From Phaeocystidibacter luteus (GTDB lineage: Bacteria > Bacteroidota > Bacteroidia > Flavobacteriales > Schleiferiaceae), in NCBI RefSeq assembly GCF_008933115.1, contig NZ_WBVO01000006.1, forward strand, positions 1-64,000: 64,000 bases of DNA. The letters run 5' to 3'. Every line of letters starts with the position of its first letter. The first letter of the stretch is position 1. The translations under genes and the position numbers were made by a program. A model generated the notes under the pieces. It was given only the letters and a program-made list of their open reading frames with translations. It was not told the origin of the DNA and made no database searches. This document shows, one piece after another, positions 1 through 64,000 of this stretch.

Positions 1-197
1 AACTTTAACCAGTATTTAAGTCTAAAACCTGTCAACCAAAATCAGGAAGGGACAAACGCCAGTCTTTACGTCCAAAAGTCTGATAGTCTATTAGTCCAAC
101 CTCCGCTAAACAGTAACCCACCTCACACCGTTGTAAGAACTACACCGTAATTTCGTCTCCCCAATTGCACGGAGACAAACACAAAAGCACAATTGAA

Positions 198-812
198 ATG
201 GAAATTGAAAGACTTGTAGAAGCATTCAAATCAGGTCAGACATACGATGAATACAGAGCGATGTTGGATGAGTTGCTTGCCGATGGCAAGACGACCGGTC
301 CAGATCAATCCGAATCGATGATCAATTATGCATCATTGAACAACAAGCGCATGGATCGAGGGGATAAAACTGTGAAGGTGGATGACTCCACTCGAGAAGT
401 TCTCGGCAGTATTTCAGGAGAAAATTGGCTTGTACTCACGGAAGGATGGTGTGGCGACGCGTCCCAAATTCTTCCGACGCTTTCGAAGTTGGAAAACGCA
501 TCAGATAACATCGAGATGCGTTTGATTCTTCGCGATGAGAATCCAGATATCATGGATGCCTTCCTTACGAATGGAACCCGAAGTATTCCAAAAATCATCC
601 GCTTGAATGAAGATTTCACCGAAGTGCTTGGTTCATGGGGACCACGTCCAGCCGCGATGCAAGCTCTAGTTGATGAATGGAAGAAAACTCCAGAAGTTCC
701 AAAATCAGAAATGTACACAAAAGTGCATGGCGCCTACGCGAAAGACCGCGGAAAACAAACCATAGCAGAGATTGTAAATTTCTTGGAACAAACTCACATC
801 CAAACGGTTTAG
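198..812 (+). CDS. Thioredoxin-family protein with single-cysteine WCGDA motif
   Basis: A 204-residue cytoplasmic protein with a thioredoxin-like fold. The active-site region at residues 84-88 reads WCGDA, so there is one cysteine followed by Gly-Asp where classical thioredoxins have CxxC. A SIPK segment near residue 125 fits the conserved cis-proline. Family members of this type are known mainly from genomes; with only one active-site cysteine, dithiol reduction would need a different mechanism (monothiol chemistry or a non-redox role). I chose ATG 198 rather than the upstream TTG at 165, which adds only a short unconserved-looking stretch. The gene stands alone and is followed by a long-loop inverted repeat. 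No signal peptide is visible. Fold call is confident; the biological role is unknown. Confidence 0.75.
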   Translation: MEIERLVEAFKSGQTYDEYRAMLDELLADGKTTGPDQSESMINYASLNNKRMDRGDKTVKVDDSTREVLGSISGENWLVLTEGWCGDASQILPTLSKLENASDNIEMRLILRDENPDIMDAFLTNGTRSIPKIIRLNEDFTEVLGSWGPRPAAMQALVDEWKKTPEVPKSEMYTKVHGAYAKDRGKQTIAEIVNFLEQTHIQTV

Positions 813-815
813 TGT

Positions 816-900
816 AAGTCCGCAGTGGGCTAGCGTCTTCTTTTCTTCACAGTTTCATTGGTTTGTTCAAGGTTGCTGTTCACTGCGGACTTTTTCTTTT
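816..900 (+). terminator. Long-loop inverted repeat followed by T-rich tract
   Basis: Perfect 12-bp arms (816-827 and 881-892) separated by 53 nt, with a T-rich run (TTTTTCTTTT) directly after the right arm. Its position just after the thioredoxin-like gene suggests a terminator, but the loop is unusually large for an intrinsic terminator. Confidence 0.45.
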
Positions 901-1200
901 TGTATGCTTGCCTGTCGGCAAACAAAGGATCCGCCGATAGCGGAAAGGATTCTTCGCCTGATATCGAAGAAAAGGATCATTCGACTTCGTCTCATGAAAG
1001 GCGTAAATCCTGAGTATGTGCTTCGCTATCCAGTGAAGTACTAATTTCCCCATGAGCAATCAGAATATAGTAGATACGCTAAGCCCATTGCTTCGACTAT
1101 TGACTTTTCAGTGCCGAAAGGCACAGAATCCTTTCCGCCGAATGGAGGATCCTTTTACTGAAGAATGAAGTAATCCTTTTATTTTTCGCCCGTCCGCTGA
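901..1200. repeat. Gene-free stretch with nested inverted repeats
   Basis: No credible gene lies here. Two outer arms (924-952 and 1126-1154) are imperfect inverted copies sharing AAAGGATCC and GCGGAAAGGATTC blocks. Between them sit smaller hairpins: TTCTTCG/CGAAGAA at 950-971 and GTGCC-GAAA-GGCAC at 1111-1124. This looks like a structured interspersed element of REP type rather than random spacer; copy number elsewhere in the genome cannot be judged from one window. Confidence 0.5.
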
Positions 1201-1205
1201 TTCCC

Positions 1206-1213
1206 TACCTTTG
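1206..1213 (+). promoter_or_regulatory. TAnnTTTG promoter element of rocD
   Basis: TACCTTTG matches the Bacteroidota -7 consensus exactly and ends 18 nt before the ATG at 1232. No clear -33 TTG is visible at the expected 19-bp distance, only a T-run. Confidence 0.55.
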
Positions 1214-1231
1214 CTCAAAATCACAAGTACC

Positions 1232-2497
1232 ATGGAAACTATGACACGCACAGACGAGCTTATCGCTCTAGAAGACAAGTACGGAGCCCATAATTACCAC
1301 CCACTACCCGTGGTTCTTGAAAAAGGTGATGGTGTTTTTGTTTGGGACGTAGAAGGAAAGAAGTACTACGATTTCTTGAGCGCGTATAGCGCCGTCAATC
1401 AAGGTCATTGTCATCCACACCTCGTGGAAACGATGACGAAGCAAGCTCAAAAACTCACACTTACCTCAAGAGCCTTTTACAATGCAGAGCTCGGTAAGTT
1501 CGACAAGTTCATGAGCGAGTATTTCGCTTTCGACAAAGTGCTCCCGATGAACTCTGGTGCCGAGGCGGTAGAAACGGCTTTGAAGCTTTGTAGAAAATGG
1601 GGACATGAAGTGAAAGGTGTAAATCCTGCTGCCGGAAAGATTATCGTTTGCGATCAAAACTTCCACGGTAGAACCACCACCATCATTTCATTCTCTTCCG
1701 ATCCAGATGCGAAAGACGGTTACGGTCCATATACTCCCGGATTCGAAGTAATCCCTTATAACGATTTAGCTGCATTAAAGAATGCTCTAAAAGATGAAGA
1801 AGTAATCGGATTCATGGTTGAGCCTATTCAAGGCGAAGCGGGTGTAATGGTTCCGGATGCCGACTACATTCCAAAAGCTGCTCAAATGTGTAAAGATGCC
1901 AATGTACTCTTCATTGCTGATGAAGTACAGACAGGCATTGCGCGTACAGGTAGCCTACTCGCTGTTTGTGGCAACTGCTCTTGTGAGAACAAGTGTGAGC
2001 GCCAAGAATCGTATACCCGACCAGACATCCTGATCCTCGGCAAAGCACTTTCAGGCGGCATGTACCCAGTTTCTGCAGTACTAGCGGATGACGACATCAT
2101 GCTCACTATTCGTCCAGGTCAACACGGAAGCACATTCGGCGGAAACCCTGTTGCTGCACAAGTTGCCATTGCAGCACTTGAAGTGGTATCAGATGAAAAC
2201 CTCGCCCAAAATGCTCGCAAACTCGGCGAAATGTTCCGCTCTGAAATGCAGCGCATCATTGATAGCAGTGATTTGGTGACGAAGGTTCGCGGAAAAGGAC
2301 TTCTGAATGCGATTGTTATTAACGACACACCGGATAGCAAGACCGCTTGGAACATCTGCGTAAAGCTTGCAGAGAATGGCCTACTTGCCAAGCCAACGCA
2401 TGGAAACATCATTCGTTTTGCACCACCGTTGGTAATGACAGAAGAGCAATTGATGGATTGCGTCTCTATCATCGAAAAAACACTGAGTGAGTTCTAA
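1232..2497 (+). CDS. rocD: Ornithine aminotransferase (ornithine--oxo-acid transaminase)
   Basis: Class-III PLP aminotransferase of 421 residues that converts ornithine and 2-oxoglutarate to glutamate semialdehyde and glutamate, in arginine/ornithine catabolism and proline synthesis. Recognisable features are the N-terminal [13 protein letters not shown] segment typical of ornithine aminotransferases, [19 protein letters not shown], the ADEVQTG block and LGKALSGG with the PLP lysine at about residue 271. Unusual is an insertion just before that region with four cysteines, [10 protein letters not shown] (residues 246-255), where other family members have a few non-cysteine residues; this could bind a metal or form disulfides. 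ATG 1232 is preferred over TTG 1211 because the latter overlaps the TACCTTTG promoter element. A strong terminator follows. Family call is secure. Confidence 0.92.
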
Positions 2498-2530
2498 TCG
2501 GTAAATCACTCAAACTCAATACAGACTAGA

Positions 2531-2565
2531 AAGCCCGGGGTAAAATGCCTCGGGCTTTTATTTTT
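2531..2565 (+). terminator. Rho-independent terminator of rocD
   Basis: Ten-base arms AAGCCCGGGG and CCTCGGGCTT (one G-T pair), 7-nt loop, followed by a T-run. Confidence 0.8.
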
Positions 2566-2622
2566 GTAAGCTTTATCCTACAAGGGGAATCCAGTAAGAA
2601 TTCTCCTTCGTATATTTAAATT

Positions 2623-2961
2623 ATGTACGTAAGCCTTACCAGAATTAAACTACGTAGCATCTGGCAATTGCCCTCTTTTTTCGCTCATGTATCTAAGATT
2701 AAAAAGCAACTTAAAAAATCGAGTTGTAGGAAGTCTAGACTCAAAGGCGGGGTTCTCACGCATTACACAATGACGCTGTGGAAAACCAAAGAAGAGATGG
2801 AGGAATTCAGCAACTCTGGAGCCCATCTGAAAGCTATGCAGAAGATTAACCATATCTCACAAGATTTCGTCACCGTAACCATCGACAGTTACAACCTGAT
2901 ACCTTGGAGGGAGGCCGTTGTGCTTCTCGAACAAAAATCGAAATCAAAAAAGAGTGCCTAA
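2623..2961 (+). CDS. Small ABM/DUF3291-like dimeric alpha-beta barrel protein
   Basis: A 112-residue basic protein. The pattern of an N-terminal strand (MYVSLTRIKLRSIWQLP), a helix, a strand with LTHYTMTLWKTKEEMEEF and a helix that places SNSGAHLKAM resembles the ferredoxin-fold antibiotic-biosynthesis-monooxygenase superfamily and DUF3291-type proteins. Members of that superfamily often bind heme or act on small aromatic compounds, but no specific substrate can be inferred here. The C-terminus is lysine/serine rich. The gene is flanked by the rocD terminator upstream and an unrelated protease downstream, so context gives no clue. The related but larger CrtA-like protein at 47474-48166 shares this fold type. 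Confidence 0.6.
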   Translation: MYVSLTRIKLRSIWQLPSFFAHVSKIKKQLKKSSCRKSRLKGGVLTHYTMTLWKTKEEMEEFSNSGAHLKAMQKINHISQDFVTVTIDSYNLIPWREAVVLLEQKSKSKKSA

Positions 2962-3041
2962 CTTGTGAGTGGTAGTTTAAATTGATTTCGACGAACCATC
3001 GGAACAATTCTTGCGTATTTAATTGAAGAAAAAGCTTCAAT

Positions 3042-4592
3042 ATGAAATCACTCGCCTCGCTTGCACTCGTCATTCTCTCTCTAACCGCATTCGGTCAGTC
3101 AAACCAACTCATGTTTGTAGCCGAATCTACCGGACACGGCATTCCGGAACACCTCTCTCAACTCGTACAAAACCACTCCGGTGAGTTCGTTAAACAATTC
3201 CCTCGTGGAAAGGGAAGCACTGAATTCGTCTACGTCGTTCGTTTCCCCGAAGCCAATATCGACGCCGCTTTTCAAGACCTTTCCAACTCCTCACCTTCTC
3301 TTCTTGTAGAATACGACCACGTTCTGAAAGCCGATACGACCAAGTATATTCCAAACGATGTGAGGTTTGCCGAACAGTGGTACCTCGAGAATGATGCGGG
3401 CTTTAACGGAGAGATGGATGCAGATATCGACATGCCTGAGGCTTGGAAGATTGAGCGTGGAAATGACAACGTCACGCTCGTCATTATCGATTCCGGAGTT
3501 GAATTCGACCACCCAGAGTTTAATGGCCGTCGCTATGTCAATCCAAACGAAACACTAAACGGAATTGATGACGACCAGAACGGTAAGATTGACGACTTGT
3601 ACGGATGGGATTTCGTGGATAATGATAACGATCCGAACGATGAAAATGGTCATGGCACTGCCGTAGCTGGCGTTGCAGCCGCCAATGGAGATGACCTGCG
3701 CGGATGGGCAGGAGTCGATTGGAATTGCCGTATAATGAGTGTTAGAGTGCTCAGTTCTTCCGGTTCTGGCAATTATTCTGACTTAGCCGAAGCATTGTAC
3801 TACGTGGCCGACTTAGGAGTGGACGTGGTGAATATGTCACTCGGAGGTGGAGCAAACTCAACCATTGTAGAAGACGCAGCTGAATATGCCGCGTTGGCGG
3901 ATGTCCTACTCATCGCAGCGTCAGGTAACTCTGGGGAACGCGGAGTTAATCTTCCAGCGAGATTGCCGACAATCATGGCTGTAGGGTCGGTGAACTGGTT
4001 CAACGACAGATGTGATCCCTATTCGAGTGGATTTGGTGGAAGCACCTACGGCGACGAGGTTGAAATTATGGCGCCGGGAGACAACATCCCTATCCTCGAC
4101 TATCAAAACTTCATGAACTACTCTGATGTTAGCGGTGGCACTTCCCTAGCCTCTCCCCTTGTTGCAGGAGTTGCATGCCTGCTCAGAGCAAAGCATCCCA
4201 ACTTAGGTTCTGGTGCCATTCGAAGCATTCTTCATCAAACGGCTATCGACCAAATTGGACAATCGGCAGAAGACGTTCAAGGCAGAGACGATTATTACGG
4301 TTACGGAATCTTGAACGCGAACGAAGCGCTTAAGTACGAACCGATTATCATTACGAGTGATGATGACGATTTGTTTCAAATTGCCATTGACTTCGACAAC
4401 CGTGATGTGCTTTATGAAATTGAAGAGGATGCCCAGAAAATTGAAATCTTTGATGTCTCTGGACGAAGAATCTTCGTTGCGACGAACGTAAGAGCTGGAA
4501 CTCATCGCGTGAACATTTCGTCCGCGGGCGTTTATTCCATACGGGCCACCATCAACTATGCACGTCACAATAGGCAAGCAGTGATCTACTAA
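3042..4592 (+). CDS. Secreted subtilisin-like S8 serine protease with T9SS tail
   Basis: A 516-residue exported protease. Residues 1-19 form a signal peptide ending in AFGQS. The S8 catalytic triad is visible: Asp150 in VIIDSGVEFDHP, His204 in NGHGTAVAG, Ser368 in GGTSLASP, with the oxyanion Asn296 in ASGNSG. Two Asp-rich stretches near residues 175-200 (DDDQNGKIDD and DNDNDPND) probably bind calcium. The last ~80 residues (IEIFDVSGRRIF...AGVYSIRA) look like a type A T9SS C-terminal sorting domain, so the protein should pass the outer membrane through T9SS and be surface anchored or released. It is probably monocistronic. Substrate specificity is unknown. Confidence 0.9.
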   Translation: MKSLASLALVILSLTAFGQSNQLMFVAESTGHGIPEHLSQLVQNHSGEFVKQFPRGKGSTEFVYVVRFPEANIDAAFQDLSNSSPSLLVEYDHVLKADTTKYIPNDVRFAEQWYLENDAGFNGEMDADIDMPEAWKIERGNDNVTLVIIDSGVEFDHPEFNGRRYVNPNETLNGIDDDQNGKIDDLYGWDFVDNDNDPNDENGHGTAVAGVAAANGDDLRGWAGVDWNCRIMSVRVLSSSGSGNYSDLAEALYYVADLGVDVVNMSLGGGANSTIVEDAAEYAALADVLLIAASGNSGERGVNLPARLPTIMAVGSVNWFNDRCDPYSSGFGGSTYGDEVEIMAPGDNIPILDYQNFMNYSDVSGGTSLASPLVAGVACLLRAKHPNLGSGAIRSILHQTAIDQIGQSAEDVQGRDDYYGYGILNANEALKYEPIIITSDDDDLFQIAIDFDNRDVLYEIEEDAQKIEIFDVSGRRIFVATNVRAGTHRVNISSAGVYSIRATINYARHNRQAVIY

Positions 4593-4620
4593 GCTGCAGT
4601 GTATTCCCATCCGCAAAATG

Positions 4621-4628
4621 TACCTTTG
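4621..4628 (+). promoter_or_regulatory. TAnnTTTG element immediately upstream of rlmD ATG
   Basis: TACCTTTG ends only 5 nt before the rlmD ATG at 4634. If this is the -7 element, the transcript would begin at or near the start codon (leaderless or nearly so). No clear -33 element is seen. Confidence 0.5.
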
Positions 4629-4633
4629 CCGCC

Positions 4634-6067
4634 ATGGGAAGAAGATCAAAAGGCCCCCTCTTTGTAGAGCAGCTAAAAATTGTTGACGCCGGTGCAAAAG
4701 GCAAGGGCGTAGGCAAAACGGAAGACGGAAGAGTCGTCTTCGTTCAGAACGCCGTTCCAGGCGATACAGTTGACGTTCGAATCTTTAAGAAGAAGCGTTC
4801 CTTCATGGAAGGAAAGGCTACTGTTTTTCACGAACTTTCAGCAGATAGAGTTGAGCCAGAATGTGCACATTTCGGTACCTGCGGCGGTTGCAAGTGGCAA
4901 AACTGGGACTACAACAAACAACTGGAATACAAACAAAGAGAGGTAGCTAACAACCTCAAGAGACTGGGACACGTTGAGGTAGAGGAATACCTTGACATAC
5001 TCGGTTGCGATCAACCTTACTTCTACCGCAACAAGATGGAATTCAGCTTCTCAAACAAACGCTGGATGACCCAAGATGAAGTGGATAGTGGCGAGAAAAT
5101 CGACAAACCCAACGCATTAGGATTTCATATTCCGGGAATGTGGGACAAGGTATTAGACGTAACCAAGTGCCACCTACAACCCGACCCGAGCAATGCCATT
5201 CGAAACTTTGTTCGCGAATATGCCTTGAAGCATGATCTCGACTTCTTTGACCTCAGAAATCAGGAAGGACTCCTTCGAACGCTCATGATCAGAACAGCCC
5301 TCAGTGGGGAGGTGATGGTACTCATACAGTTCTTCCGAGAGGAAACAGAAAAGCGCGAAGGGCTCATGCAGGCCTTGAGTGATGAATTTCCTCAAATTGC
5401 GTCTCTGCTATATACAATCAACTCTAAGGGAAACGACAGTATCTACGATTGTGACATTGAGTTGTTTGCAGGCAGAGATCACATTTTTGAAGAGATGCCG
5501 GCTTACTACAAGCCCGATACGGTGCTTCGTTTTAAAGTTGGACCAAAATCTTTCTATCAAACCAACCCTAAGCAGGCCTACTCGCTCTACGTTCAGGCGC
5601 TCGAATTCGCTGAGCTCAAAGGAGATGAGTTGGTCTATGACCTCTACACAGGTACGGGAACCATTGCTTGCTTCCTCGCTCAAAAGGCGGGCAAGGTCGT
5701 TGGTATTGAAAGTGTTCCTGAAGCGATTCAAGATGCTAAATTCAATGCTGAGCTCAACGGTCTTTCGAATACCGAATTCATCGTGGGGGATATGAAAGAG
5801 GCATTGACATCGGACTTTGCTGATATTCACGGAATGCCTGACGTGGTTGTGACAGACCCACCGCGTGATGGAATGCATGCTAAGGTTGTTGAACAACTCT
5901 TGAACATGGCGCCTAAGAGAATCGTTTATGTGAGTTGTAACTCAGCTACTCAAGCGAGAGATTTAGGGTTATTGCAGGAGAAATATAGAATTGTGAAATC
6001 CAGAGCGGTGGATATGTTCCCGCAAACACATCACATCGAAAACGTCGCCATTCTAGAACTGAAATAA
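4634..6067 (+). CDS. rlmD: 23S rRNA (uracil-C5)-methyltransferase, RlmD/RumA family
   Basis: A 477-residue SAM-dependent RNA methyltransferase that modifies a uracil of 23S rRNA (U1939 in E. coli for RlmD). Visible parts are an N-terminal TRAM-like RNA-binding domain (about 10-65), an iron-sulfur cluster motif CAHFGTCGGCKWQ (Cys77, 83, 86, with a later cysteine in VTKCHLQ), the KMEFSFSN segment, the SAM-binding motif LYTGTGTIACFLAQ, and the catalytic cysteine in VSCNSATQARDL. Length and order match the family. RlmD versus the paralogous RlmC or TrmA-like enzymes cannot be fully separated by eye; the Fe-S motif supports RlmC/RlmD over TrmA. The next gene begins 1 nt after the stop, so the two are probably cotranscribed. 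Confidence 0.88.
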   Translation: MGRRSKGPLFVEQLKIVDAGAKGKGVGKTEDGRVVFVQNAVPGDTVDVRIFKKKRSFMEGKATVFHELSADRVEPECAHFGTCGGCKWQNWDYNKQLEYKQREVANNLKRLGHVEVEEYLDILGCDQPYFYRNKMEFSFSNKRWMTQDEVDSGEKIDKPNALGFHIPGMWDKVLDVTKCHLQPDPSNAIRNFVREYALKHDLDFFDLRNQEGLLRTLMIRTALSGEVMVLIQFFREETEKREGLMQALSDEFPQIASLLYTINSKGNDSIYDCDIELFAGRDHIFEEMPAYYKPDTVLRFKVGPKSFYQTNPKQAYSLYVQALEFAELKGDELVYDLYTGTGTIACFLAQKAGKVVGIESVPEAIQDAKFNAELNGLSNTEFIVGDMKEALTSDFADIHGMPDVVVTDPPRDGMHAKVVEQLLNMAPKRIVYVSCNSATQARDLGLLQEKYRIVKSRAVDMFPQTHHIENVAILELK

Positions 6068-6068
6068 G

Positions 6069-6650
6069 ATGGAGCTAAACGCACAGTATTGGGATAAAAG
6101 ATATGTGGAAAAAACATGGGGCTGGGACATTGGTTACCCCTCTCCTCCGCTAATTGACTATGCTTCGCTGTACGATACAGATGCACGAATCTTGATTCCA
6201 GGATGCGGGCACGCTTACGAAGGAGAATGGCTTTGGAAAAAGGGATATTCAAACCTCATTTTGATGGACATGAGCGAAACGGCCAAGTCCAACTTCCTCG
6301 CTCGCGTTCCAGATTTTCCGGCTGATCAATTCCTCATTGGAGATTTCTTTAAGCATGAGGGCGAATACGACGTCATCCTAGAACAAACCTTTTACTGTGC
6401 TTTGAATCCTGACATGAGGGATGACTACGCCAATCACATGCTCAATTTGCTGAGACCTGGTGGAAGACTTGCAGGAGTACTATTCGATTTTCCACTCACA
6501 GAAAAAGGTCCACCTTTTGGCGGCAGTGCAGAAGAATACCAAGCTAGATTTGAAGGTAAATTTCAAATCATCAAGATACAGCCCTGCTACAATAGCATTG
6601 AACCTAGAGCTGGCAAGGAGTTCTTCTTTGAGGTGAAAAAGCCCGACTAA
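6069..6650 (+). CDS. TPMT-family thiol/halide S-methyltransferase
   Basis: A 193-residue SAM-dependent methyltransferase. The N-terminal YWDKRYVEKTWGWDIGYPSP segment, the SAM motif ILIPGCGHAYEGEWL, the acidic strand end LILMDMS, and EQTFYCALNP are characteristic of the thiopurine methyltransferase-like family, which in bacteria and plants methylates thiols, iodide or selenium/tellurium compounds. The exact substrate is not predictable. It follows rlmD by 1 nt and precedes a phosphoribosyltransferase gene by 31 nt. Confidence 0.8.
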   Translation: MELNAQYWDKRYVEKTWGWDIGYPSPPLIDYASLYDTDARILIPGCGHAYEGEWLWKKGYSNLILMDMSETAKSNFLARVPDFPADQFLIGDFFKHEGEYDVILEQTFYCALNPDMRDDYANHMLNLLRPGGRLAGVLFDFPLTEKGPPFGGSAEEYQARFEGKFQIIKIQPCYNSIEPRAGKEFFFEVKKPD

Positions 6651-6681
6651 AGCCCTATCTTTCCGCTTCAAAACCATTGGT

Positions 6682-7188
6682 ATGACAACCACCCGCACAA
6701 CGGTATTAGACGCTGCTACAGCCAAGAGAAAGATTGAGAGAATCGCATGGGAAATCTATGAACGTCATATTGACGAAAGCTCAGTTTACATCATCGGCAT
6801 TGCTGAAAGTGGCTACTTACTCGCCGAAAAGGTGACTGCAATCCTCAAGCAAATATCTGGGATAGAATACACCTTGTGCAAGCTTGAAATCAATAAGTCT
6901 AACCCTTCAGACGACAGCATTGTTATCGCAGGATGTGAAGCTGGCTTTGACGATGCTTCTGTGGTTGTGATGGACGATGTATTAAACAGCGGGGGGACGC
7001 TCATCTACGCCGTAAAACACATCCTCAACTGGAAAGTGAGAAAGTGTACCACAGCGGTACTGGTTGATCGAAACCATAAGCGTTTTCCGATTAAGGCAGA
7101 CGTGAAGGGATTGTCTTTGTCGACTTCCATGCAAGAACGTGTGCAAGTTGAATACACCGACGGTGAAACCACCGCATACCTCAGCTAA
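6682..7188 (+). CDS. PyrR-like phosphoribosyltransferase
   Basis: A 168-residue type I phosphoribosyltransferase. The PRPP-binding loop is clear in VVVMDDVLNSGGTL (about residues 93-106), and the downstream LVDRNHKRFPIKADVKG segment resembles PyrR/uracil phosphoribosyltransferase regulators. PyrR proteins bind pyr mRNA and carry weak uracil phosphoribosyltransferase activity in Firmicutes; whether this homologue regulates pyrimidine genes here is not shown by its context. The stop abuts the stop of the convergent nitroreductase gene with no bases between. Confidence 0.75.
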   Translation: MTTTRTTVLDAATAKRKIERIAWEIYERHIDESSVYIIGIAESGYLLAEKVTAILKQISGIEYTLCKLEINKSNPSDDSIVIAGCEAGFDDASVVVMDDVLNSGGTLIYAVKHILNWKVRKCTTAVLVDRNHKRFPIKADVKGLSLSTSMQERVQVEYTDGETTAYLS

Positions 7189-7767
7189 TTACCCTCGATT
7201 CCAGCGCACCTTATCCGTGTAGCCGCTTATTCTTCTTCCTTGCGGCCATTCGCCTTTGTATTCACCAACGTAAAGGAATCCCATGGCGCTGTCGCCACGA
7301 GATGAATCCCAGCCAAGGGCATCCGTTAGTTCGTTCGAATACCCCACACTACCCGTGCTCCAATAAGCGCCCAAGCCTTTGCCCGAAGCTACGAGCCACA
7401 TATTTTGAACTGCTGCGGCTACAGCTTGTGCTTCCTCAATGAAAGGAATTTTGGGGTTCTCCCCACGTCTCATTCCAATGGCGATGATATGCGAACTGCG
7501 TTCAACTCTTGCTCTAATTTTGGCATAGCGCACTTCATTCTCTCCGTGCTCGGCTACATCGAGTTTGTATAAGAGTTGAATCAGCTCTTCCTTACCCTCT
7601 TCGGTGAAAATCACGAAGCGCCACGGTTCGGTATATCCGTGTGTAGGAGCCCAATTTGCCGCCTCGAGCATCTCTCGTATCACTTGGTCGTCAAGCGTTG
7701 CACCTGTGTATTTATCGGGCTTAATGGTGCGACGTTGCTCTATGTATGTTGTGATTGACTTTTCCAT
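7189..7767 (-). CDS. Nitroreductase-family FMN-dependent oxidoreductase
   Basis: A 192-residue single-domain nitroreductase of the YdjA/NfnB type, expected to bind FMN as a homodimer and use NAD(P)H. Motifs include the N-terminal RRTIKPDKYTG (the RRS/T-x-R FMN phosphate contact), LEAANWAPTHGYTEPWRF, and a C-terminal MGFLYVGEYKGEWPQGRR. No redox partner or natural substrate is evident. The start overlaps the 3' end of aroK by 28 bp on the same strand, so the two genes form an operon with aroK first. Confidence 0.85.
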   Translation of the reverse strand: MEKSITTYIEQRRTIKPDKYTGATLDDQVIREMLEAANWAPTHGYTEPWRFVIFTEEGKEELIQLLYKLDVAEHGENEVRYAKIRARVERSSHIIAIGMRRGENPKIPFIEEAQAVAAAVQNMWLVASGKGLGAYWSTGSVGYSNELTDALGWDSSRGDSAMGFLYVGEYKGEWPQGRRISGYTDKVRWNRG

Positions 7768-8264
7768 TTCTCAATGATTTCTTTGGTAATATCGTCGACA
7801 GATTTCCCGTCGCAAAAGACGATATGGTTTGCACGTTCGTAGTATGGTCGGCGGTCGAACACATGCTTGGCAATGTACTCTGGCAGGTCTTCATCAGAAA
7901 CACCATCGAATAGAGGTCTACTTTCCCGAGCCGATCTAGCACGTTCGATGAGCGTCTTCATCGGCCATTGCAAGTACACTACGTATGACTCTTTGAGGAG
8001 GACATCCATATTGTCATAATAGCACGGTGTACCACCACCGGTAGCTAACACACCGTTGAGTTGTAAAGTTTCGAGTAGTGTTTCTCTTTCGAGCTTTCGG
8101 AAAGCTATTTCTCCTTTCGATCGAAGGATATCGGCAACATCCTCACCACCAATTTTTGCGATTTCGTCATCGAGATCCCAGGAAGGTGATTCGAGTTGCG
8201 AAGCAAGATGCTTGGTGATTGTCGATTTTCCGGCGGCCATGTAGCCAACAAGTGAGATTTGCAT
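7740..8264 (-). CDS. aroK: Shikimate kinase
   Basis: A 174-residue P-loop kinase phosphorylating shikimate with ATP, step five of chorismate synthesis; chorismate synthase (aroC) lies elsewhere in the window at 39301-40365. The Walker A motif GYMAAGKS is at residues 7-14, the shikimate-binding DLDDEIAK follows, then FRKLERETL, GGGTP and the lid segment RPLF. Length is normal. Upstream, a near-match TAATTTTA (8269-8276 on the minus strand) ends only 4 nt before the ATG, suggesting a very short leader. Confidence 0.92.
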   Translation of the reverse strand: MQISLVGYMAAGKSTITKHLASQLESPSWDLDDEIAKIGGEDVADILRSKGEIAFRKLERETLLETLQLNGVLATGGGTPCYYDNMDVLLKESYVVYLQWPMKTLIERARSARESRPLFDGVSDEDLPEYIAKHVFDRRPYYERANHIVFCDGKSVDDITKEIIEKWKSQSQHT

Positions 8265-8358
8265 GGTGTAAAATTAGGCACTGTTGGGGTAGTGAAATAT
8301 TTTTTTCTCTGATTTTTAGCGGCTTGACGATTGGAGGTGTATTTTCTTTCACTTGGGG

Positions 8359-8389
8359 TTTGGAGGAAAAGAGAAAGCCCTTATATTTG
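8359..8389 (+). promoter_or_regulatory. Consensus Bacteroidota promoter of the tRNA-Lys/tRNA-Leu unit
   Basis: TTTG at 8359-8362, exactly 19 bp, then TATATTTG at 8382-8389: a full match to the TTTG-N19-TAnnTTTG housekeeping consensus of Bacteroidota. It sits 30 nt upstream of tRNA-Lys. Confidence 0.85.
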
Positions 8390-8419
8390 CACCCGCTTTC
8401 GAACGATAGTTCACAAGCA

Positions 8420-8492
8420 GACTCGGTAGCTCAGTTGGTAGAGCAGCACACTTTTAATGTGCGGGTCCAGGGTTCGAGCCCCTGCCGGGTCA
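8420..8492 (+). tRNA. tRNA-Lys (anticodon TTT)
   Basis: Full cloverleaf: acceptor GACTCGG/CCGGGTC with one G-T pair, D-arm TAGCTCAGTTGGTAGAGC, anticodon loop CTTTTAA giving UUU, T-arm CAGGG-TTCGAGC-CCCTG and discriminator A. The CCA end is not encoded. Confidence 0.97.
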
Positions 8493-8497
8493 CTAAG

Positions 8498-8530
8498 ACG
8501 GAGAAGTGGTGTTCTGTTTCTCCGTTTTTT
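8498..8530 (+). terminator. Terminator-like hairpin between the two tRNAs
   Basis: ACGGAGAA and TTCTCCGT arms (8 bp, 12-nt loop) followed by a T-run. It may terminate or attenuate transcription between the tRNAs, or serve in processing. Confidence 0.65.
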
Positions 8531-8551
8531 GGCTTTAAACAGAACATATTG

Positions 8552-8635
8552 GCCCAGGTGGTGAAATTGGTAGACACGCCATCTTGAGGGGGTGGTGATC
8601 ACTTGATCGTGCTGGTTCGAATCCAGTCCTGGGCA
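8552..8635 (+). tRNA. tRNA-Leu (anticodon GAG)
   Basis: Class II tRNA of 84 nt with acceptor GCCCAGG/CCTGGGC, anticodon loop TTGAGGG giving GAG, a variable arm TGATCACTTGATCG, T-arm CTGG-TTCGAAT-CCAG and discriminator A. CCA not encoded. Confidence 0.96.
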
Positions 8636-8639
8636 CAGA

Positions 8640-8666
8640 AATCCTGCAGTCGCGGGATTTTTTTTT
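8640..8666 (+). terminator. Terminator after tRNA-Leu
   Basis: AATCCTGC-AGTC-GCGGGATT hairpin with one T-G pair and a run of nine T. Confidence 0.8.
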
Positions 8667-8676
8667 AGCCTTCCTT

Positions 8677-9420
8677 TTACAAAACGATATACAGCTGCGC
8701 GGTTAGGATGCCACCAATAAAACTGGTTAGGGTTCCTAGTAGCACATACTCTGTTTGCATGCGATGTTCCTTGCGCGTAAGGTCGCCATATCGGAATATG
8801 GATTTAGCGGCAAGGAGGAATCCCACTCCTTCCCAGTGACCGGTTACGATAAATATGAAAATGAGGATACGCTCGAGGTGACCAATGTAGGCCCCTGCCC
8901 GCTTGAGCGAGCTGTCTTCTAGTTTGTCCTCCTCTCCGAGTTTCAATTGTTTCAACAAGCCTCCTACGACCATTGGCCAGACTTTGAAAAGGAGGATGAA
9001 CGAAATCGCAAATTTTGAAAGCAAACTTAAATACTCGACGTATTCAGTCCATACATACATTTGCGGTTCTCGACGCACTGCAACAAAAGCCAGGAAGATG
9101 ATTGCGAAGTGACCGAATTGGTCGCCTAACAACCACTCTGTACTGCGCTCTGGTTTCCAATACATATCCTTGATTATATCTAAGATAATGTGACCAATCA
9201 ACACAACTATTCCAATAGTTGCCGTCATTACAATTGGTCCGCCACTTCCTAGAGGAGAAACAAGGGCTACTACTGCTACCAGTAATGCAAAGTGAATGAG
9301 GATGTGTTGTTTGAACTTCTTGCCGCCGACCTTTTTACGTCGATCTTCAACAGCCTCATTAGACTGAAAAACAAAATCGCCCAATAGATGTGCGAGAATG
9401 ACTAGAGAGATAATGGTCAT
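8677..9420 (-). CDS. DUF3307-family membrane protein
   Basis: An integral membrane protein of 247 residues from the ATG at 9420. The N-terminal AHLLGDFVFQSN segment is typical of DUF3307 proteins. Several hydrophobic helices follow (near ILIHFALLVAVVALV, IGIVVLIGHIILDII, FGHFAIIFLAFVAV, FILLFKVWPMVVGGLL and ILIFIFIVTGHW). I prefer ATG 9420, 1 nt after the stop of the upstream satD-like gene, over an in-frame ATG at 9450 that would overlap it. The molecular function of DUF3307 is unknown. Pairing with a SatD-type gene is a recurring arrangement in my memory of bacterial genomes and suggests a joint role. Confidence 0.75.
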   Translation of the reverse strand: MTIISLVILAHLLGDFVFQSNEAVEDRRKKVGGKKFKQHILIHFALLVAVVALVSPLGSGGPIVMTATIGIVVLIGHIILDIIKDMYWKPERSTEWLLGDQFGHFAIIFLAFVAVRREPQMYVWTEYVEYLSLLSKFAISFILLFKVWPMVVGGLLKQLKLGEEDKLEDSSLKRAGAYIGHLERILIFIFIVTGHWEGVGFLLAAKSIFRYGDLTRKEHRMQTEYVLLGTLTSFIGGILTAQLYIVL

Positions 9421-9421
9421 G

Positions 9422-10015
9422 CTATCGGATTTGAGCATGAATATAGTCAATCGCAGCTTGTACCTTATCGATTCCAGTGCGCGATAACCTCTGACTCAAT
9501 GTACCCTGAGAAATTCCTAATGATTCAGCCAATTGGGTTTGCTTCAAGTGTGGATGATTGATCTTGTACAAAATCAACTCAGCCTGACTCTGCGTCCAGT
9601 TTTCTACAATGAACGTGAGCAGTCCGAGCGTAACATTCAGACTTTCATCTATACCCTCTACTCCACTGTCAATCCGAATACCTGACCTCGTCTCTTCGAA
9701 TAGTCGCCCAGCTCTTACGAGCGCATCTCCCGAAGCCTCCGCAATTCTCTTGTAGCCATAGTCAACCTCTCCCACTGCAATCGCCATCCGAGCATCCTTA
9801 TTGGCAGTTGATTTCAAGAACGTTTTGATTTCCAGTGCGGCGGTCAACACTTCATTTTGATGCACTTTGGCCTGAAACCCATCACCCCGATAGATATCCC
9901 AATCATCCGAATCGTTGGTGTACTTGTTCAACACCTCTTTTAAGCCGAGTTGCCAAACGGAATATTTGCCTTGTGTTGATTTGATGACGTCGCCGAGGAG
10001 GATTGCGGATTTCAT
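9422..10015 (-). CDS. SatD-family protein with C-terminal HTH
   Basis: A 197-residue cytoplasmic protein. The N-terminus MKSAILLGDVIKST is the SatD-family signature, followed by IYRGDGFQAKV and a VGEVDYG strand that together resemble a degenerate nucleotide-cyclase-like fold. The C-terminal ~60 residues hold a helix-turn-helix (LKQTQLAESLGISQGTLSQRLSR). SatD was named from a streptococcal secretion/acid-tolerance locus, but its biochemical activity is unknown to me. It lies directly upstream of, and nearly overlaps, the DUF3307 gene. A G-rich motif sits 16-43 bp upstream of its ATG. Confidence 0.7.
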   Translation of the reverse strand: MKSAILLGDVIKSTQGKYSVWQLGLKEVLNKYTNDSDDWDIYRGDGFQAKVHQNEVLTAALEIKTFLKSTANKDARMAIAVGEVDYGYKRIAEASGDALVRAGRLFEETRSGIRIDSGVEGIDESLNVTLGLLTFIVENWTQSQAELILYKINHPHLKQTQLAESLGISQGTLSQRLSRTGIDKVQAAIDYIHAQIR

Positions 10016-10020
10016 GGTGG

Positions 10021-10078
10021 GAGATTTGGAGGGTTAGAGGGTTAGAGGGTTGGAGGGGTGGAGGGTTGGAGGACTGGA
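10021..10078 (+). repeat. G-rich octamer repeats, G-quadruplex motif
   Basis: Runs of GGG spaced by TTAGA or TTGGA (10031-10058 fits G3-N5-G3-N5-G3-N5-G4). The motif is immediately upstream of the satD-like start and 77 bp before the 54-bp array. Confidence 0.7.
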
Positions 10079-10092
10079 TAGAGAATGATAGA

Positions 10093-11073
10093 ATGAAGTT
10101 GGTAATAATTGAAGAAAACATGTCGGATGACTTGTCTTGCGCGCAGTGCTTTTTTCACCCAAAGGCGCTTCCTTGCCGAGGTACGAGGCCTTGTGCGCAG
10201 CACCATATTCGCCCCAAAGCGAATCCTTGCCGAGGCACGAGACCTTGCGCGCAGCGCCATATTCGCCCCAAGGCGGATCCTTGTCGAGGCACGAGACCTT
10301 GCGCGCAGCGCCATATTCGCCCCAAGGCGAATCCTTGTCGAGGCACGAGGCCTTGTGCGCAGCGCCATATTCGCCCAAAAGCGAATCCTTGCCGAGGAAC
10401 GAGGCCTTGCGCGCAGCGCCATATTCGCCCCAAAGCGAATCCTTGCCGAGGCACGAGGCCTTGTGCGCAGCACCTTATTCGCCCCAAGGTGAATCCTTGT
10501 CGAGGCACGAGGCCTTGCGCGCAGCACCTTATTCGCCCCAAGGCGAATCCTTGTCGAGGCACGAGACCTTGCGCGCAGCGCCATATTCGCCCCAAAGCGA
10601 TTCCTTGTCGAGGCACGAGACCTTGTGCGCAGCACCTTATTCGCCCCAAAGCGAATCCTTGTCGAGGCACGAGACCTTGCGCGCAGCGCCATATTCGCCC
10701 AAAAGCGAATCCTTGTCGAGGCACGAGACCTTGCGCGCAGCGCCATATTCGCCCAAAAGCGAATCCTTGCCGAGGCATGAGACCTTGCGCGCAGCACCTT
10801 ATTCGCCCCAAGGCGAATCCTTGCCGAGGCACGAGACCTTGCGCGCAGCGCCATATTCGCCCCAAAGCGAATCCTTGTCGAGGCACGAGACCTTGCGCGC
10901 AGCGCCATATTCGCCCCAAAGCGAATCCTTGTCGAGGCACGAGGCCTTGTGCGCAGCACCTTATTCGCCCCAAGGCGAATCCTTGTCGAGGATCGAGACC
11001 TTGTGCGCAGCACCTCACAACACGTCAACGGAAAGGAGGCGGTGTAGTCCACGAAGTATGTGCTATGGTTTAA
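10093..11073 (+). CDS. Possible Cys/Arg-rich tandem-repeat protein encoded by the 54-bp array
   Basis: Reading the array in this frame gives a 326-residue, very basic protein made of 18-residue repeats of the type HIRPKANPCRGTRPCAQR, each with two cysteines. It starts at ATG 10093 (alternative ATG at 10120) with a short unique leader and ends with a unique tail. Five reading frames are open across the array, so openness alone proves nothing. In favour, five of the seven recurrent polymorphisms between units fall on third positions of this frame and are synonymous. The same positions are also third positions of one minus-strand frame (10155-11018, GRIWRCAQGLVPRQG repeats). No promoter match, signal peptide or known domain is seen. 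Treat as hypothetical. Confidence 0.25.
   Translation: MKLVIIEENMSDDLSCAQCFFHPKALPCRGTRPCAQHHIRPKANPCRGTRPCAQRHIRPKADPCRGTRPCAQRHIRPKANPCRGTRPCAQRHIRPKANPCRGTRPCAQRHIRPKANPCRGTRPCAQHLIRPKVNPCRGTRPCAQHLIRPKANPCRGTRPCAQRHIRPKAIPCRGTRPCAQHLIRPKANPCRGTRPCAQRHIRPKANPCRGTRPCAQRHIRPKANPCRGMRPCAQHLIRPKANPCRGTRPCAQRHIRPKANPCRGTRPCAQRHIRPKANPCRGTRPCAQHLIRPKANPCRGSRPCAQHLTTRQRKGGGVVHEVCAMV
10135..11015. repeat. Array of sixteen 54-bp tandem repeats
   Basis: Sixteen full units of exactly 54 bp (10135-10998) plus a partial seventeenth to about 11015, with no spacers. The first unit is degenerate, the others differ at a few positions. Each unit contains ATTCGC-N6-GCGAAT, able to form a hairpin, and a TTGCGCGCAG or TTGTGCGCAG block. 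Recurrent polymorphic positions within the unit are 6, 14, 17, 27, 30, 42 and 54; positions 14 and 17 are partly linked. All units keep 54 bp, a multiple of three. It is not a CRISPR because repeats are contiguous without unique spacers. Confidence 0.95.
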
Positions 11074-11258
11074 CAAAACAATTCGCCGATATTTCTTTTT
11101 ATTTACAAATATATCAATAATTTCAAATATCGGCTTATAAACCAAATAAAGAGACTGATTATTCTCATGGTCACTCGATTCAATTCAAAGCTCCATTACG
11201 CCCTATTGCAATTGTTCGCCTTCTCTTCCTTACCTTCGGATAGCCGATTAACCAGCAC

Positions 11259-12491
11259 ATGAAATACAACCTTCTCTTCCTACTTCTAGCCTTCGGATCA
11301 AGCGTGTTCGGACAACTAAATGCCGATAGCCTTTTTGTAGAAGCGCGCAAGCTCGCCGAAAATAAAGAGTACGATTCCGCTCGCACGCTTCTCATGCCCG
11401 CGTTACGCGAGTATCCCGCATATCACGATATCAGAAACTATATCGCCCGAACGTACGCTTGGGAGGAGAAGTACGACGAAGCTCTGGCGTACTACAAGGC
11501 AACTCTGTCGAACGATATGTCAAATACCGATGCCTGGTGGGGCATTGGGGATGTCTATTTATGGTCTGAGCAATACCTCGAAGTAATCAATACCATGAAT
11601 GAGGCGTCAGATGCGTTGCCCGATTCATCCGAGATCCGAAGCGAAATAGGATTCCGAAAGGCAACCGCCTATTACAAACTGCGTGAATTCCCCGAAGCCC
11701 TAGAAGCACTAGAAAACACAGAGGGTGGCCGCAACGATAGGTTGCGTCAGACCGTCCTGCTCCGACTCGTGAACCACAGTGTGGACGTCCTAGGCTCGGC
11801 CGAATTCTTTAGCGAACAGTACGACCCCATGTATTACGGTACGGTTCAGGTTGGACAAAGCACCAAGTACGGAGTAGGTATCGCTCGATTCAATACCGCA
11901 TACCGATTCGGTGAAACTGGATACCAGGCGGAGGTTGACCTCTACCCCATCATCTCAGAAACGGTCTACGGCTACATCAACTACGGTTTTTCTCCCAGCG
12001 CTCAAGTCTTTCCACAACATCGCGTAGGTGGTGAAATTTACTCGGCCGTTGGAAGCAACTTTGAAGCTTCTCTCGGTGTGCGCTATCTGTACTTCGGCCC
12101 GGGAAGCGATGTCACCATGTATACCGGCTCTGTCAACTACTATCTCCCAAAATACTTGTTCTCATTCCGACCATTTATCACGCCTCAAGAAGACGGTACA
12201 GACTTTACCGGCGACCTTCTCGTTCGTCGCTATTTAAACGATAGCAGAAGTTGGGTCACCCTCCGAGCGAGTTACGGTTTCTCGCCAGACGCACGTCGAA
12301 TTCAAGTTGGCGCCGGTGAGGTCATTGAAATCCTTGAAACCACAAGCTTTGGGGCAGAATGGCAACAAGCGATCACCCAAGAATGGCTCTTCGTTCTCAA
12401 CTTTACGTATACCTATCAAGAGCTGCCATTTGATCCGGGAAACTTTTATTCCATCTATGCACCTCTAATCGGAATCAAGCGTCTCCTTTAA
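11259..12491 (+). CDS. YaiO-family outer-membrane beta-barrel protein with TPR domain
   Basis: A 410-residue exported protein. Residues 1-18 are a signal peptide (ending FGQ). Residues about 22-150 contain TPR-like helices (ARKLAENKEYDSARTLL, ARTYAWEEKYDEALAYY, WWGIGDVYLWSEQYLEVI). From about 165 to the end, alternating beta strands with aromatic residues form an outer-membrane barrel of the YaiO type. YaiO-like proteins are found near polysaccharide or glycosyltransferase loci but their role is poorly defined. A near-consensus TACCTTCG element at 11231-11238 lies 20 nt upstream of the ATG. The downstream hydrolase gene begins 23 nt later. Confidence 0.8.
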   Translation: MKYNLLFLLLAFGSSVFGQLNADSLFVEARKLAENKEYDSARTLLMPALREYPAYHDIRNYIARTYAWEEKYDEALAYYKATLSNDMSNTDAWWGIGDVYLWSEQYLEVINTMNEASDALPDSSEIRSEIGFRKATAYYKLREFPEALEALENTEGGRNDRLRQTVLLRLVNHSVDVLGSAEFFSEQYDPMYYGTVQVGQSTKYGVGIARFNTAYRFGETGYQAEVDLYPIISETVYGYINYGFSPSAQVFPQHRVGGEIYSAVGSNFEASLGVRYLYFGPGSDVTMYTGSVNYYLPKYLFSFRPFITPQEDGTDFTGDLLVRRYLNDSRSWVTLRASYGFSPDARRIQVGAGEVIEILETTSFGAEWQQAITQEWLFVLNFTYTYQELPFDPGNFYSIYAPLIGIKRLL

Positions 12492-12502
12492 TGGACATTT
12501 CC

Positions 12503-12510
12503 GACCTTTG
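12503..12510 (+). promoter_or_regulatory. Near-consensus -7 element close to hydrolase ATG
   Basis: GACCTTTG (one mismatch to TAnnTTTG) ends 4 nt before ATG 12515, the same very short spacing as rlmD. Confidence 0.35.
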
Positions 12511-12514
12511 AAGC

Positions 12515-13381
12515 ATGGAGCAAAACACCGACGTTACAGCAACCAATACACCGAGTCTTCAAATTCCAAAAGCGTACCTGGCGTATGTGAAGCTTCTACA
12601 AACCATCAGCTTCTCGCTAGCGGCTAGAGAAATCCGAAAGCGTTTCTTCACCCCAATCCCATTCCCCCTTCCCAAGCGTGAACGTCCTTTTATCGAGGAA
12701 TCTCGACGCGAAAACCTCACCGTTGGTGATCGACAAATCACACTTCGGACACTAGGGAATTCCGACAAAAAAATCCTTTTTATCCACGGATGGTCAGGAC
12801 GCGGATCACAAGCCTACGCCATTGCCCCCGCCCTCGTTGAGGCTGGTTATGAAGTCACTACAATAACCGCTCAAGCGCATGGAGACAATCCTGGAAAGCG
12901 GACGCACATGCTTCAGTTTACCGATGCCATACTCGCGGCAGCTGAGCATGTCGGGAAGGTGGATACACTTATTGCTCACAGCATCGGCGGAGCAGCCGCA
13001 TTCAATGCATTAGCAGGTGGACTCGATGTTCAGAAACTGGTGATTCTCGGTGCTCCTTCGTCAATCCTAGATGTAATTGACGATTTCTGTTCTCGATTGA
13101 ACCTTGACGACCGTTATCGCCAATATCTAGCTCAATATTTGAGAGATAATTACTCCCCGGATATCGAAGCGCTTGCCCCACGAAACCTTGCAAAGAAGAT
13201 GAGCGTGCCTGGACTAATCGTTCACGACAAACAAGACATCGATGTCGGCTTTGAGCAAGCTGAAGCACTTCACAAAAACTGGTCGAATTCAAAACTCATC
13301 CTTACCGAAGGCTTGGGTCACCGCAGAATTCTGAGTGATGAAGGCGTAGTTCAGGCAATTGTGTCCTTCGTGAGATCCTGA
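12515..13381 (+). CDS. Alpha/beta hydrolase
   Basis: A 288-residue alpha/beta-fold hydrolase. ILFIHGWSGRG forms the oxyanion HG motif, AHSIGGAAAFN carries the nucleophile serine in a GxSxG-like elbow (here HSIGG), HDKQDIDVG supplies the acid, and GLGHRRILSDEGV the histidine. No signal peptide, so it is cytoplasmic. The substrate is unpredictable. It lies 23 nt after the YaiO-like gene, with its own possible promoter element directly upstream. Confidence 0.82.
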   Translation: MEQNTDVTATNTPSLQIPKAYLAYVKLLQTISFSLAAREIRKRFFTPIPFPLPKRERPFIEESRRENLTVGDRQITLRTLGNSDKKILFIHGWSGRGSQAYAIAPALVEAGYEVTTITAQAHGDNPGKRTHMLQFTDAILAAAEHVGKVDTLIAHSIGGAAAFNALAGGLDVQKLVILGAPSSILDVIDDFCSRLNLDDRYRQYLAQYLRDNYSPDIEALAPRNLAKKMSVPGLIVHDKQDIDVGFEQAEALHKNWSNSKLILTEGLGHRRILSDEGVVQAIVSFVRS

Positions 13382-13412
13382 TTTTTGGCAGAAAAAGTTG
13401 CATCTTGAGGGG

Positions 13413-15623
13413 ATGAACGGTAGAATCATCCTATTCCTTCTCTTTTCGTTTGTGAGCCTGTTTTCAGCCGGACAGATTACAAGAAACGCGTGCACCGATC
13501 AACCGGTTCGCATTGTCATCCTCGGTTCCTCAACCGCAGCTGGTTCTGGCCCAAGTCACCCCGATAGCACGTGGGTGAACAAATACCGGAAAAACCTCAA
13601 GCTCATCAATCCTCAAAACGAGGTGATTAACCTTGCTGTGGGCGGTTATACGACGTATAGAATTATGCCCGACAATTTCGTTACCCCAGCGAACCGTCCG
13701 GCCGTAGATTCTACCCATAACATAACCGAAGCGCTCTCCTTAAATCCAGACGCGATTATCGTCAATTTGCCGAGTAATGACAGAAGTTGGCCCATGTCGG
13801 AACAGCTAGGCAACTTCGATTCACTCTATTCACATAGTCAGAATAACGGTGTGCCAATGTACATCTGTACCACACAACCTATTCAGGGCAATTGGGGCGT
13901 CTATCAGTCTTCCGTGAAAGATTCTATCCTCGCCATGTTTGGGCCGAACGCTATAGACTTCTTCACGCCGTTAGCCGATCCAAACGGCAATGTATATCCA
14001 AACTTTGCTGCAGACGCCGTCCACCTCAACGACTCTGGTCATGCCGTGCTATTTAATCAGGTGTGGAACAAGGATATACTCGTCGATATTGCTCCAACCT
14101 CGCCAGGTGTTGAGCTCGTGGCAATCGACCTTTTCGTTCAAGGTCAAGCATGCGCGGGAAATCAAACCAACTTTAGCGTGGCTTTTGCCAATTTGGGAGA
14201 CGTTGATGCCACTCCAGTAGAAATCAAGATTGTTATTGATGGTATCGACTCCGTTCAGTCGCTCGTACCATTCTTGGTTACCTCCTGCTCTAAACCGGTG
14301 ATTTGGTTTGGAGATTCGTTAGCGCCCGGCACACATAGATTTGACGTCACCTTGCTTTGTCCGCAAGACACCACACCCGCCAACAACACGATTACAGTCT
14401 ACCGAACTTTCCATCAGCAACCTGAAAGCGGCATAGATTCAAAACAATATTTCTGTTTGGAGGATTCCGCACACCGGAACTCCACTCCACTCGTTGGCGA
14501 TACGCTACTGTGGTTTGACTCAAGCTATAATCCAATCGCCCCTACTTCATTTCAATTTGAAGGAGACACAGCGTTCTTTGCATTGGCATCAACTGGGCCC
14601 TTCACAAATAAGGGTATACTAAACTGCTCTCCAAGCGACAACATCACCTTCAATGGCAACATGTTTAATCTGATTGCCGATAGCACAGTAACCCTTTCGG
14701 AATTGAGGTTCATCTCCGCATCTAGCGGCACGCTCTATCCGATTGTCGACATCTACAACGGAAATTATCGAGGGAATGAGAATACGGCCTCTGCGTGGAC
14801 ACGCCTCATAGCGGATACCGTCAATGTGGCCAATATTGGCGACTCCATCGTACTTCCGATTCATCATATGATTCAACGCGGAGACACCCTAGGTGTATAT
14901 GTACATTTCGCGGTAAGCAATCAATCTTTAGCCTACCAGGCTGTGAACTCCCCTGTAACCTTTAAATCAGACGCTCTCACGTTCCAATCGGGAAGCGGTG
15001 TCGCGTATAACTTCGGGACCGTTTACGACAACAGGGCAATTGCCGCATCCATCGAATACGATTACGGGTTTAATCCGCAAGGCAAGTGTGCAGCGAATCT
15101 TCAGTATGTCCAATTCTTGAAAGACAGCCTATTCTTGGATTGGCCAGATGATACCACCGCGGGCTGGACAGGTAGAAGCTTTCAAGTAGATCCAGCGTAT
15201 TCAAACATCACTTGGCGTCAACTTCCAACGGGAACAACTCTTTCTACATCAAGCTTTGTATGGATTGATAGCACCGTGAGCTACTCGGATTTTGACTTAG
15301 AGCTATCGTTGGAATCTCCAATGGGCTGTTTATACGTAGATACCATACGCGTGAAAATGCAGAATGATATCGGACTTTCTGAACACTCGAAGGGTTATGA
15401 GGTCTACCCAAATCCTACCAACGCCGATCTCAATTTGAGCGGCTTCGACTTGGGCTCCGAATTCCAATTGGTTGACCTCACTGGTCGAGTAGTAAAGCGA
15501 GGCAAAGTCACTTCTGCACTTCATCGCTTGTCCATGCGTGAACTTCTATCCGGAGTGTATGTTTTAACTGTAGAGACATCTGGATTGAAACACAATTTTC
15601 GCGTGGTTTTAACAGATGACTGA
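13413..15623 (+). CDS. Secreted SGNH/GDSL hydrolase with T9SS tail
   Basis: A 736-residue exported enzyme. ATG 13413 opens a signal peptide ([21 protein letters not shown]); the upstream TTG 13398 would spoil it. Residues about 30-230 form an SGNH hydrolase: block [12 protein letters not shown], block II glycine in LAVGGYTT, block III asparagine in LPSNDRSW, and block [11 protein letters not shown] with Asp/His. A CARDB-like adhesive domain follows ([20 protein letters not shown]...), then further beta-rich region, and a type A T9SS sorting domain at the end ([16 protein letters not shown] ... [10 protein letters not shown]). It probably deacetylates or de-esterifies extracellular polysaccharide, but substrate is not known. 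Confidence 0.88.
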
Positions 15624-15669
15624 GAAAGGTCGGGTTAAATGGCTCGTCCAACCTCACAAACCCGAAAGC

Positions 15670-16221
15670 ATGATACAGAAAAGCATTACAGCGGTTGCAC
15701 TTGTTATGATAGCGATATCGTGCACCGCACAACAGGAGAGTCAGAACGACACGATTCCAGAAGTTACACCACAAACTACAGCCGAGAACATGGACTACAA
15801 CGTACAGAAGAGTGATGCCGAATGGCGCGAACAGCTCACCGAAGAGCAGTATCGTGTCCTCCGTGAAGCCGGAACAGAAAGAGCGGGAACCGGGGAATAC
15901 AATTTACACTTCGAAGAAGGAGTATATACATGCGCAGGATGTGGGACGGAGTTGTTCGACAGCGACAGCAAGTTCAACGCGCACTGCGGATGGCCTAGCT
16001 TTGACAAAGAAATTGAAGAAGGCAAGATCATTGAACGCCTCGACAAGAGCTACGGTATGATTCGAACGGAAATCGTCTGCGCGAACTGCGGAGGTCACCT
16101 TGGCCACGTTTTCGACGATGGACCCACCTCTACCGGATTGCGATACTGTGTCAACTCCGCGAGTTTAGGATTTGAAGCAGAAGACGACTCAGAAAGTGAA
16201 AGTGAATCTGAAGAGGAATAA
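15670..16221 (+). CDS. msrB: Peptide-methionine (R)-S-oxide reductase, lipoprotein form
   Basis: A 183-residue MsrB that reduces methionine-R-sulfoxide in proteins. ATG 15670 starts a lipoprotein signal with lipobox-like AISC, so the enzyme probably acts in the periplasm as a membrane lipoprotein; the earlier in-frame ATG at 15616 overlaps the preceding gene and adds a polar stretch ahead of the signal. Zinc-binding CxxC pairs are CAGC and CANC, HCGWPSF is the substrate loop, and RYCVNSASL carries the catalytic cysteine. The C-terminus is a serine/glutamate run. A terminator follows at once. Confidence 0.92.
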
Positions 16222-16227
16222 AACTAG

Positions 16228-16252
16228 AGGGGGCCAAATGGCCTCCTTTTTT
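16228..16252 (+). terminator. Rho-independent terminator of msrB
   Basis: AGGGGGCC-AAAT-GGCCTCCT hairpin with one wobble pair, then a T-run. Confidence 0.8.
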
Positions 16253-16260
16253 GTTTCGTG

Positions 16261-16992
16261 CTACAACGACTTTGTTGAATCGGCAACCTCAACGTTCATT
16301 GGAACATCCAAATACAGAGCACAATCGTATCGATCGGCGATAGAATCGTTTAGAATATTGAGATACTTATAGACCTGCTCTTCCAAACCTAGTTCGTTCA
16401 ACACGAGATGCTGCACCTTCTCCTCAGATACAAGTCCGGAGATAATCGCATCACCCACATACACTCGCTCAAACTTGAACTCGCCGGAGTACGTCTCACC
16501 ATTCCGTACAAATGGAATTACGCCATAATAGCTGACCTTACACTTATAGTAGAAGGACTTCCACAGCGGCCATCCATATCCACTTCCAAGCTTTATCACC
16601 GCCACGGCTGCGGCGCGTGATTCATTCTGCAGAGTGACTTTATACTTCACAGAATCCGATATCGAATCCATAAACTTGAATTGTTCAATAGTCTCCGCGT
16701 CTAGATAGATCTCAGTAGTTTCCTCACCCTGAGCGGTTACCGTCAGAGTGGGAATATGCTGGTACAACTCTACCCCGTCGAACTTAACATGAACAGAATC
16801 GCCAGACTTTAGGAAGGGCCCACTGTCTGAGTCGGCCTTAAGAGGTGAAATCACGTTCGACTTTCCCGCCCCGAACTCCTGCAGGCTGGAGATATCAACA
16901 TCCGTATAAACGACCACGGTGTAGTACTTCCGGACGAAGTAACCCGACATGATAATTGCGATGATGATTGCGAGAGACTTGAAAAACTTCAT
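16261..16992 (-). CDS. Hypothetical membrane-anchored protein
   Basis: A 243-residue protein with one N-terminal hydrophobic helix (SLAIIIAIIMSGYFV) and a beta-rich remainder expected to lie in the periplasm. I recognise no family. The protein begins 3 nt after the stop of the lipoprotein gene upstream on the same strand (16996-17478), so the two are probably coexpressed and may work together in the envelope. Confidence 0.55.
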   Translation of the reverse strand: MKFFKSLAIIIAIIMSGYFVRKYYTVVVYTDVDISSLQEFGAGKSNVISPLKADSDSGPFLKSGDSVHVKFDGVELYQHIPTLTVTAQGEETTEIYLDAETIEQFKFMDSISDSVKYKVTLQNESRAAAVAVIKLGSGYGWPLWKSFYYKCKVSYYGVIPFVRNGETYSGEFKFERVYVGDAIISGLVSEEKVQHLVLNELGLEEQVYKYLNILNDSIADRYDCALYLDVPMNVEVADSTKSL

Positions 16993-16995
16993 ACA

Positions 16996-17478
16996 CTAAG
17001 GAATGGTGTCGCAATATGCGAAAATCCCTTCATCAATAATGAAACGATAGATGTGGATATAGTCATGGTCCTTAAACGTCCAATTGCTTCTGAAGAAAGG
17101 ATAATAAGGACGTTGAGCGTGAGCTACACCCGCAGAATCATCACTCAAATGATACATGCCAATCGCCGTGTACTTGTAGGTTGAATCAATTAAAATGATG
17201 AGTGAATCCGTGGAGATCTCGGGCACAGGCTGAGACAGCGGGCCATGAGGTATACAAGACTGAGGTTGATGACAAGTGGTCGAGTCCAACGCCTCGAGTT
17301 TCATCGAAGAATGGCATGAAACGTTTTGGTCGCTGTAAACGAGAATTTGCACATCAACGTTGAGTCGATTTACATAATCGGTTCGATAGGTATATTCCGT
17401 GCAGCGCCCGTTACAATCGTCGCACTGATTACATGAAGCCGAGAAAACCAGTCCGAAAAGGAGAATCCATTTTACCAT
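16996..17478 (-). CDS. Hypothetical cysteine-rich lipoprotein
   Basis: A 160-residue protein with a lipoprotein signal (MVKWILLFGLVFSASC, lipobox SASC) followed at once by a cysteine cluster CNQCDDCNGRC and four more cysteines later. No family recognised. The cysteine cluster could bind a metal or form disulfides in the periplasm. Forms a two-gene unit with the membrane protein gene downstream. Confidence 0.55.
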   Translation of the reverse strand: MVKWILLFGLVFSASCNQCDDCNGRCTEYTYRTDYVNRLNVDVQILVYSDQNVSCHSSMKLEALDSTTCHQPQSCIPHGPLSQPVPEISTDSLIILIDSTYKYTAIGMYHLSDDSAGVAHAQRPYYPFFRSNWTFKDHDYIHIYRFIIDEGIFAYCDTIP

Positions 17479-17544
17479 GAGGAGAGAATTGTGGCAAAGG
17501 TATTTTCGGTATGTAAACGGTTAGTTAACTGCTTTCACATTTAC

Positions 17545-18222
17545 TCAAGTCATCATAAAAATCAACAACGCCCCCGTAACCGGTATACTGAGGTTATCAG
17601 ATCCGTAGGCACTTGCAGCTTCAGCAACGGTTGTTGTTACCGCAATGGCTGCGCAAAGAATCAAGGGAGAATCTAACTCCTTCCACATACCCTCCAAAGA
17701 AAAACTAAGTGCAGCTATTGCGAATGCTGATATGAGAAACGCTATTGTGCCTCCGACGGACTTGCCGTCTCTGAAGATGCGGTATGGATTCCACCCCGTC
17801 TTCCGCCCAACTAGCGCCGCTAAAGGGTCACTTATCGCCAGAATAAGTACTGGAATGTAGAAGGCTGATAAAAACTGAAGCTCCTCGTACACACAAAATG
17901 TGATGTACACCCCAACAGGATAGAGAACGCTTCCAAAGGTCTTCCTATCTACATTGTTAATACCCTTCAAAAACTCATACTTAAAACTCAGTAGCAGGAG
18001 TACTAAAAAGGATGAACAAAGTATGAGCACATCCCAATGCGATTTGAGTACTAAGGGAAACAGGAGCACCAAAATTCCGGTACCTATATGACTGATCTTC
18101 CGTGTGATTTCTGGTCGGACCGAGAGCCTGCGGTACAAATACTCCGAGATGCCGAAAAGAGCTAGGAAGGCTCCAGACATCTCCGCGAGCAGCGATGTGT
18201 CTGATATTTGAACCGCACTCAT
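17545..18222 (-). CDS. Dolichol/phytol-kinase-like CTP-dependent membrane protein
   Basis: A 225-residue integral membrane protein with about seven hydrophobic helices. Family-typical features are RKISHIGTGILVLLFP near residue 40, LAISDPLAALVGRKTG near 130, GKSVGGTIAFLISAF near 150 and EAASAYGSDNLSIPV near 205, as in the dolichol kinase/phytol kinase/CTP:phosphatidate cytidylyltransferase superfamily, whose members phosphorylate polyprenols or long-chain alcohols with CTP. It is the last gene of a four-gene operon and overlaps the HMG-CoA reductase stop by 4 nt. This linkage suggests an isoprenoid or lipid alcohol substrate, but that is inference. Confidence 0.75.
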   Translation of the reverse strand: MSAVQISDTSLLAEMSGAFLALFGISEYLYRRLSVRPEITRKISHIGTGILVLLFPLVLKSHWDVLILCSSFLVLLLLSFKYEFLKGINNVDRKTFGSVLYPVGVYITFCVYEELQFLSAFYIPVLILAISDPLAALVGRKTGWNPYRIFRDGKSVGGTIAFLISAFAIAALSFSLEGMWKELDSPLILCAAIAVTTTVAEAASAYGSDNLSIPVTGALLIFMMT

Positions 18223-19436
18223 TTTCTTCCAAGGTTTTTGTGTGCACTGGTAAAGTGTCCTTCTGCAATGGCCGCAGCGATGGAAATCTCGCCGGCCAAC
18301 ACGGTAGCTGCACAGATTTCAGCAAACTTCACAGCGTTTCCAGCTCCATAGCAGTCCATCATCTTTAGGCATTCTGCCTGCGTCGGAAGCGATGTCCCCC
18401 CTCCTACCGTACCTACAATAAGGTTAGGCAGTGTAACCGATACATAGAGGTTTCCCGAAGGACGAATTTCCATGCGGGTGACACCCATTCCAGCTTCGGC
18501 AATGCAGGCAACGTCTTGCCCCGTGGCCATGAACAGTGCTGTTAGGCCATTTGCATAGTGACCTTGCGCTCCGAGTGCTCCACTTTGGATGATATTAAGC
18601 GTAGAGTTCTTCCAGTACTCCACAATATTCTCAGGGTTTGATTTTAGAACGGAGGCAACTACCTCCGGCTTGAGCTCTACTTCGGCTATCACCTTCTTTC
18701 CTCTCACGTGGTTAAGCGCAGAAGCCGTCGCTTTCTTGTCTCCAGAAAAATTCCCTTCGATGTACCATTTCCTTGGTTGTACAGGCGTATTCTCCAAAAT
18801 GTAGCGACAAACCGCGTCGGTACAGATGGTCACCATGTTTTGTCCCGACGCATCGCCCGTAGTGTATTCAAATATGAGCGTTACTTGGGAAGATTCAAGA
18901 TGGACCTTCATGTCCTGCATTTCACCAAAGCGACTCATTTTCGAGGCTTCGGCTTTAAATGCTTCTTTTTGGGTGGTCGTCCATGCAATAAACACTCCTG
19001 CTTCTTCGAGGTTAGAAAAGGCGAAAGTTGGACTGCGTTGAACGCCTTCTTTCACGCACATAGAAGTAACACCGCCAGAAACGGAGCAAGCTTTCGCTCC
19101 TCGGTGGTAAGAAGCCACTAAGGCGCCTTCGGAGGTAGCTAATGGCACGTAGTACTCACCGTTGGCCTTGGTACCGTGTACTACAATTGGCCCCATGACT
19201 CCTGTTGGAACCATGGTCATTCCCACGTAATTTTCGATGTTTCCAACGAAGGAGTTTGAATCATCAATGGATTCAGCCCCTAGAAAAACCCCTCGATTGA
19301 GCTTGGTTAGTGAAGTGAGAAGCGCTCTTCTCTCCTCTACGGCTTCGATAGCGGTAGGGATGGTATTCGATGAAGTAGTCTGACTTCCGTTAGGAATGCC
19401 AGTATGTGTTTGATTTGAATTTCTCATGATATTCAA
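18219..19436 (-). CDS. Hydroxymethylglutaryl-CoA reductase
   Basis: A 405-residue HMG-CoA reductase, reducing HMG-CoA to mevalonate, the committed step of the mevalonate route to isoprenoids. Motifs: ENYVGM (catalytic Glu region), VPLATSEGALVASYHRGAK, TTGDASGQNMVT with catalytic Asp, SGDKKATASALN with catalytic Lys, VGTVGGGTSLPTQ, and a C-terminal SAHKNLGR with catalytic His. The GTVGGGT motif suggests a class I-like catalytic domain. It lacks the eukaryotic membrane domain. An N-terminal Ser/Thr-rich stretch of about 25 residues looks unstructured. Set between CDP-diacylglycerol synthase and dolichol-kinase-like genes with 2-nt and overlapping junctions, an unusual partnership. Confidence 0.9.
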   Translation of the reverse strand: MNIMRNSNQTHTGIPNGSQTTSSNTIPTAIEAVEERRALLTSLTKLNRGVFLGAESIDDSNSFVGNIENYVGMTMVPTGVMGPIVVHGTKANGEYYVPLATSEGALVASYHRGAKACSVSGGVTSMCVKEGVQRSPTFAFSNLEEAGVFIAWTTTQKEAFKAEASKMSRFGEMQDMKVHLESSQVTLIFEYTTGDASGQNMVTICTDAVCRYILENTPVQPRKWYIEGNFSGDKKATASALNHVRGKKVIAEVELKPEVVASVLKSNPENIVEYWKNSTLNIIQSGALGAQGHYANGLTALFMATGQDVACIAEAGMGVTRMEIRPSGNLYVSVTLPNLIVGTVGGGTSLPTQAECLKMMDCYGAGNAVKFAEICAATVLAGEISIAAAIAEGHFTSAHKNLGRK

Positions 19437-19438
19437 GA

Positions 19439-20158
19439 TTAGAGAAGTTGAGAGAATAGGTACGAGAGCGACAATGCGAAGAAGACACTGTCGAAGCGAT
19501 CATTCCAGCCTCCAGTTCCAGGAAGCCAATCGCCGAAATCTTTAATGTTCAGTTTGCGCTTAATCCATGAAGCTATGAAATCGCCAAGGAACGCGTAGAG
19601 AATGTAGGATGTAACGATCAGTACATGTCCCACTACACTGTTCTTAGGTGATGATTTTGAATAGAAAACAAGAAGCGAAACGAGCAAAGCCGAAAAGAAA
19701 CCGCCTACGGTTCCGCCTACCGTCTTTCCAGGACTAACCTTTGGAATGAGCTTCTTTTTGCCGAACAATTGTCCGAATAGCTGCGAAAAGCTATCGAACA
19801 CGATCACGGTCAGGATCACGTCTGCAATTGTTTCTTGAGGCATTTGGGCAGAAAGAACGAATCCTAAGATGATTTGCAGATAGAGCAGAATGCTCAGGAT
19901 CTTTCCCACTTTCCAATTGGACCTCAATATCCGCGAAGCGAATTCAACCAGACCGATGCATCCGAGAACGGCATAAAGCAATAGTCTGTAATCTGGATGA
20001 AGGAAGAGGCTGAATACAAGTAGCGCAACGTATGAAACGAATACGCCGTATTTCTTCCAAGCATTAGCAGGCGTTACGGATGAGCGACGAATGGCAAACA
20101 CATTCATGATCGCTCCAACACCTGCTAGTGCAGCGATGATGTAGAGATAGACTGACAT
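19439..20158 (-). CDS. CDP-diacylglycerol synthase-like (phosphatidate cytidylyltransferase)
   Basis: A 239-residue membrane protein with about seven helices. It has the cytidylyltransferase signature near the C-terminus (FGDWLPGTGGWNDRFDSVFF, with DRFDS matching the family DRxDS), and VSPGKTVGGTVGGFFSA at about 140, together with DSFSQLFGQLFGKKK. The reaction is CTP plus phosphatidate to CDP-diacylglycerol, or an analogous lipid phosphate. It starts 1 nt after the CDP-alcohol phosphotransferase stop. Because other housekeeping copies may exist elsewhere, its substrate could be a non-standard lipid. Confidence 0.82.
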   Translation of the reverse strand: MSVYLYIIAALAGVGAIMNVFAIRRSSVTPANAWKKYGVFVSYVALLVFSLFLHPDYRLLLYAVLGCIGLVEFASRILRSNWKVGKILSILLYLQIILGFVLSAQMPQETIADVILTVIVFDSFSQLFGQLFGKKKLIPKVSPGKTVGGTVGGFFSALLVSLLVFYSKSSPKNSVVGHVLIVTSYILYAFLGDFIASWIKRKLNIKDFGDWLPGTGGWNDRFDSVFFALSLSYLFSQLL

Positions 20159-20159
20159 A

Positions 20160-20732
20160 TCACTTCTCTTTGAGCACCCAGTATAAGCCCTTGGCGTTGG
20201 ACTTCATCTCTGGGATGACGATTTGTACGGTGATATGCTCCACAAAAGCGAAGTACGACCATATGAGCATGATATAGTACGCCCAATCGTAGAACTCGAA
20301 AGCGAATGTGATGAAGAAGAAAATGCCTTGGAGGTATCCTCCTATTTTGAAGGAGTACAGATGTAAACTAGGCATACGACCGAATTTCGCCAGTGCAAAT
20401 CCGATGGTGGACAAGAACAAGCCTAGAAAAATCAAGAATGAAATCAAATGAGGCTCTAGGAAGGTCCACTTGAAGGCAAATAAACCCCAGATGGCTGCCG
20501 CGTAGGTGGTATAATCGGCAATGGAATCTAACCGAGCCCCTAATTCAGTTGCCATGTTAAACACTCTGGCGATGACACCGTCGAGGATATCGGTTATGAG
20601 ATTGATGACGATGAGGATGGCGAAAAGCTGCTCATAGTCTTTGAGGATGGAAAATATCAGCATGGGAAAGGCTAGTAGCCTATAAGCTGATAACGCGTTG
20701 GGTATGGTAGCCCATTGGTTTCTTACGCTCAT
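20160..20732 (-). CDS. CDP-alcohol phosphatidyltransferase
   Basis: A 190-residue membrane enzyme with the CDP-alcohol phosphatidyltransferase motif D-x2-D-G-x2-A-R-x8-G-x3-D-x3-D, here DILDGVIARVFNMATELGARLDSIAD (residues about 48-73). It transfers a phospho-alcohol to or from CDP-lipid. The head-group alcohol cannot be told. First gene of the four-gene operon; a promoter-like TTTG-N18-TATATTGG lies just upstream on the minus strand. Confidence 0.85.
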   Translation of the reverse strand: MSVRNQWATIPNALSAYRLLAFPMLIFSILKDYEQLFAILIVINLITDILDGVIARVFNMATELGARLDSIADYTTYAAAIWGLFAFKWTFLEPHLISFLIFLGLFLSTIGFALAKFGRMPSLHLYSFKIGGYLQGIFFFITFAFEFYDWAYYIMLIWSYFAFVEHITVQIVIPEMKSNAKGLYWVLKEK

Positions 20733-20753
20733 GGTCTATTGGTTTTGGTAGGG

Positions 20754-20783
20754 CCAATATATAAATAATATTAATTCACCAAA
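20754..20783 (-). promoter_or_regulatory. Promoter of the lipid operon
   Basis: On the minus strand, TTTG (20783-20780), 18 bp, then TATATTGG (20761-20754), one mismatch to TAnnTTTG. It precedes the CDP-alcohol phosphotransferase ATG by about 21 nt. Confidence 0.6.
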
Positions 20784-20874
20784 CACCTGACTAACAGTAG
20801 TATAGGTTTCATTTTTGTTATGCATAGGCAGATTATGCGTTGAAATCTTGCTCAAAAGAGATCAACAAGAAACT

Positions 20875-20901
20875 AAAAAGCCCGCCTTTGAGGGGCGGGC
20901 T
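20875..20901 (-). terminator. Rho-independent terminator of outer-membrane protein gene
   Basis: On the minus strand AGCCCGCC and GGCGGGCT arms with a 7-nt loop, followed by five T. It lies 29 nt after the stop of the gene at 20930-21589. Confidence 0.8.
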
Positions 20902-20929
20902 TGTGTTGATGAATAAGAAATCAGATCTT

Positions 20930-21589
20930 CTAAAACATCCAGGTGGTTACGAGACCGTACGAACCGTATTGATAGTATTCCGAAGATGCTCTGAATTGAC
21001 CAAAGGCTCCAAGAGCACAATGCTCTGTAATTGAATAGGTGTATTCAAGAGAAATGGCGGAAGCCCAATCCAAAAATGACCAATAAACTGGTACAGCAAC
21101 ATCAAGAAAATCTCCTTGATCAGTTCGTATGGTTTCCTCGAACTGAATAAACGTTTGGTCATTATATCTTACCAAAAAATCTAAGGCAAGCCCTACACTA
21201 TGTCTAGAAGACCTCAACGGGTAAAATGATATTCTTGGGCCAACACCAATGGCCATTTGCTTGGTGGGGGAAGAATCAAACTGTAGCATTCCATCATCCC
21301 AGATTGGATTAGTCGGATCATAGTAAGGACTTGTACCTCCTGAGGTTACCACAGTTTCCCTGCCGCTTTGAGTTACACCATTAGGCCTTACACCATAAAT
21401 CCCTTCCACGTTGAATCCTAGGTAGAATCTAGACTCGGATATTTGAAATTCACCCGATGTAGAAAACTGTCCGGCCCACATATCACCTGCTTCAATCCAG
21501 GTTCGAGCGGGGCGGAAGGAGAATCGGGCTTGCTGAGAATAACAAGCAAGCGACAACATGCATACAAAAGTGGTTAGGTATGTCTTCAT
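20930..21589 (-). CDS. Hypothetical outer-membrane beta-barrel protein
   Basis: A 219-residue exported protein with signal peptide MKTYLTTFVCMLSLACYSQQ and alternating beta strands rich in aromatic residues, ending in ...GSYGLVTTWMF, a C-terminal aromatic as in outer-membrane barrels. No specific family recognised. It lies just outside the tRNA-Val island. Confidence 0.6.
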   Translation of the reverse strand: MKTYLTTFVCMLSLACYSQQARFSFRPARTWIEAGDMWAGQFSTSGEFQISESRFYLGFNVEGIYGVRPNGVTQSGRETVVTSGGTSPYYDPTNPIWDDGMLQFDSSPTKQMAIGVGPRISFYPLRSSRHSVGLALDFLVRYNDQTFIQFEETIRTDQGDFLDVAVPVYWSFLDWASAISLEYTYSITEHCALGAFGQFRASSEYYQYGSYGLVTTWMF

Positions 21590-21633
21590 GAGAGCGATTA
21601 TTAGAGATTACACGAGAGATCCAAGCATAAAAA

Positions 21634-21664
21634 ACCTCGCATTCGCGAGGGTGATGAGGGATTC
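21634..21664 (-). repeat. tRNA-Val 3'-end-like fragment with adjacent hairpin
   Basis: The 16-base block GGGTGATGAGGGATTC at 21649-21664 is identical to the 3' end of tRNA-Val (as read on the plus strand). It is preceded by an A-run and a CCTCGC-ATTC-GCGAGG hairpin, mimicking the terminator/tRNA arrangement at 27877-27930. It appears to be a relic of a tRNA 3' end. Confidence 0.6.
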
Positions 21665-21791
21665 CGCTCGTGCCTCGCGGCATCCGGGGAGGGAACCTTC
21701 ATTAAGAGAAAGCCTGCACTCCGCCATCCGGCGAAGTGCTACGGCTTTTTTTACGCCCCTGCACTTACAAGCAAGCTTGACGTGCGGGCAT

Positions 21792-21817
21792 AAAAAAAGC
21801 CTCGCTTTCGCGAGGCT
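21792..21817 (-). terminator. Copy of tRNA-Val terminator in left repeat
   Basis: On the minus strand AGCCTCGC-GAAA-GCGAGGCT followed by seven T. Duplicate of the functional one at 27877-27902. Confidence 0.8.
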
Positions 21818-21825
21818 TCCTCTTG

Positions 21826-21869
21826 GTGGGTGATGAGGGATTCGAACCCCCGACCCTCTGCTTGTAAGG
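21826..21869 (-). pseudogene. Truncated tRNA-Val fragment (3' half)
   Basis: The discriminator base to the anticodon-stem 3' side of tRNA-Val(TAC) is present; the 5' half is missing and replaced by AT-rich island DNA. Not functional. Confidence 0.9.
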
Positions 21870-21976
21870 AAAACTTCTATATAGCTGTATATGAGCTATA
21901 ATTCAATATTTTAACAAAAGTGTTTAACCAAAAAATCCACAACAATTTGAACAACATTTATATAATAGATAGTTCT

Positions 21977-21984
21977 TAACTTTG
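21977..21984 (+). promoter_or_regulatory. TAnnTTTG element of the island operon
   Basis: TAACTTTG, exact consensus, 58 nt upstream of the first cargo ATG at 22043. A TTTG lies 27 bp upstream, farther than the usual 19. Confidence 0.5.
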
Positions 21985-21995
21985 ATTAAACAGAG

Positions 21996-22011
21996 TTCCA
22001 CTGCAGTGGAA
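21996..22011. promoter_or_regulatory. 16-bp perfect palindrome, operator candidate
   Basis: TTCCACTGCAGTGGAA, a perfect palindrome lying 11 nt after the TAACTTTG element, where it could act as an operator or as an RNA 5' hairpin. Confidence 0.45.
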
Positions 22012-22042
22012 GTATCAATATCTCAATTAACCTCGTTTATCT

Positions 22043-23212
22043 ATGAATTCTAAATCGACACTCTTCGGTCTATTAATACTAAACATTCTCAGTCTTCCTG
22101 TCTCTAGTCAAATTTACACTCCAACAGGAGGAATTGATGGCACAAGTTATTCGTCTGGAGTTGGTATTGGTGGTAACTCTCCTGCGGCAGCTTTGGATGT
22201 CTTTGCCTCTCCAAGTCTAGGTGCCTTCAGGATTGAAACCAGCTCCATCGTGGATATTGGATTTGACGGAACTAGTCAATCTTCTGGCAGCGAATATGCA
22301 CTTGCTATTGATGAATTTTTAACTGACAACATTACTGGGGGCACATCAATTTCGCGGGTATTTCAAGTAAATCGAGACGGCTTAGCATTCTTTGGAAATC
22401 CATCATTATTTGCCAACCCGCTCAAAATCAACGTTGTAGGCGGATGGCAATCTCGAGTTTCGAACGGTCCATTATTTGGCCTATACTACACCACAGGAAG
22501 TACTTACCCGAGTTACATTCTCGATGATATTCACGGAAACATTCTATGGTCGTTTAACTCTCCGTTGGGGACCACGTCTCATATAATGAAATTAACGGCT
22601 TCGGCCCTTAGAGTTGGTGATGTAAACTCGTCAATTGGAATGTTCAGTGTTGTTAACCCTAACACAACCACCTTTGCGTCAAACACTGGAGTTTTCATTA
22701 AGGCTGGGGGCTCGTCCGTAGTATCAAATGCCTCTTTGACTGCCTTCGAAGTACAAAATTCTTCAGGGACTTCCATTTTTAAGCTTTCTGCCAATGGAAC
22801 AATAGCCTTAGGAGGGACAAGTCGGATTACTGGCAACCCACATTATACCGGTGTGGTTTCTATTTCGGATAATCTCCACCTTGCTGGAACTGAATACCGT
22901 CTATATGTCCAAGATGGCATTAGAACAGAAAGTTTGAAAGTCGATTTAGTGAATAACTGGCCAGATTACGTTTTCAACTCGTCTCATGAGACTTGGAACA
23001 TAGATTATCTTTCAAATTATATTCATCAAAATGGGCATCTTCCTTCTATTCCAGCTGCGGAAGAAGTGCAGAATAAAGGTTATGATGTGGTTGAAATGGA
23101 TAAAGATATCGTGGAGACTGTTGAGCAACTGACACTTCTTCTATTAGAGGCTTACGATCGCATAGAACAACTCGAACAACAACTCGAAGTACAACTAAAA
23201 CAAGAGCCATGA
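22043..23212 (+). CDS. Secreted repeat protein with C-terminal tail-fibre-like (S74-type) stalk
   Basis: A 389-residue exported protein with signal peptide ending in PVSSQ. The body is glycine/serine/asparagine-rich beta repeats resembling bacteroidotal surface or tail-fibre-like proteins. The C-terminal ~60 residues (NGHLPSIPAAEEVQNKG..., then a Glu/Leu/Gln coiled coil EQLEQQLEVQLKQEP) match the end region seen in many Flavobacteria proteins annotated as tail fibre or peptidase S74-like. Function unknown; a surface or adhesive structural role is inferred. First of four same-strand cargo genes in the AT-rich island; its stop overlaps the next ATG (ATGA). Confidence 0.65.
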   Translation: MNSKSTLFGLLILNILSLPVSSQIYTPTGGIDGTSYSSGVGIGGNSPAAALDVFASPSLGAFRIETSSIVDIGFDGTSQSSGSEYALAIDEFLTDNITGGTSISRVFQVNRDGLAFFGNPSLFANPLKINVVGGWQSRVSNGPLFGLYYTTGSTYPSYILDDIHGNILWSFNSPLGTTSHIMKLTASALRVGDVNSSIGMFSVVNPNTTTFASNTGVFIKAGGSSVVSNASLTAFEVQNSSGTSIFKLSANGTIALGGTSRITGNPHYTGVVSISDNLHLAGTEYRLYVQDGIRTESLKVDLVNNWPDYVFNSSHETWNIDYLSNYIHQNGHLPSIPAAEEVQNKGYDVVEMDKDIVETVEQLTLLLLEAYDRIEQLEQQLEVQLKQEP

Positions 23213-24039
23213 AGTATACCATTTGCGTATTAATAATCTGTTCTTCCTTTTCTATGTATTCCCAAGATACTTGGGTAGACCACAGCAACTTCATTGTACA
23301 GCAAAAAGAAAGCATTGCTTCGGATGATGAAATCCGGGCGATGGTAAGCTATTTGTATGAACGTGTGGATAGTTCTTGCTTGTGGAACGGAATATTGTAC
23401 CCTGAAGGAATTACTAAATTCACTTCGTCATCTACAATTCGAGACACAGCGAGAGAGCTTGGTAAATTAATATGGTCGGGGCAAGCGTGCAATAAATCAT
23501 ATTCTACAATCCGGCGCGGAGTAATCGATTCAATAGCCCTTTATTATTTTCAATTGAAAGGAAAAGATGATCAAGACTTTTTCGGCCTAGCGGGAAGAGG
23601 TGCAAGTCTGTTTCTTTCAGCTGAAGCGGTCGTAATCGCCAAGCCCATAGAATGCAATAACTGGATAGGTCCCGGAAAAAGAATCTTTCGTTCAGAATGT
23701 AAATTAGTTGTCGGCGAGGTACTGCATCAGTCAGATTCAACCATTGTAGCTGGTGATACGCTTCTTGTCAAATCATATTCAGGACAGTCACAAGCGGAAA
23801 ATGGCACATTGATTAACAACCATGTGCCTGATTCATTTATTGAAGTGGGTGTTGAAAAAGTGTTCTTACTCTCTTCAACAAACTATTTAGGAAGGGTACT
23901 CGTGCGTAAGTCCTATCGAAGAGAAAATGTTGATGAATTCGCAACCGGTGTTTACAAGGAGTATATACCTAGTCTTGATATTGACTCACCTGATCTAGTT
24001 GTCGATCTCAAGCGATTTTTTATTGATTACAGGCGTTAA
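23209..24039 (+). CDS. Hypothetical secreted protein
   Basis: A 276-residue protein with signal peptide MKYTICVLIICSSFSMYSQ. The body contains WNGILYPEG, GKGKRIFRSECKLVVGEVLHQSD-like beta strands and KVFLLSSTNYLGRVLVRKSYRR. I recognise no family. Translationally coupled to the upstream gene by ATGA overlap, and followed 15 nt later by the metalloprotease gene, so it belongs to the island operon. Confidence 0.6.
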   Translation: MKYTICVLIICSSFSMYSQDTWVDHSNFIVQQKESIASDDEIRAMVSYLYERVDSSCLWNGILYPEGITKFTSSSTIRDTARELGKLIWSGQACNKSYSTIRRGVIDSIALYYFQLKGKDDQDFFGLAGRGASLFLSAEAVVIAKPIECNNWIGPGKRIFRSECKLVVGEVLHQSDSTIVAGDTLLVKSYSGQSQAENGTLINNHVPDSFIEVGVEKVFLLSSTNYLGRVLVRKSYRRENVDEFATGVYKEYIPSLDIDSPDLVVDLKRFFIDYRR

Positions 24040-24054
24040 AATTTCTATGGAATT

Positions 24055-25848
24055 ATGAAAAAATCACTCCTTCTCTCCCTCTTGCTTTACTCTATGCTAG
24101 CATCAGGTCAATTTAATCCACCAATTCCAGAAGGATCTGTATTCATAGGAAGATGGGTCTTATGGTTAACGGGTGAGCCAGTTCCCCACCCAGTACTGAG
24201 TCCAGCGGCATTTGGAAACTCCGATGGTTTTTTAGACGAAGAATTTCATCTACCCTTGGAATATGATCCAAACATACAAGATTATGATTATTTGGATGAT
24301 TTGAATAGGGCAGTGGATAATTGGAACCGAGAAACAAATATTGCGAATATAAAAGTCACAGGAGCTAGCCAGATTCCTGAGCCATGGGCTCTAACTAACA
24401 TCCAGCCCGGTAATCTCATCGTTTCTGTGAATGAGGATTTGAATACCAACGTTCGATGTGATCAACTGCCCCTTCTTGGTAGAACTGAGTTTCAATCGAT
24501 TAGTAGGGAATGCGACGATTCTTCATGGCCTGGAGTAGGCCCGGTATTAGTCAGTGCTATTGTATATGTTCATCCCGCAGCATGCTTCTTTGACCTTGTT
24601 CCTAGTAAAGGTCACTACAGCATGGAAGCTGTTTTGACTCATGAACTTGGCCATTTGTTTGGTCTTAACCACCACGGAACAAGCAGTTTAAGTAACGTCA
24701 TGTATAGGTACTTAGAAGATTATACTCTAAGAGGTGATTTAGGAACACTTGACATAGAAGCGATTAACAGATTATATGGACATGACGGCAGACTTGGTGG
24801 AAATTTTGATGATGATTATTTCAATTCGATTCCTTGCGATGATTTCGATCCTGAAATTGTGGGAGACTTAACAGGTATTCCCACCGATGGAACATTTAAC
24901 CCATATTCAAACCAACCAGGTGTTTCAGTACCTCCCTGCTCAAACTGCTTTAGAGACGAAGGAGAAGAGGGAGTGGATTGTGGAGGTAATTGTGCTCTTC
25001 CCTGCGAAGTCACCTGTACGGGAAATTCTGAGAACAAGAGATATTCAGGACAGAATCCAGCAATTTGGAATCAAACTATTGTTAACGACTGGATTACACT
25101 AGGCGACTTTGATGGTAACACCCCCTCAAATGTAGTTGTGAAGGAAGGTGCAATAAAAAATCTTCAAGCAGGCACCAAAATTGAAATATCTGAAGGGGTC
25201 CATATAGAGAAGGGAGCTGTAGTAGACTTCAATATAGACAATTGCAATTGTCCGGAGCTTTGTTCACCAATTTTGCCAAATGTGTTCACCCCTAATTGTG
25301 ATGGGATTAACGATTTCTATTCTATCAGGGTCAATGGCTGGACTCATTTTTCGATAGAAGTTAAAGATTTATTTGGTCGCACATTGTACACTAGTTCTGG
25401 GGGGCTGGATGAAACGGGATTGCAGATGATCATGTGGAATGGGTTGGATAACGAAGGAGATCCACTTGCAGATTCGTACTACCTAGTCAACGTAACCCTT
25501 ACTTGTGATTGTAATGGCCTCATAAGAGAACTTGAAACCGTGCTTGTGCATGTGATAAATAGCAGCACATGCATGGAAGGCACGCTTAAGAATGACATGT
25601 CTTCTCAGAATTCCAGGAATCTCGTCTACCCTACGAATCTTAGAGTAGGAGATAAGTTTGTAATTGAAGGGATAGCTTTGAACGGAGCTGAAGTAAGGCT
25701 TTTGTCCACTTCTGGAATAGCTCTCAATTCAAGCTATGAGCAGAATGGTTTTAAGGTTCCTCAAAACTCTGCGCCTGGGTTGTATGAAGTTGTTTTGGTT
25801 CGTTCAACGGGAAGAATTGAATCAATTGGGAGGATAATTATTCACTAA
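24055..25848 (+). CDS. Secreted matrixin-type zinc metalloprotease with gliding-motility/T9SS C-terminus
   Basis: A 597-residue exported protease. Signal peptide residues 1-18 (ending ASGQ). The zinc site is HELGHLFGLNHH (HExxHxxGxxH) near residue 200, with a Met-turn NVMY just after, typical of the matrixin/metzincin fold. A cysteine-rich patch (CSNCFRDEGEEGVDCGGNCALPC) near 300 resembles EGF-like or thrombospondin-like modules. At about 400-500 is a gliding-motility-associated region (LPNVFTPNCDGINDFY ... DLFGRTLYTS ... WNGLDNEGDPLADSYYL), and the last ~75 residues (VYPTNLRVGDKF ... APGLYEVVLVRSTGR) form a type A T9SS-like tail. The two C-terminal modules together are unusual. Its location on the island suggests a transferable exported protease. 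Confidence 0.85.
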   Translation: MKKSLLLSLLLYSMLASGQFNPPIPEGSVFIGRWVLWLTGEPVPHPVLSPAAFGNSDGFLDEEFHLPLEYDPNIQDYDYLDDLNRAVDNWNRETNIANIKVTGASQIPEPWALTNIQPGNLIVSVNEDLNTNVRCDQLPLLGRTEFQSISRECDDSSWPGVGPVLVSAIVYVHPAACFFDLVPSKGHYSMEAVLTHELGHLFGLNHHGTSSLSNVMYRYLEDYTLRGDLGTLDIEAINRLYGHDGRLGGNFDDDYFNSIPCDDFDPEIVGDLTGIPTDGTFNPYSNQPGVSVPPCSNCFRDEGEEGVDCGGNCALPCEVTCTGNSENKRYSGQNPAIWNQTIVNDWITLGDFDGNTPSNVVVKEGAIKNLQAGTKIEISEGVHIEKGAVVDFNIDNCNCPELCSPILPNVFTPNCDGINDFYSIRVNGWTHFSIEVKDLFGRTLYTSSGGLDETGLQMIMWNGLDNEGDPLADSYYLVNVTLTCDCNGLIRELETVLVHVINSSTCMEGTLKNDMSSQNSRNLVYPTNLRVGDKFVIEGIALNGAEVRLLSTSGIALNSSYEQNGFKVPQNSAPGLYEVVLVRSTGRIESIGRIIIH

Positions 25849-25852
25849 CCGA

Positions 25853-26578
25853 ATGAAAAACGTAGTTATCCTTTTTATTTTTTTCACACCTCAATTAAGT
25901 GCTCAAAACCACAGTTATTTTCAATTAAGTACTGGATATAAACAGTTTGAAGCGTTAATACTACCTACTGAGGAACAGCTTAATACCTTCTACTCTAACT
26001 CATCTGGTCAGACCAATGCATTAAGGCTCGGTACTCCGCACAACATAAGCTTTCTAATTGGACTACGAGAATTAGATTTTAGACGATCAAGATGGTCCTT
26101 TGCGAACCTTTCTCTAGGGTTTGTCCGATCCTGGATGTCACTTGATGGATATGCAGAGAATACTGATGCAACAAGGATAGCGCTGTTGAGACATACATCA
26201 TCAGACGCTTTTTCTTTAGGCTATCAGATTCAACTAACTAACGAAACTAAGTATTCATCTCCTTTCCGATTCGTGATGAATTTAGGGGTTCTATCTTATT
26301 ATAAATTTAACCATGTTATTGTATATGATGAAGTCGCCTATGTAGGTGATTACAATACAAAAGGTCGATCAAATTTGGAGGAGGCGGACTTACTATTAGT
26401 CGGGATTAATTGTGAGCCCGGGATGATTTACTTTTTTCCTCGTAATCGTTATAAACGTTACTTATCCATCTCCCTTCCATTGGGAATAACGTATGGTTGG
26501 AATTTTACGGGAAAATCTGGTCCGGTATTCGCTCCTTACTATGGATACATTGATATAGCCCTTGGTTTTCGTCTCTGA
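25853..26578 (+). CDS. Hypothetical outer-membrane barrel protein of the island
   Basis: A 241-residue exported protein with signal peptide MKNVVILFIFFTPQLSAQ and alternating strands (SRWSFANLSLGFVRSW, FRFVMNLGVLSYYKF, YLSISLPLGITYGW) ending in ...DIALGFRL, typical of small outer-membrane barrels. It starts 4 nt after the metalloprotease stop, so the two are coexpressed. It may anchor or process the upstream secreted proteins; that is inference. Confidence 0.6.
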   Translation: MKNVVILFIFFTPQLSAQNHSYFQLSTGYKQFEALILPTEEQLNTFYSNSSGQTNALRLGTPHNISFLIGLRELDFRRSRWSFANLSLGFVRSWMSLDGYAENTDATRIALLRHTSSDAFSLGYQIQLTNETKYSSPFRFVMNLGVLSYYKFNHVIVYDEVAYVGDYNTKGRSNLEEADLLLVGINCEPGMIYFFPRNRYKRYLSISLPLGITYGWNFTGKSGPVFAPYYGYIDIALGFRL

Positions 26579-26654
26579 AGTAAGTGGGTCACCCAATGGT
26601 ACTGATAGACCGTTATCCTTTCATCAGTTAGTCTTAACTCAATTTCTCATGGAC

Positions 26655-27393
26655 CTAGACTTCTTTGGTCCGGTAGTAAATCAGTTCTTTATCCTCACAG
26701 ACGAAAACTTGACTAATGATATTACTGCGTAAGGTGCGATTTGGACTGAAGCCTTCCCCATTTTGGGGAAGTTTACCAGACAGGTCCAATGTTTCTAGTT
26801 CCCGGATTTGATCTCTCGACAACGCTTGTTTCCTTGTTGCTTCTACTTTTGGGAACAACCCCTTTTTGAAAGGGTAGTCAACCTGGTTCATATACCCTTG
26901 ATTGATTGCTTCATTTACCAAGGTTCGGATACTACATAGGTAGTTGTGCACAGTTGAATTAGCGGCCCCATCGGACTCCTTTAGGTTCCGAAAAGTCCGG
27001 AGGTTAGAATAGGTCACATCCTTAAACGAAAGATTATTTTTCCGGAGACATCTCTCCAGCTGAAGCAGGGCCGTATTGTAAACAGTCGCTGTAGTTTCCC
27101 TGCCGGCAGTTCTCATTCCTTGAATATGATGCCTTGAAACCCTCACTGAAGCTCGTTAAAGAAGGTCTGACACCGCAAACATATTCGGCAACCCCATCGA
27201 TTCTAAAACCCTTCTCAATAGCTTCGTACGCTTTGAACTCAACTTCTTTAATCCGCTCGTTAATCTTGCTCGAGTCCGGATATGAAAATCTTACTAGTCC
27301 CACTCAATCCCCCCCCTGCAGAGCTGTACATATTGAGGGGAACATTCTTTGTTTTTCTGCGATGGGTAAACCTAACCTTGATCGGATAACTCT
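26655..27393 (-). pseudogene. Degenerate tyrosine-recombinase (integrase) of the island
   Basis: Three fragments in different frames resemble one Bacteroidota phage integrase. An Arm DNA-binding piece (YPIKVRFTHRRKTKNVPLNM) lies at about 27388-27317. A middle piece (SSKINERIKEVEFKAYEAI) lies at 27303-27130. A core-binding SAM-like piece (TTATVYNTALLQLERCLRKN ... STVHNYLCSIRTLVNEAI ... KQALSRDQIRELETLDLSG) runs to 26655. The catalytic R, HxxR and Tyr motifs are absent. A run of eight G (minus strand, 27309-27316) sits at the first junction. Inactive, so the island is no longer self-mobile. It lies next to the intact tRNA-Val, as expected for an island integrase. Confidence 0.85.
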
Positions 27394-27590
27394 AAATATT
27401 TCTTTGGAATAGGTGAAAAGCAAGACCTTGACGGTCACTTCATGCATAGAGAGGGTTTATTAGTTGAACAACAAAATTGCATTCTGATACATTTTTATGC
27501 TATTTCTTGCGTGGACCTCTCCTGTGAATAAAATATCTCGAAAACGAAAAAACCCCGCATTCTCACTAGAATACGGGGTTTTCAAAGGTT
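27304..27590. other. AT-rich spacer with terminator-like hairpin
   Basis: Upstream of the integrase remnant. A strong hairpin lies at 27549-27582 (AAAACCCCG and CGGGGTTTT with an inner ATTCT/AGAAT stem and CACT loop). Apart from this and the integrase Arm fragment I see nothing coding. Confidence 0.55.
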
Positions 27591-27592
27591 GT

Positions 27593-27740
27593 GAGTGATG
27601 AGGGATTCCGCTTATGCCTCACGGCATCCAAGGAGGGGGATCCACTTCAAAGAAGCCCCTCGCTCCGCTCGGAATGTGCTTTTTTTATGCCTACTCATCG
27701 AAGCAGGCTTCAATCTCAGTCCAAATAAGTTCCGGTTGAC
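27593..27740. repeat. Diverged copy of tRNA-flanking repeat family
   Basis: Starts with GAGTGATGAGGGATTC, one mismatch to the tRNA-Val 3'-end block, then GATTCCGCT-TATGCCTC-ACGGCATCC, a diverged copy of the segment at 27746 onward, with a hairpin/T-run about 50 bp later. Together with the 211-bp repeat it forms an imperfect tandem family. Confidence 0.55.
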
Positions 27741-27743
27741 GAT

Positions 27744-27954
27744 GGATTCCGCTCGTGCCTCGCGGCATCCGGAGAGGGAACCTTCATTAAGAGAAAGCCT
27801 GCACTCCGCCATCCGGCGAAGTGCTACGGCTTTTTTTACGCCCCTGCACTTACAAGCAAGCTTGACGTGCGGGCATAAAAAAAGCCTCGCTTTCGCGAGG
27901 CTTCCTCTTGGTGGGTGATGAGGGATTCGAACCCCCGACCCTCTGCTTGTAAGG
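27744..27954. repeat. Right 211-bp direct repeat of tRNA-Val island
   Basis: Twin of 21659-21869. It supplies the 3' half of the intact tRNA-Val and its terminator, and marks the right attachment site, adjoining the integrase remnant. Confidence 0.92.
27877..27902 (-). terminator. Terminator of tRNA-Val
   Basis: Minus-strand AGCCTCGC-GAAA-GCGAGGCT with a seven-T tail, a textbook intrinsic terminator. Confidence 0.88.
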
Positions 27955-27986
27955 CAGATGCTCTGAACCAACTGAGCTAATCACCC
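27912..27986 (-). tRNA. tRNA-Val (anticodon TAC)
   Basis: Full cloverleaf on the minus strand: acceptor GGGTGAT/ATCACCC, D-arm TAGCTCAGTTGGTTCAGAGC, anticodon loop TTACAAG giving UAC, T-arm with TTCGAAC and discriminator A. Island attachment falls in the anticodon arm. Confidence 0.96.
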
Positions 27987-28126
27987 TTTCTGTAGTGCTA
28001 TCGTTGTTGCGATTGCGGGTGCAAATATAGACCACATCCGAGAACCTGCAAGAGGTGTAGGGCAAAAAAATGAAAATAATTTCTTCGCTTTCACTTAACA
28101 TGCTGGAATCGTGAGATATCCTTTTC

Positions 28127-28163
28127 AAAAAAAAATCCCGCCTCAGTAACACTGGGCGGGATT
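28127..28163 (-). terminator. Terminator of small gene 28184-28420
   Basis: Minus strand AATCCCGCC and GGCGGGATT arms with a 12-nt loop, followed by nine T. Confidence 0.82.
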
Positions 28164-28183
28164 CTTCATTTTGATCTCAACAA

Positions 28184-28420
28184 TTACTTCTTGGATACTT
28201 TGTAACCAAGGCTCTTCAGATAATCGATGTGCTCATCAACTTCTGCCTGCTTCTGCTTGTCGATAATCTTGTCAATACTCTTCTTGAGGCCATTCAACTC
28301 ATCTGTGCTGAATTTGCCCAAGAACTGTCCTGCAAATAGGGACTTCAACGTCTTATTCGTATTTTGATTCTCACGAATCTTGCCCACAATCTGCAAAGGA
28401 GTGATGTTGTCTCTTGCCAT
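28184..28420 (-). CDS. Small hypothetical cytoplasmic protein
   Basis: A 78-residue soluble, lysine/asparagine-rich, mostly helical protein (GKFSTDELNGLKKSIDKIIDKQKQAEVDEHIDYLKSLG). No family recognised. It has its own terminator just downstream and lies between the tRNA-Val and the E1 dehydrogenase gene, so it is probably transcribed on its own. Confidence 0.55.
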   Translation of the reverse strand: MARDNITPLQIVGKIRENQNTNKTLKSLFAGQFLGKFSTDELNGLKKSIDKIIDKQKQAEVDEHIDYLKSLGYKVSKK

Positions 28421-28480
28421 ATCTCTCTTTTATAAATTTGTCTCTCGGCGTCTAAAGTAACACAAAAGAGTTAAATCTTT

Positions 28481-30463
28481 CTAATAGTCAAGAAGTTGTC
28501 GAATCTTAGCTTCCAATTTTGACCAAGGCAAGAAGCCTTCCTCTAGTTCTGGAGCAAACGGAACCGCAGTATCCATCGACGTTAACGTCATTACCGGCGC
28601 GTCCAAGTGATCGAATACTTCAGCCTGAATCTCATTCGAAATGTCGTGGATAAAGGAACCCGATTTCACATCTTCCGTCACCAACAAAACCTTACCGGTT
28701 TTCGATACACTTTCCAACACGGTTTCTTTATCCCACGGAACCAACGTTCTCAAGTCAATCAATTCAATATCAGCGAATTCCTCAACTTCAGACAAGAGCT
28801 TTTTGCACTTAACTACGCCCATTCCATAGGTGATAATCGTGGCTGTTTGCCCTGATCTAACAACGCTCGCCTTCCCGAACGGTAGCGTGTAATGTCCGAC
28901 CGGAACTTCCATCTCCCCACTTCTGTAGATGCCTTTATGCTCAAAGAACATAACAGGGTTCGGGTCTTCAAATGCCTGAAGAAGCAATCCTTTCGCCTCC
29001 GCAGCATTACTTGGATACACCACCTTCAAGCCAGGGGTGTGCGTAAACCAGGCTTCGTTACTCTGACTGTGAAACGGTCCCGCCGCTACTCCAGCACCCG
29101 TAGGCATTCGAACAACAACATCCGCCTTCTGTCCCCAACGCCAATGAATCTTAGCGAGGTTATTTACGATCTGCGTGAATCCTTCGGTAACGAAGTCGGC
29201 GAACTGCATTTCAACCATAGACTTGTAGCCTTGAATTGAAAGTCCAAGTCCCGTACCCACAATCGCCGCTTCGCAAAGTGGAGTATTGCGAACGCGGTCA
29301 CTGCCATGTTTCGTCATTAATCCATCAGTGGCCTTGAAAACGCCACCGTAATCCGCAATGTCCTGCCCCATCAACACCAAGTTCTGGTGCTTGTCCATCG
29401 CAAGGTCCAAAGCATCGTGAATGGCATCAATCATTCGCATAGGTTTCGTTTCGTCTGACGACGGCTTTACCTCTTCATTCTTGAAATCGGCATAAACATC
29501 GCCTAGCTCTACCTCTGCATCAAATACAATCTTCTCATACGAATCGGCCTTCTCGAGCATATCGGCAATGTGCTTTACTGCCGCCTTCTTGATTTCATCT
29601 GCCTCAGAAGCAGATAGAATCCCAGCTTCAATAAGTGTCTTCTCGTAGTTTTCTACTGGGTCTTTCTTCGACCATTCGTCGATCAAGCCATCGGGATAGT
29701 ACTTCGTTCCCGAAGCTTCCTCATGTCCGCGGATTCTGAACGTTTTGCACTCCAACAAAACAGGACGTGGACGAGTGCGCATGCTCTCGGCAAGGGCCTT
29801 CGTGGTGCGGTAAACGCTTTCAATATCATTGCCATCCACCGTATAAGCTTCCATTCCGTAAGCCGGACCTTTTACTGTGAATGAATCAAAATTGAATTGT
29901 TCTCTAGACGGCGTGCTAAGGCCCCATTGGTTGTTTTCTACAACGAATAGTACGGGGAGTTGCCATACGGATGCTACGTTTAGCGCTTCGTGGAAATCCC
30001 CTTCCGATGCACCACCATCGCCGGTGTACACCATGCTGATCTTCTGCTCACCGCTCAACTTGTGTGCGAGGCTGAGACCGTCAGCTACGCCGAGTTGTGG
30101 GCCAAGGTGACTAATCATTCCAACGATTCTATGCTCGTTGGTACCGAAGTGGAATGAACGATCGCGTCCCTTGGTGAATCCTTCAGCCTTTCCTTGGAAT
30201 TGCGCGAAGAGTCTGTCTAGCGGAACGTTGCGCGTTGTAAAGACACCGAGGTTTCTGTGCATCGTACAGATGTACTCGTCGTCTTGCATGGCCATAGAAG
30301 TGCCCACGGAAACGGCTTCCTGGCCATATCCTGAAAACCACTTAGAAATTCTACCCTGACGAAGGAGAATGAGCATCTTCTCTTCGATTTTACGCGGGGT
30401 AATGATGGCCTTATATAATTCAATTTGCTCTTCTCTGGTAAGAGCAGGTTGACCGTCTGTCAT
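28481..30463 (-). CDS. Fused alpha/beta 2-oxoacid dehydrogenase E1 component
   Basis: A 660-residue thiamine-diphosphate enzyme with alpha and beta subunits joined. Alpha (about 1-320): RQGRISKWFSGYGQEAV, and the ThDP motif GDGGASEGDFHEALN ... ENN. Beta (about 345-660): MRMIDAIHDALDLAMDKH, GQDIADYGGVF, FADFVTEGFTQIVNNLAK, RMPTGAG, and a C-terminal LVTEDVKSGSFIHDI. This decarboxylates branched-chain or related 2-oxoacids in the E1-E2-E3 complex; the branched-chain type is most likely. Fused E1s of this layout are common in Bacteroidota. It is divergent from the oxygenase gene at 30629. Confidence 0.9.
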   Translation of the reverse strand: MTDGQPALTREEQIELYKAIITPRKIEEKMLILLRQGRISKWFSGYGQEAVSVGTSMAMQDDEYICTMHRNLGVFTTRNVPLDRLFAQFQGKAEGFTKGRDRSFHFGTNEHRIVGMISHLGPQLGVADGLSLAHKLSGEQKISMVYTGDGGASEGDFHEALNVASVWQLPVLFVVENNQWGLSTPSREQFNFDSFTVKGPAYGMEAYTVDGNDIESVYRTTKALAESMRTRPRPVLLECKTFRIRGHEEASGTKYYPDGLIDEWSKKDPVENYEKTLIEAGILSASEADEIKKAAVKHIADMLEKADSYEKIVFDAEVELGDVYADFKNEEVKPSSDETKPMRMIDAIHDALDLAMDKHQNLVLMGQDIADYGGVFKATDGLMTKHGSDRVRNTPLCEAAIVGTGLGLSIQGYKSMVEMQFADFVTEGFTQIVNNLAKIHWRWGQKADVVVRMPTGAGVAAGPFHSQSNEAWFTHTPGLKVVYPSNAAEAKGLLLQAFEDPNPVMFFEHKGIYRSGEMEVPVGHYTLPFGKASVVRSGQTATIITYGMGVVKCKKLLSEVEEFADIELIDLRTLVPWDKETVLESVSKTGKVLLVTEDVKSGSFIHDISNEIQAEVFDHLDAPVMTLTSMDTAVPFAPELEEGFLPWSKLEAKIRQLLDY

Positions 30464-30601
30464 GTTTGTTTTGCCTTTTCTTCTTGTGTTTGCAAACGAA
30501 ATCCAAATGTAATGAGGTCTCGTTCACATCTACACAAATGCGCGCAATAAATGTGAATATTTAATGGGAGGTTCGTTCTAAAATACCCAACTTGCAGTTC
30601 G

Positions 30602-30609
30602 TACCTTTG
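30602..30609 (+). promoter_or_regulatory. TAnnTTTG element of the 2OG-oxygenase operon
   Basis: TACCTTTG, exact consensus, 19 nt upstream of the ATG at 30629. Confidence 0.6.
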
Positions 30610-30628
30610 CCCCTTAACCCACACATCT

Positions 30629-31579
30629 ATGGCACTAAGCAGTATTCCGACCGTTGACCTACAGGACTTTCGTTCTGGAGATTCAGTGCGCAAGAACAAG
30701 TTTATCAAAGCTCTTGGGCAGGCCTACGAAGAGATTGGATTTGTGACCGTTACAAATCACGGTTTGAGCGAGGCTCTCCGTGAGAATCTATACGAACAAG
30801 TAGAGTCGTTTTTCGCCCTCCCAGAGGACGTTAAAATGCAATATCATATTGATGGATTGGCTGGACAACGCGGCTACACTCCATTTGGAAAAGAGCATGC
30901 AAAGGGCCACAATGCTGGTGACCTCAAAGAGTTCTTCCAATTTGGACAAAGCGTGAAGAACAATCCAGCGTTGGCCGATTTATACCCTAAGAATGTAAGC
31001 GTAAGCGAGCTACCCCAGTTTAACCCTGCGGGAATGCAAGCCTACAAAACACTCGAACAAGCGGGAAGCGAATTGCTTCAAGCCATTGCTCTTTACTTAG
31101 GCTTGGAGGAGAATTACTTTGAAGACAAGATTGAGAACGGCAACTCCATACTAAGAGCTATTCACTATCCACCAATCACAGAAGAACCGAAAGATGCAGT
31201 TCGCGCGGCAGAGCACGAAGACATCAACCTCATCACCTTGTTGATGGGCGCATCGGCTGAAGGACTTGAAGTAAAGACCAAGGCAGGCGACTGGATTGGG
31301 GTGAATGTTTCTGAAGACGCCGTTGTAGTAAACGTTGGTGACATGCTTCAGCGCCTCACGAACAACGTACTTCGTTCTACAACCCACCGCGTGGTAAACC
31401 CACCAAAAGAGAAATGGGGAACCTCTCGTTTCAGCATTCCTTTCTTCTTGCACCCTATTTCAGAAATGGATCTGACATGCCTTGAGTCGTGCATCACATC
31501 GAAAAATGAGAAGCAATACAACGACATGACGGCTGGAGAATATCTTGACGAGAGACTTCGCGAAATCGGATTGAAGTAA
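30629..31579 (+). CDS. 2-oxoglutarate/Fe(II)-dependent oxygenase (isopenicillin N synthase-like)
   Basis: A 316-residue cytoplasmic enzyme. The N-terminal [10 protein letters not shown] and GFVTVTNHG belong to the DIOX_N region. The iron triad is seen as [13 protein letters not shown] (His, Asp) and [10 protein letters not shown] (His), followed by RFSIPFF as the 2-oxoglutarate-binding RxS motif. The reaction could be hydroxylation or ring formation; the substrate is unknown. Its last base overlaps the trmD start (TAATG), so the two genes share a transcript. Confidence 0.85.
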
Positions 31580-32262
31580 TGCGTATCGACATAATCACGG
31601 TTCTACCCGAGCTTCTCCGTAGTCCATTTGAGCACTCCATTCTCAAACGTGCGCAAGACAAAGGCCTGGTAGAAGTACATCTACACGACCTCCGCGAGTA
31701 CGGTTTTGGTAAACACAAGCAGGTGGATGACTATCAATTCGGCGGTGGCGCTGGAATGGTCATGATGGCCGAGCCCATTTTCGCATGCGTGGAAGAACTG
31801 CAGGCGGAGAGGAAGTACGACGAGATTATCTACATGACACCGGACGGGCAGACCTTCAATCAACGTCACGCCAACTCGCTGTCTTTGGTGGAGAATATCA
31901 TTATCCTCGCGGGACACTATAAAGGAGTGGATCAGCGCGTTCGCGATCACCTCATCACGCTTGAGTTGAGCATCGGTGATTTTGTACTAAGTGGAGGCGA
32001 ACTTGCTGCCGCGGTAGTGAGCGATGCCGTTATCAGACTTCTTCCTGGAGTTCTAAATGATGAAACGTCGGCCTTGACAGATTCCTTCCAAGATAATCTG
32101 CTCGCACCGCCTGTTTACACGCGACCGGCAAAGTTTAGAGGATGGGAAGTGCCGGAGGTGCTTCGCAGTGGCGATTTCAAGAAAATTGAAGATTGGCGTC
32201 ACGATCAAGCCGTGCAACGAACCAAGGATCGTCGTCCCGATTTGCTGGACGACAAAAAATGA
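31579..32262 (+). CDS. trmD: tRNA (guanine-N1-)-methyltransferase
   Basis: A 227-residue SAM-dependent knotted SPOUT enzyme that methylates G37 of tRNAs. Typical sequence: [80 protein letters not shown] and [16 protein letters not shown]. Length and motifs are standard. Followed by rplS, the usual neighbour of trmD, after a 146-nt leader. Confidence 0.95.
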
Positions 32263-32295
32263 GGCAGTTAGCCTCCCTTTTTAGAAAAATCATCG

Positions 32296-32408
32296 TAATA
32301 TTGCAGCCCAATTCGGAGGCAGGTACCAAAGAATTGCTGACGTGGGGTTAACCTCTGGCAAGAGTTGTGAATGTTAACTCGCGATTGAACACATTAATAG
32401 TCAGAAAG
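32296..32408 (+). promoter_or_regulatory. rplS upstream leader region
   Basis: TAATATTG (32296-32303, one mismatch to TAnnTTTG) begins about 105 nt before the rplS ATG. A short GAGGC/GCCTC hairpin with T-rich tail lies just before (32263-32281) and may end the trmD transcript. The remaining leader contains GGTTAACCTCTGGC and GTTGTGAATGTTAACTC segments that may pair. L19 autoregulatory leaders are described in Firmicutes; whether this one acts so is unknown. Confidence 0.35.
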
Positions 32409-32756
32409 ATGGATCTGATTTCTTACGTAGAAGATAAGTTCATTGAACGCAAAGATCTTCCAGAATTTTCAGCAGGTGATACAATCACTGTGTATTACCA
32501 GATTAAAGAGGGCGAGAAGACTCGTACTCAGTTCTTCCGTGGGGTTGTTCTCCAGCGTCGTGGTACTGGTGTAACTGAAACGTTCACCATCCGCAAAATG
32601 TCAGGAAACATTGGTGTAGAGCGTATCTTCCCAATCAACCTTCCTGGAATCGAAAAGATTGAAATCAACAAGCGTGGTAAAGTACGTCGTTCACGTATTT
32701 TCTATCAGCGTGAGCGTACCGGTAAGGCCGCACGTATTAAGGAAAAGAGAATGTAG
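32409..32756 (+). CDS. rplS: 50S ribosomal protein L19
   Basis: A 115-residue ribosomal protein. I use ATG 32409 (MDLISYVEDKFIERKDLPEF); an upstream in-frame ATG at 32367 adds a non-conserved stretch. Signatures are FSAGDTITVYYQIKEGEKTR, FRGVVLQRRGTG, SGNIGVERIFPINLPGIEKIE and RGKVRRSRIFYQR. Followed by a clear terminator. Confidence 0.96.
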   Translation: MDLISYVEDKFIERKDLPEFSAGDTITVYYQIKEGEKTRTQFFRGVVLQRRGTGVTETFTIRKMSGNIGVERIFPINLPGIEKIEINKRGKVRRSRIFYQRERTGKAARIKEKRM

Positions 32757-32779
32757 TATTTACATCCTCCTAATACTAG

Positions 32780-32805
32780 AGCCGCTACTTTGTAGCGGCT
32801 TTTTT
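32780..32805 (+). terminator. Terminator of rplS
   Basis: AGCCGCTA-CTTTG-TAGCGGCT hairpin and T-run. Confidence 0.88.
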
Positions 32806-32810
32806 AGTTT

Positions 32811-33038
32811 ATGGCACATACTACTACACGCGGCTACCGCATCATCGATAAAAGACTCAACGGAAAGTTGGGCATCCTGTTAGCTTCCGTTAACGGACAC
32901 CGATATATTGTGTCAATCCATTTCTATTTCTGGGGAATACAAATCTCCAAGAAGAACTACGAATTCGATACCGAAACCGAAGCCGCGTTCTTCTTTAAAC
33001 GATCGCTTATCAAGCTCCTTGGCGAAGCTTCTCTGTAG
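32811..33038 (+). CDS. Small hypothetical protein
   Basis: A 75-residue basic protein (RIIDKRLNGKLGILLASVNG, HFYFWGIQISKKNYEFDTETEAAFFFKRSL). No family recognised. It begins only 5 nt after the rplS terminator T-run and has no visible promoter, so it may depend on readthrough. The sequence looks like a real small protein rather than random translation, but evidence is modest. Confidence 0.4.
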   Translation: MAHTTTRGYRIIDKRLNGKLGILLASVNGHRYIVSIHFYFWGIQISKKNYEFDTETEAAFFFKRSLIKLLGEASL

Positions 33039-33041
33039 TTT

Positions 33042-35012
33042 CTAGATTTCCTTTATGACGAAGATGGTGCGGCGGTTTTTCGCTCTTCCAGCTTCAGTAG
33101 CATTCGACTCAACCGGCTTCTGCTCTCCGAATCCGTGGTGTGACATCCGATTTGCAGCAATCCCCAGATCGAGCAAAAACTCATAAACCACACGTGCCCT
33201 GTTTCTCGAAAGTGTCAGGTTGCTGGCGTCCTCTCCTACATTGTCGGTATGTCCTTGTATGTCGACTTTCACCGACGGATTTTCCTCCAAGAAAATGGCA
33301 AATTCGCGAATGATGGTGCGTGCATTCTGCGATAATTCGTACGAATCTGTTGCAAAGTTGATGTCGTTCAAACGGTACTCTCGACCTACGGATAGTTCCG
33401 CAACTTCGAGGTCACCTTCCACTACTCCGCTTTGGGTATCGTCCACATCAATGTATTTCGAACTGAAAGCAGCTCCCTCTCGGTCTACCTTCAAAATGAC
33501 GTCTTCATTTTCACTTAACGTTACTACGGCGGTATATTCTCCGTTTTCATCATCCACATCAATGCGCGTTTCTTCTTGAGTGGAAATGTTCTTCAAGACC
33601 AAATCAGCATCCGTCACTATCTCTCCTGCTTCATCTCGCAGGGTACCACGTACAAGTGCTACTTCTTCCGGACGTGCATCCTCTGGTAAATCAATCTGAT
33701 ATAGGTCCCAGCCGCCCGGGCCACGCAAATCTTTACTGTTGAAATACGCCGTAACGCCATCGAGGTCTACAAAGAGGCCAAGCTCATCCGTGGTATTGTT
33801 GATAGGATAGCCAATGTTCACGGGTTGCTCAAATTCCAAACTACTGTTCTGACGCGCGTAGAAGACATCCCAGCCTCCCATGCCTGGATGACCTGTACTG
33901 GCGAAATAGAGTGTCTTTGAATCGGAGTGAATGAACGGCGATTTCTCATCTCCAGGGGTATTCACGGGTTCACCAAGATTTATAGGATCGGTCCAGGTTC
34001 CATCGGGACGGCGATTGATCATCCAAATATCTAATCCCCCTACTCCACCTTCGCGGTTCGACGCAAAGTAGATGCGGTTTCCATTGGCGGAAATCGTCGC
34101 CTGACTTTCCCATGAATCTGCCTTGTTTACATTCGAACCTAACGACTGAATAGGCGACCAAGTTTCCCCATTTCGAACTGAATAGTACAAGTCGCAGTTC
34201 TTGTAATCATTCGGCATCAGCTCACAAGATGTAAAAACCAAAATTCGATTGTCGGCCGAAATCGTAGGCGAACCTTCGTTGTAATTGTCGTTGAATGGAA
34301 GAGGCATATCCTCGCCACGATCGAAACCGCGCTGCGTCAATCTAGAGACGGTAAAGGTCTCCACCAACCGAGCACGATCGCTGGGACCACTGTGCCTGGC
34401 GCGTTTCATCTCTCTGCGCGTGTAGAACATCATTTCGCCATCGGGAGAAATTGAACAGAGGTATTCATCGGCTGGAGTGCTCACCCCTCGCACAACGCGT
34501 GGATCAAAATCTACAGGATTGGCCTTTAGCTCGGCGATCACCAATGCACTTTCGAGATACTCCTCAGCTTCCTTGTCGAAACCGCCGTTGCGCATTGGGT
34601 TTTCCAGATAGGTGGAAATCAATTGCTCTCCTTCTTCAGTCTTTCCCGATTCAATCTTCATGATTCCCAAGAGAAACTGCATTTCGGCATTGTAATCGGG
34701 ACAAATAGCCAGGCATTGCGACCAATTCGCTTGGGCTTCCTGAATTTTGCCGGTGGTAAATGCCACGTATCCCATAAGGAAGAATCCGTGAGGATCACGA
34801 TTATTGGCTTCCAGGGCAAGGCGTGCATAGCGCCGAGCATTTACCTCATCGCCATTGCGCAAGGCTCTGATACCTCTGCGGCTCCAATCGTCTGATTCTG
34901 GAAAAGGCTGATCGCATTCACCGAACTCGAGCGGAACAGGCATTTGTGCCTGCGCATGGAAAGAAAAAACTGTGAGTAGGACGAGGGTAAGTCTTACGAG
35001 GGTAAATCGCAT
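33042..35012 (-). CDS. PorE-like TPR/beta-propeller/OmpA envelope protein
   Basis: A 656-residue exported protein. Signal peptide residues 1-22 (ending AQAQ). Residues about 35-140 contain TPR helices (RGIRALRNGDEVNARRYARLALEANN, GYVAFTTGKIQEAQANW). About 175-440 is a WD40-like PD40/TolB propeller (GSPTISADNRILVFTS, IYFASNREGGVGGLDIWMIN, DEKSPFIHSDSKTLYFAS, GGWDVFYARQ). Then comes a carboxypeptidase-regulatory-like beta domain (RGTLRDEAGEIVTDADLVLK), and a C-terminal OmpA domain (DIQGHTDNVGEDASN, SRNRARVVYEF) that binds peptidoglycan. This order matches PorE, a T9SS periplasmic component, though related proteins exist. The start codon overlaps the AsmA-like stop by 1 nt. Confidence 0.85.
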   Translation of the reverse strand: MRFTLVRLTLVLLTVFSFHAQAQMPVPLEFGECDQPFPESDDWSRRGIRALRNGDEVNARRYARLALEANNRDPHGFFLMGYVAFTTGKIQEAQANWSQCLAICPDYNAEMQFLLGIMKIESGKTEEGEQLISTYLENPMRNGGFDKEAEEYLESALVIAELKANPVDFDPRVVRGVSTPADEYLCSISPDGEMMFYTRREMKRARHSGPSDRARLVETFTVSRLTQRGFDRGEDMPLPFNDNYNEGSPTISADNRILVFTSCELMPNDYKNCDLYYSVRNGETWSPIQSLGSNVNKADSWESQATISANGNRIYFASNREGGVGGLDIWMINRRPDGTWTDPINLGEPVNTPGDEKSPFIHSDSKTLYFASTGHPGMGGWDVFYARQNSSLEFEQPVNIGYPINNTTDELGLFVDLDGVTAYFNSKDLRGPGGWDLYQIDLPEDARPEEVALVRGTLRDEAGEIVTDADLVLKNISTQEETRIDVDDENGEYTAVVTLSENEDVILKVDREGAAFSSKYIDVDDTQSGVVEGDLEVAELSVGREYRLNDINFATDSYELSQNARTIIREFAIFLEENPSVKVDIQGHTDNVGEDASNLTLSRNRARVVYEFLLDLGIAANRMSHHGFGEQKPVESNATEAGRAKNRRTIFVIKEI

Positions 35013-37813
35013 TAATTCTCAATTTTCGCGCGCTCTTCGGCTTTGGCAATAATATCATCTGCACGGGCTGCAGCCTCACTTTCTAGGCGGTTGGCCCGAG
35101 TATCTGCTTCTGAAACAAGCTTGTTCGCCTTTTCATCGGCCTCTTCTCTCAACTCTCTCGCCGCTCTTTCGGCTGCCGTTTTTGCAATGGGGTTCGATCC
35201 AGCGCGTGCAATGAGCTCATCGCCTTGTTTCTTTGCTTCATCTCTCAAACGCTGAGCCGCAGAGCGTGCTTCACTTCTAATTCTGTCGGCTTGAACCTTA
35301 GCTTCGTCTTTCACTTTCTGAGCTTCGGCTCTCGCCTGCTCCATGATTTTCTCCGCCTCTTCGTTCACCGCATTAATCGCATTGTCGCGCTGGTTGTTGA
35401 TTTCATCCTGAATGGCATTTTGCACCTGTGTCTGAAGACCTGAAGTGATATCACCAAAGTTGGTTGAAATTTTAGGCTGAGTAGCCGTTCCTGTAAATCG
35501 GATGTTCACATCGATATCACCTGTAAGTCCGAGTGCAGCAACTTCCTGCGGAACCTTAATTCCGTTAATAGGCAACTTGGTGGTCATCGTGTAATCAATC
35601 GATTGATCCAGGCCACTGCTTCCTGAAACGGTAGCCTTTTTACCACCTAGAGTCACATCGAATGGCTGTACATTCAATCGACCATTTTCAATGGCAAAAT
35701 CGATTTCAGATCCACCGATAAGAAGTCGACTGTACGATTCATTATTCAACGTAGTCGCCACTTTTTGCAGCACCTCTGGCTCAACCTTAACGCCAATAGT
35801 TCTCAAGAGGCCCGATGCATTGAGCGTGCTCAAGTCTGGCGTCATATCACTTCCCAAGAAGGCATTTAAAGAGAAGTTTGAATTGAGCTTACCCACTGCG
35901 CTTTGAGCAATTGGCGCATAGGCTTTGAACATGTCTAAATGTTGAAGTGCCTTGCCGATGTCAAGTGAACTCAAGCTCATGTCAAAGAGAACCTCGGGCT
36001 GTAATTGTCGTGAATCATACGATCCATTCATTCCAATGGTACCGTCGAGAGTCTTCATGGTTACGCCCTCCAAGGCAGCCACACCGTCGACGAGAATAAC
36101 CTTACCGCGTAGGTCTTCGATAGTCATTCCGTCATAGAGCACTCGGTCTACCTTCGTTGAAAGGTCCATATCCAAGTTGGTAGGTATTCGCACTGCTCCG
36201 GTAGACTCCGCTGTCTCTTCCTCTGGTGCGTCTTCACCCGCTGGTGCGGCAGCGGCGAGTTGATCTAGATTCAACAATGAACTGTTCAGCGCAAATCGGC
36301 CACGAAGTGTCGTATCCGTCATTACATAGCTCATGATGTTGTCTAACGTTCCCGATCCGGAGAAGTCTGATTCTCCGAGCTTACCGCTCAAGGCTGAAAC
36401 GTTAACGCGCTGTGGACGCCAATCCATGTTCATAGTATCGAGTTCGAACGGCAATCCGAACGAAGTGGTTTCGGCCTTGAATTTGGACAGCTGCACATTT
36501 CCGCTGGCTTCTACTGCATTTACGTTCTGTGCTTCGAAGTCTGACATCTTCCCCTTCACGGCTATATCCGTGCGGAGCATACCGGAATAACTCAGGCCCT
36601 CTTGTGGAACCATGGCTGCTACCTTGGCTAAATCGAGATTGGCCTTTGCGTACATGTCAATATTCGGGTCGCTGATCGGATGATCAACCTTTAACCTAGC
36701 TTCTACAGGTTGTCCTGCGAGAAGTCCTGAAAGTTTTGGAATATCAACTACAGTCGCATCTGCCGTTCCTTGAGGCTTCGTAACGTGAACTTCCACATTC
36801 AAATTCTCAGCTCCAGCAGGAAGGTCAGGATATTTGAAAGAAGCATTGTTCACCTTGAGGTTTAGTCCGAATGCAGGCAAACTTTCCGACTCATCCATGG
36901 TGCCTTTAACAAAGGCGTCGAAAGCGAATGAACCAGAGGTCTGGATATCATCAAAATCGTTGTAATACACCTCTGGAATCAACGACAAAACCTCGGCAAA
37001 CTCCGTACTTGGTGCATCGAGTTTCAGGTTGAGTTGCATCACATCTCCCATTACCACATCACCCGTAGCATTGAGCTTCATTCCGTTTAGTCGAATGGAA
37101 TTATCTCCCAATTCGATCTTTTGCGCTGAGGCGGTATACTTCATATCCATGTCCGCTTCCACATTTGTTCTGCGGAGGTAATCCGTTGAACCGAGACTCA
37201 CCGTCATTTCTTGGATCTCCGTGTGGGTCGCCATATCTACCACATCCGCTGAAAAGTCACCAGACAAGTCGTGTACGAGGTCTGTAATATTCACATACAT
37301 TCCACCCTGGCGATCGTCGTAAACGAGATTCACGTGATCCAGACTAAAATCCTTTAGACTGAGAGAATACGGCGCGGATGCTTCAGCAGGAGCTTCCTCC
37401 TCTTCCACTTCGCCAGTCTCTTTCATGATATCGTAGTTCGCTGTGCCGTCAGGCATCACCAGTACATAGAGATCAGAATTCGCGATTCGGATACTTTCTA
37501 TGCTGATGTTGTTTCCGCCAAAGGCTGAGAACAAATCGATTTCAACTGAAATTTCGCCCGCATCGATGAGCTTCATTCCTTCGAATACTTCTTCGCCGGT
37601 AATGGAAACGTCTTGAACGCTGAGTGTGAGATTTGGAAAATCGCTGAACAAGCTCAGGCTCATGTCGCCAATAGCCACTTCTCCTTTGATATGGTTCTTA
37701 CTTTCCGTTCGCACCATCTCAAAGATTTCATCTTGAAAGATGATTGGAATGAGAACGATAGCCGCAACGATGAGGGCTATCAGAACAAAAAAGTAGCGTA
37801 AGAATTTGCGCAT
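35012..37813 (-). CDS. AsmA-family envelope protein with long C-terminal coiled coil
   Basis: A 933-residue inner-membrane-anchored protein. An N-terminal helix (FVLIALIVAAIVLIPIIF) is followed by AsmA-type sequence (GEVAIGDMSLSLFSDFPNLTLSVQDVSI), typical of proteins that bridge the periplasm and may move lipids to the outer membrane. AsmA-like repeats occupy most of the protein; residues about 670-760 hold the AsmA C-terminal block (SSLDIGKALQHLDMF, GVKVEPEVLQKV). From about 790 the last ~140 residues change to an Ala/Glu/Arg/Lys-rich coiled coil (EKIMEQARAEAQKVKDEAK, ADRIRSEARSAAQRLRDEAK), an unusual addition. The stop overlaps the PorE-like start (TAATG), indicating coupling. Confidence 0.85.
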   Translation of the reverse strand: MRKFLRYFFVLIALIVAAIVLIPIIFQDEIFEMVRTESKNHIKGEVAIGDMSLSLFSDFPNLTLSVQDVSITGEEVFEGMKLIDAGEISVEIDLFSAFGGNNISIESIRIANSDLYVLVMPDGTANYDIMKETGEVEEEEAPAEASAPYSLSLKDFSLDHVNLVYDDRQGGMYVNITDLVHDLSGDFSADVVDMATHTEIQEMTVSLGSTDYLRRTNVEADMDMKYTASAQKIELGDNSIRLNGMKLNATGDVVMGDVMQLNLKLDAPSTEFAEVLSLIPEVYYNDFDDIQTSGSFAFDAFVKGTMDESESLPAFGLNLKVNNASFKYPDLPAGAENLNVEVHVTKPQGTADATVVDIPKLSGLLAGQPVEARLKVDHPISDPNIDMYAKANLDLAKVAAMVPQEGLSYSGMLRTDIAVKGKMSDFEAQNVNAVEASGNVQLSKFKAETTSFGLPFELDTMNMDWRPQRVNVSALSGKLGESDFSGSGTLDNIMSYVMTDTTLRGRFALNSSLLNLDQLAAAAPAGEDAPEEETAESTGAVRIPTNLDMDLSTKVDRVLYDGMTIEDLRGKVILVDGVAALEGVTMKTLDGTIGMNGSYDSRQLQPEVLFDMSLSSLDIGKALQHLDMFKAYAPIAQSAVGKLNSNFSLNAFLGSDMTPDLSTLNASGLLRTIGVKVEPEVLQKVATTLNNESYSRLLIGGSEIDFAIENGRLNVQPFDVTLGGKKATVSGSSGLDQSIDYTMTTKLPINGIKVPQEVAALGLTGDIDVNIRFTGTATQPKISTNFGDITSGLQTQVQNAIQDEINNQRDNAINAVNEEAEKIMEQARAEAQKVKDEAKVQADRIRSEARSAAQRLRDEAKKQGDELIARAGSNPIAKTAAERAARELREEADEKANKLVSEADTRANRLESEAAARADDIIAKAEERAKIEN

Positions 37814-37832
37814 GGCCTTGTTGGTGTTTGTG

Positions 37833-39284
37833 TTATAGTCTCTGCTCTGTAACGACAGAAATTCGATTTTCTGTTTCGGCTACCAACGTAGAAACTGTGG
37901 CATCTCCAGTCACATTAACTACGGTCCTACACATATCAAGGATTCTGTCAATCGGGAATATGATAGCAATCCACGCCGGATTCAATCCAACGGAAGATAG
38001 AACGAGTACCAGCATGATGAGTCCGGCGCTAGGAACAGCCGCCGAACCGATGGAAGCAAGTGTAGCCGTCAATACAATAGTAAGTTGCTGGGCAAAATCC
38101 AAATCTACCATGTGGAGTTGCGCGAGGAATACAACGGCAACAGCCTGATACAAACTGGTTCCGTCCATATTCACGGTTGCTCCAATGGGCAATACGAAAC
38201 TTGACACTTCCTCTTCTACTCCCAGGTTATCGTTCACACATTCAATCGTAACGGGCAAGGTTGCCGCAGATGAACTGGTAGAAAACGCCAGCAATTGAGC
38301 GGGACGAATCCCCTTGAGGAAATACATGTAGGACTGAGAAAAAGACCAACCGGTCATCTTTCGAATTCGCGAAGCTATGGCCAATGGGTAAACTCCAAAT
38401 GCTAATACAAGAAGGCCTCCGACAACCACTAAGGCATAGACTCCGAGTGCCTTGAAGGTATTCAGCATAGCACCTAGGTCGTCTCCCGCTAATTCGGCCA
38501 TAGCGCCAGCCATCAATGCAAAAACGAAGAACGGCGCAAGGCTCATCACCATGTCAACCATTTTGATGAAAATCTCATTCGCCGAGTCAACAAAACCCTT
38601 CATGGGCGCCACTTTCTGCTCGGGTAACGCGACCATCACCAGTCCAAATAAGATAGCAAAAAAGATAACCTGCAACATCTGATACTCGGTAAACGACTTG
38701 AAAATATTGCTAGGCACCATTTCCACGATGAAGGAAAGCGGACCTTTATCCTTTTGCTTACCGGCACTTTCCATGGCGGCTCTTACTTTCTCATCCATTT
38801 TGTCCGGGTCATTCTCTAGTGTGAATTTGGCGCGGGCCTCTTCGACATAACTAGCATACTCCGGATTGGTCAGGTAACTCTTGTTGTCTTTGAGCTCCAC
38901 TCCATTCTCTACGGCCCACATCTCATACTTGATGCGATTGACCACGAGGTTCTTCTCCCCTGCAAAGATTCCTGGCTGAATGAGATTCACGAAAACGAGT
39001 CCGATCGAAATGGCCATCACCGTGGTTACCAAATAAAAACCAAGCGTTTTCATTCCCAGTCGACCTAAAGCCGAACCTCCACCTAGACTATTAATTCCAC
39101 CAATCACGCTGAATAGCACGAGTGGAACGGCAATCATTTTAAGGATATTGATGAATATATCACCAAAGGGTTTCAACCAATCGAGGGTGAAATCACTAAA
39201 ACCGAAATAGCTGGAAAAAACGGCCCATACTATACCTAGGATGAGGCCGATAATGATTTTTACGTGAAGGGGTAGATTCTTCAT
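37833..39284 (-). CDS. Dicarboxylate/amino-acid:cation symporter (DAACS)
   Basis: A 483-residue inner-membrane transporter of the GltP/DctA type for glutamate, aspartate or C4-dicarboxylates with Na+ or H+. Features are about eight hydrophobic helices, AFSTSSSAATLPVTIECVND (serine-rich re-entrant loop), VLPIGATVNMDGTSLYQ and a GSAAVPSAGLIMLVLVLSS re-entrant loop, and DRILDMCRTVVNVTGDATVS near the C-terminus. An extended loop near residues 120-180 (VNRIKYEMWAVENG ... MESAGKQKDKGP) is longer than in E. coli GltP and resembles long loops in some marine bacteroidotal members. Lies 16 nt downstream of the aroC stop. Confidence 0.9.
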   Translation of the reverse strand: MKNLPLHVKIIIGLILGIVWAVFSSYFGFSDFTLDWLKPFGDIFINILKMIAVPLVLFSVIGGINSLGGGSALGRLGMKTLGFYLVTTVMAISIGLVFVNLIQPGIFAGEKNLVVNRIKYEMWAVENGVELKDNKSYLTNPEYASYVEEARAKFTLENDPDKMDEKVRAAMESAGKQKDKGPLSFIVEMVPSNIFKSFTEYQMLQVIFFAILFGLVMVALPEQKVAPMKGFVDSANEIFIKMVDMVMSLAPFFVFALMAGAMAELAGDDLGAMLNTFKALGVYALVVVGGLLVLAFGVYPLAIASRIRKMTGWSFSQSYMYFLKGIRPAQLLAFSTSSSAATLPVTIECVNDNLGVEEEVSSFVLPIGATVNMDGTSLYQAVAVVFLAQLHMVDLDFAQQLTIVLTATLASIGSAAVPSAGLIMLVLVLSSVGLNPAWIAIIFPIDRILDMCRTVVNVTGDATVSTLVAETENRISVVTEQRL

Positions 39285-39300
39285 CGGAGGGGGTCTTCAA

Positions 39301-40365
39301 TTAAATTCTGTTGGTCTTTGCTCTCAACATAAAATCTGCGAGCGTAAGTTGTGCCATCGCCTCAACGATAGGCACAGCGCGAGGAAGCACGGTTGGATCG
39401 TGTCTTCCCTGTATCTCTAAATCTACCTGTTCACCGCTCTTGTTCACGGTAGATTGCTTTTTCTTGATCGAAGCGATAGGCTTAAAAGCTACGCGGAAAT
39501 AGATGTCTTCTCCATTCGAGATTCCACCTTGAATACCACCGGAGTGATTCGTGCGGTTAACTCCTACTGATTCGATGGAATCGTTGAGTTCTGAACCTTT
39601 CAATTCAGTACCTGCGAAGCCTGACCCATATTCAAATCCCTTTACGGCATTGATGCTGAGCATTGCTTTCCCAAGCTCTGCGTGTAGCTTATCGAATACA
39701 GGCTCTCCCCAGCCGGCAGGAACGCCTGTGATCACACACTGAATTACGCCTCCAGCAGAATCTCCTTCCTCTTTCAGCTTGAGGATGTAGTCTTCCATGG
39801 AGGAGGCAGTTTCAGGATGTGGACAACGAATGCGCGAGGCATCGACCTTCGACAAATCCAGTTCGGTATACGGAACACTGATAGAAATTGGTCCCACTGC
39901 TTGAACAAATGCAGAAACCTTCACCTCAGCCATAAGCTGCGCAGCAAGCGCACCACCCACTACACGGCAAGCTGTTTCCCGGGCAGAGCTTCGTCCACCT
40001 CCGCGATGGTCGCGCGAACCGTACTTGGCATCCCAAGAATAATCGGCGTGAGAGGGGCGATAAACGTCCTTCAGCGCATCGTAATCTTTGCTCTTTTGGT
40101 TGGTGTTTGGAATGATGAATCCGATAGGTGTACCGAGGGACTTTCCTTCGAAAATTCCGGAGAGGAACTGAACCGTATCTGACTCTTTTCGGTCGGTCGT
40201 AAGCTCTGATTGTCCGGGCTTACGCCGATCCAACGCCTTTTGAACTGCCTCGAAATCAATTGAAATGCCGGCTGGAAATCCTTCTAGAATTCCGCCGATT
40301 GCGACGCCGTGCGATTCTCCAAATGTGGTGAGTTTGAGCTGTGATCCGAAGCTATTTCCCGACAT
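39301..40365 (-). CDS. aroC: Chorismate synthase
   Basis: A 354-residue FMN-dependent enzyme that converts EPSP to chorismate, the last shared step of aromatic amino-acid synthesis. Signatures: [88 protein letters not shown] and [17 protein letters not shown]. Length is normal. Divergent from hutI. Confidence 0.96.
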
Positions 40366-40596
40366 ATTCCAAAGTTAGTTGTTTGTATGATTTGACGAAG
40401 TAGGTAAACTCTGAACATCTTCAGTTTCCGAGAGTTCGAATTGGGGCTCTCCATCAAACCTATAAACAAGCGGCTCTAAGGTACGCAGGCACAAGTTTGA
40501 AAGCTAATGTTCAAGCCTGAATTGTGGAGATTTCGGATTGTAATATCGCAGTGAGACCGCCACAAACGGCTCACGGTTTCGTACCTTCGTAAGACC
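40366..40596. other. aroC-hutI divergent intergenic region
   Basis: Contains TACCTTCG at 40582-40589, a one-mismatch -7 element ending 7 nt before the hutI ATG. I see no other structured element. Confidence 0.4.
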
Positions 40597-41856
40597 ATGA
40601 AACGACTCCTAATCAACATCAAAAAACTGGTTCACGTTGAGGATCAACCCGTTCCATACCTGCGCGGTGCGGAAATGAACCAGGTCAAAGAAATAGCCAA
40701 CGCTTTTCTCGAAATCGAGGATGGCAAAATTGCACGATTCGGTGAGATGTCTGACCTACACGGCGGAGACATCGCCGGAGTGGCAGAAGTCTTAGACTGC
40801 GAAGGAAAATGGGTGATACCAGGATTGGTTGACAGTCACACTCACCTAGTTTTCGCCGAACCACGTGCACAGGAATTTGAGGACAGAATTCACGGTCTGA
40901 CCTACGAAGAAATTGCCGCTCGAGGTGGAGGCATTCTCAACAGCGCTGCGAAATTGGCCGATAAGCCTGAAGAAGATCTCTACGATGAAGCCATGACTCG
41001 CCTCGAAGAAATGATTCACACCGGAACGACAGGGGTGGAAATCAAGAGTGGATATGGCCTAACCACGGAGGCAGAATTGAAAATGCTTCGCGTAGCACAA
41101 CGCATCAAGCGGATGTCGCCTATTCCTGTTCGCGTTACATTCTTGGGCGCGCACGCGTTCCCTCCCGAGTACAAGGAAAACAAGGAAGGGTATATCGACC
41201 TCATCATCAACGAAATGATTCCGGCCGTGGCACGAGAAGAGCTTGCGGATTATATCGACGTCTTTTGTGAAAAGGGGTATTTCGACCTAGAGCAAACAGA
41301 TAGAATTCTAGCCGCAGGTGTCAAACACGGACTTCGTCCGAAGGTGCACGTAAATCAATTCAATGCATTCGGCGGAATTGAAACGAGCATCAATCACGGT
41401 GCGCTCTCGGTAGACCATTTGGAGGTGATGAATCCGGAGGACTTCGATGCACTCCTCAAATCAGAGTGCATGCCTGTTGCGCTGCCAAGCTGCAGCTTCT
41501 TCCTGAGCATTCCCTACACCCCAGGACGAGAGCTCATCGACAAAGGGCTGCCACTAGCACTGGCGACGGATTACAACCCTGGAAGCACACCTTCTGGCAA
41601 CCTGCTTTTCGTGTGGAGCTTGGCTTGTATCATCATGAAACTCACTCCGACAGAAGCATTGGTTGCACTCACGCACAATGCGGCATTTGCGCTTGGCTTA
41701 GAAAAAGAAATGGGGAGCATTGCTGTGGGAAAACGTGCGAATTTGATAATTTCAGAAGACATGAACAGCTTGGGACATATCCCTTACCATTTCGGAAGAA
41801 ACAGTCTCGATCGTGTCATTATCAACGGAACTGACTTTAGACATCTTGAACCATGA
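40597..41856 (+). CDS. hutI: Imidazolonepropionase
   Basis: A 419-residue metal-dependent amidohydrolase that opens imidazolone-5-propionate to N-formimino-glutamate, third step of histidine degradation. Features are VIPGLVDSHTHLVF (metal HxH), RAQEFEDRIHGLTYEEIAARGGGI, EIKSGYGLTTEAELKML, PVRVTFLGAHAFPPEYK, KVHVNQFNAFGGIE (His), SVDHLEVM (His) and LALATDYNPGSTP (Asp). It overlaps the next gene by 4 nt. hutH and hutU are not in this window. Confidence 0.94.
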   Translation: MKRLLINIKKLVHVEDQPVPYLRGAEMNQVKEIANAFLEIEDGKIARFGEMSDLHGGDIAGVAEVLDCEGKWVIPGLVDSHTHLVFAEPRAQEFEDRIHGLTYEEIAARGGGILNSAAKLADKPEEDLYDEAMTRLEEMIHTGTTGVEIKSGYGLTTEAELKMLRVAQRIKRMSPIPVRVTFLGAHAFPPEYKENKEGYIDLIINEMIPAVAREELADYIDVFCEKGYFDLEQTDRILAAGVKHGLRPKVHVNQFNAFGGIETSINHGALSVDHLEVMNPEDFDALLKSECMPVALPSCSFFLSIPYTPGRELIDKGLPLALATDYNPGSTPSGNLLFVWSLACIIMKLTPTEALVALTHNAAFALGLEKEMGSIAVGKRANLIISEDMNSLGHIPYHFGRNSLDRVIINGTDFRHLEP

Positions 41857-42671
41857 GTAGATTATTAGTACCTGTAGATTTCAGCGATATAGCCGCAAAT
41901 GCGGTGGAATACGCGTTGGGATTAGCACCCATCTTCAATTGTGATGTTTCTCTGCTTCATGTAGTTGATGACGAGGACAAAACGCTTGAAGCCGAAAGAA
42001 ACATGCGCTCATTTGTGGAGCGTTTCGATTCGACTGGCAAACTAAAGACCCACATCCTCGTGGGTAACCTCTTTGAAGATATCGCAAAGGCTGCTGAGCT
42101 TCTGGAAGCTTATACGGTGGTCATGGGAACTTCAGGATTGAAAGGACTTCAGTATCTGTTTGGGTCGCACGCCCTTCGCATTGTAACCCATGGAAGAACA
42201 CCCTTCCTCATAACGCAGGAAAACCCGCCAAAACCGGACATCAATACGATTGTGGTACCGATTGACCTATCGGCCGAAGACAAGCAGATCTTGAGCTTGG
42301 CCCTTCAATCTGCCCGATTGTTCGATGCAAAGATTCACCTCTTTGTGGCACATCATACCGACGAATTCTCTCGAAATTCAACGTATAGAAATGAGAAGTT
42401 TGCGCATAAATATCTCGATGATCACAACGTGCATTATACCACTGTTCACGCAGAGGGCAAGCACGAGTTCTCCAAAGAGTTTTTGGAATACGCCGACCTG
42501 GTCAATGCCGATTTGCTAACGGTTGTAAACCACAAAGAGCAAGGATTCCTCAACCTATTGGGCAGGAATTTTGACCAGAACATTATCACCAATGAATTTA
42601 AGATACCCGTATTGTTGATGAACGCTCATCAGCACAAGCGACTTACGGATGTCTTTGATGTATTCGCGTAA
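41853..42671 (+). CDS. Universal stress protein, two UspA domains
   Basis: A 272-residue tandem UspA protein. Domain one (about 1-125) begins MSRLLVPVDFSDIAANAVEYALGL and has VVMGTSGLKGLQYLFGSHALRIV. Domain two (about 130-260) begins TIVVPIDLSAEDKQILSLAL and contains NADLLTVVNHKEQGFLNLLGRNFDQNI. The second GxxGxxxG(S) nucleotide motif is only partly kept. Usps affect stress survival by poorly defined means. Its presence within a hut operon, coupled on both sides (ATGA overlap with hutI and TAATG with hutG), is unusual. Confidence 0.85.
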   Translation: MSRLLVPVDFSDIAANAVEYALGLAPIFNCDVSLLHVVDDEDKTLEAERNMRSFVERFDSTGKLKTHILVGNLFEDIAKAAELLEAYTVVMGTSGLKGLQYLFGSHALRIVTHGRTPFLITQENPPKPDINTIVVPIDLSAEDKQILSLALQSARLFDAKIHLFVAHHTDEFSRNSTYRNEKFAHKYLDDHNVHYTTVHAEGKHEFSKEFLEYADLVNADLLTVVNHKEQGFLNLLGRNFDQNIITNEFKIPVLLMNAHQHKRLTDVFDVFA

Positions 42672-43708
42672 TGGAACAACTACTGAATTTATTCGACCGA
42701 CCTTTTGTTCTCTCGCACACAAGCGTTCGCGGTGGTGAAGAGAAAATTGGTCAGACCGCAGCCCTACTCGAGAATGAAGGCAACCTAGCCGATGAAATGA
42801 AAGCCTCGAAGGCGAAGTTCGCGGTAGTATTCATTCCCGAGGATGTTGGTGTAAGAGCCAATTGTGGTCGACCGGGCGCCAGCGCCACTTGGGAACCCGC
42901 GTTGAAGGGAATATGCAATCTGCAAGACAACTATTGGCTCAGAGGTGAGGATATCCTCTTGGTGGGCGCCGTTGCCACCGATGACCTCATGGAAGAAGCT
43001 GCTAAGTTGCGCGAGGACACCACCGAAGGACTTGCCGCGTTGCGCGAATTGACTTCGGAATTGGACGATCGCGTGAGAACCGTCATCGGGGCCATTCACA
43101 AGGCTGGCCTCTTCCCCATTGTTATTGGAGGCGGTCACAACAATGCCTATCCGTTATTGGCGGCTTATTACGACACCCATGATGGTGTTTTGAGCGCCAT
43201 CAATTTAGATCCACACGCGGATTACAGGGCCATGGAAGGTCGACATAGTGGAAATGGGTTCCGTTATGCACATGAAGAAGGAATTCTTGATCGCTACGCC
43301 ATTTTAGGCTTGCATGAAGGCTACAACTCAGCTGAAATGATGTCGCTTTTGCGCGACGACCCCGATTTGCGGTATGTGACTTTTGAGGATATTGAGGTCC
43401 GAAGGATTATCTCCTTCAACCAAGCCTTGGTCGATTCAGTTGATTTTGTCTCGGAGGAACAGTTCGGCATTGAGCTCGACCTCGACAGCATTCCTGGAGT
43501 TGCGGTTAGTGCAGCCACACCAACGGGAGTTTCGCTTGAAAAGGCACGGCATTTCGTCTACACCTGTGCGAAACGAGAAACGTCGAAATACCTGCACATT
43601 TGCGAAGGTTCGGCGGGATTGGCTTCCGACCGACAATTGACCGAACTCTCTAAGGTTATTGCCTGTTTGGTAGCTGATGGAATCAAAGGAAAAAATGAAA
43701 GCGAATAA
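42671..43708 (+). CDS. hutG: Formimidoylglutamase, arginase family
   Basis: A 345-residue arginase-fold hydrolase releasing formamide from N-formimino-L-glutamate. The binuclear Mn2+ ligands are visible: VIGGGHNNAYP (His), NLDPHADYR (Asp, His, Asp), and GIELDLDSIPGV (Asp, Asp). The family assignment relies on motifs plus its place in the hut operon. Starts on the last base of the Usp stop. Confidence 0.9.
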   Translation: MEQLLNLFDRPFVLSHTSVRGGEEKIGQTAALLENEGNLADEMKASKAKFAVVFIPEDVGVRANCGRPGASATWEPALKGICNLQDNYWLRGEDILLVGAVATDDLMEEAAKLREDTTEGLAALRELTSELDDRVRTVIGAIHKAGLFPIVIGGGHNNAYPLLAAYYDTHDGVLSAINLDPHADYRAMEGRHSGNGFRYAHEEGILDRYAILGLHEGYNSAEMMSLLRDDPDLRYVTFEDIEVRRIISFNQALVDSVDFVSEEQFGIELDLDSIPGVAVSAATPTGVSLEKARHFVYTCAKRETSKYLHICEGSAGLASDRQLTELSKVIACLVADGIKGKNESE

Positions 43709-43711
43709 ACG

Positions 43712-44725
43712 ATGAGCACGCCGTTACTAGAATGTGTACCAAATGTAAGTGAAGGAAGAGACCCCATGGTCATTTCACAGATTGCCGATGCCATTCGCTC
43801 TGTGGAAGATGTACAACTTCTGCACGTTGATTCCGGCGCCGGCGCAAACAGAACCGTCTTCACCTTTGTAGGTCCTCCCCCCGCGGTTACTGAAGCTGCT
43901 TTTCGGATGTTTGAAGTGTGTGCCAAATCCATCGATATGCGCACCCAAACGGGGACTCACCCAAGGCAAGGTGCGGTAGATGTTTGTCCGTTTGTACCAC
44001 TCCACGGTATCACTTTGGAGAAAGCTTCTGAGTATGCACACCAGCTCGGTTACAGGGTGGGTGAAGAACTCGGAATTCCGGGTTATTTCTATGAAGCCTC
44101 GGCTACCAAACACGATAGGGAAAACTTAGCGGCTATTCGCAGAGGAGAATACGAATCTCTTCAAAGCAAATCGACGCATCCAGAATGGGAACCTGATTTC
44201 GGGAGTTTTGAGGGAAAACAATGGAAGAAGTCTGGTGCAAGTGTCATTGGCGCACGGAATTTCCTAATAGCCTATAATGTCGATTTAGACACCGATAATT
44301 CTGATATCGCTCAACGCATCGCAGAAGTTATTCGCGAAAGAGGGCGGACTGTTTTTCATGAAGATGGAACTCGCGAAGCTGTACCAGGATTGCTCAACGG
44401 GGTTAAAGCCATTGGCTGGTTTATTCCAGAATACGGGAATGCCCAGGTGAGTACAAACATTGTGGATATCCGCAAGGCCTCACCCGGAAGAGTTTTTGCC
44501 GCAGTGAAACGAGAGGCTGAAAAACTCGGTGTTCGCGTATTGGGATCAGAGTTGATTGGGTTGATACCACAACAAGTACTGGTACAGTCGGCACGCGATT
44601 TGGGCGTTCCAGAGCCAGGCGACTTACCAAGTATGATGAATGCCGTTCACGTCCTAAAGCTCGACCACAGAAGACCTTTTGATATTGAAGATCGGGTGAT
44701 TGAGCAAATCATGAAGAACAAGTAG
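43712..44725 (+). CDS. ftcD: Glutamate formimidoyltransferase
   Basis: A 337-residue enzyme that moves the formimino group from N-formimino-glutamate to tetrahydrofolate. Signatures: LLECVPNVSEGRDPMV, LHVDSGAGANRTVFTFVG, GTHPRQGAVDVCPFVPL, RGEYESLQSK, PDFG and IVDIRKASPGRV. It matches only the N-terminal and middle formiminotransferase domains; the C-terminal cyclodeaminase domain of bifunctional enzymes is absent. Having both this and hutG in one operon gives two exits for formimino-glutamate. The two secreted-protein genes follow 1 nt and then about 60 nt after. Confidence 0.92.
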   Translation: MSTPLLECVPNVSEGRDPMVISQIADAIRSVEDVQLLHVDSGAGANRTVFTFVGPPPAVTEAAFRMFEVCAKSIDMRTQTGTHPRQGAVDVCPFVPLHGITLEKASEYAHQLGYRVGEELGIPGYFYEASATKHDRENLAAIRRGEYESLQSKSTHPEWEPDFGSFEGKQWKKSGASVIGARNFLIAYNVDLDTDNSDIAQRIAEVIRERGRTVFHEDGTREAVPGLLNGVKAIGWFIPEYGNAQVSTNIVDIRKASPGRVFAAVKREAEKLGVRVLGSELIGLIPQQVLVQSARDLGVPEPGDLPSMMNAVHVLKLDHRRPFDIEDRVIEQIMKNK

Positions 44726-44726
44726 T

Positions 44727-45722
44727 ATGATTAAGCACCTCTGTTTCGCAATCTCATTTATTTCGATTTCGGCCATGGCTCAGCCAGGCTACCCTGAACC
44801 TTGCCAAAACGACAACTACCCTGTTTACAAGGATTTGAATTACGACGGAGAACCAGACGTACAACTGTACATGAGCTCGGAAGGAACAGACGACGTTCCT
44901 AGTTCTTCAGGAATGTGTTTCTATGGGTTTCAGTTCATGAATCCAAACATGGGATTACTAGTTGAACAGGATTGGAATACACTTTCTGGAACCACCAGTT
45001 ACCTTCACCGAGATTCGGCTAAGTATATTGAGTTCCGTCAGAGTAGAGTTCAACCTTTGCTCGCAAGACCTTATGGGCGTGATGCGTCGAGAGAATGGAG
45101 GGCTTATGTAGAAATGAAGGAATACTACGCATTTTATCAGATTGAAGATGGCGACACTCTTCTCGGTTGGTTTGAAATTCGACTTGATACGGCGACAGGA
45201 AATGTTGCCTTTGGAGAATCCGTAAGAATGGGCAGCGGAAACGGAGTCATTGTGCCAGGAAGTTATCAATTCAATGGAGAGAGCATATTTCGCATCGGTT
45301 GGAAACACAATGCTCAGGTTGGAATTGGCGCTGTAGATAGAGGTCCCGTAAGTGCACGCACGGCTAAGGGCGCTTTCTATGCGGGATACTACGCCCAATA
45401 CGGGCTGATGATTGAAGACGTCCACATGATTGGCTTCGAAAGCTCCATCAATGCCGAGTTCTACAACTGGAATGCTTCAAACAACATCAATGTTCGATGG
45501 TCTTCCTTTCTTCACATCGTGATTATAGATTTTGGCTTTGCTTTCAATCGCCAATTCCCGCTCAATTCAGAATTAGAAACAATCACATCGTTCCAATGGG
45601 AAACGGGATTGAGCTTGATGAATTACCGGTTGATGTTCGGTTTCAATGCACGTCCACTTACCGACGGCGTGTCGCCCGCAGCCATTCCAAAGTATAGTTT
45701 GAGGTTTAACTATCAGTTTTAG
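44727..45722 (+). CDS. Hypothetical secreted protein
   Basis: A 331-residue exported protein with signal peptide MIKHLCFAISFISISAMAQ. The N-terminus has YPVYKDLNYDGEPDVQLYMSSE, a calcium-binding-like Asp motif. Strand-rich body with aromatic-ended strands (SSFLHIVIIDFGFAFNRQF, MNYRLMFGFNARPL) suggests an outer-membrane barrel, ending ...SLRFNYQF. Begins 1 nt after ftcD, so probably expressed with the hut genes; I recognise no family. Confidence 0.55.
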   Translation: MIKHLCFAISFISISAMAQPGYPEPCQNDNYPVYKDLNYDGEPDVQLYMSSEGTDDVPSSSGMCFYGFQFMNPNMGLLVEQDWNTLSGTTSYLHRDSAKYIEFRQSRVQPLLARPYGRDASREWRAYVEMKEYYAFYQIEDGDTLLGWFEIRLDTATGNVAFGESVRMGSGNGVIVPGSYQFNGESIFRIGWKHNAQVGIGAVDRGPVSARTAKGAFYAGYYAQYGLMIEDVHMIGFESSINAEFYNWNASNNINVRWSSFLHIVIIDFGFAFNRQFPLNSELETITSFQWETGLSLMNYRLMFGFNARPLTDGVSPAAIPKYSLRFNYQF

Positions 45723-45783
45723 GCGCCGTTGCTAGAGCCTATTGCACTCACACTATCCGCACCGATTTAGAGTTTATGAAATC

Positions 45784-46329
45784 ATGAAGCTCTTACTCGC
45801 CTGCCTGATCTCCACCCTTTCCTACTCACTGGCCTCAGCGCAATCCAGCAACGCCATTCCTGATTCTACTTCCAAAGAACCATATGCAACTTTTGGCTCT
45901 ATGTGGGGAATCAATACGGGTTTATATGTCGATTTTAACGACACCAAGCCTGGTGGAAGAGTAACCGCTTTTTACCGATATGGTCTGAGCAACGAATGGT
46001 GGCAAGTTGCATATGTTCAATCTGAAATCGGAATTGATTATCTGCCTGCGTCGATTGGCGGTGTCTTAGGTGGCGTTTGGACAAATAAAATCCACCTCTT
46101 TTTGTTTGATGCCGGATTGAGTTCTGCGTTTGGAAGAAGTGTGCATCCAACCGTCCAGGTGCCAGAGCCAAAATCAACCTGGACCTTCCGGTACGAGTTT
46201 GGCGTTAGTTTAGGAAATTTGCATTTGGGAATATACGGCCCTATTGGCCAGAAAACATCTGAAGTTATGGGCGCAACGGCTTTCGGTGGATTTCTTGCTA
46301 CCTACAGCATTCCAATTCAGAGATGGTGA
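45784..46329 (+). CDS. Hypothetical exported protein
   Basis: A 181-residue protein. ATG 45784 gives signal peptide MKLLLACLISTLSYSLASAQ; an upstream ATG at 45742 adds a polar stretch. Beta-rich with aromatic residues, likely an outer-membrane or surface protein. Its stop directly adjoins the convergent AlkB-like stop with no bases between. No family known. Confidence 0.6.
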   Translation: MKLLLACLISTLSYSLASAQSSNAIPDSTSKEPYATFGSMWGINTGLYVDFNDTKPGGRVTAFYRYGLSNEWWQVAYVQSEIGIDYLPASIGGVLGGVWTNKIHLFLFDAGLSSAFGRSVHPTVQVPEPKSTWTFRYEFGVSLGNLHLGIYGPIGQKTSEVMGATAFGGFLATYSIPIQRW

Positions 46330-47409
46330 TTACTCACGGGCCTCCGCCTCCACCTTCTTCAACCTAAACTCAATTACCTTCTTATTCATCACTGCAAACC
46401 AGAGCGGTGGAAACAGCGATAAGAGCATCATACCCGGATATCCTGTGGGCATCTGAGGTGCTTCCTCCCATCGATCTAGGGTTGGATACTTCTTGGCAGG
46501 TTTAAAATGATGGTCGGAATGTCGGGACAATTCAAACAAGAATGCTCGTCCATATTGATGATCTGAATTCCAGCTGTGTAATGGAGATGCATTCTCGTAG
46601 CGATGCTCACTCACCTTCTCTCGAAGAAGTCCGTAATGCTCGATATAATTTACGGTCTCCAACAACAAGAACCCTATTATGGCTGCAGCTGTGTAGTACA
46701 GCATCACTGCCCAACCGAAGAAGAAGTAAATCGCACCCAGCATCACTAAATGTGCAATGGTGAAGCGAATCATTTCATTTTGAAGAGATATCACGCTTGA
46801 TTTTTTTCTCCTCAAACGCTGCGCTTCTAAACTCCAGGCCTTCCGGTAGGTCTGACTCACCGAACGCACCCAGAAAAACATCAGCGGTTCGTTCAATCGA
46901 GCGGTGCTCGGATCTTCTGGAGTGGCTACATGTTTATGGTGACCCCGGTTGTGTTCAATAAAAAAGTGAGTGTACAACGAAGTGAGAAGGAGTGACTTCG
47001 CTAAGAACTGATGAAACTTATTGGGACGATGTCCGAGTTCATGCGCCACATTGATTCCAATCACTCCACACATCAAACCGTACGAAGAAATTCGACCGGC
47101 GATGGTCACCCAATCGTTCCCTGTTCCAGAAACTGAAATGAGAAACCAAATACCAAAGGCATAATGAACAGGAACGATAAGCTCGACCAGAAAATCAAAC
47201 CAGCGATCATTGGCCTTTGCCTCGGCGATCTCAGGACTGTCGTTGGATTTATCGGCAGGAATAAACAGCTCTACCAAAGGAATGACCATGAAGGCATAGG
47301 CAATGGGTAGGAATGTGATCCAACCTTCGGAAGTGAAAGAAACTGCTGCCGCCAGTGGCAGAGTGTATACGGAAAGGTACTTAAGCTTATCTCTTAGAGG
47401 TACACGCAT
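46330..47409 (-). CDS. AlkB-type alkane 1-monooxygenase / membrane fatty-acid-desaturase-like hydroxylase
   Basis: A 359-residue (from ATG 47409) integral membrane di-iron hydroxylase. Histidine boxes are HELGH, EHNRGHHKHVAT, and LSRHSDHH, with the AlkB-specific NYIEHYGL between. Several hydrophobic helices flank them (LPLAAAVSF, PVHYAFGIWFLIS, FTIAHLVMLGAIYFFF, YTAAAIIGFLLLE). AlkB enzymes hydroxylate n-alkanes at the terminal carbon with rubredoxin and a reductase; those partners are not in this window, so another substrate is possible. ATG 47409 is chosen since the upstream ATG at 47463 adds a non-family N-terminus. Lies 64 nt after the CrtA-like gene. Confidence 0.85.
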   Translation of the reverse strand: MRVPLRDKLKYLSVYTLPLAAAVSFTSEGWITFLPIAYAFMVIPLVELFIPADKSNDSPEIAEAKANDRWFDFLVELIVPVHYAFGIWFLISVSGTGNDWVTIAGRISSYGLMCGVIGINVAHELGHRPNKFHQFLAKSLLLTSLYTHFFIEHNRGHHKHVATPEDPSTARLNEPLMFFWVRSVSQTYRKAWSLEAQRLRRKKSSVISLQNEMIRFTIAHLVMLGAIYFFFGWAVMLYYTAAAIIGFLLLETVNYIEHYGLLREKVSEHRYENASPLHSWNSDHQYGRAFLFELSRHSDHHFKPAKKYPTLDRWEEAPQMPTGYPGMMLLSLFPPLWFAVMNKKVIEFRLKKVEAEARE

Positions 47410-47473
47410 GAATGTCAACGTTAGCCTCTCAAATTTATAATTTTCTGAGTAGCAGAAAACCATTTCAAGCCAG

Positions 47474-48166
47474 CTAATCGCTCACTTGTTGAAAACTCCC
47501 CACGAGTCGATTCACAGCGAAACGAACGAACATCTCTTCCGAATACCAGCCAATTTCACGCGTTTTCACGACCATAGATTTATGCTTCCCCTCGCCTCCA
47601 TACGCAAAGGAACTCAGCTCTTTGGCACTTCGCCAGATGGAGAGCGTCGCTTGTTCAACTAACGGCAACTCCCCTACTCCCTTCGCCCAAATGAGTCCGG
47701 GTGTGGAGGTAATGTGCTTACTCACGCCAGGAACATTCCGCCAGAATTTAAATGCTTTTGAACGTTTGATACTCGCCCGTGTAAGCACTGCGAGCGGATA
47801 ATCGCCCTCAGGCGGATTGCTGTATTCGAAGGGTTGAGAGCCGTTCCAAGTTCCGTGCCCCTTAAAAGGCGTGAGCTCGGCTCTACCATACTTAGACTGA
47901 CGCTCGAGAAACTCCATGTGGCGGGCGTTTGTCCGCGCAAACGCTTCATAATCTGATGAATCTTCCCATACAGTCAGCAATACAAACGTTGAGAAATCTG
48001 GCCAGATAGAGAATCCGTTACCCGCACCGCTTCCCAGCATCTTATAAAAAGACAACCCTGAGACGTTCTCCATCTCAGGGTGTATTAACTTCATTTGGGC
48101 CAACGCCCAGCGCTTGTTTTGAAAGCCTGAAAACTCGAATACTTCTACGCTGGTGAATTGTGACAT
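47474..48166 (-). CDS. CrtA-like monooxygenase (spheroidene monooxygenase family)
   Basis: A 230-residue protein resembling CrtA. Motifs are LSFYKMLGSGAGNGFSIWPDFSTFVLLTVW, a central R/KASIKRSKAFKFWRNVPGVS, and PGLIWAKGVGELPLVEQATLSIW. CrtA from photosynthetic bacteria oxidises spheroidene; in other bacteria homologues act on other carotenoids or unknown compounds. The CrtA ABM-like fold pairs oddly with the AlkB downstream. Possible heme binding is an inference. Not predicted to be membrane bound. Confidence 0.75.
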   Translation of the reverse strand: MSQFTSVEVFEFSGFQNKRWALAQMKLIHPEMENVSGLSFYKMLGSGAGNGFSIWPDFSTFVLLTVWEDSSDYEAFARTNARHMEFLERQSKYGRAELTPFKGHGTWNGSQPFEYSNPPEGDYPLAVLTRASIKRSKAFKFWRNVPGVSKHITSTPGLIWAKGVGELPLVEQATLSIWRSAKELSSFAYGGEGKHKSMVVKTREIGWYSEEMFVRFAVNRLVGSFQQVSD

Positions 48167-48200
48167 CTCAAAGTAACCTGCGTATCCGTCTATAGTTCTA

Positions 48201-49211
48201 TTACCAGCGCATTAAAGCAGATGCCCATGTAAATCCAGAGCCAAATGCGGCTAGGCAAACAAGGTCGCCTTCCTTCACTTTGCCTTCTTTCAAAGCCTCT
48301 GAAAGTGCAATAGGAATCGATGCAGCTGTGGTATTTCCGTAGCGCATGATGTTGTTGTACACTTGATCTGGACCTAAACCCATTTTCTTGGAAATGAACT
48401 GGCTAATTCTCAAGTTGGCCTGATGCGGAACGAGCATGTCGATATCTTCAGCAGTGAACCCATTGGCATCGAGCGCTTCATTGATAACTTCTTCGAAGCG
48501 AGTTACGGCGTGCTTAAAGACGAAATTGCCGTTCATGTGTGGGTAGTAGTCCGTATTCTCAGGGTCGTTCTCTTCGATGAGGCGGTCAACCCAATGAGAA
48601 GTAGATGGCCCGAGAAGCGCAAGTTCTTCGGCATGTTCACCTTGGCTATGCAAGTGTGTGCTCATGATGCCTTGGCCTTCCTTAGTTGAGCGTCTTACAA
48701 CCGCAGCGCCCGCGCCATCGCCAAAAATGACGCTCACGCCTCGTCCGCGTGTGGTCAAATCTAGTCCACCACTATGTAGTTCGGATCCGATGACGAGGAT
48801 ATTCTGGTACATCCCAGAACGAATGTATTGATCGGCCACGGAAAGAGCGTATACAAAACCGGAACATTGGTTTCTCACGTCAAGTGCCCCAATTTCCTTG
48901 ATGCCGAGGTCGCGCTGCACGAGTACTCCTGGACCAGGAAAGTAATAATCAGGCGATAGTGTGGCGAATATGATAAAGTCGATATCATCTTTGGTAACTC
49001 CAGCATTTTCGATGGCCATTTTAGCGGCCTTCACCCCCATGCTGGTGGTGGTATTTCCGTCGCCTTCCTTCACAAAGCGGCGTTCCTTAATTCCGGTACG
49101 TTCGGTGATCCACTCGTCATTCGTGTCCATCAACTTGGACAAGTCGTCGTTGGTCACCACATTCTCGGGAACATAGTATCCCATCCCGGCAATTCTGGCT
49201 GTATAACTCAT
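48201..49211 (-). CDS. fabH: 3-oxoacyl-ACP synthase III
   Basis: A 336-residue condensing enzyme that starts fatty-acid synthesis from acyl-CoA and malonyl-ACP. Catalytic Cys in DVRNQCSGFVYAL, His in VPHQANLRIS, Asn in MRYGNTTAASIP; N-terminal GMGYYVPENVVTN and DEWITERTGIKERRF fit. It is a KAS III rather than a chain elongation enzyme. Divergent from htpG. Other FabH copies may exist elsewhere, so a special starter unit is possible. Confidence 0.93.
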   Translation of the reverse strand: MSYTARIAGMGYYVPENVVTNDDLSKLMDTNDEWITERTGIKERRFVKEGDGNTTTSMGVKAAKMAIENAGVTKDDIDFIIFATLSPDYYFPGPGVLVQRDLGIKEIGALDVRNQCSGFVYALSVADQYIRSGMYQNILVIGSELHSGGLDLTTRGRGVSVIFGDGAGAAVVRRSTKEGQGIMSTHLHSQGEHAEELALLGPSTSHWVDRLIEENDPENTDYYPHMNGNFVFKHAVTRFEEVINEALDANGFTAEDIDMLVPHQANLRISQFISKKMGLGPDQVYNNIMRYGNTTAASIPIALSEALKEGKVKEGDLVCLAAFGSGFTWASALMRW

Positions 49212-49258
49212 GGTTTATTCTTCTAGTTAGGAGTGTGCAATGTACGGACTTTCGGAAA

Positions 49259-49294
49259 TGTCAGTTGTGACAGGTGTCGCCGACAAACTGACAG
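49259..49294. promoter_or_regulatory. Tandem palindromes upstream of htpG
   Basis: TGTCA-GTTG-TGACA (49259-49272) and TGTCG-C-CGACA (49275-49285), both perfect, then a further CTGACAG. Array ends 87 bp before the htpG ATG and may be a heat-shock or stress operator shared with the divergent fabH promoter. Confidence 0.5.
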
Positions 49295-49381
49295 CATTCC
49301 TATAAATAACAGCCCATGGCACATCGATTGTTCTTATGCTGCGCATAAAAAGATACGACTCTAACTATAATAAAAAAGCAC

Positions 49382-51256
49382 ATGAGCACTGGAAAGATTA
49401 ATGTGACTGCAGACAATATCTTCCCGATCATCAAGAAGTTCTTGTACTCCGATCATGAGATTTTCCTCCGAGAATTGATTTCAAACGCGGTAGACGCTAC
49501 TACCAAGTTGAAGCAGCTCAGTCGAATGGGTGAAGCCAAAGGCGAATTGGGCGATCTTACCATCAAGGTTGAAATCGATGAAGCGAACAAGCAACTCCGC
49601 ATCATCGACCGCGGTGTGGGCATGACTGCGGAAGAGGTTGATCAATACATCAACCAGGTGGCATTCTCTGGCGCGGAAGACTTTTTGAAGAAATACGAAG
49701 GCAAACTCGATGGGGCTGATATCATCGGTCACTTTGGTTTAGGCTTCTACTCCGCCTTTATGGTGGCTTCCAAGGTGGAAATCAAAACCAGAAGTTTCAA
49801 GGCTGAATCTAATGAGGCAGTTCATTGGATTTGCGAAGGCAATCCTGAATTCAATCTTGAAATTGTTGAACAGGAGGACCGCGGAACGGAAATCATCCTT
49901 CACATTTCTGAAGACAGCGAAGAGTTCTTGAAAGACTCACGCATTGGTGAACTGCTCGACAAATACGCCAAGTTCATGCAAGTTCCTATTCAGTTCGGAA
50001 CGCGCGAAGAAACGGTTACAGAAGGTGAAGGCGACGACGCCAAGGAAGAGAAGGTGACGGTTCCGCATATCGTGAACAATACGGAGCCAGCTTGGACAAA
50101 ATCTCCAAGCGAATTGGGCGAGGACGATTACAAGCAGTTCTATCGTGAGCTCTATCCGATGACCTTTGAAGAGCCTCTTTTCCACATTCACTTGAATGTT
50201 GACTATCCATTCGACTTGACCGGTATTCTATTCTTCCCGCGCATCAAGCCGAACATGGAAATTCAGAAGAACAAAATCCAACTATACCAAAGCCAGGTAT
50301 TCGTTACGGACCATGTGGAAGGAATTGTTCCAGACTTCTTGACATTACTTCACGGGGTAATCGATAGCAAAGACATTCCATTGAACGTGAGTCGTTCGTA
50401 TTTACAGAACGACCACAACGTGCGCAAAATCAGTTCACACATCACCAAAAAGGTTGCTGATAAGCTTGAGGAGCTCTTCAAGGCCGATCGTGAAGACTTT
50501 GCTCAGAAGTGGAACGACATCAAGGTAATTATTGAGTACGGAATGCTGAGCGAGGAGAAGTTCTTCGACCGTTCGAAGAAGTTCGCATTGATGGTGAATT
50601 CAGATAATGAGAAATTCACCATTGACGAGTACCTCGAAAAGGTGAAGGAAAATCAGGTCGACAAGAACGGTGAGACCATCGTTCTCTATGCGGCCAACAA
50701 GGAAGCGCAGCACAGCTTTATTTCAAAGGCCAAAGGAAAGGGATACGACGTTGTAATCCTCGATAGTCCGCTAACCTCCCATTACGTTCAAAAGCTTGAG
50801 TCCGCTTACGAGAAAGTGAAATTTAAGCGTGTTGATGCTGACACCATCGATAAGCTCATCGAAAAGGACGAGGAGATTTCTTCGGCGCTTAGCGACAAGC
50901 AGCGAGAGGAATTGAAGGAAGCGATGGAAGCAAATGTGGACAAGGCAAAGTTCACGGTTCGTTTGGAGAACATGGACAGTTCAGAACTGCCACTTACGAT
51001 TACGGTTCCTGAATTCATGCGTCGAATGAAGGAAATGCAAATGACCGGAGGAGGAATGATGATGGGCGAGCTTCCGGAGAGCTATGAGTTGATTGTGAAC
51101 ACGAATCACCCATTGGCTTCAAAGATTTTGGAAGCAGAGGGAGACTTTAAGTCAAACCTCATCAAGCACGCTACGGACTTGGCCATGTTGCAGCAAAACT
51201 TGCTACATGGTGAGGCGCTGACCAACTTCATTCACCGAAGTGTAGATTCACTTTAA
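49382..51256 (+). CDS. htpG: Hsp90 chaperone HtpG
   Basis: A 624-residue ATP-dependent chaperone. The GHKL ATP-binding domain has FLRELISNAVDA, IIDRGVGMT and GHFGLGFYSAFMV. The middle domain has GILFFPRIKPNMEIQKNKIQLY and GVIDSKDIPLNVSR. The C-terminal dimerisation domain follows. Length and motifs are those of bacterial HtpG. An internal acidic stretch (EGEGDDAKEEKVTV) near residues 215-230 is typical of bacteroidotal members. A hairpin with short T-run lies downstream. Confidence 0.95.
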   Translation: MSTGKINVTADNIFPIIKKFLYSDHEIFLRELISNAVDATTKLKQLSRMGEAKGELGDLTIKVEIDEANKQLRIIDRGVGMTAEEVDQYINQVAFSGAEDFLKKYEGKLDGADIIGHFGLGFYSAFMVASKVEIKTRSFKAESNEAVHWICEGNPEFNLEIVEQEDRGTEIILHISEDSEEFLKDSRIGELLDKYAKFMQVPIQFGTREETVTEGEGDDAKEEKVTVPHIVNNTEPAWTKSPSELGEDDYKQFYRELYPMTFEEPLFHIHLNVDYPFDLTGILFFPRIKPNMEIQKNKIQLYQSQVFVTDHVEGIVPDFLTLLHGVIDSKDIPLNVSRSYLQNDHNVRKISSHITKKVADKLEELFKADREDFAQKWNDIKVIIEYGMLSEEKFFDRSKKFALMVNSDNEKFTIDEYLEKVKENQVDKNGETIVLYAANKEAQHSFISKAKGKGYDVVILDSPLTSHYVQKLESAYEKVKFKRVDADTIDKLIEKDEEISSALSDKQREELKEAMEANVDKAKFTVRLENMDSSELPLTITVPEFMRRMKEMQMTGGGMMMGELPESYELIVNTNHPLASKILEAEGDFKSNLIKHATDLAMLQQNLLHGEALTNFIHRSVDSL

Positions 51257-51315
51257 ACAAAAGATTTAGCGTGTGGTTATTACGCTATTCTCCATAGCGA
51301 GGTTGAGTTGAATTC

Positions 51316-51349
51316 AAGAGCGATCATCAGAAATGGTGGTCGCTCTTTT
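51316..51349 (+). terminator. Terminator of htpG
   Basis: AAGAGCGA and TCGCTCTT arms, with additional inner pairing (CATCA/TGGTG), then four T. Confidence 0.7.
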
Positions 51350-51380
51350 CATTTATGTCAATGTTGACTAATTTCCTCCA

Positions 51381-51962
51381 ATGCAACGGACGTCGCTAGA
51401 ACATACCATACTCCACCTCATCGATTGTGAGGAAGAAGAACTCAAGACTTTCTCAGGAATGTGCTTGCGACGTGAGGTGAAAAAAGGCGAAATATTGAGT
51501 CGCCCTGGACTTATACCTAACGAAGTATTCTTCATGGAGTCGGGATTACTACGGGTGATTATCTCTGACGAAAAAGGAAGCGAGCACACTATTCACTTTG
51601 CCATGGAAAATCAGTTCATTGCAGACTATTCAGCTTTCATGCTAAAGAATCAATCACTCTATACTCTAGAAGTACTGAATGATGGCGTGGTTTACGTAAT
51701 GCCACGTGAAGCCATTGATTGGGGGTATTCGAACCTAAAGGAGGGCGACAAGCTTGGAAGAAAAATAGCCGAATACTACTTTATCTATCAAGATCAAAGA
51801 GTTCGAAATACATACTCGTTATCACCCAAGGAACGATACGACCAAATCTCGCAAATCTTCCCTAAAATCCACGATAGAGTCCCGCAGCACATGATTGCCT
51901 CTTACCTAGGAATTACGCCTGTACACTTGAGCAGACTTAAAAAGGAAGGTCTCAAATCTTAA
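51381..51962 (+). CDS. Crp/Fnr-family transcriptional regulator
   Basis: A 193-residue regulator. The N-terminal cNMP-binding-like beta roll covers REVKKGEILSRPGLIPNEVFFMESGLLRVIISDEKGSEHTIHF. The C-terminal HTH is short (MIASYLGITPVHLSRLKK). No Fe-S cysteines are seen, so it is unlike true Fnr; the ligand is unknown. The gene ends 61 nt before the SDR gene, which it might regulate. Confidence 0.8.
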   Translation: MQRTSLEHTILHLIDCEEEELKTFSGMCLRREVKKGEILSRPGLIPNEVFFMESGLLRVIISDEKGSEHTIHFAMENQFIADYSAFMLKNQSLYTLEVLNDGVVYVMPREAIDWGYSNLKEGDKLGRKIAEYYFIYQDQRVRNTYSLSPKERYDQISQIFPKIHDRVPQHMIASYLGITPVHLSRLKKEGLKS

Positions 51963-52023
51963 CATTTGTTATCGTCAAAAGTAGCTAGGGCATAGATCTT
52001 TGGAGTATCCGAAATGAAGAACT

Positions 52024-52818
52024 ATGCAGAAACTTGATTCAAATTTCTTGAGAAAATATGGCCCTTGGGCTGTTGTAACTGGGGCGTCATCAGGCATTGG
52101 AAAGGCGATAGCAGTTGAGCTTGCAAATTCCGGCTTCAAGTTGATCTTGGTTGGAAGAGATTTATCACGACTTCAGAATATTACCAGAGATTTCGGTAAA
52201 ACGGTAGAGGTCATCCCTGTGGTTGCCGACCTTTCCATAGAAACTGAGAATGAACGGCTCATCGATATTTCAATGAGGTATAACGTCGGGTTACTTGTCT
52301 TGTGCGCTGGATATGGCACATCGGGACCGATATACCACACTTCGAAGGATTCGGAACTTGGAATGGCGAAATTGAACATGCTGTCGAGCTTGCATCTCAC
52401 GCACCATTTTGCCAATAGATTCGTCGGGTTGGGCAAAGGTGGAATTGTGCTGATGAGCTCGATAGTTTCCTTCCAGGGAGTGCCGAGAGCATCCAATTAT
52501 GCTGCGACCAAGGCCTACATACAAACGTTATCAGAAGGTCTTGCTCTAGAACTAAAGGGAACGAATGTGGATCTAATTGCGGGCGCTCCGGGACCAGTGA
52601 AATCGGGCTTTGAAAAACGCGCGAACATGCGACTTCAGAATGCGATTGAACCAAAGCTCGTGGCTACCGAAATCTTGAATTCACTGGGAAAGAAAATGAC
52701 GGTATACCCTGGAATTTTCTCAAAATTTGCAAGAGTAGGATTGGGAATGTTGCCAAGAACTATTCGAACTGCGATTATGGGTAAGATTATGAAGGGGTTT
52801 ACGGCGCATCAGAGGTGA
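52024..52818 (+). CDS. Short-chain dehydrogenase/reductase
   Basis: A 264-residue Rossmann oxidoreductase. Cofactor motif TGASSGIGKAIA near residue 20 with a following basic residue RDLSRL suggests NADP(H). NAG equivalent is CAGYGTSG; catalytic Ser in MSSIVSFQG and YAATKAY (YxxxK). The C-terminal segment is typical of DltE-like or HSD-type SDRs. Substrate unknown. Follows the Crp-like regulator. Confidence 0.88.
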   Translation: MQKLDSNFLRKYGPWAVVTGASSGIGKAIAVELANSGFKLILVGRDLSRLQNITRDFGKTVEVIPVVADLSIETENERLIDISMRYNVGLLVLCAGYGTSGPIYHTSKDSELGMAKLNMLSSLHLTHHFANRFVGLGKGGIVLMSSIVSFQGVPRASNYAATKAYIQTLSEGLALELKGTNVDLIAGAPGPVKSGFEKRANMRLQNAIEPKLVATEILNSLGKKMTVYPGIFSKFARVGLGMLPRTIRTAIMGKIMKGFTAHQR

Positions 52819-52825
52819 AATTGTA

Positions 52826-53872
52826 TTATTCTAGCTCTTCCCTGAACTCATCTTCTAAACCATCAAGTAGCCAATCGCTTATTGACCGTACCATTCGTTC
52901 TGTTGTAATGATAGGTCCTAAATCAAAGTACTCTGAATCTCGATAATATAATTGAGACTTCATTGTTGGAATTGATTGACCAATATTCAAGCGTTCTGAC
53001 CATCCACGATATTCGCTACCACTATCGTTATAATAATACTTTCGTTCCTTTTGTGGATTAAGTACCCTACCATATGAAGACTGCTCTACAGTACAGTAAG
53101 TTAACCTAAGTAAATAGAGTCTACTGGATTGATTATCAGGTGAAATACGAGATGAGTGAATCGAAACATTTAATTGCCTGCGTAGCAAGCCGATATGACC
53201 TTCTGTATTACTGAAGCCCAATGTTTCATTCAGGATTTCCTTATAATGCAGAGCCACACCCAATTGAGCCTCCTTAAGGACAGAAATTTCCTGATTAAAC
53301 CCCTTAATAAATTGGTTCATTTCCGCTTTTGCCGGTTCAAATGAATCAGTTGATTGCAAGTAGTGAATATGACTCTTTCGGTTTTCTATCTTTTTCTTGA
53401 AGTCTTTTATTCTATCTGCAGTAGTCACTTCTTCTAAAACACCTTCCTGGTGAGTGAATTTAAACTCCAGTAACCTTGTGATTTCTTTTACATCGTGAAT
53501 GTGGGGGTCTGCATAAATTCTCGAGGTAGGATACCATTGGGGCAATGAATCTTTGTCAAGTGGAATTACCACAATAAATCCAAACCCTTCCTCTTTAACC
53601 CGTTCGATTATAGCACTCTGCTCAATTTCTGTATTGAAGGTCTTTCCCCAAAGTTTTCCTGAGAGAATTACAACTACTCTGGCTCTACTTCTAAAAATAT
53701 CAGCAAACTCTATATTCCCATCTTTTCCTATAAGGTCTTCTTGATTCTCAGAATAAAGGAATGTCTTAAGATGAGGATTCAATTCAGCTATCATTGACTT
53801 AGCATATTTCAAATCCTCAGCAGAGAGTGAAATGGCTATGTCATATTCAAAGTCTCTATTCTTTCTCTTCAT
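52826..53872 (-). CDS. TIR-domain protein (possible defence or NAD-depleting effector)
   Basis: A 348-residue soluble protein. Residues about 9-135 resemble a bacterial TIR domain: FEYDIAISLSAEDLKYAKSM (betaA), KTFLYSENQEDLIGKDG (BB-loop region), ARVVVILSGKLWGKTFNTEIEQSAI with the likely catalytic Glu in NTEIEQ, and FIVVIPLDKDSLPQW. The C-terminal ~210 residues have a central coiled region (DFKKKIENRKSHIHYL) and an unidentified domain. The gene is clearly more AT-rich than its neighbours and is an orphan in its context, converging on the SDR stop by 7 nt. Bacterial TIR proteins often cleave NAD+ in antiviral systems, but no defence partner gene is next to it. Family call moderate. Confidence 0.7.
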   Translation of the reverse strand: MKRKNRDFEYDIAISLSAEDLKYAKSMIAELNPHLKTFLYSENQEDLIGKDGNIEFADIFRSRARVVVILSGKLWGKTFNTEIEQSAIIERVKEEGFGFIVVIPLDKDSLPQWYPTSRIYADPHIHDVKEITRLLEFKFTHQEGVLEEVTTADRIKDFKKKIENRKSHIHYLQSTDSFEPAKAEMNQFIKGFNQEISVLKEAQLGVALHYKEILNETLGFSNTEGHIGLLRRQLNVSIHSSRISPDNQSSRLYLLRLTYCTVEQSSYGRVLNPQKERKYYYNDSGSEYRGWSERLNIGQSIPTMKSQLYYRDSEYFDLGPIITTERMVRSISDWLLDGLEDEFREELE

Positions 53873-53983
53873 ATGCTATCAATGAGAGGTTCCTAGAATT
53901 ATTCAATGCCTCAATTTACTTAAGAGACGAGTAAATCTAGACTTTTCTGGTAAGTAAAGTATACATGATACGTCAACCTCCAC

Positions 53984-54844
53984 ATGATCTTTAACGGCCC
54001 AACCAACGAATATTTCGAAGTTTCTGAACTCGATTCTGCCAATCATCACATTGTGAGCGAATCGCGCAAAAGCGAACTCTCTCTTTTGTGGTTCACAGAG
54101 GACAATAACATTCTTGAAATTGATGCGGTAGAACATTCCTTTCAGAAGAATGAAGTGGTAAGCCTTACCGAATTCCACAAAGTGGATGCGAGTAAGGTAA
54201 CGAAGGCTCGATTCCTTCGATTCAATCGCGCATTCTATTGCATTCTAGATCACGACAGCGAAGTTGGCTGCAAAGGAATTCTATACTACGGTTCCTCTTC
54301 CCTTCCCAAGATAAAGCTCGAGGGAAAATCGCTTGATGTTCTAGAGACGGTTTGGAAGCTGCTCGAAATCGAGATGGCCTCGGCCGATCAACTTCAACAA
54401 GAGATGCTCCAAATGATGCTGAAGAGAATCCTCATTCTCATCACTCGTGTATATAAAGAAGGTAAAGCTTACGACGAACTCAACGATTCGAATGAAAATG
54501 TGATTCGACAATTCAATTTCTTAGTTGAGAGGCATTATCGGAAACACCACGACGTGCAGTCGTACGCTCGAATGCTACACAAGTCGCCTAAGACGCTATC
54601 CAATCTCTTTCACAAGCTGGACGAACGGACTCCACTTCAATTCATCAAGGATAGATTGGCGCTTGAATCGAGAAGGCTGCTCGCCTACACCGATTATAAC
54701 GTATCGGAAATTGCGGATCAGCTAGGCTTTAACGACATCCAATCGTTCTCCAGATTCTTCAAAAAGGTCCACAATCAGTCGCCTTCCGAATACAAAGAGG
54801 CTCCCTTGGGAAAAATCGATAAACCAGAGGGAAAAGTCGACTAA
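53984..54844 (+). CDS. AraC-family transcriptional regulator
   Basis: A 286-residue regulator. Residues about 1-165 are a sensor domain of unknown ligand (cupin-like NTD). About 180-275 form the AraC double HTH: YARMLHKSPKTLSNLFHKLDERTPLQFIKDRL and ISEIADQLGFNDIQSFSRFFKKVHNQSPSEYKE-type sequence (SEIADQLGFND). It lies 68 nt upstream of the AhpD-like gene, which is its likely target. Confidence 0.9.
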   Translation: MIFNGPTNEYFEVSELDSANHHIVSESRKSELSLLWFTEDNNILEIDAVEHSFQKNEVVSLTEFHKVDASKVTKARFLRFNRAFYCILDHDSEVGCKGILYYGSSSLPKIKLEGKSLDVLETVWKLLEIEMASADQLQQEMLQMMLKRILILITRVYKEGKAYDELNDSNENVIRQFNFLVERHYRKHHDVQSYARMLHKSPKTLSNLFHKLDERTPLQFIKDRLALESRRLLAYTDYNVSEIADQLGFNDIQSFSRFFKKVHNQSPSEYKEAPLGKIDKPEGKVD

Positions 54845-54912
54845 CTCCTGCCCTGTCTATCGTCGGACATTCGTCTTGTCAAATTGAAACATCAATCTAA
54901 AAACAATACGAC

Positions 54913-55461
54913 ATGGCAACTTTCAATGTACCGACAAGAGAAGAAGTATCAGAAAACAATCAGGCAATTTTCGACAAGCTTCAAGGGATGCTCGGAATGG
55001 TTCCGAATCTCTACGCCTTTTACGCACACAGCGAAAATGCGTTGGGAGATATCCTTGGGCTTCAAAATCGCAAGACGAGCTTGAACAACAAAGAGAAAGA
55101 AGTAGTGAACTTGGTTACTAGCCAAGTGAACGGCTGTCGTTATTGCCAATCTGCCCACACGGCAGTAGGTAAAATGAATGGCTTTACGGACGATCAGATT
55201 CTTGAAATCCGCAGTGGTCGTGCTTCCTTCAACGAAAAACTGGATGCCTTGGCTCGCTTTACACAATCATGGGTTGAAAACCGCGGTAGAGCTTCAGAGG
55301 CTTCAGTAAATGCTCTTCTTGAGTCGGGTTATTCTCAAGAGAGCTTGGTGGACATCGCCTTGGTGATTGCTGACAAAACAGTGAGCAACTTCATTCACAA
55401 CTTGGCTCAATTTGAAATCGACTTCCCGGTAGCTCCAGAATTGGAAGCGGCCGCCGTGTAA
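54913..55461 (+). CDS. AhpD-like carboxymuconolactone decarboxylase-family protein
   Basis: A 182-residue alkylhydroperoxidase D-like protein. The redox CxxC is CRYCQSAH (CxxCxxxH) near residue 77, NALGDILGLQN and VNLVTSQVNG precede. Likely a small peroxidase or thiol-redox protein. The AraC gene upstream suggests control by an oxidant or aromatic compound. A terminator follows. Confidence 0.85.
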   Translation: MATFNVPTREEVSENNQAIFDKLQGMLGMVPNLYAFYAHSENALGDILGLQNRKTSLNNKEKEVVNLVTSQVNGCRYCQSAHTAVGKMNGFTDDQILEIRSGRASFNEKLDALARFTQSWVENRGRASEASVNALLESGYSQESLVDIALVIADKTVSNFIHNLAQFEIDFPVAPELEAAAV

Positions 55462-55486
55462 TCGACTCTTCAAACTAAAACCACCA

Positions 55487-55521
55487 AAATCCCGTGCGAA
55501 ATAGGGCGTACGGGATTTTTC
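55487..55521 (+). terminator. Terminator of AhpD-like gene
   Basis: AAATCCCGT and ACGGGATTT arms with a 14-nt loop and T-run. Confidence 0.8.
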
Positions 55522-55587
55522 TATTCTGATAGGTTTGATTTTCACTCTTGCGAATTCCATGTATCTTGAAATCAAATCTCAATTTGC

Positions 55588-56310
55588 ATGAAATACGTAT
55601 TACTCTTTGCAGCCACACTCTCACTCGCGAGCCTCAAGGCCCAAGACAGAATTGTGTTCTTCCCTCCTGATTACGAAGAAATTGAAGAAGTCATTCAAGA
55701 CGAAGATTCGGAATACTACTATCCCGTGATGATGGAGTCTTTTCTAAGTGGTGATACACTTCTGACGCTAGAACAGTATCATTATTTCTATTATGGATTT
55801 TCCTTTCAATCCAACTATAGAGCATACGGAAACACACAAGTTCCCGATTATGTGGACGACATGCTCGAGGAAGAGGAAATTTCTGATGAAGATGCCGAAA
55901 GATTCTACGAATGGGTAGATAGTGAGCATTTGGATAACCCGTTTCAAACTACCGCCTATCTGTTGGAATTAGAAGTCGCTGACCGACGTGGGGATAGCGC
56001 CAGATATGTGACCGCCTATTGGAGAGTTAACCGATTCTTGAGAACCATATTCGATAGTGGCAAGGGGGATTCACGCGATAATCCAATTTACGTAATCAGC
56101 GTTCCCCATGAATATTCCATCATGAATCTCATGGGTGTACGAAATGTGAAACAGTCATTGGTTGATCATTTTGACAAAATGGAACTTGCTGAAAATGAAT
56201 ACGGTCTCGAAGTGTTGTGGTTTGATATAACCGCGGTTCAGGCATCTTGGTCAAGGATGATGGATGATGAGATTGAAGTAGAAGAGGTAAACGACGACGA
56301 GGAAGAGTAA
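55588..56310 (+). CDS. DUF4919-like secreted protein
   Basis: A 240-residue exported protein with signal peptide MKYVLLFAATLSLASLKAQ. The core LSGDTLLTLEQYHYFYYGFSFQ matches the bacteroidotal DUF4919 family. C-terminus is acidic (DDEIEVEEVNDDEEE). Function unknown. Its neighbours are an AhpD-like gene upstream and DUF2911 gene downstream. Confidence 0.65.
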   Translation: MKYVLLFAATLSLASLKAQDRIVFFPPDYEEIEEVIQDEDSEYYYPVMMESFLSGDTLLTLEQYHYFYYGFSFQSNYRAYGNTQVPDYVDDMLEEEEISDEDAERFYEWVDSEHLDNPFQTTAYLLELEVADRRGDSARYVTAYWRVNRFLRTIFDSGKGDSRDNPIYVISVPHEYSIMNLMGVRNVKQSLVDHFDKMELAENEYGLEVLWFDITAVQASWSRMMDDEIEVEEVNDDEEE

Positions 56311-56313
56311 ACG

Positions 56314-56343
56314 TTGTTTAAACAATGTATACCTCTGTATTTG
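56314..56343 (+). promoter_or_regulatory. Promoter with overlapping palindrome
   Basis: TTG at 56314-56316, 19 bp, then TGTATTTG (56336-56343; one mismatch). A 12-bp palindrome TTGTTTAAACAA (56314-56325) covers the -33 element and could be an operator for the DUF2911 gene. Confidence 0.5.
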
Positions 56344-56374
56344 TTACCTTGCCTTTCCTTAACAAACAAACGAC

Positions 56375-57223
56375 ATGAAAAAAGTATTGACTCTAGCGCT
56401 TGTTGCCCTTATGGGACTTAGCGCAAATGCTCAAGATTTGCCTCAACCATCACCTTCGGCTAACGTAATGCAGCGCGTAGGCTTGACCGACGTTGAGATC
56501 ACGTATTCTCGTCCCGCTATGCGCGGCAGAACCATTTTTGGCGACCTCGTTCCTTACGGTGAGATGTGGAGAACTGGAGCCAACAAAGCGACCGCTATCA
56601 ACTTCAGCACCGACGTAGAAATCGAAGGTCAGAAGCTTGAAGCTGGAACCTACAGCTTGTTCACTATCCCGAATAAGGATTCTTGGACAATCATTTTGAA
56701 CAAGAACACTGAGCTTTGGGGTGTTGATGGCTACAGCCAGGATATGGATGCCGCTCGTTTCGAGGTAGAAGCTGAAAAAGGAGCAAAAATTGAAAGCATG
56801 CGCATTAGCGTTGAAAATGTTTCAAACAACAGCGCCGATGTTGTGATTGCCTGGGCTGAAACAAAAGCCAGCTTCACAATTAAAGTGAACACCGATGAAA
56901 TGGCCATGGCTAATATCGAAGCTGCTTTGGCAGCGGACGATGCTACATGGAGAACTTACCTGAACGCAGGTAATTACTACTTGCGCAACGACATGGATGC
57001 AGCGCAAGCATTGGAGTACTGCAAGACTGCTACCGAGATGAACGAAGAAAACTGGTATGCGCAGTTCGTTTATGCTCAAGCTCTTGCTGCAAACGGCATG
57101 AACGACGAAGCCGAAGAAGCTGCTGCCGAAGCAAAAGAAATGGGTCAAAATGCTGCCGAAGAAGCAGGCGAAACGTTTAACTATGGTCCTATGATCGACC
57201 AATTCGTTGAGGGTATCGAATAA
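56375..57223 (+). CDS. DUF2911-family secreted protein
   Basis: A 282-residue exported protein with signal peptide MKKVLTLALVALMGLSANAQ. The DUF2911 core is LTDVEITYSRPAMRGRTIFGDLVPYGEMWRTGANKAT, GTYSLFTIPNKDSWTIILNK and SMRISVENVSNNSADVVIAW. Then a TPR-like tail (WRTYLNAGNYYLRNDMDAAQALEYCKTATEMN). Function unknown, common and conserved in Bacteroidota. Confidence 0.85.
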   Translation: MKKVLTLALVALMGLSANAQDLPQPSPSANVMQRVGLTDVEITYSRPAMRGRTIFGDLVPYGEMWRTGANKATAINFSTDVEIEGQKLEAGTYSLFTIPNKDSWTIILNKNTELWGVDGYSQDMDAARFEVEAEKGAKIESMRISVENVSNNSADVVIAWAETKASFTIKVNTDEMAMANIEAALAADDATWRTYLNAGNYYLRNDMDAAQALEYCKTATEMNEENWYAQFVYAQALAANGMNDEAEEAAAEAKEMGQNAAEEAGETFNYGPMIDQFVEGIE

Positions 57224-57243
57224 GATTTTTGAATCACACATAG

Positions 57244-57279
57244 AAAGTCCCGCTGTGTATCGCATAGCGGGACTTTTTT
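57244..57279 (+). terminator. Terminator of DUF2911 gene
   Basis: AAAGTCCCGCT and AGCGGGACTTT arms (11 bp) with T-run, reaching to the end of the convergent MarR gene. Confidence 0.88.
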
Positions 57280-57946
57280 ATTCCATATAACACTCCTCTA
57301 TCGTATCGAGGTCGTATTCCTTTTGCTCGTCATATATCTTCTTGTGGAATTGATCTAGCGTTCCGAGAATCTCTACTAATCGAGCCACTTCCTCTTTCTT
57401 CATGTGAGCCTTCACGATCTTTCCAACACGCTGCAATGGCGGAAGTACGCTGAAGAAAACTCCTTTGCCGTACTCGGTCAGACGAACACGCTTGGCGCGC
57501 TTGTCCTTGTCATCCGTAAACGACTCAAGCACTCCCTCACGTTCCAGCCTTCGGATGATATCCATCCCACCGCTAGTCTCACCCACATTCATGGCAATGA
57601 GCTCAGATTTAGTCAGGCTCGCTACGTTGGCCAGCGCGGCGACATACGCGAAGTCGTCAGCAGATTTAAGAGGAGAACTGGAGAAAGCATCTTTGATGTA
57701 GTACTTCGCATACTTATTTAGTCGGACCAAGTAGAAACTCAACGCCGCATTCGGATCACTTTTGCTCATCAATCGCACCGGATCGAAGTCAGGAGTGTCC
57801 ACAATTTTCACCTGACTACTATCCCATTCTTCTACCGAGCTACTCAACCATCTCGCAAAGCGCATCGGGTCGTCAATCCCTCCCCTTTCCACATATGTGT
57901 CGATGTGAGGAAGAATTTTTTCAAGCAAGCTGAACTTTGTCTCCAT
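57278..57946 (-). CDS. MarR-family transcriptional regulator
   Basis: A 222-residue winged-helix regulator from ATG 57946; an earlier in-frame ATG at 58036 would run through the divergent promoter region and adds a hydrophobic stretch. The N-terminal part is helical and longer than in typical MarR (about 140 residues), perhaps for a ligand. The wing region has SGGMDIIRRLEREGVLESFTDDKDKRAKRVRLTEYG, classic MarR. Divergent to the TonB-dependent receptor at 58040, so probably controls it. Confidence 0.82.
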   Translation of the reverse strand: METKFSLLEKILPHIDTYVERGGIDDPMRFARWLSSSVEEWDSSQVKIVDTPDFDPVRLMSKSDPNAALSFYLVRLNKYAKYYIKDAFSSSPLKSADDFAYVAALANVASLTKSELIAMNVGETSGGMDIIRRLEREGVLESFTDDKDKRAKRVRLTEYGKGVFFSVLPPLQRVGKIVKAHMKKEEVARLVEILGTLDQFHKKIYDEQKEYDLDTIEECYME

Positions 57947-57970
57947 TTCTCTGTTATTGTGATTCTGAAA

Positions 57971-57978
57971 CAAATTTA
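57971..57978 (-). promoter_or_regulatory. -7 element of MarR gene
   Basis: TAAATTTG on the minus strand, exact consensus, 24 nt before the MarR ATG. It lies 23 bp from the oppositely oriented element of the receptor gene. Confidence 0.6.
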
Positions 57979-58001
57979 CGCTTTTTATTGCGAATCTATT
58001 A

Positions 58002-58009
58002 TATATTTG
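58002..58009 (+). promoter_or_regulatory. -7 element of TonB-dependent receptor gene
   Basis: TATATTTG, exact consensus, 30 nt before the ATG at 58040. No clean -33 motif. Confidence 0.6.
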
Positions 58010-58039
58010 CAATGAAATAATCGGGAAACAGAACAACCA

Positions 58040-60400
58040 ATGAAACGTATCGTACTGATTACCGCCTTCTTACTCTCTTTGGCCAGTTATGGTCAAGGTG
58101 TGATTCAAGGGCGTGTTTACGATGAAGGCAACAATGAAGGCCTTCCACTTGCCGAAGTTGCCGTTGAAGGCACTGACATTAAAACGGCAACAGACCTCGA
58201 TGGGAATTACATGCTCACTGGCCTCGAGCCTGGCCTGTACAACATTCAAGTAAAAATCTTGGGGTATCGCTCCAAGGTTGAATTCGAAGTACAGGTTACA
58301 CTTGCCAAACCTGCTGAGATCAACTTCCCACTTCAGCCGTCAAGTGAGCAAATTGAAGAGGTCGTCATCTCCGCTCAAAACCAGTTCATCCGCGATCCGC
58401 AATCGCCAGTATCTGTGCAGAGCTTAGGACTTAACGAGATTCAACGAAATCCTGGTGGTAACCAAGACATCTCTAGGGTAATCCAAAGCTTACCTGGCGT
58501 GGCTTCATCGGTAGCGTTTCGTAACGACCTCATCATTCGAGGTGGTGGTCCAAATGAGAACCGCTTTTACTTAGATGGAATCGAGATTCCTGCCATCAAC
58601 CACTTTGCCACACAGGGTTCAAGTGGTGGACCGGTGGGCATGATCAACGTGAACTTCATTCGCGATGTAGACTTCTTCACGTCAGCCTTCCCGGCACAGC
58701 GCGGAAACGCCTTGAGTTCTATCATGGAAATCAACCTAAAGGACGGCAGAACCGATAAAATTGGTGGCATTTTTCAAGTAGGTGCAAGCGACGTAGGGTT
58801 GACAATTGAAGGTCCCATCAGCGAGCGAACCACCTTCTTAGCCAGTGCTCGTAGGTCATACCTTCAGTTTCTGTTTGGTGTATTGGAGCTCCCTTTCCTT
58901 CCTACATACAATGACTTCCAGTTTAAGGTAAAATCGAAGCTCACCGACAATCAGCAACTCACTATTCTAGGCCTAGGTGCAATCGATCAGTTCTCGTTGA
59001 ACCTCGATGCCAACGAAACACCTGAACAGCGCTACCTCCTCAACTCACTTCCTGTGAACGAGCAATGGAACTATTCAATCGGCGCAAAGTATACCTACTA
59101 TCAGAACAACAGTTTCACCAACGTGGTCGTAAGTCGATTCATGCTGAACAACACCGCCGAAAAGTTTGAGGACAACGATGAAAGTGGCCGACAACTTCTC
59201 GACTATGTGAGTCAGGAAATCGAGAACAAGCTTCGCATCGAGCAAGTGTACAAGCGCGCTAGCTGGGACGGAGTATTCGGTGTGGGCTTTGAGGAGGCGA
59301 AGTACAACACTTCCACGCTCGACCGTCAGATTCCGAACTTCGAACTTGACTATGAATCGGATATCAGACTTTACAAATGGTCGATTTTCGGAAACTACTC
59401 ACAGCGCATTCTAAACGAACGTGTGAATATTAGTGTGGGTTTGCGCACAGATGCAAACACCTTCAACGAAGAAATGAGCAATCCGCTCAATCAACTTTCT
59501 CCGAGAATTGCCATGAGCTATTACATCAACGACTCGTGGACAATCGACGCGAACTGGGGAATCTACTATCAACTTCCACCGTACACTACGATCGGATTCC
59601 GAAATTCAGCAGGTGAGCTCGTGAATACCGACTTGAAGTACATTCGTAGCACGCACTATGTATTGGGTACGAGCAAAGTGTTCTCGTTCAACGCAAAACT
59701 AAGCGTGGAAGGATTCTACAAGGAATACGCGCAGTATCCAATGCTCTTCCCTGATTCTATTTCACTCGCAAACCTAGGTGGAGACTTTGGTGTGGTAGGA
59801 AACAGGGAAGCGGAAAGCACCAACAATGGCTGTGCTTACGGTTTGGAAATCACATGGCAGCAAAAACTCTACAAGGGTTGGTTCGGAATTGCCGCCTTCA
59901 CCTTTGTGCGATCTGAATTTGAGGACATCGAAGGAAACCTCATCCCGGCAAGCTGGGATAACCGCTTCATTGCCACCATCACGGCAGGAAAAAAATTCGG
60001 CAACAACTGGGAGCTCGGAATCCAATATCAATTCTTGGGCGGAACACCATTCACGCCGTTTGATGTAGATGCCACGGCTGACCGAAACAACTGGGATAAC
60101 ATCGGACGTGCAGTGCCAGACTACAGTCTACTTAACACACAAAGATTGGGTGGCTTCAATCGCTTGAACCTGAGAATCGACAAGAAATGGTTCTTTGAGC
60201 GCTTTAACCTGGACTTGTATTTCGACGTACAAAACGCGCTTGCTCAAAGCGTACAAGGCCAGCCGTTCTTACTTCCAGAAACGGATGCCAATGGCGATCC
60301 AGTTGTGGACCCGAACGACAATAGCAAATACTTGATGACCACCTTACCAAATGAAACGGGTACGGTAATTCCAAGTGTAGGGCTCATCTTCGAGTTCTAA
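58040..60400 (+). CDS. TonB-dependent receptor with carboxypeptidase-like N-terminal domain
   Basis: A 786-residue outer-membrane receptor. Signal peptide MKRIVLITAFLLSLASYGQ; residues about 20-105 are a CarboxypepD_reg-like domain (GVIQGRVYDEGNNEGLPLAEVAVEGT ... GLYNIQVKILGYRSK). The plug spans about 110-230 (VSVQSLGLNEIQRNPGGNQDISRVIQSLPGVAS, LIIRGGGPNENRFYLDGIEIP). The beta-barrel follows to the C-terminus. It imports an unknown siderophore, glycan or other ligand. No SusD-like gene is adjacent. A MarR regulator is divergent upstream. Confidence 0.92.
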   Translation: MKRIVLITAFLLSLASYGQGVIQGRVYDEGNNEGLPLAEVAVEGTDIKTATDLDGNYMLTGLEPGLYNIQVKILGYRSKVEFEVQVTLAKPAEINFPLQPSSEQIEEVVISAQNQFIRDPQSPVSVQSLGLNEIQRNPGGNQDISRVIQSLPGVASSVAFRNDLIIRGGGPNENRFYLDGIEIPAINHFATQGSSGGPVGMINVNFIRDVDFFTSAFPAQRGNALSSIMEINLKDGRTDKIGGIFQVGASDVGLTIEGPISERTTFLASARRSYLQFLFGVLELPFLPTYNDFQFKVKSKLTDNQQLTILGLGAIDQFSLNLDANETPEQRYLLNSLPVNEQWNYSIGAKYTYYQNNSFTNVVVSRFMLNNTAEKFEDNDESGRQLLDYVSQEIENKLRIEQVYKRASWDGVFGVGFEEAKYNTSTLDRQIPNFELDYESDIRLYKWSIFGNYSQRILNERVNISVGLRTDANTFNEEMSNPLNQLSPRIAMSYYINDSWTIDANWGIYYQLPPYTTIGFRNSAGELVNTDLKYIRSTHYVLGTSKVFSFNAKLSVEGFYKEYAQYPMLFPDSISLANLGGDFGVVGNREAESTNNGCAYGLEITWQQKLYKGWFGIAAFTFVRSEFEDIEGNLIPASWDNRFIATITAGKKFGNNWELGIQYQFLGGTPFTPFDVDATADRNNWDNIGRAVPDYSLLNTQRLGGFNRLNLRIDKKWFFERFNLDLYFDVQNALAQSVQGQPFLLPETDANGDPVVDPNDNSKYLMTTLPNETGTVIPSVGLIFEF

Positions 60401-60491
60401 ATTGAATCTAGATAGCAAATGGAGAAGGCGGGCTAAGGCTCGCCTTTTCTCATTTATTGTTTCTATATTCAAGTGATAAACCAACCGCCTA

Positions 60492-61880
60492 ATGCAGACA
60501 GATTTACTCACCTTCCTCTCTGATTTAGAAGTTTTTAGCGAAGTCCCTCGGGAGTCTATCGAGTGGATGATAGGATGTGGAGAGGTCACCACATACCAAC
60601 CCGGAGAGTTTCTGTTCAAGAAAGGCGAAGCATCCCAACACATGAGCATCATCATTGAGGGAAAGTTTGAAGTGTATCAGATTACCGATAGAGGTCGAAA
60701 GTTCTTCACCGAATTCGAACCTGGTGAGATTACGAGTCAACTCCCTTATTCTCGACTAAAAGAAGCAAGTGGCTATGGTGAGGCGATGGAAGAGTCATGT
60801 GTGTTTCGACTGCACAAAGATTGCTTCAGAGAAATGATTTCGAATCATTTTGAACTCACGCGTTCGCTTGTGCATCTCATGACTAGCCGCGTTCGGAACT
60901 TCACTCAAATGCAAGTTCAGAATGAGAAGCTGATGGCTTTGGGAAAGCTAAGCGCGGGTCTAGCCCACGAACTGAACAACCCGTCAAGCGCTATGGTACG
61001 CAGCGCAGGTGAACTTGCATCACAGCTCAGGCGAGCACCTGAGAGTTTCAAAAAGCTATTAAAAGTTCAACTCAAGGAAGAAGAGGTCGATGGCATTCAA
61101 GAAATTCTTGTTTCCAAACTAGATGCCGAGCCTCCCAAACTTTCCATGATGGAACGAAACGGCAAAGAAGAAGACGTTGCCGATTGGCTGGAAGCACATG
61201 GAGAGCCAAATGGCTTCGATTACGCCGAGCATTTGGTTGAGTTCGGGTTCAGTACAGCCGACCTCGAACAAATGTACCAACTCACAGGTCAAGCTAGCCT
61301 TCCTCCCACCCTTAAATGGATTGATGACCAGCTTCGAATTGTGAAAATGGTCGGCGAAATTGAGGAAGCCTCAAAGCGCATAGGCTCGCTCGTGAGCTCT
61401 ATCAAACGCTACTCTTACATGGACCGTGATGGAGATCGCCAACGGGTGGATATCCAGGACGGACTGAGGTCAACCGTCACCATGCTCGCGCACAAAGCCC
61501 GAAAAAACAAGGTGAAGATTGAGGAGAACATGAACGGCGACGCTCCAACAGTACTCGGTTTGCCGGGCGAACTCAATCAGGTGTGGACAAACATCATTGA
61601 CAATGCACTGGACGCCATGGAGGACAATGGAGGTACGCTCACGATTTCCACAGAATCGGACGACAACTATGTGAGAGTGCGGATTAAGGACTCAGGTCCG
61701 GGTATTCCGGATGACGTTAAAACGCACATTTTCGAGCCGTTTTACACCACGAAACCTCAAGGTAAGGGAACAGGACTCGGGCTAGACATTGTCAAGAAAA
61801 TATTAGATCAACATCACGCGGACATCCGTGTAGAAACTCAACCTGGCAACACAGAATTTACGATTGCCTTTGCGAAATAA
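60492..61880 (+). CDS. Sensor histidine kinase with N-terminal cNMP-binding domain
   Basis: A 462-residue soluble kinase with no transmembrane segments. Residues about 10-125 form a cyclic-nucleotide-binding beta roll (YQPGEFLFKKGEASQHMSIIIEGKFEVYQI). The H-box is KLSAGLAHELNNPSSAMV with His near 167. A helical insert of about 150 residues (RRAPESFKKLLKVQLKEEEVDGIQ ... LAEHLVEFGFSTADLEQMYQLTGQ) separates it from the rest of the DHp. Catalytic domain: N-box NQVWTNIIDNALDAM, G1 DSGPGIPDDV, FEPFYTTKPQGKGTGLGLDIV. Overlaps the next gene's start (TAATG). Input signal unknown. Confidence 0.92.
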   Translation: MQTDLLTFLSDLEVFSEVPRESIEWMIGCGEVTTYQPGEFLFKKGEASQHMSIIIEGKFEVYQITDRGRKFFTEFEPGEITSQLPYSRLKEASGYGEAMEESCVFRLHKDCFREMISNHFELTRSLVHLMTSRVRNFTQMQVQNEKLMALGKLSAGLAHELNNPSSAMVRSAGELASQLRRAPESFKKLLKVQLKEEEVDGIQEILVSKLDAEPPKLSMMERNGKEEDVADWLEAHGEPNGFDYAEHLVEFGFSTADLEQMYQLTGQASLPPTLKWIDDQLRIVKMVGEIEEASKRIGSLVSSIKRYSYMDRDGDRQRVDIQDGLRSTVTMLAHKARKNKVKIEENMNGDAPTVLGLPGELNQVWTNIIDNALDAMEDNGGTLTISTESDDNYVRVRIKDSGPGIPDDVKTHIFEPFYTTKPQGKGTGLGLDIVKKILDQHHADIRVETQPGNTEFTIAFAK

Positions 61881-63541
61881 TGAACACAGCGAAACCTTAC
61901 ATATTTGCGGTAGACGACGACCCTCAGGTAAGTCGAGCGATACAACGCGATTTGCGTAAGAAATACAACGCCGAATACCGTGTACTTACCTCCATTTCCG
62001 TGCTTGAAGCGGAGTCGGCCTTAAGCGAACTCAAAAACCAAGGGGCAGAAATTGCCCTGTTTTTGAGCGATCAACGAATGCCAGACATGCTTGGAGTGGA
62101 GTTTTTGTCGAAGGCTCGGGAAGTTTTTCCGAAAGCCAAGCGCGTATTGCTGACGGCCTATTCGGATACCGATGCAGCCATTCGCGCTATCAACGAAGCC
62201 GAACTCGACTATTACTTGTTAAAACCATGGGACCCACCCGAAGAAAAGCTCTACCCTGTTTTGGATGACCTTTTGGACGAGTGGAATGCGGGAAGAAATC
62301 AAATTCGATCAGGACTTCGAGTTATTGGAACGCAATACGACCCTAGAAGTCACAAAATCAAAGACTTTCTCTCGTCGAACCTGTTTCCCTATCACTGGAT
62401 TGACAAGGAATCTACAGCAGCGGCTGAACTTCTATCTATCAACAAACTAGAAGGCCAAGGTCCATTCATTTTCTTTGAAGATGGCAGCCACATCCATCAG
62501 CCAGAATTGCCGGATGTTGCACAAAGACTCGGATTGAATTCAAGTGCGTCGAATGAGGTGTACGATGTGGCCATCATCGGTGCTGGTCCTGCCGGATTGG
62601 CCGCAGGTGTTTACGGTGGTTCAGAAGGATTGGAGACCGTACTCATCGAAAAACACGCCCCTGGAGGTCAGGCTGGAACAAGCTCGAGAATTGAAAACTA
62701 CCTCGGTTTTCCGAAAGGCTTATCTGGACAAGACTTGGCGCGTAGAGCCATTACGCAGGCCACGCGTTTCGGCACAGAATTCCTCTCCCCTTCTCAAGTT
62801 GAGAACATCACCATTGGCACTCCACTGAAAACCTTAAACCTTTCGGGCGGAAAGTGCATTCACGCGAAATCGGTAATCATTACAACGGGTGTGAGTTACC
62901 GACAACTCGACACACCAGGCGTAAAAAATCTTACCGGAGCAGGAATATACTACGGAGCGGCTACTACGGAAGCTACGACCTGCACGAATAAGGACGTATT
63001 CGTGATTGGTGGCGGCAACTCTGCTGGTCAAGGTGCGGTGTATTTAAGTCGATTTGCGCGCAAGGTTCGTATTGTCATTCGCAGGCCGGACCTTACCTCT
63101 AGCATGAGTAGCTATTTGATTGATCAGATTGATGCCATTGACAATATTGAAGTAATCGGCCGTAAGGAATTGGTAGAAGCTAAGGGAGATGGACATCTGG
63201 AAGGCTTAGTATTCAAGGATTTGGACAATGACGCAAAGCTTGATTTTGAAGCTCAGGCGCTTTTCATATTCATTGGAGCGAAACCCTTTACTGATTGGAT
63301 TGACTTGCCCATCATCCGAGATGAAAAAGGATTTTTAAAAACGGGAGGCGATCTCCTGAATTTGGATGAATTCAAGCAAACTTGGAAGCTTGAGCGCGAC
63401 CCCTACCCGCTCGAGACAAACATTCCAGGAGTATTTGCTGCGGGTGATGTTCGCAGCGGAGCTATGAACCGCGTGGCCTCTGCCGTAGGCGAAGGCGCTA
63501 TGTCGGTAAGTTTTGTCCATAGATATCTGAACGAAGTATGA
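61880..63541 (+). CDS. Response regulator fused to thioredoxin-reductase-like flavoprotein
   Basis: A 553-residue fusion. Residues 1-125 are a receiver: phospho-acceptor Asp in LFLSDQRMPD, Thr in LLTAYSD, Lys in LLKPWDP. About 150-225 resemble a glutaredoxin-like domain lacking CxxC (YDPRSHKIKDFLSSNLFPYHWI). About 230-553 are a pyridine-nucleotide oxidoreductase: FAD motif VAIIGAGPAGLAAGVYGGSE, GGQAGTSSRIENYLGFP, NAD(P) motif VFVIGGGNSAGQGAVYLSRF, and C-terminal GVFAAGDVRSGAMNRVASAVGEGAMS. The TrxR redox CxxC is missing (the equivalent segment reads AATTEATTCTNKD). Output is probably redox- or flavin-linked. Overlaps kinase upstream and bestrophin downstream (ATGA). Confidence 0.92.
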   Translation: MNTAKPYIFAVDDDPQVSRAIQRDLRKKYNAEYRVLTSISVLEAESALSELKNQGAEIALFLSDQRMPDMLGVEFLSKAREVFPKAKRVLLTAYSDTDAAIRAINEAELDYYLLKPWDPPEEKLYPVLDDLLDEWNAGRNQIRSGLRVIGTQYDPRSHKIKDFLSSNLFPYHWIDKESTAAAELLSINKLEGQGPFIFFEDGSHIHQPELPDVAQRLGLNSSASNEVYDVAIIGAGPAGLAAGVYGGSEGLETVLIEKHAPGGQAGTSSRIENYLGFPKGLSGQDLARRAITQATRFGTEFLSPSQVENITIGTPLKTLNLSGGKCIHAKSVIITTGVSYRQLDTPGVKNLTGAGIYYGAATTEATTCTNKDVFVIGGGNSAGQGAVYLSRFARKVRIVIRRPDLTSSMSSYLIDQIDAIDNIEVIGRKELVEAKGDGHLEGLVFKDLDNDAKLDFEAQALFIFIGAKPFTDWIDLPIIRDEKGFLKTGGDLLNLDEFKQTWKLERDPYPLETNIPGVFAAGDVRSGAMNRVASAVGEGAMSVSFVHRYLNEV

Positions 63542-64000
63542 TTATTTACACTCCGAACCAGCACTGGTTCAAGGATATTGGTCACCTCGCGCGTTCCTGG
63601 ACCATGATTAAAGTGATGCGCGCGGTACTGATGATTGGTGCCTACACCCTTGTCGTAACACTCGTACACAACTACATCTACGAATGGTCGTTGCGCGAAG
63701 TTTCTGGACTCTTTTCCCTCCTGGGAATCGTTCTTTCCATCCTTCTCGTATTCCGTACGAACAGCGCTTACGATCGTTGGTGGGAAGGTAGAAAGCAATG
63801 GGGTGCTTTGGTAAACAACTGTCGAAATCTGGCCATCTATTGCGATGTTCACCTTCCTCAAAATGATAAGATGACGAAGATGATAATTGCGAGAGACATC
63901 GGAAACTTCTGCTTGGCCTTTGTAGAGCACTTGCGCTCAGGAACCGTCGTTGAAGAACTCAAGGGTCTAAGCGATGAGGAAATTGCATTGTATAAGTCCA
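63538..64000 (+). CDS. Bestrophin-family (UPF0187) ion channel, partial
   Basis: The first 154 residues of a bestrophin-like membrane protein; the gene runs past the window end. IIYTPNQHWFKDIGHLARSWT opens it, a hydrophobic helix covers VMRAVLMIGAYTLVVTLVH, and LVFRTNSAYDRWWEGRKQWG is the family signature. Bacterial bestrophins form pentameric ion channels. The ATG overlaps the upstream stop (ATGA), so it is translated with the kinase and flavoprotein. No stop is seen before the window ends. Confidence 0.88.
   Translation, partial: MIIYTPNQHWFKDIGHLARSWTMIKVMRAVLMIGAYTLVVTLVHNYIYEWSLREVSGLFSLLGIVLSILLVFRTNSAYDRWWEGRKQWGALVNNCRNLAIYCDVHLPQNDKMTKMIIARDIGNFCLAFVEHLRSGTVVEELKGLSDEEIALYKS

Follow-up and report, generated by a model that had tools for sequence, protein, structure and literature searches.

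A 54-bp intergenic tandem array in Phaeocystidibacter luteus best read as a REP/BIME-like mosaic of tagged hairpins

Main finding

In the window, the stretch of 64,000 nucleotides of Phaeocystidibacter luteus DNA that was analysed, a 54-bp tandem array lies in the intergenic gap between two divergent genes, and its best reading is that of a REP/BIME-like mosaic of tagged hairpins, a variant of the tagged extragenic palindromic repeats. The array is likely to be a non-coding intergenic minisatellite, in which a string of three short modules from a population of tagged extragenic hairpins has been amplified. The members of this population appear to share a 5′ CTT (often CCTT) tag, a short stem and often a loop of the GNA or GNNA type, and to stand head to tail in one orientation per array. 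Among the genomes searched, the population is in our judgement abundant in its own genome only, and the array itself probably has no specific job at its own locus.

Structure of the array

TRF reports 16.2 copies of the 54-bp unit, with 91% matching and no indels, in an array with a GC content of 61% (Table 1). The sixteen contiguous repeats described in the initial annotation are thereby confirmed, and the copies follow one another without the unique spacers of a CRISPR array. The seven recurrent polymorphic positions of that annotation were also recovered, at unit positions 5, 13, 16, 26, 29, 41 and 53, which is one less in each case than in its numbering. The ATTCGC/GCGAAT hairpin that had been assigned to every unit is present, but is exact in only 12 of the 16 units, and two more hairpins per unit, GYGC-GCA-GCRC and GYC-GA-G-GCA-C-GA-GRC, had been missed. 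The unit thus consists of three hairpin modules of 14, 22 and 18 nt (B, C and A, in this order), with the CTT strand of the array being the + strand.

Modules A and B carry a CTT head, whereas the head of module C is CAT in ten units, CTT in five, where A16T converts the one into the other, and TTT in unit 1. Module B is Watson–Crick paired in 12 of the 16 units, and its C5–G13 form is found in nine units, the T5–A13 form in four and mixed forms in three. Module A is a hairpin with a GNA loop once a tandem G.A mismatch is allowed, tandem G.A pairs being stabilising; 14 of its 16 copies match this pattern (the GA-type pattern hereafter) exactly and the other two match with one mismatch.

Table 1. 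Coordinates of the array, its modules, its neighbours and other repeats in the window.
Feature	Coordinates	Strand	Remarks
Small CCTT-headed hairpin cluster	899–1001	-	Four modules, three with stems of at least 5 bp
Small CCTT cluster	1130–1237	+	Four members, one with a stem of at least 5 bp
Left neighbour, SatD-like protein	9422–10015	-	Divergent; winged-helix match; scores for PF16264 and PF13412 only just exceed their cut-offs
8-bp tandem array	10026–10072	.	TTGGAGGG; second repeat in the intergenic gap of the 54-bp array
54-bp array	10136–11011	+	TRF
Module B, example copy	10190–10203	+	14 nt; CTT + GYGC-(GCA)-GCRC; unit positions 1–14
Module C, example copy	10204–10225	+	22 nt; head + ATTCGC..GCGAAT hairpin; unit positions 15–36
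Module A, fully paired example	10280–10297	+	18 nt; CTT + GTC-[GA]-G-(GCA)-C-[GA]-GAC; unit positions 37–54
Partial 17th unit	11000–11014	+	Module B, T–A form
Right neighbour, TPR and YaiO β-barrel protein	11259–12491	+	Divergent; PF19413
221-bp stretch, first copy	21649–21869		98% identity to the second copy, 6.1 kb apart
221-bp stretch, second copy	27734–27954		Overlaps the tRNA-Val gene
tRNA-Val gene	27909–27986		
L19-Flavobacteria ribosomal protein leader	32349–32376		RF03130 (Rfam)

Pairing was also examined across the units. T5 goes with A13, a stem pair of module B (Fisher P = 0.036, uncorrected), but a stronger association (P = 0.008) links positions 13 and 16, which do not pair with each other in a stem, so that linkage between units could also explain the 5/13 association. 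The stem pair 41/53 has no association across units (P = 0.61). The whole 54-nt unit has an ordinary folding energy (z of −1.5 and −1.4), and on their own modules A and B do not reach significance, whereas module C does (z of −8.9 and −5.8). At the gathering score, Rfam 15 has four matches in the window and none in the 54-bp array. As to other repeats, 8-bp arrays like AACCCTCT/TTAGAGGG recur in the genome (also at loci L017, L019, L061 and L064), as do arrays containing the TCCCGAATCGGCTTCGCCTCTCGGGAT hairpin.

Tagged hairpins across the genome

The scripts covered about 804 kb of the 3.21-Mb genome, to which 18 short loci were added, 14 of which were chosen by the left arm alone among 100 listed of the 130 GA-type matches in the genome and four of which came from another search. 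The sample is partly guided, as loci L016–L019 and L067–L069 were picked for holding module matches, and contig C12 was taken whole. In this sample, 10 of the 147 distinct sequences of the form CTT N3 C(GNA)G N3 have complementary arms, against 2.3 expected, and with the extra loci included the count is 18 of 164, against 2.6 expected. CTT ranks first of the 64 possible tags (10 paired; next 5) and GNA first of the 16 loop classes (10 paired; next 4). On contig C12 alone seven of 69 are paired, with 1.1 expected, and none is paired among 33 in the sample of the congener G030 or among 35 in that of the congener G031, where about 0.5 each would be expected.

A similar result is obtained with the GA-type hairpin. 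Without any tag, 14 of the 647 distinct 15-mers in the sample are fully paired, against 2.5 expected, whereas nine altered motifs give none to two fully paired sequences each, and the congener samples give one of 168 (G030) and none of 131 (G031). CTT directly heads seven of the 14 fully paired hairpins. When the CTT tag is required, full Watson–Crick pairing is found in 11 of 40 distinct 18-mers, compared with a shuffle mean of 1.5 and a maximum of six in 2000 shuffles. In all of these 11 the outermost pair is G–C, while two or three Watson–Crick forms are seen at the second, third and innermost pairs; an outer A–T form (ACC/GGT) is present in the list of fully paired GA-type hairpins. Genome-wide, the 130 matches to the GA-type pattern compare with 50 for a reversed control. 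Pair counts on a separate alignment (A1), in which four of four pairs had a two-sided change, were left unused as circular, since its 11 rows had been drawn from the fully paired GA-type list.

The tag itself was also assessed at the feet of GC-rich hairpins, where CCTT is the most enriched tetranucleotide in the sample (107 against 57.3; z of 6.5, the next being 2.8), and it lies outside the top six in the samples of both congeners. On contig C12 alone CCTT is only third (39 against 24.8). Triloop hairpins regardless of tag have no GNA excess, and runs of at least four spaced copies of a tetramer do not single out CCTT (27, against 63 for CTTC and 61 for GAAG).

The modules recur as strings. 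The same three-module string is single-copy on contig C2 (L068, about 10424–10478), yet is present in 16.4 copies at C27:3322–4207, and a longer ordered series, with modules beginning CCTTATTGACCGCC, CCTTGCGGCCGAAGGACG, CCTTGCGCATGCC and CCTTATC, is found with variants at several loci. The positions of 16 arrays or clusters were compared with ORFs of at least 100 aa, after removal of ORFs mostly within an array: all 16 lie between such ORFs, two of them with a partly overlapping ORF. The neighbouring genes are divergent at six loci, point the same way at nine and are convergent at one.

Distribution among genomes

Of 88 genomes of the family, only the own genome matches a 171-bp query from the array, the 87 others giving no match, and the same holds for CCTTGCYGAGGNACGARGC, with a match in one genome of the 88. 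The chained pattern CTTGYRCGNAGYRCCTT occurs 38 times in the own genome, the control giving none. In a draw of 395 genomes from the order it matches three, namely the own genome and two with one match each, and in a draw of 395 from the phylum it matches eight, namely the own genome and seven with one match each, one of which is common to the order draw. The ten listed of the 38 matches comprise six distinct sequences, all complementary, in a pattern that also permits mispaired forms; of the eight single matches in other genomes two are complementary, as chance (one in four) predicts. A search for the module junction in 84,980 species genomes, a set that the own genome may lie outside, returned 27 stretches with one match each, none labelled as Bacteroidota, and these were taken as chance matches.

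Tandem repeats with a score of at least 100 make up 0.92% of contig C12 and 0.09% of the sample from G030, and the G031 sample has none. The best matches of the right-hand gene in G030 (58%) and G031 (37%) have no array alongside. The best match of the left-hand gene is about 10 kb off in G030 and on another contig in G031, so there is no exact empty site to compare. In G030 the matches of the two flanking genes are separated by about 10 kb with a 2340-aa ORF (L051, 44–9979), which places the 54-bp array at a synteny difference. A 664-aa G030 ORF from between these matches has its best match in the own genome elsewhere, at C1:807713–809548 (38%).

Origin and mobilisation

GNA loops and tandem G.A pairs lend stability to the CTT strand but none to its complement, so that the folded entity would be the CTT single strand, either ssDNA or RNA. 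The portion of PMC6479982 used here describes the GNA loop with a sheared G.A pair as a stable type in DNA. Copy number may have grown by replication slippage or unequal recombination, and the matching of the arms may be maintained by template switches within the hairpin as it is replicated, by an enzyme recognising the tag and the hairpin, comparable to the REP-processing Y1 transposases, or by both. Compensatory changes can come from a mutational process that creates or repairs the arms of a hairpin, according to the section of PMC8794818 consulted, where template-switch hairpins are described for RNA genes, unlike the tagged repeat arrays reported here. With some reserve, we also propose a candidate class of ssDNA hairpin elements whose conservation would be limited to the CTT tag and the GNA-type loop, any stem being allowed that pairs. 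This would possibly be a mobile vocabulary read by structure and not by sequence, its items joined head to tail, reused in different orders and handled by an enzyme.

A stronger form of the tagged-hairpin explanation, with which it overlaps, is that the hairpins are mobilised miniature elements, the CTT tag and hairpin being cut and pasted as ssDNA by a Y1 (HuH) transposase as REPs are by RAYTs. The genome holds three Y1_Tnp genes, each, as judged by eye, amid hairpin repeats of its own, and the 5′ tag beside the hairpin foot matches the layout of the TnpA-REP guide sequence, a tetranucleotide 5′ of the hairpin, in the part of PMC6006769 available here; there, the REPs of Bacteroidetes Y1 transposases (subclass 2.6) are said to have atypical structures. 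Against this, and in contrast to RAYT-associated REPs, the 1.5 kb on either side of each Y1 gene (three loci of about 3.3 kb) contain no exact CTT-GNA module and so point to no mobiliser; the hairpins flanking these genes look like other families, and an exact empty insertion site is not definable at the array locus. Mobilisation by a Y1 transposase is thus a possible but doubtful account.

The three RAYT-like Y1_Tnp genes (L053 15989–17890 on contig C1, L073 and L071) each have a hairpin repeat family of their own flanking them, and the gene on C1 sits between two arrays of 206/207-bp units. On contig C61 of the congener G031 (L072, about 1200–1450), a Y1_Tnp gene adjoins GAGCATCGGGTGG..ACCCGATG hairpins, a separate REP-like family.

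Alternative explanations

The array could also be a plain minisatellite, a 54-bp stretch with chance inverted repeats amplified by slippage, in which the hairpins would reflect GC-rich composition only. Slippage accounts for the array as such, the folding energies of the unit are ordinary, and both the 87 other family genomes without a match and the congener loci at the right-hand gene, which hold no such array, agree with it. Composition alone is at odds with a tag and loop style that returns at unrelated loci on stems of different sequence with complementary arms, as well as with a module string that is both single-copy and amplified, and we regard this explanation as improbable.

The initial annotation had put forward a Cys/Arg-rich repeat protein, and the corresponding + strand ORF (ATG at 10120, 317 aa, ending at 11073) is open through all units. 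Five of the seven recurrent polymorphic positions do share one codon phase, the third position of this frame, as that annotation had counted, but this is within chance (P of about 0.14 for five or more of the seven sharing a phase, whichever it is), and with all ten positions that vary in at least two units the count is six of ten (P of about 0.23). The third-position changes had been described as synonymous in the plus-strand frame. Of 19 distinct substitutions, seven are synonymous there where 5.5 would be expected (P = 0.285), and when the divergent first unit is set aside six of 13 are, where 3.7 would be expected (P = 0.12). In the sister array on contig C27, frames +1 and −2 have the highest synonymous counts, with seven of 16 against 5.6 (frame +1), seven against 5.4 (frame −2) and six against 5.0 (frame +2). 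The whole 54-bp array is open in three of the six frames, two of the plus strand (356 and 327 aa) and one of the minus strand (367 aa), and a further minus-strand frame (287 aa) ends 19 bases before the left end of the array. Unit lengths not divisible by three, which had been named beforehand, for relatives, as evidence against a coding role, are found in the same genome, where the sister arrays of similar modules have periods of 48, 53, 54, 55 and 154 bp (three of the five, 53, 55 and 154, not multiples of three).

Two further observations bear on the protein. Its frame matches the Pfam family PF24646 (45.4 bits against a cut-off of 28.1, E of 1.2e-11), with no single stretch passing; little weight was given to this score, because another frame of the array also exceeds the cut-off for the unrelated PF15689 (39.7 bits against 27), again with no single stretch passing, and the scores look like sums over repeats. 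The module common to the 54-bp and C27 arrays reads PCRGTRP in the proposed frame and likewise in a shorter ATG ORF of the C27 array (255 aa), but the longest ATG ORF of that array (366 aa) uses another frame and reads it as LPRHEAL/LPRNEAL. The unit is also unmatched in the 87 other family genomes. Coding was therefore dropped as the best reading on the six-frame synonymous test, the other open frames and the unequal sister-array periods, and a real repeat protein is very unlikely. The alternative of a structured repeat or minisatellite, which the initial annotation had also offered, is supported, and is extended here to a three-hairpin string of a genome-wide vocabulary.

A transcribed regulatory RNA array, or an insulator between two divergent promoters, would suit the divergent genes on either side and the strand-specific loop style, but is highly improbable given that neighbour orientation varies over the 16 loci and that G.T and A.C are equally frequent among one-mismatch CTT modules (19 each; 15–22 and 11–14 with four other tags), so that there is no sign, on this weak measure, of RNA wobble tolerance.

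Comparison with known systems

The tagged hairpins resemble REP/BIME elements, which in the part of PMC3733652 drawn on here are short hairpins of extragenic DNA that carry an unpaired tag on one end and occur in many copies per genome, with some families species-specific and some reiterated in tandem. Short hairpins in many extragenic copies are found here as well (all 16 loci between ORFs; GA-type matches well above the control). The tag differs, being CTT/CCTT and not GTAG or CGTC, and CCTT has no occurrence in the portions of PMC6006769 and PMC3733652 used here; the CGTC repeats apparently also lack a dedicated transposase (PMC3733652, same part). Unlike in REP/BIME elements, the stem sequences vary while the tag and the loop style persist, and the modules stand directly head to tail in one orientation. 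REPs lie mainly between unidirectional and convergent ORFs (same part of PMC3733652), whereas here six of the 16 loci are between divergent genes and one between convergent genes. Fungal and sponge mitochondria likewise have GC clusters and hairpin elements, short hairpins that accumulate in intergenic DNA according to the listings for PMC4478555 and PMC2800124, but these belong to organelle genomes and are likened by description only. Among the papers returned by our literature searches, none describes CTT-tagged GNA hairpins in its title or the beginning of its abstract.

Conclusions

Long open frames, a third-position bias and family scores summed over repeats can mimic repeat proteins in GC-rich hairpin arrays. 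Sequence and tag are the usual basis for grouping extragenic palindromes into families, whereas here a single tag, a single loop style and a head-to-tail arrangement are common to many different stems, in quantity in one genome among those searched. The array therefore offers a natural test of whether compensatory hairpin changes come from template-switch mutation or from a hairpin-reading enzyme.
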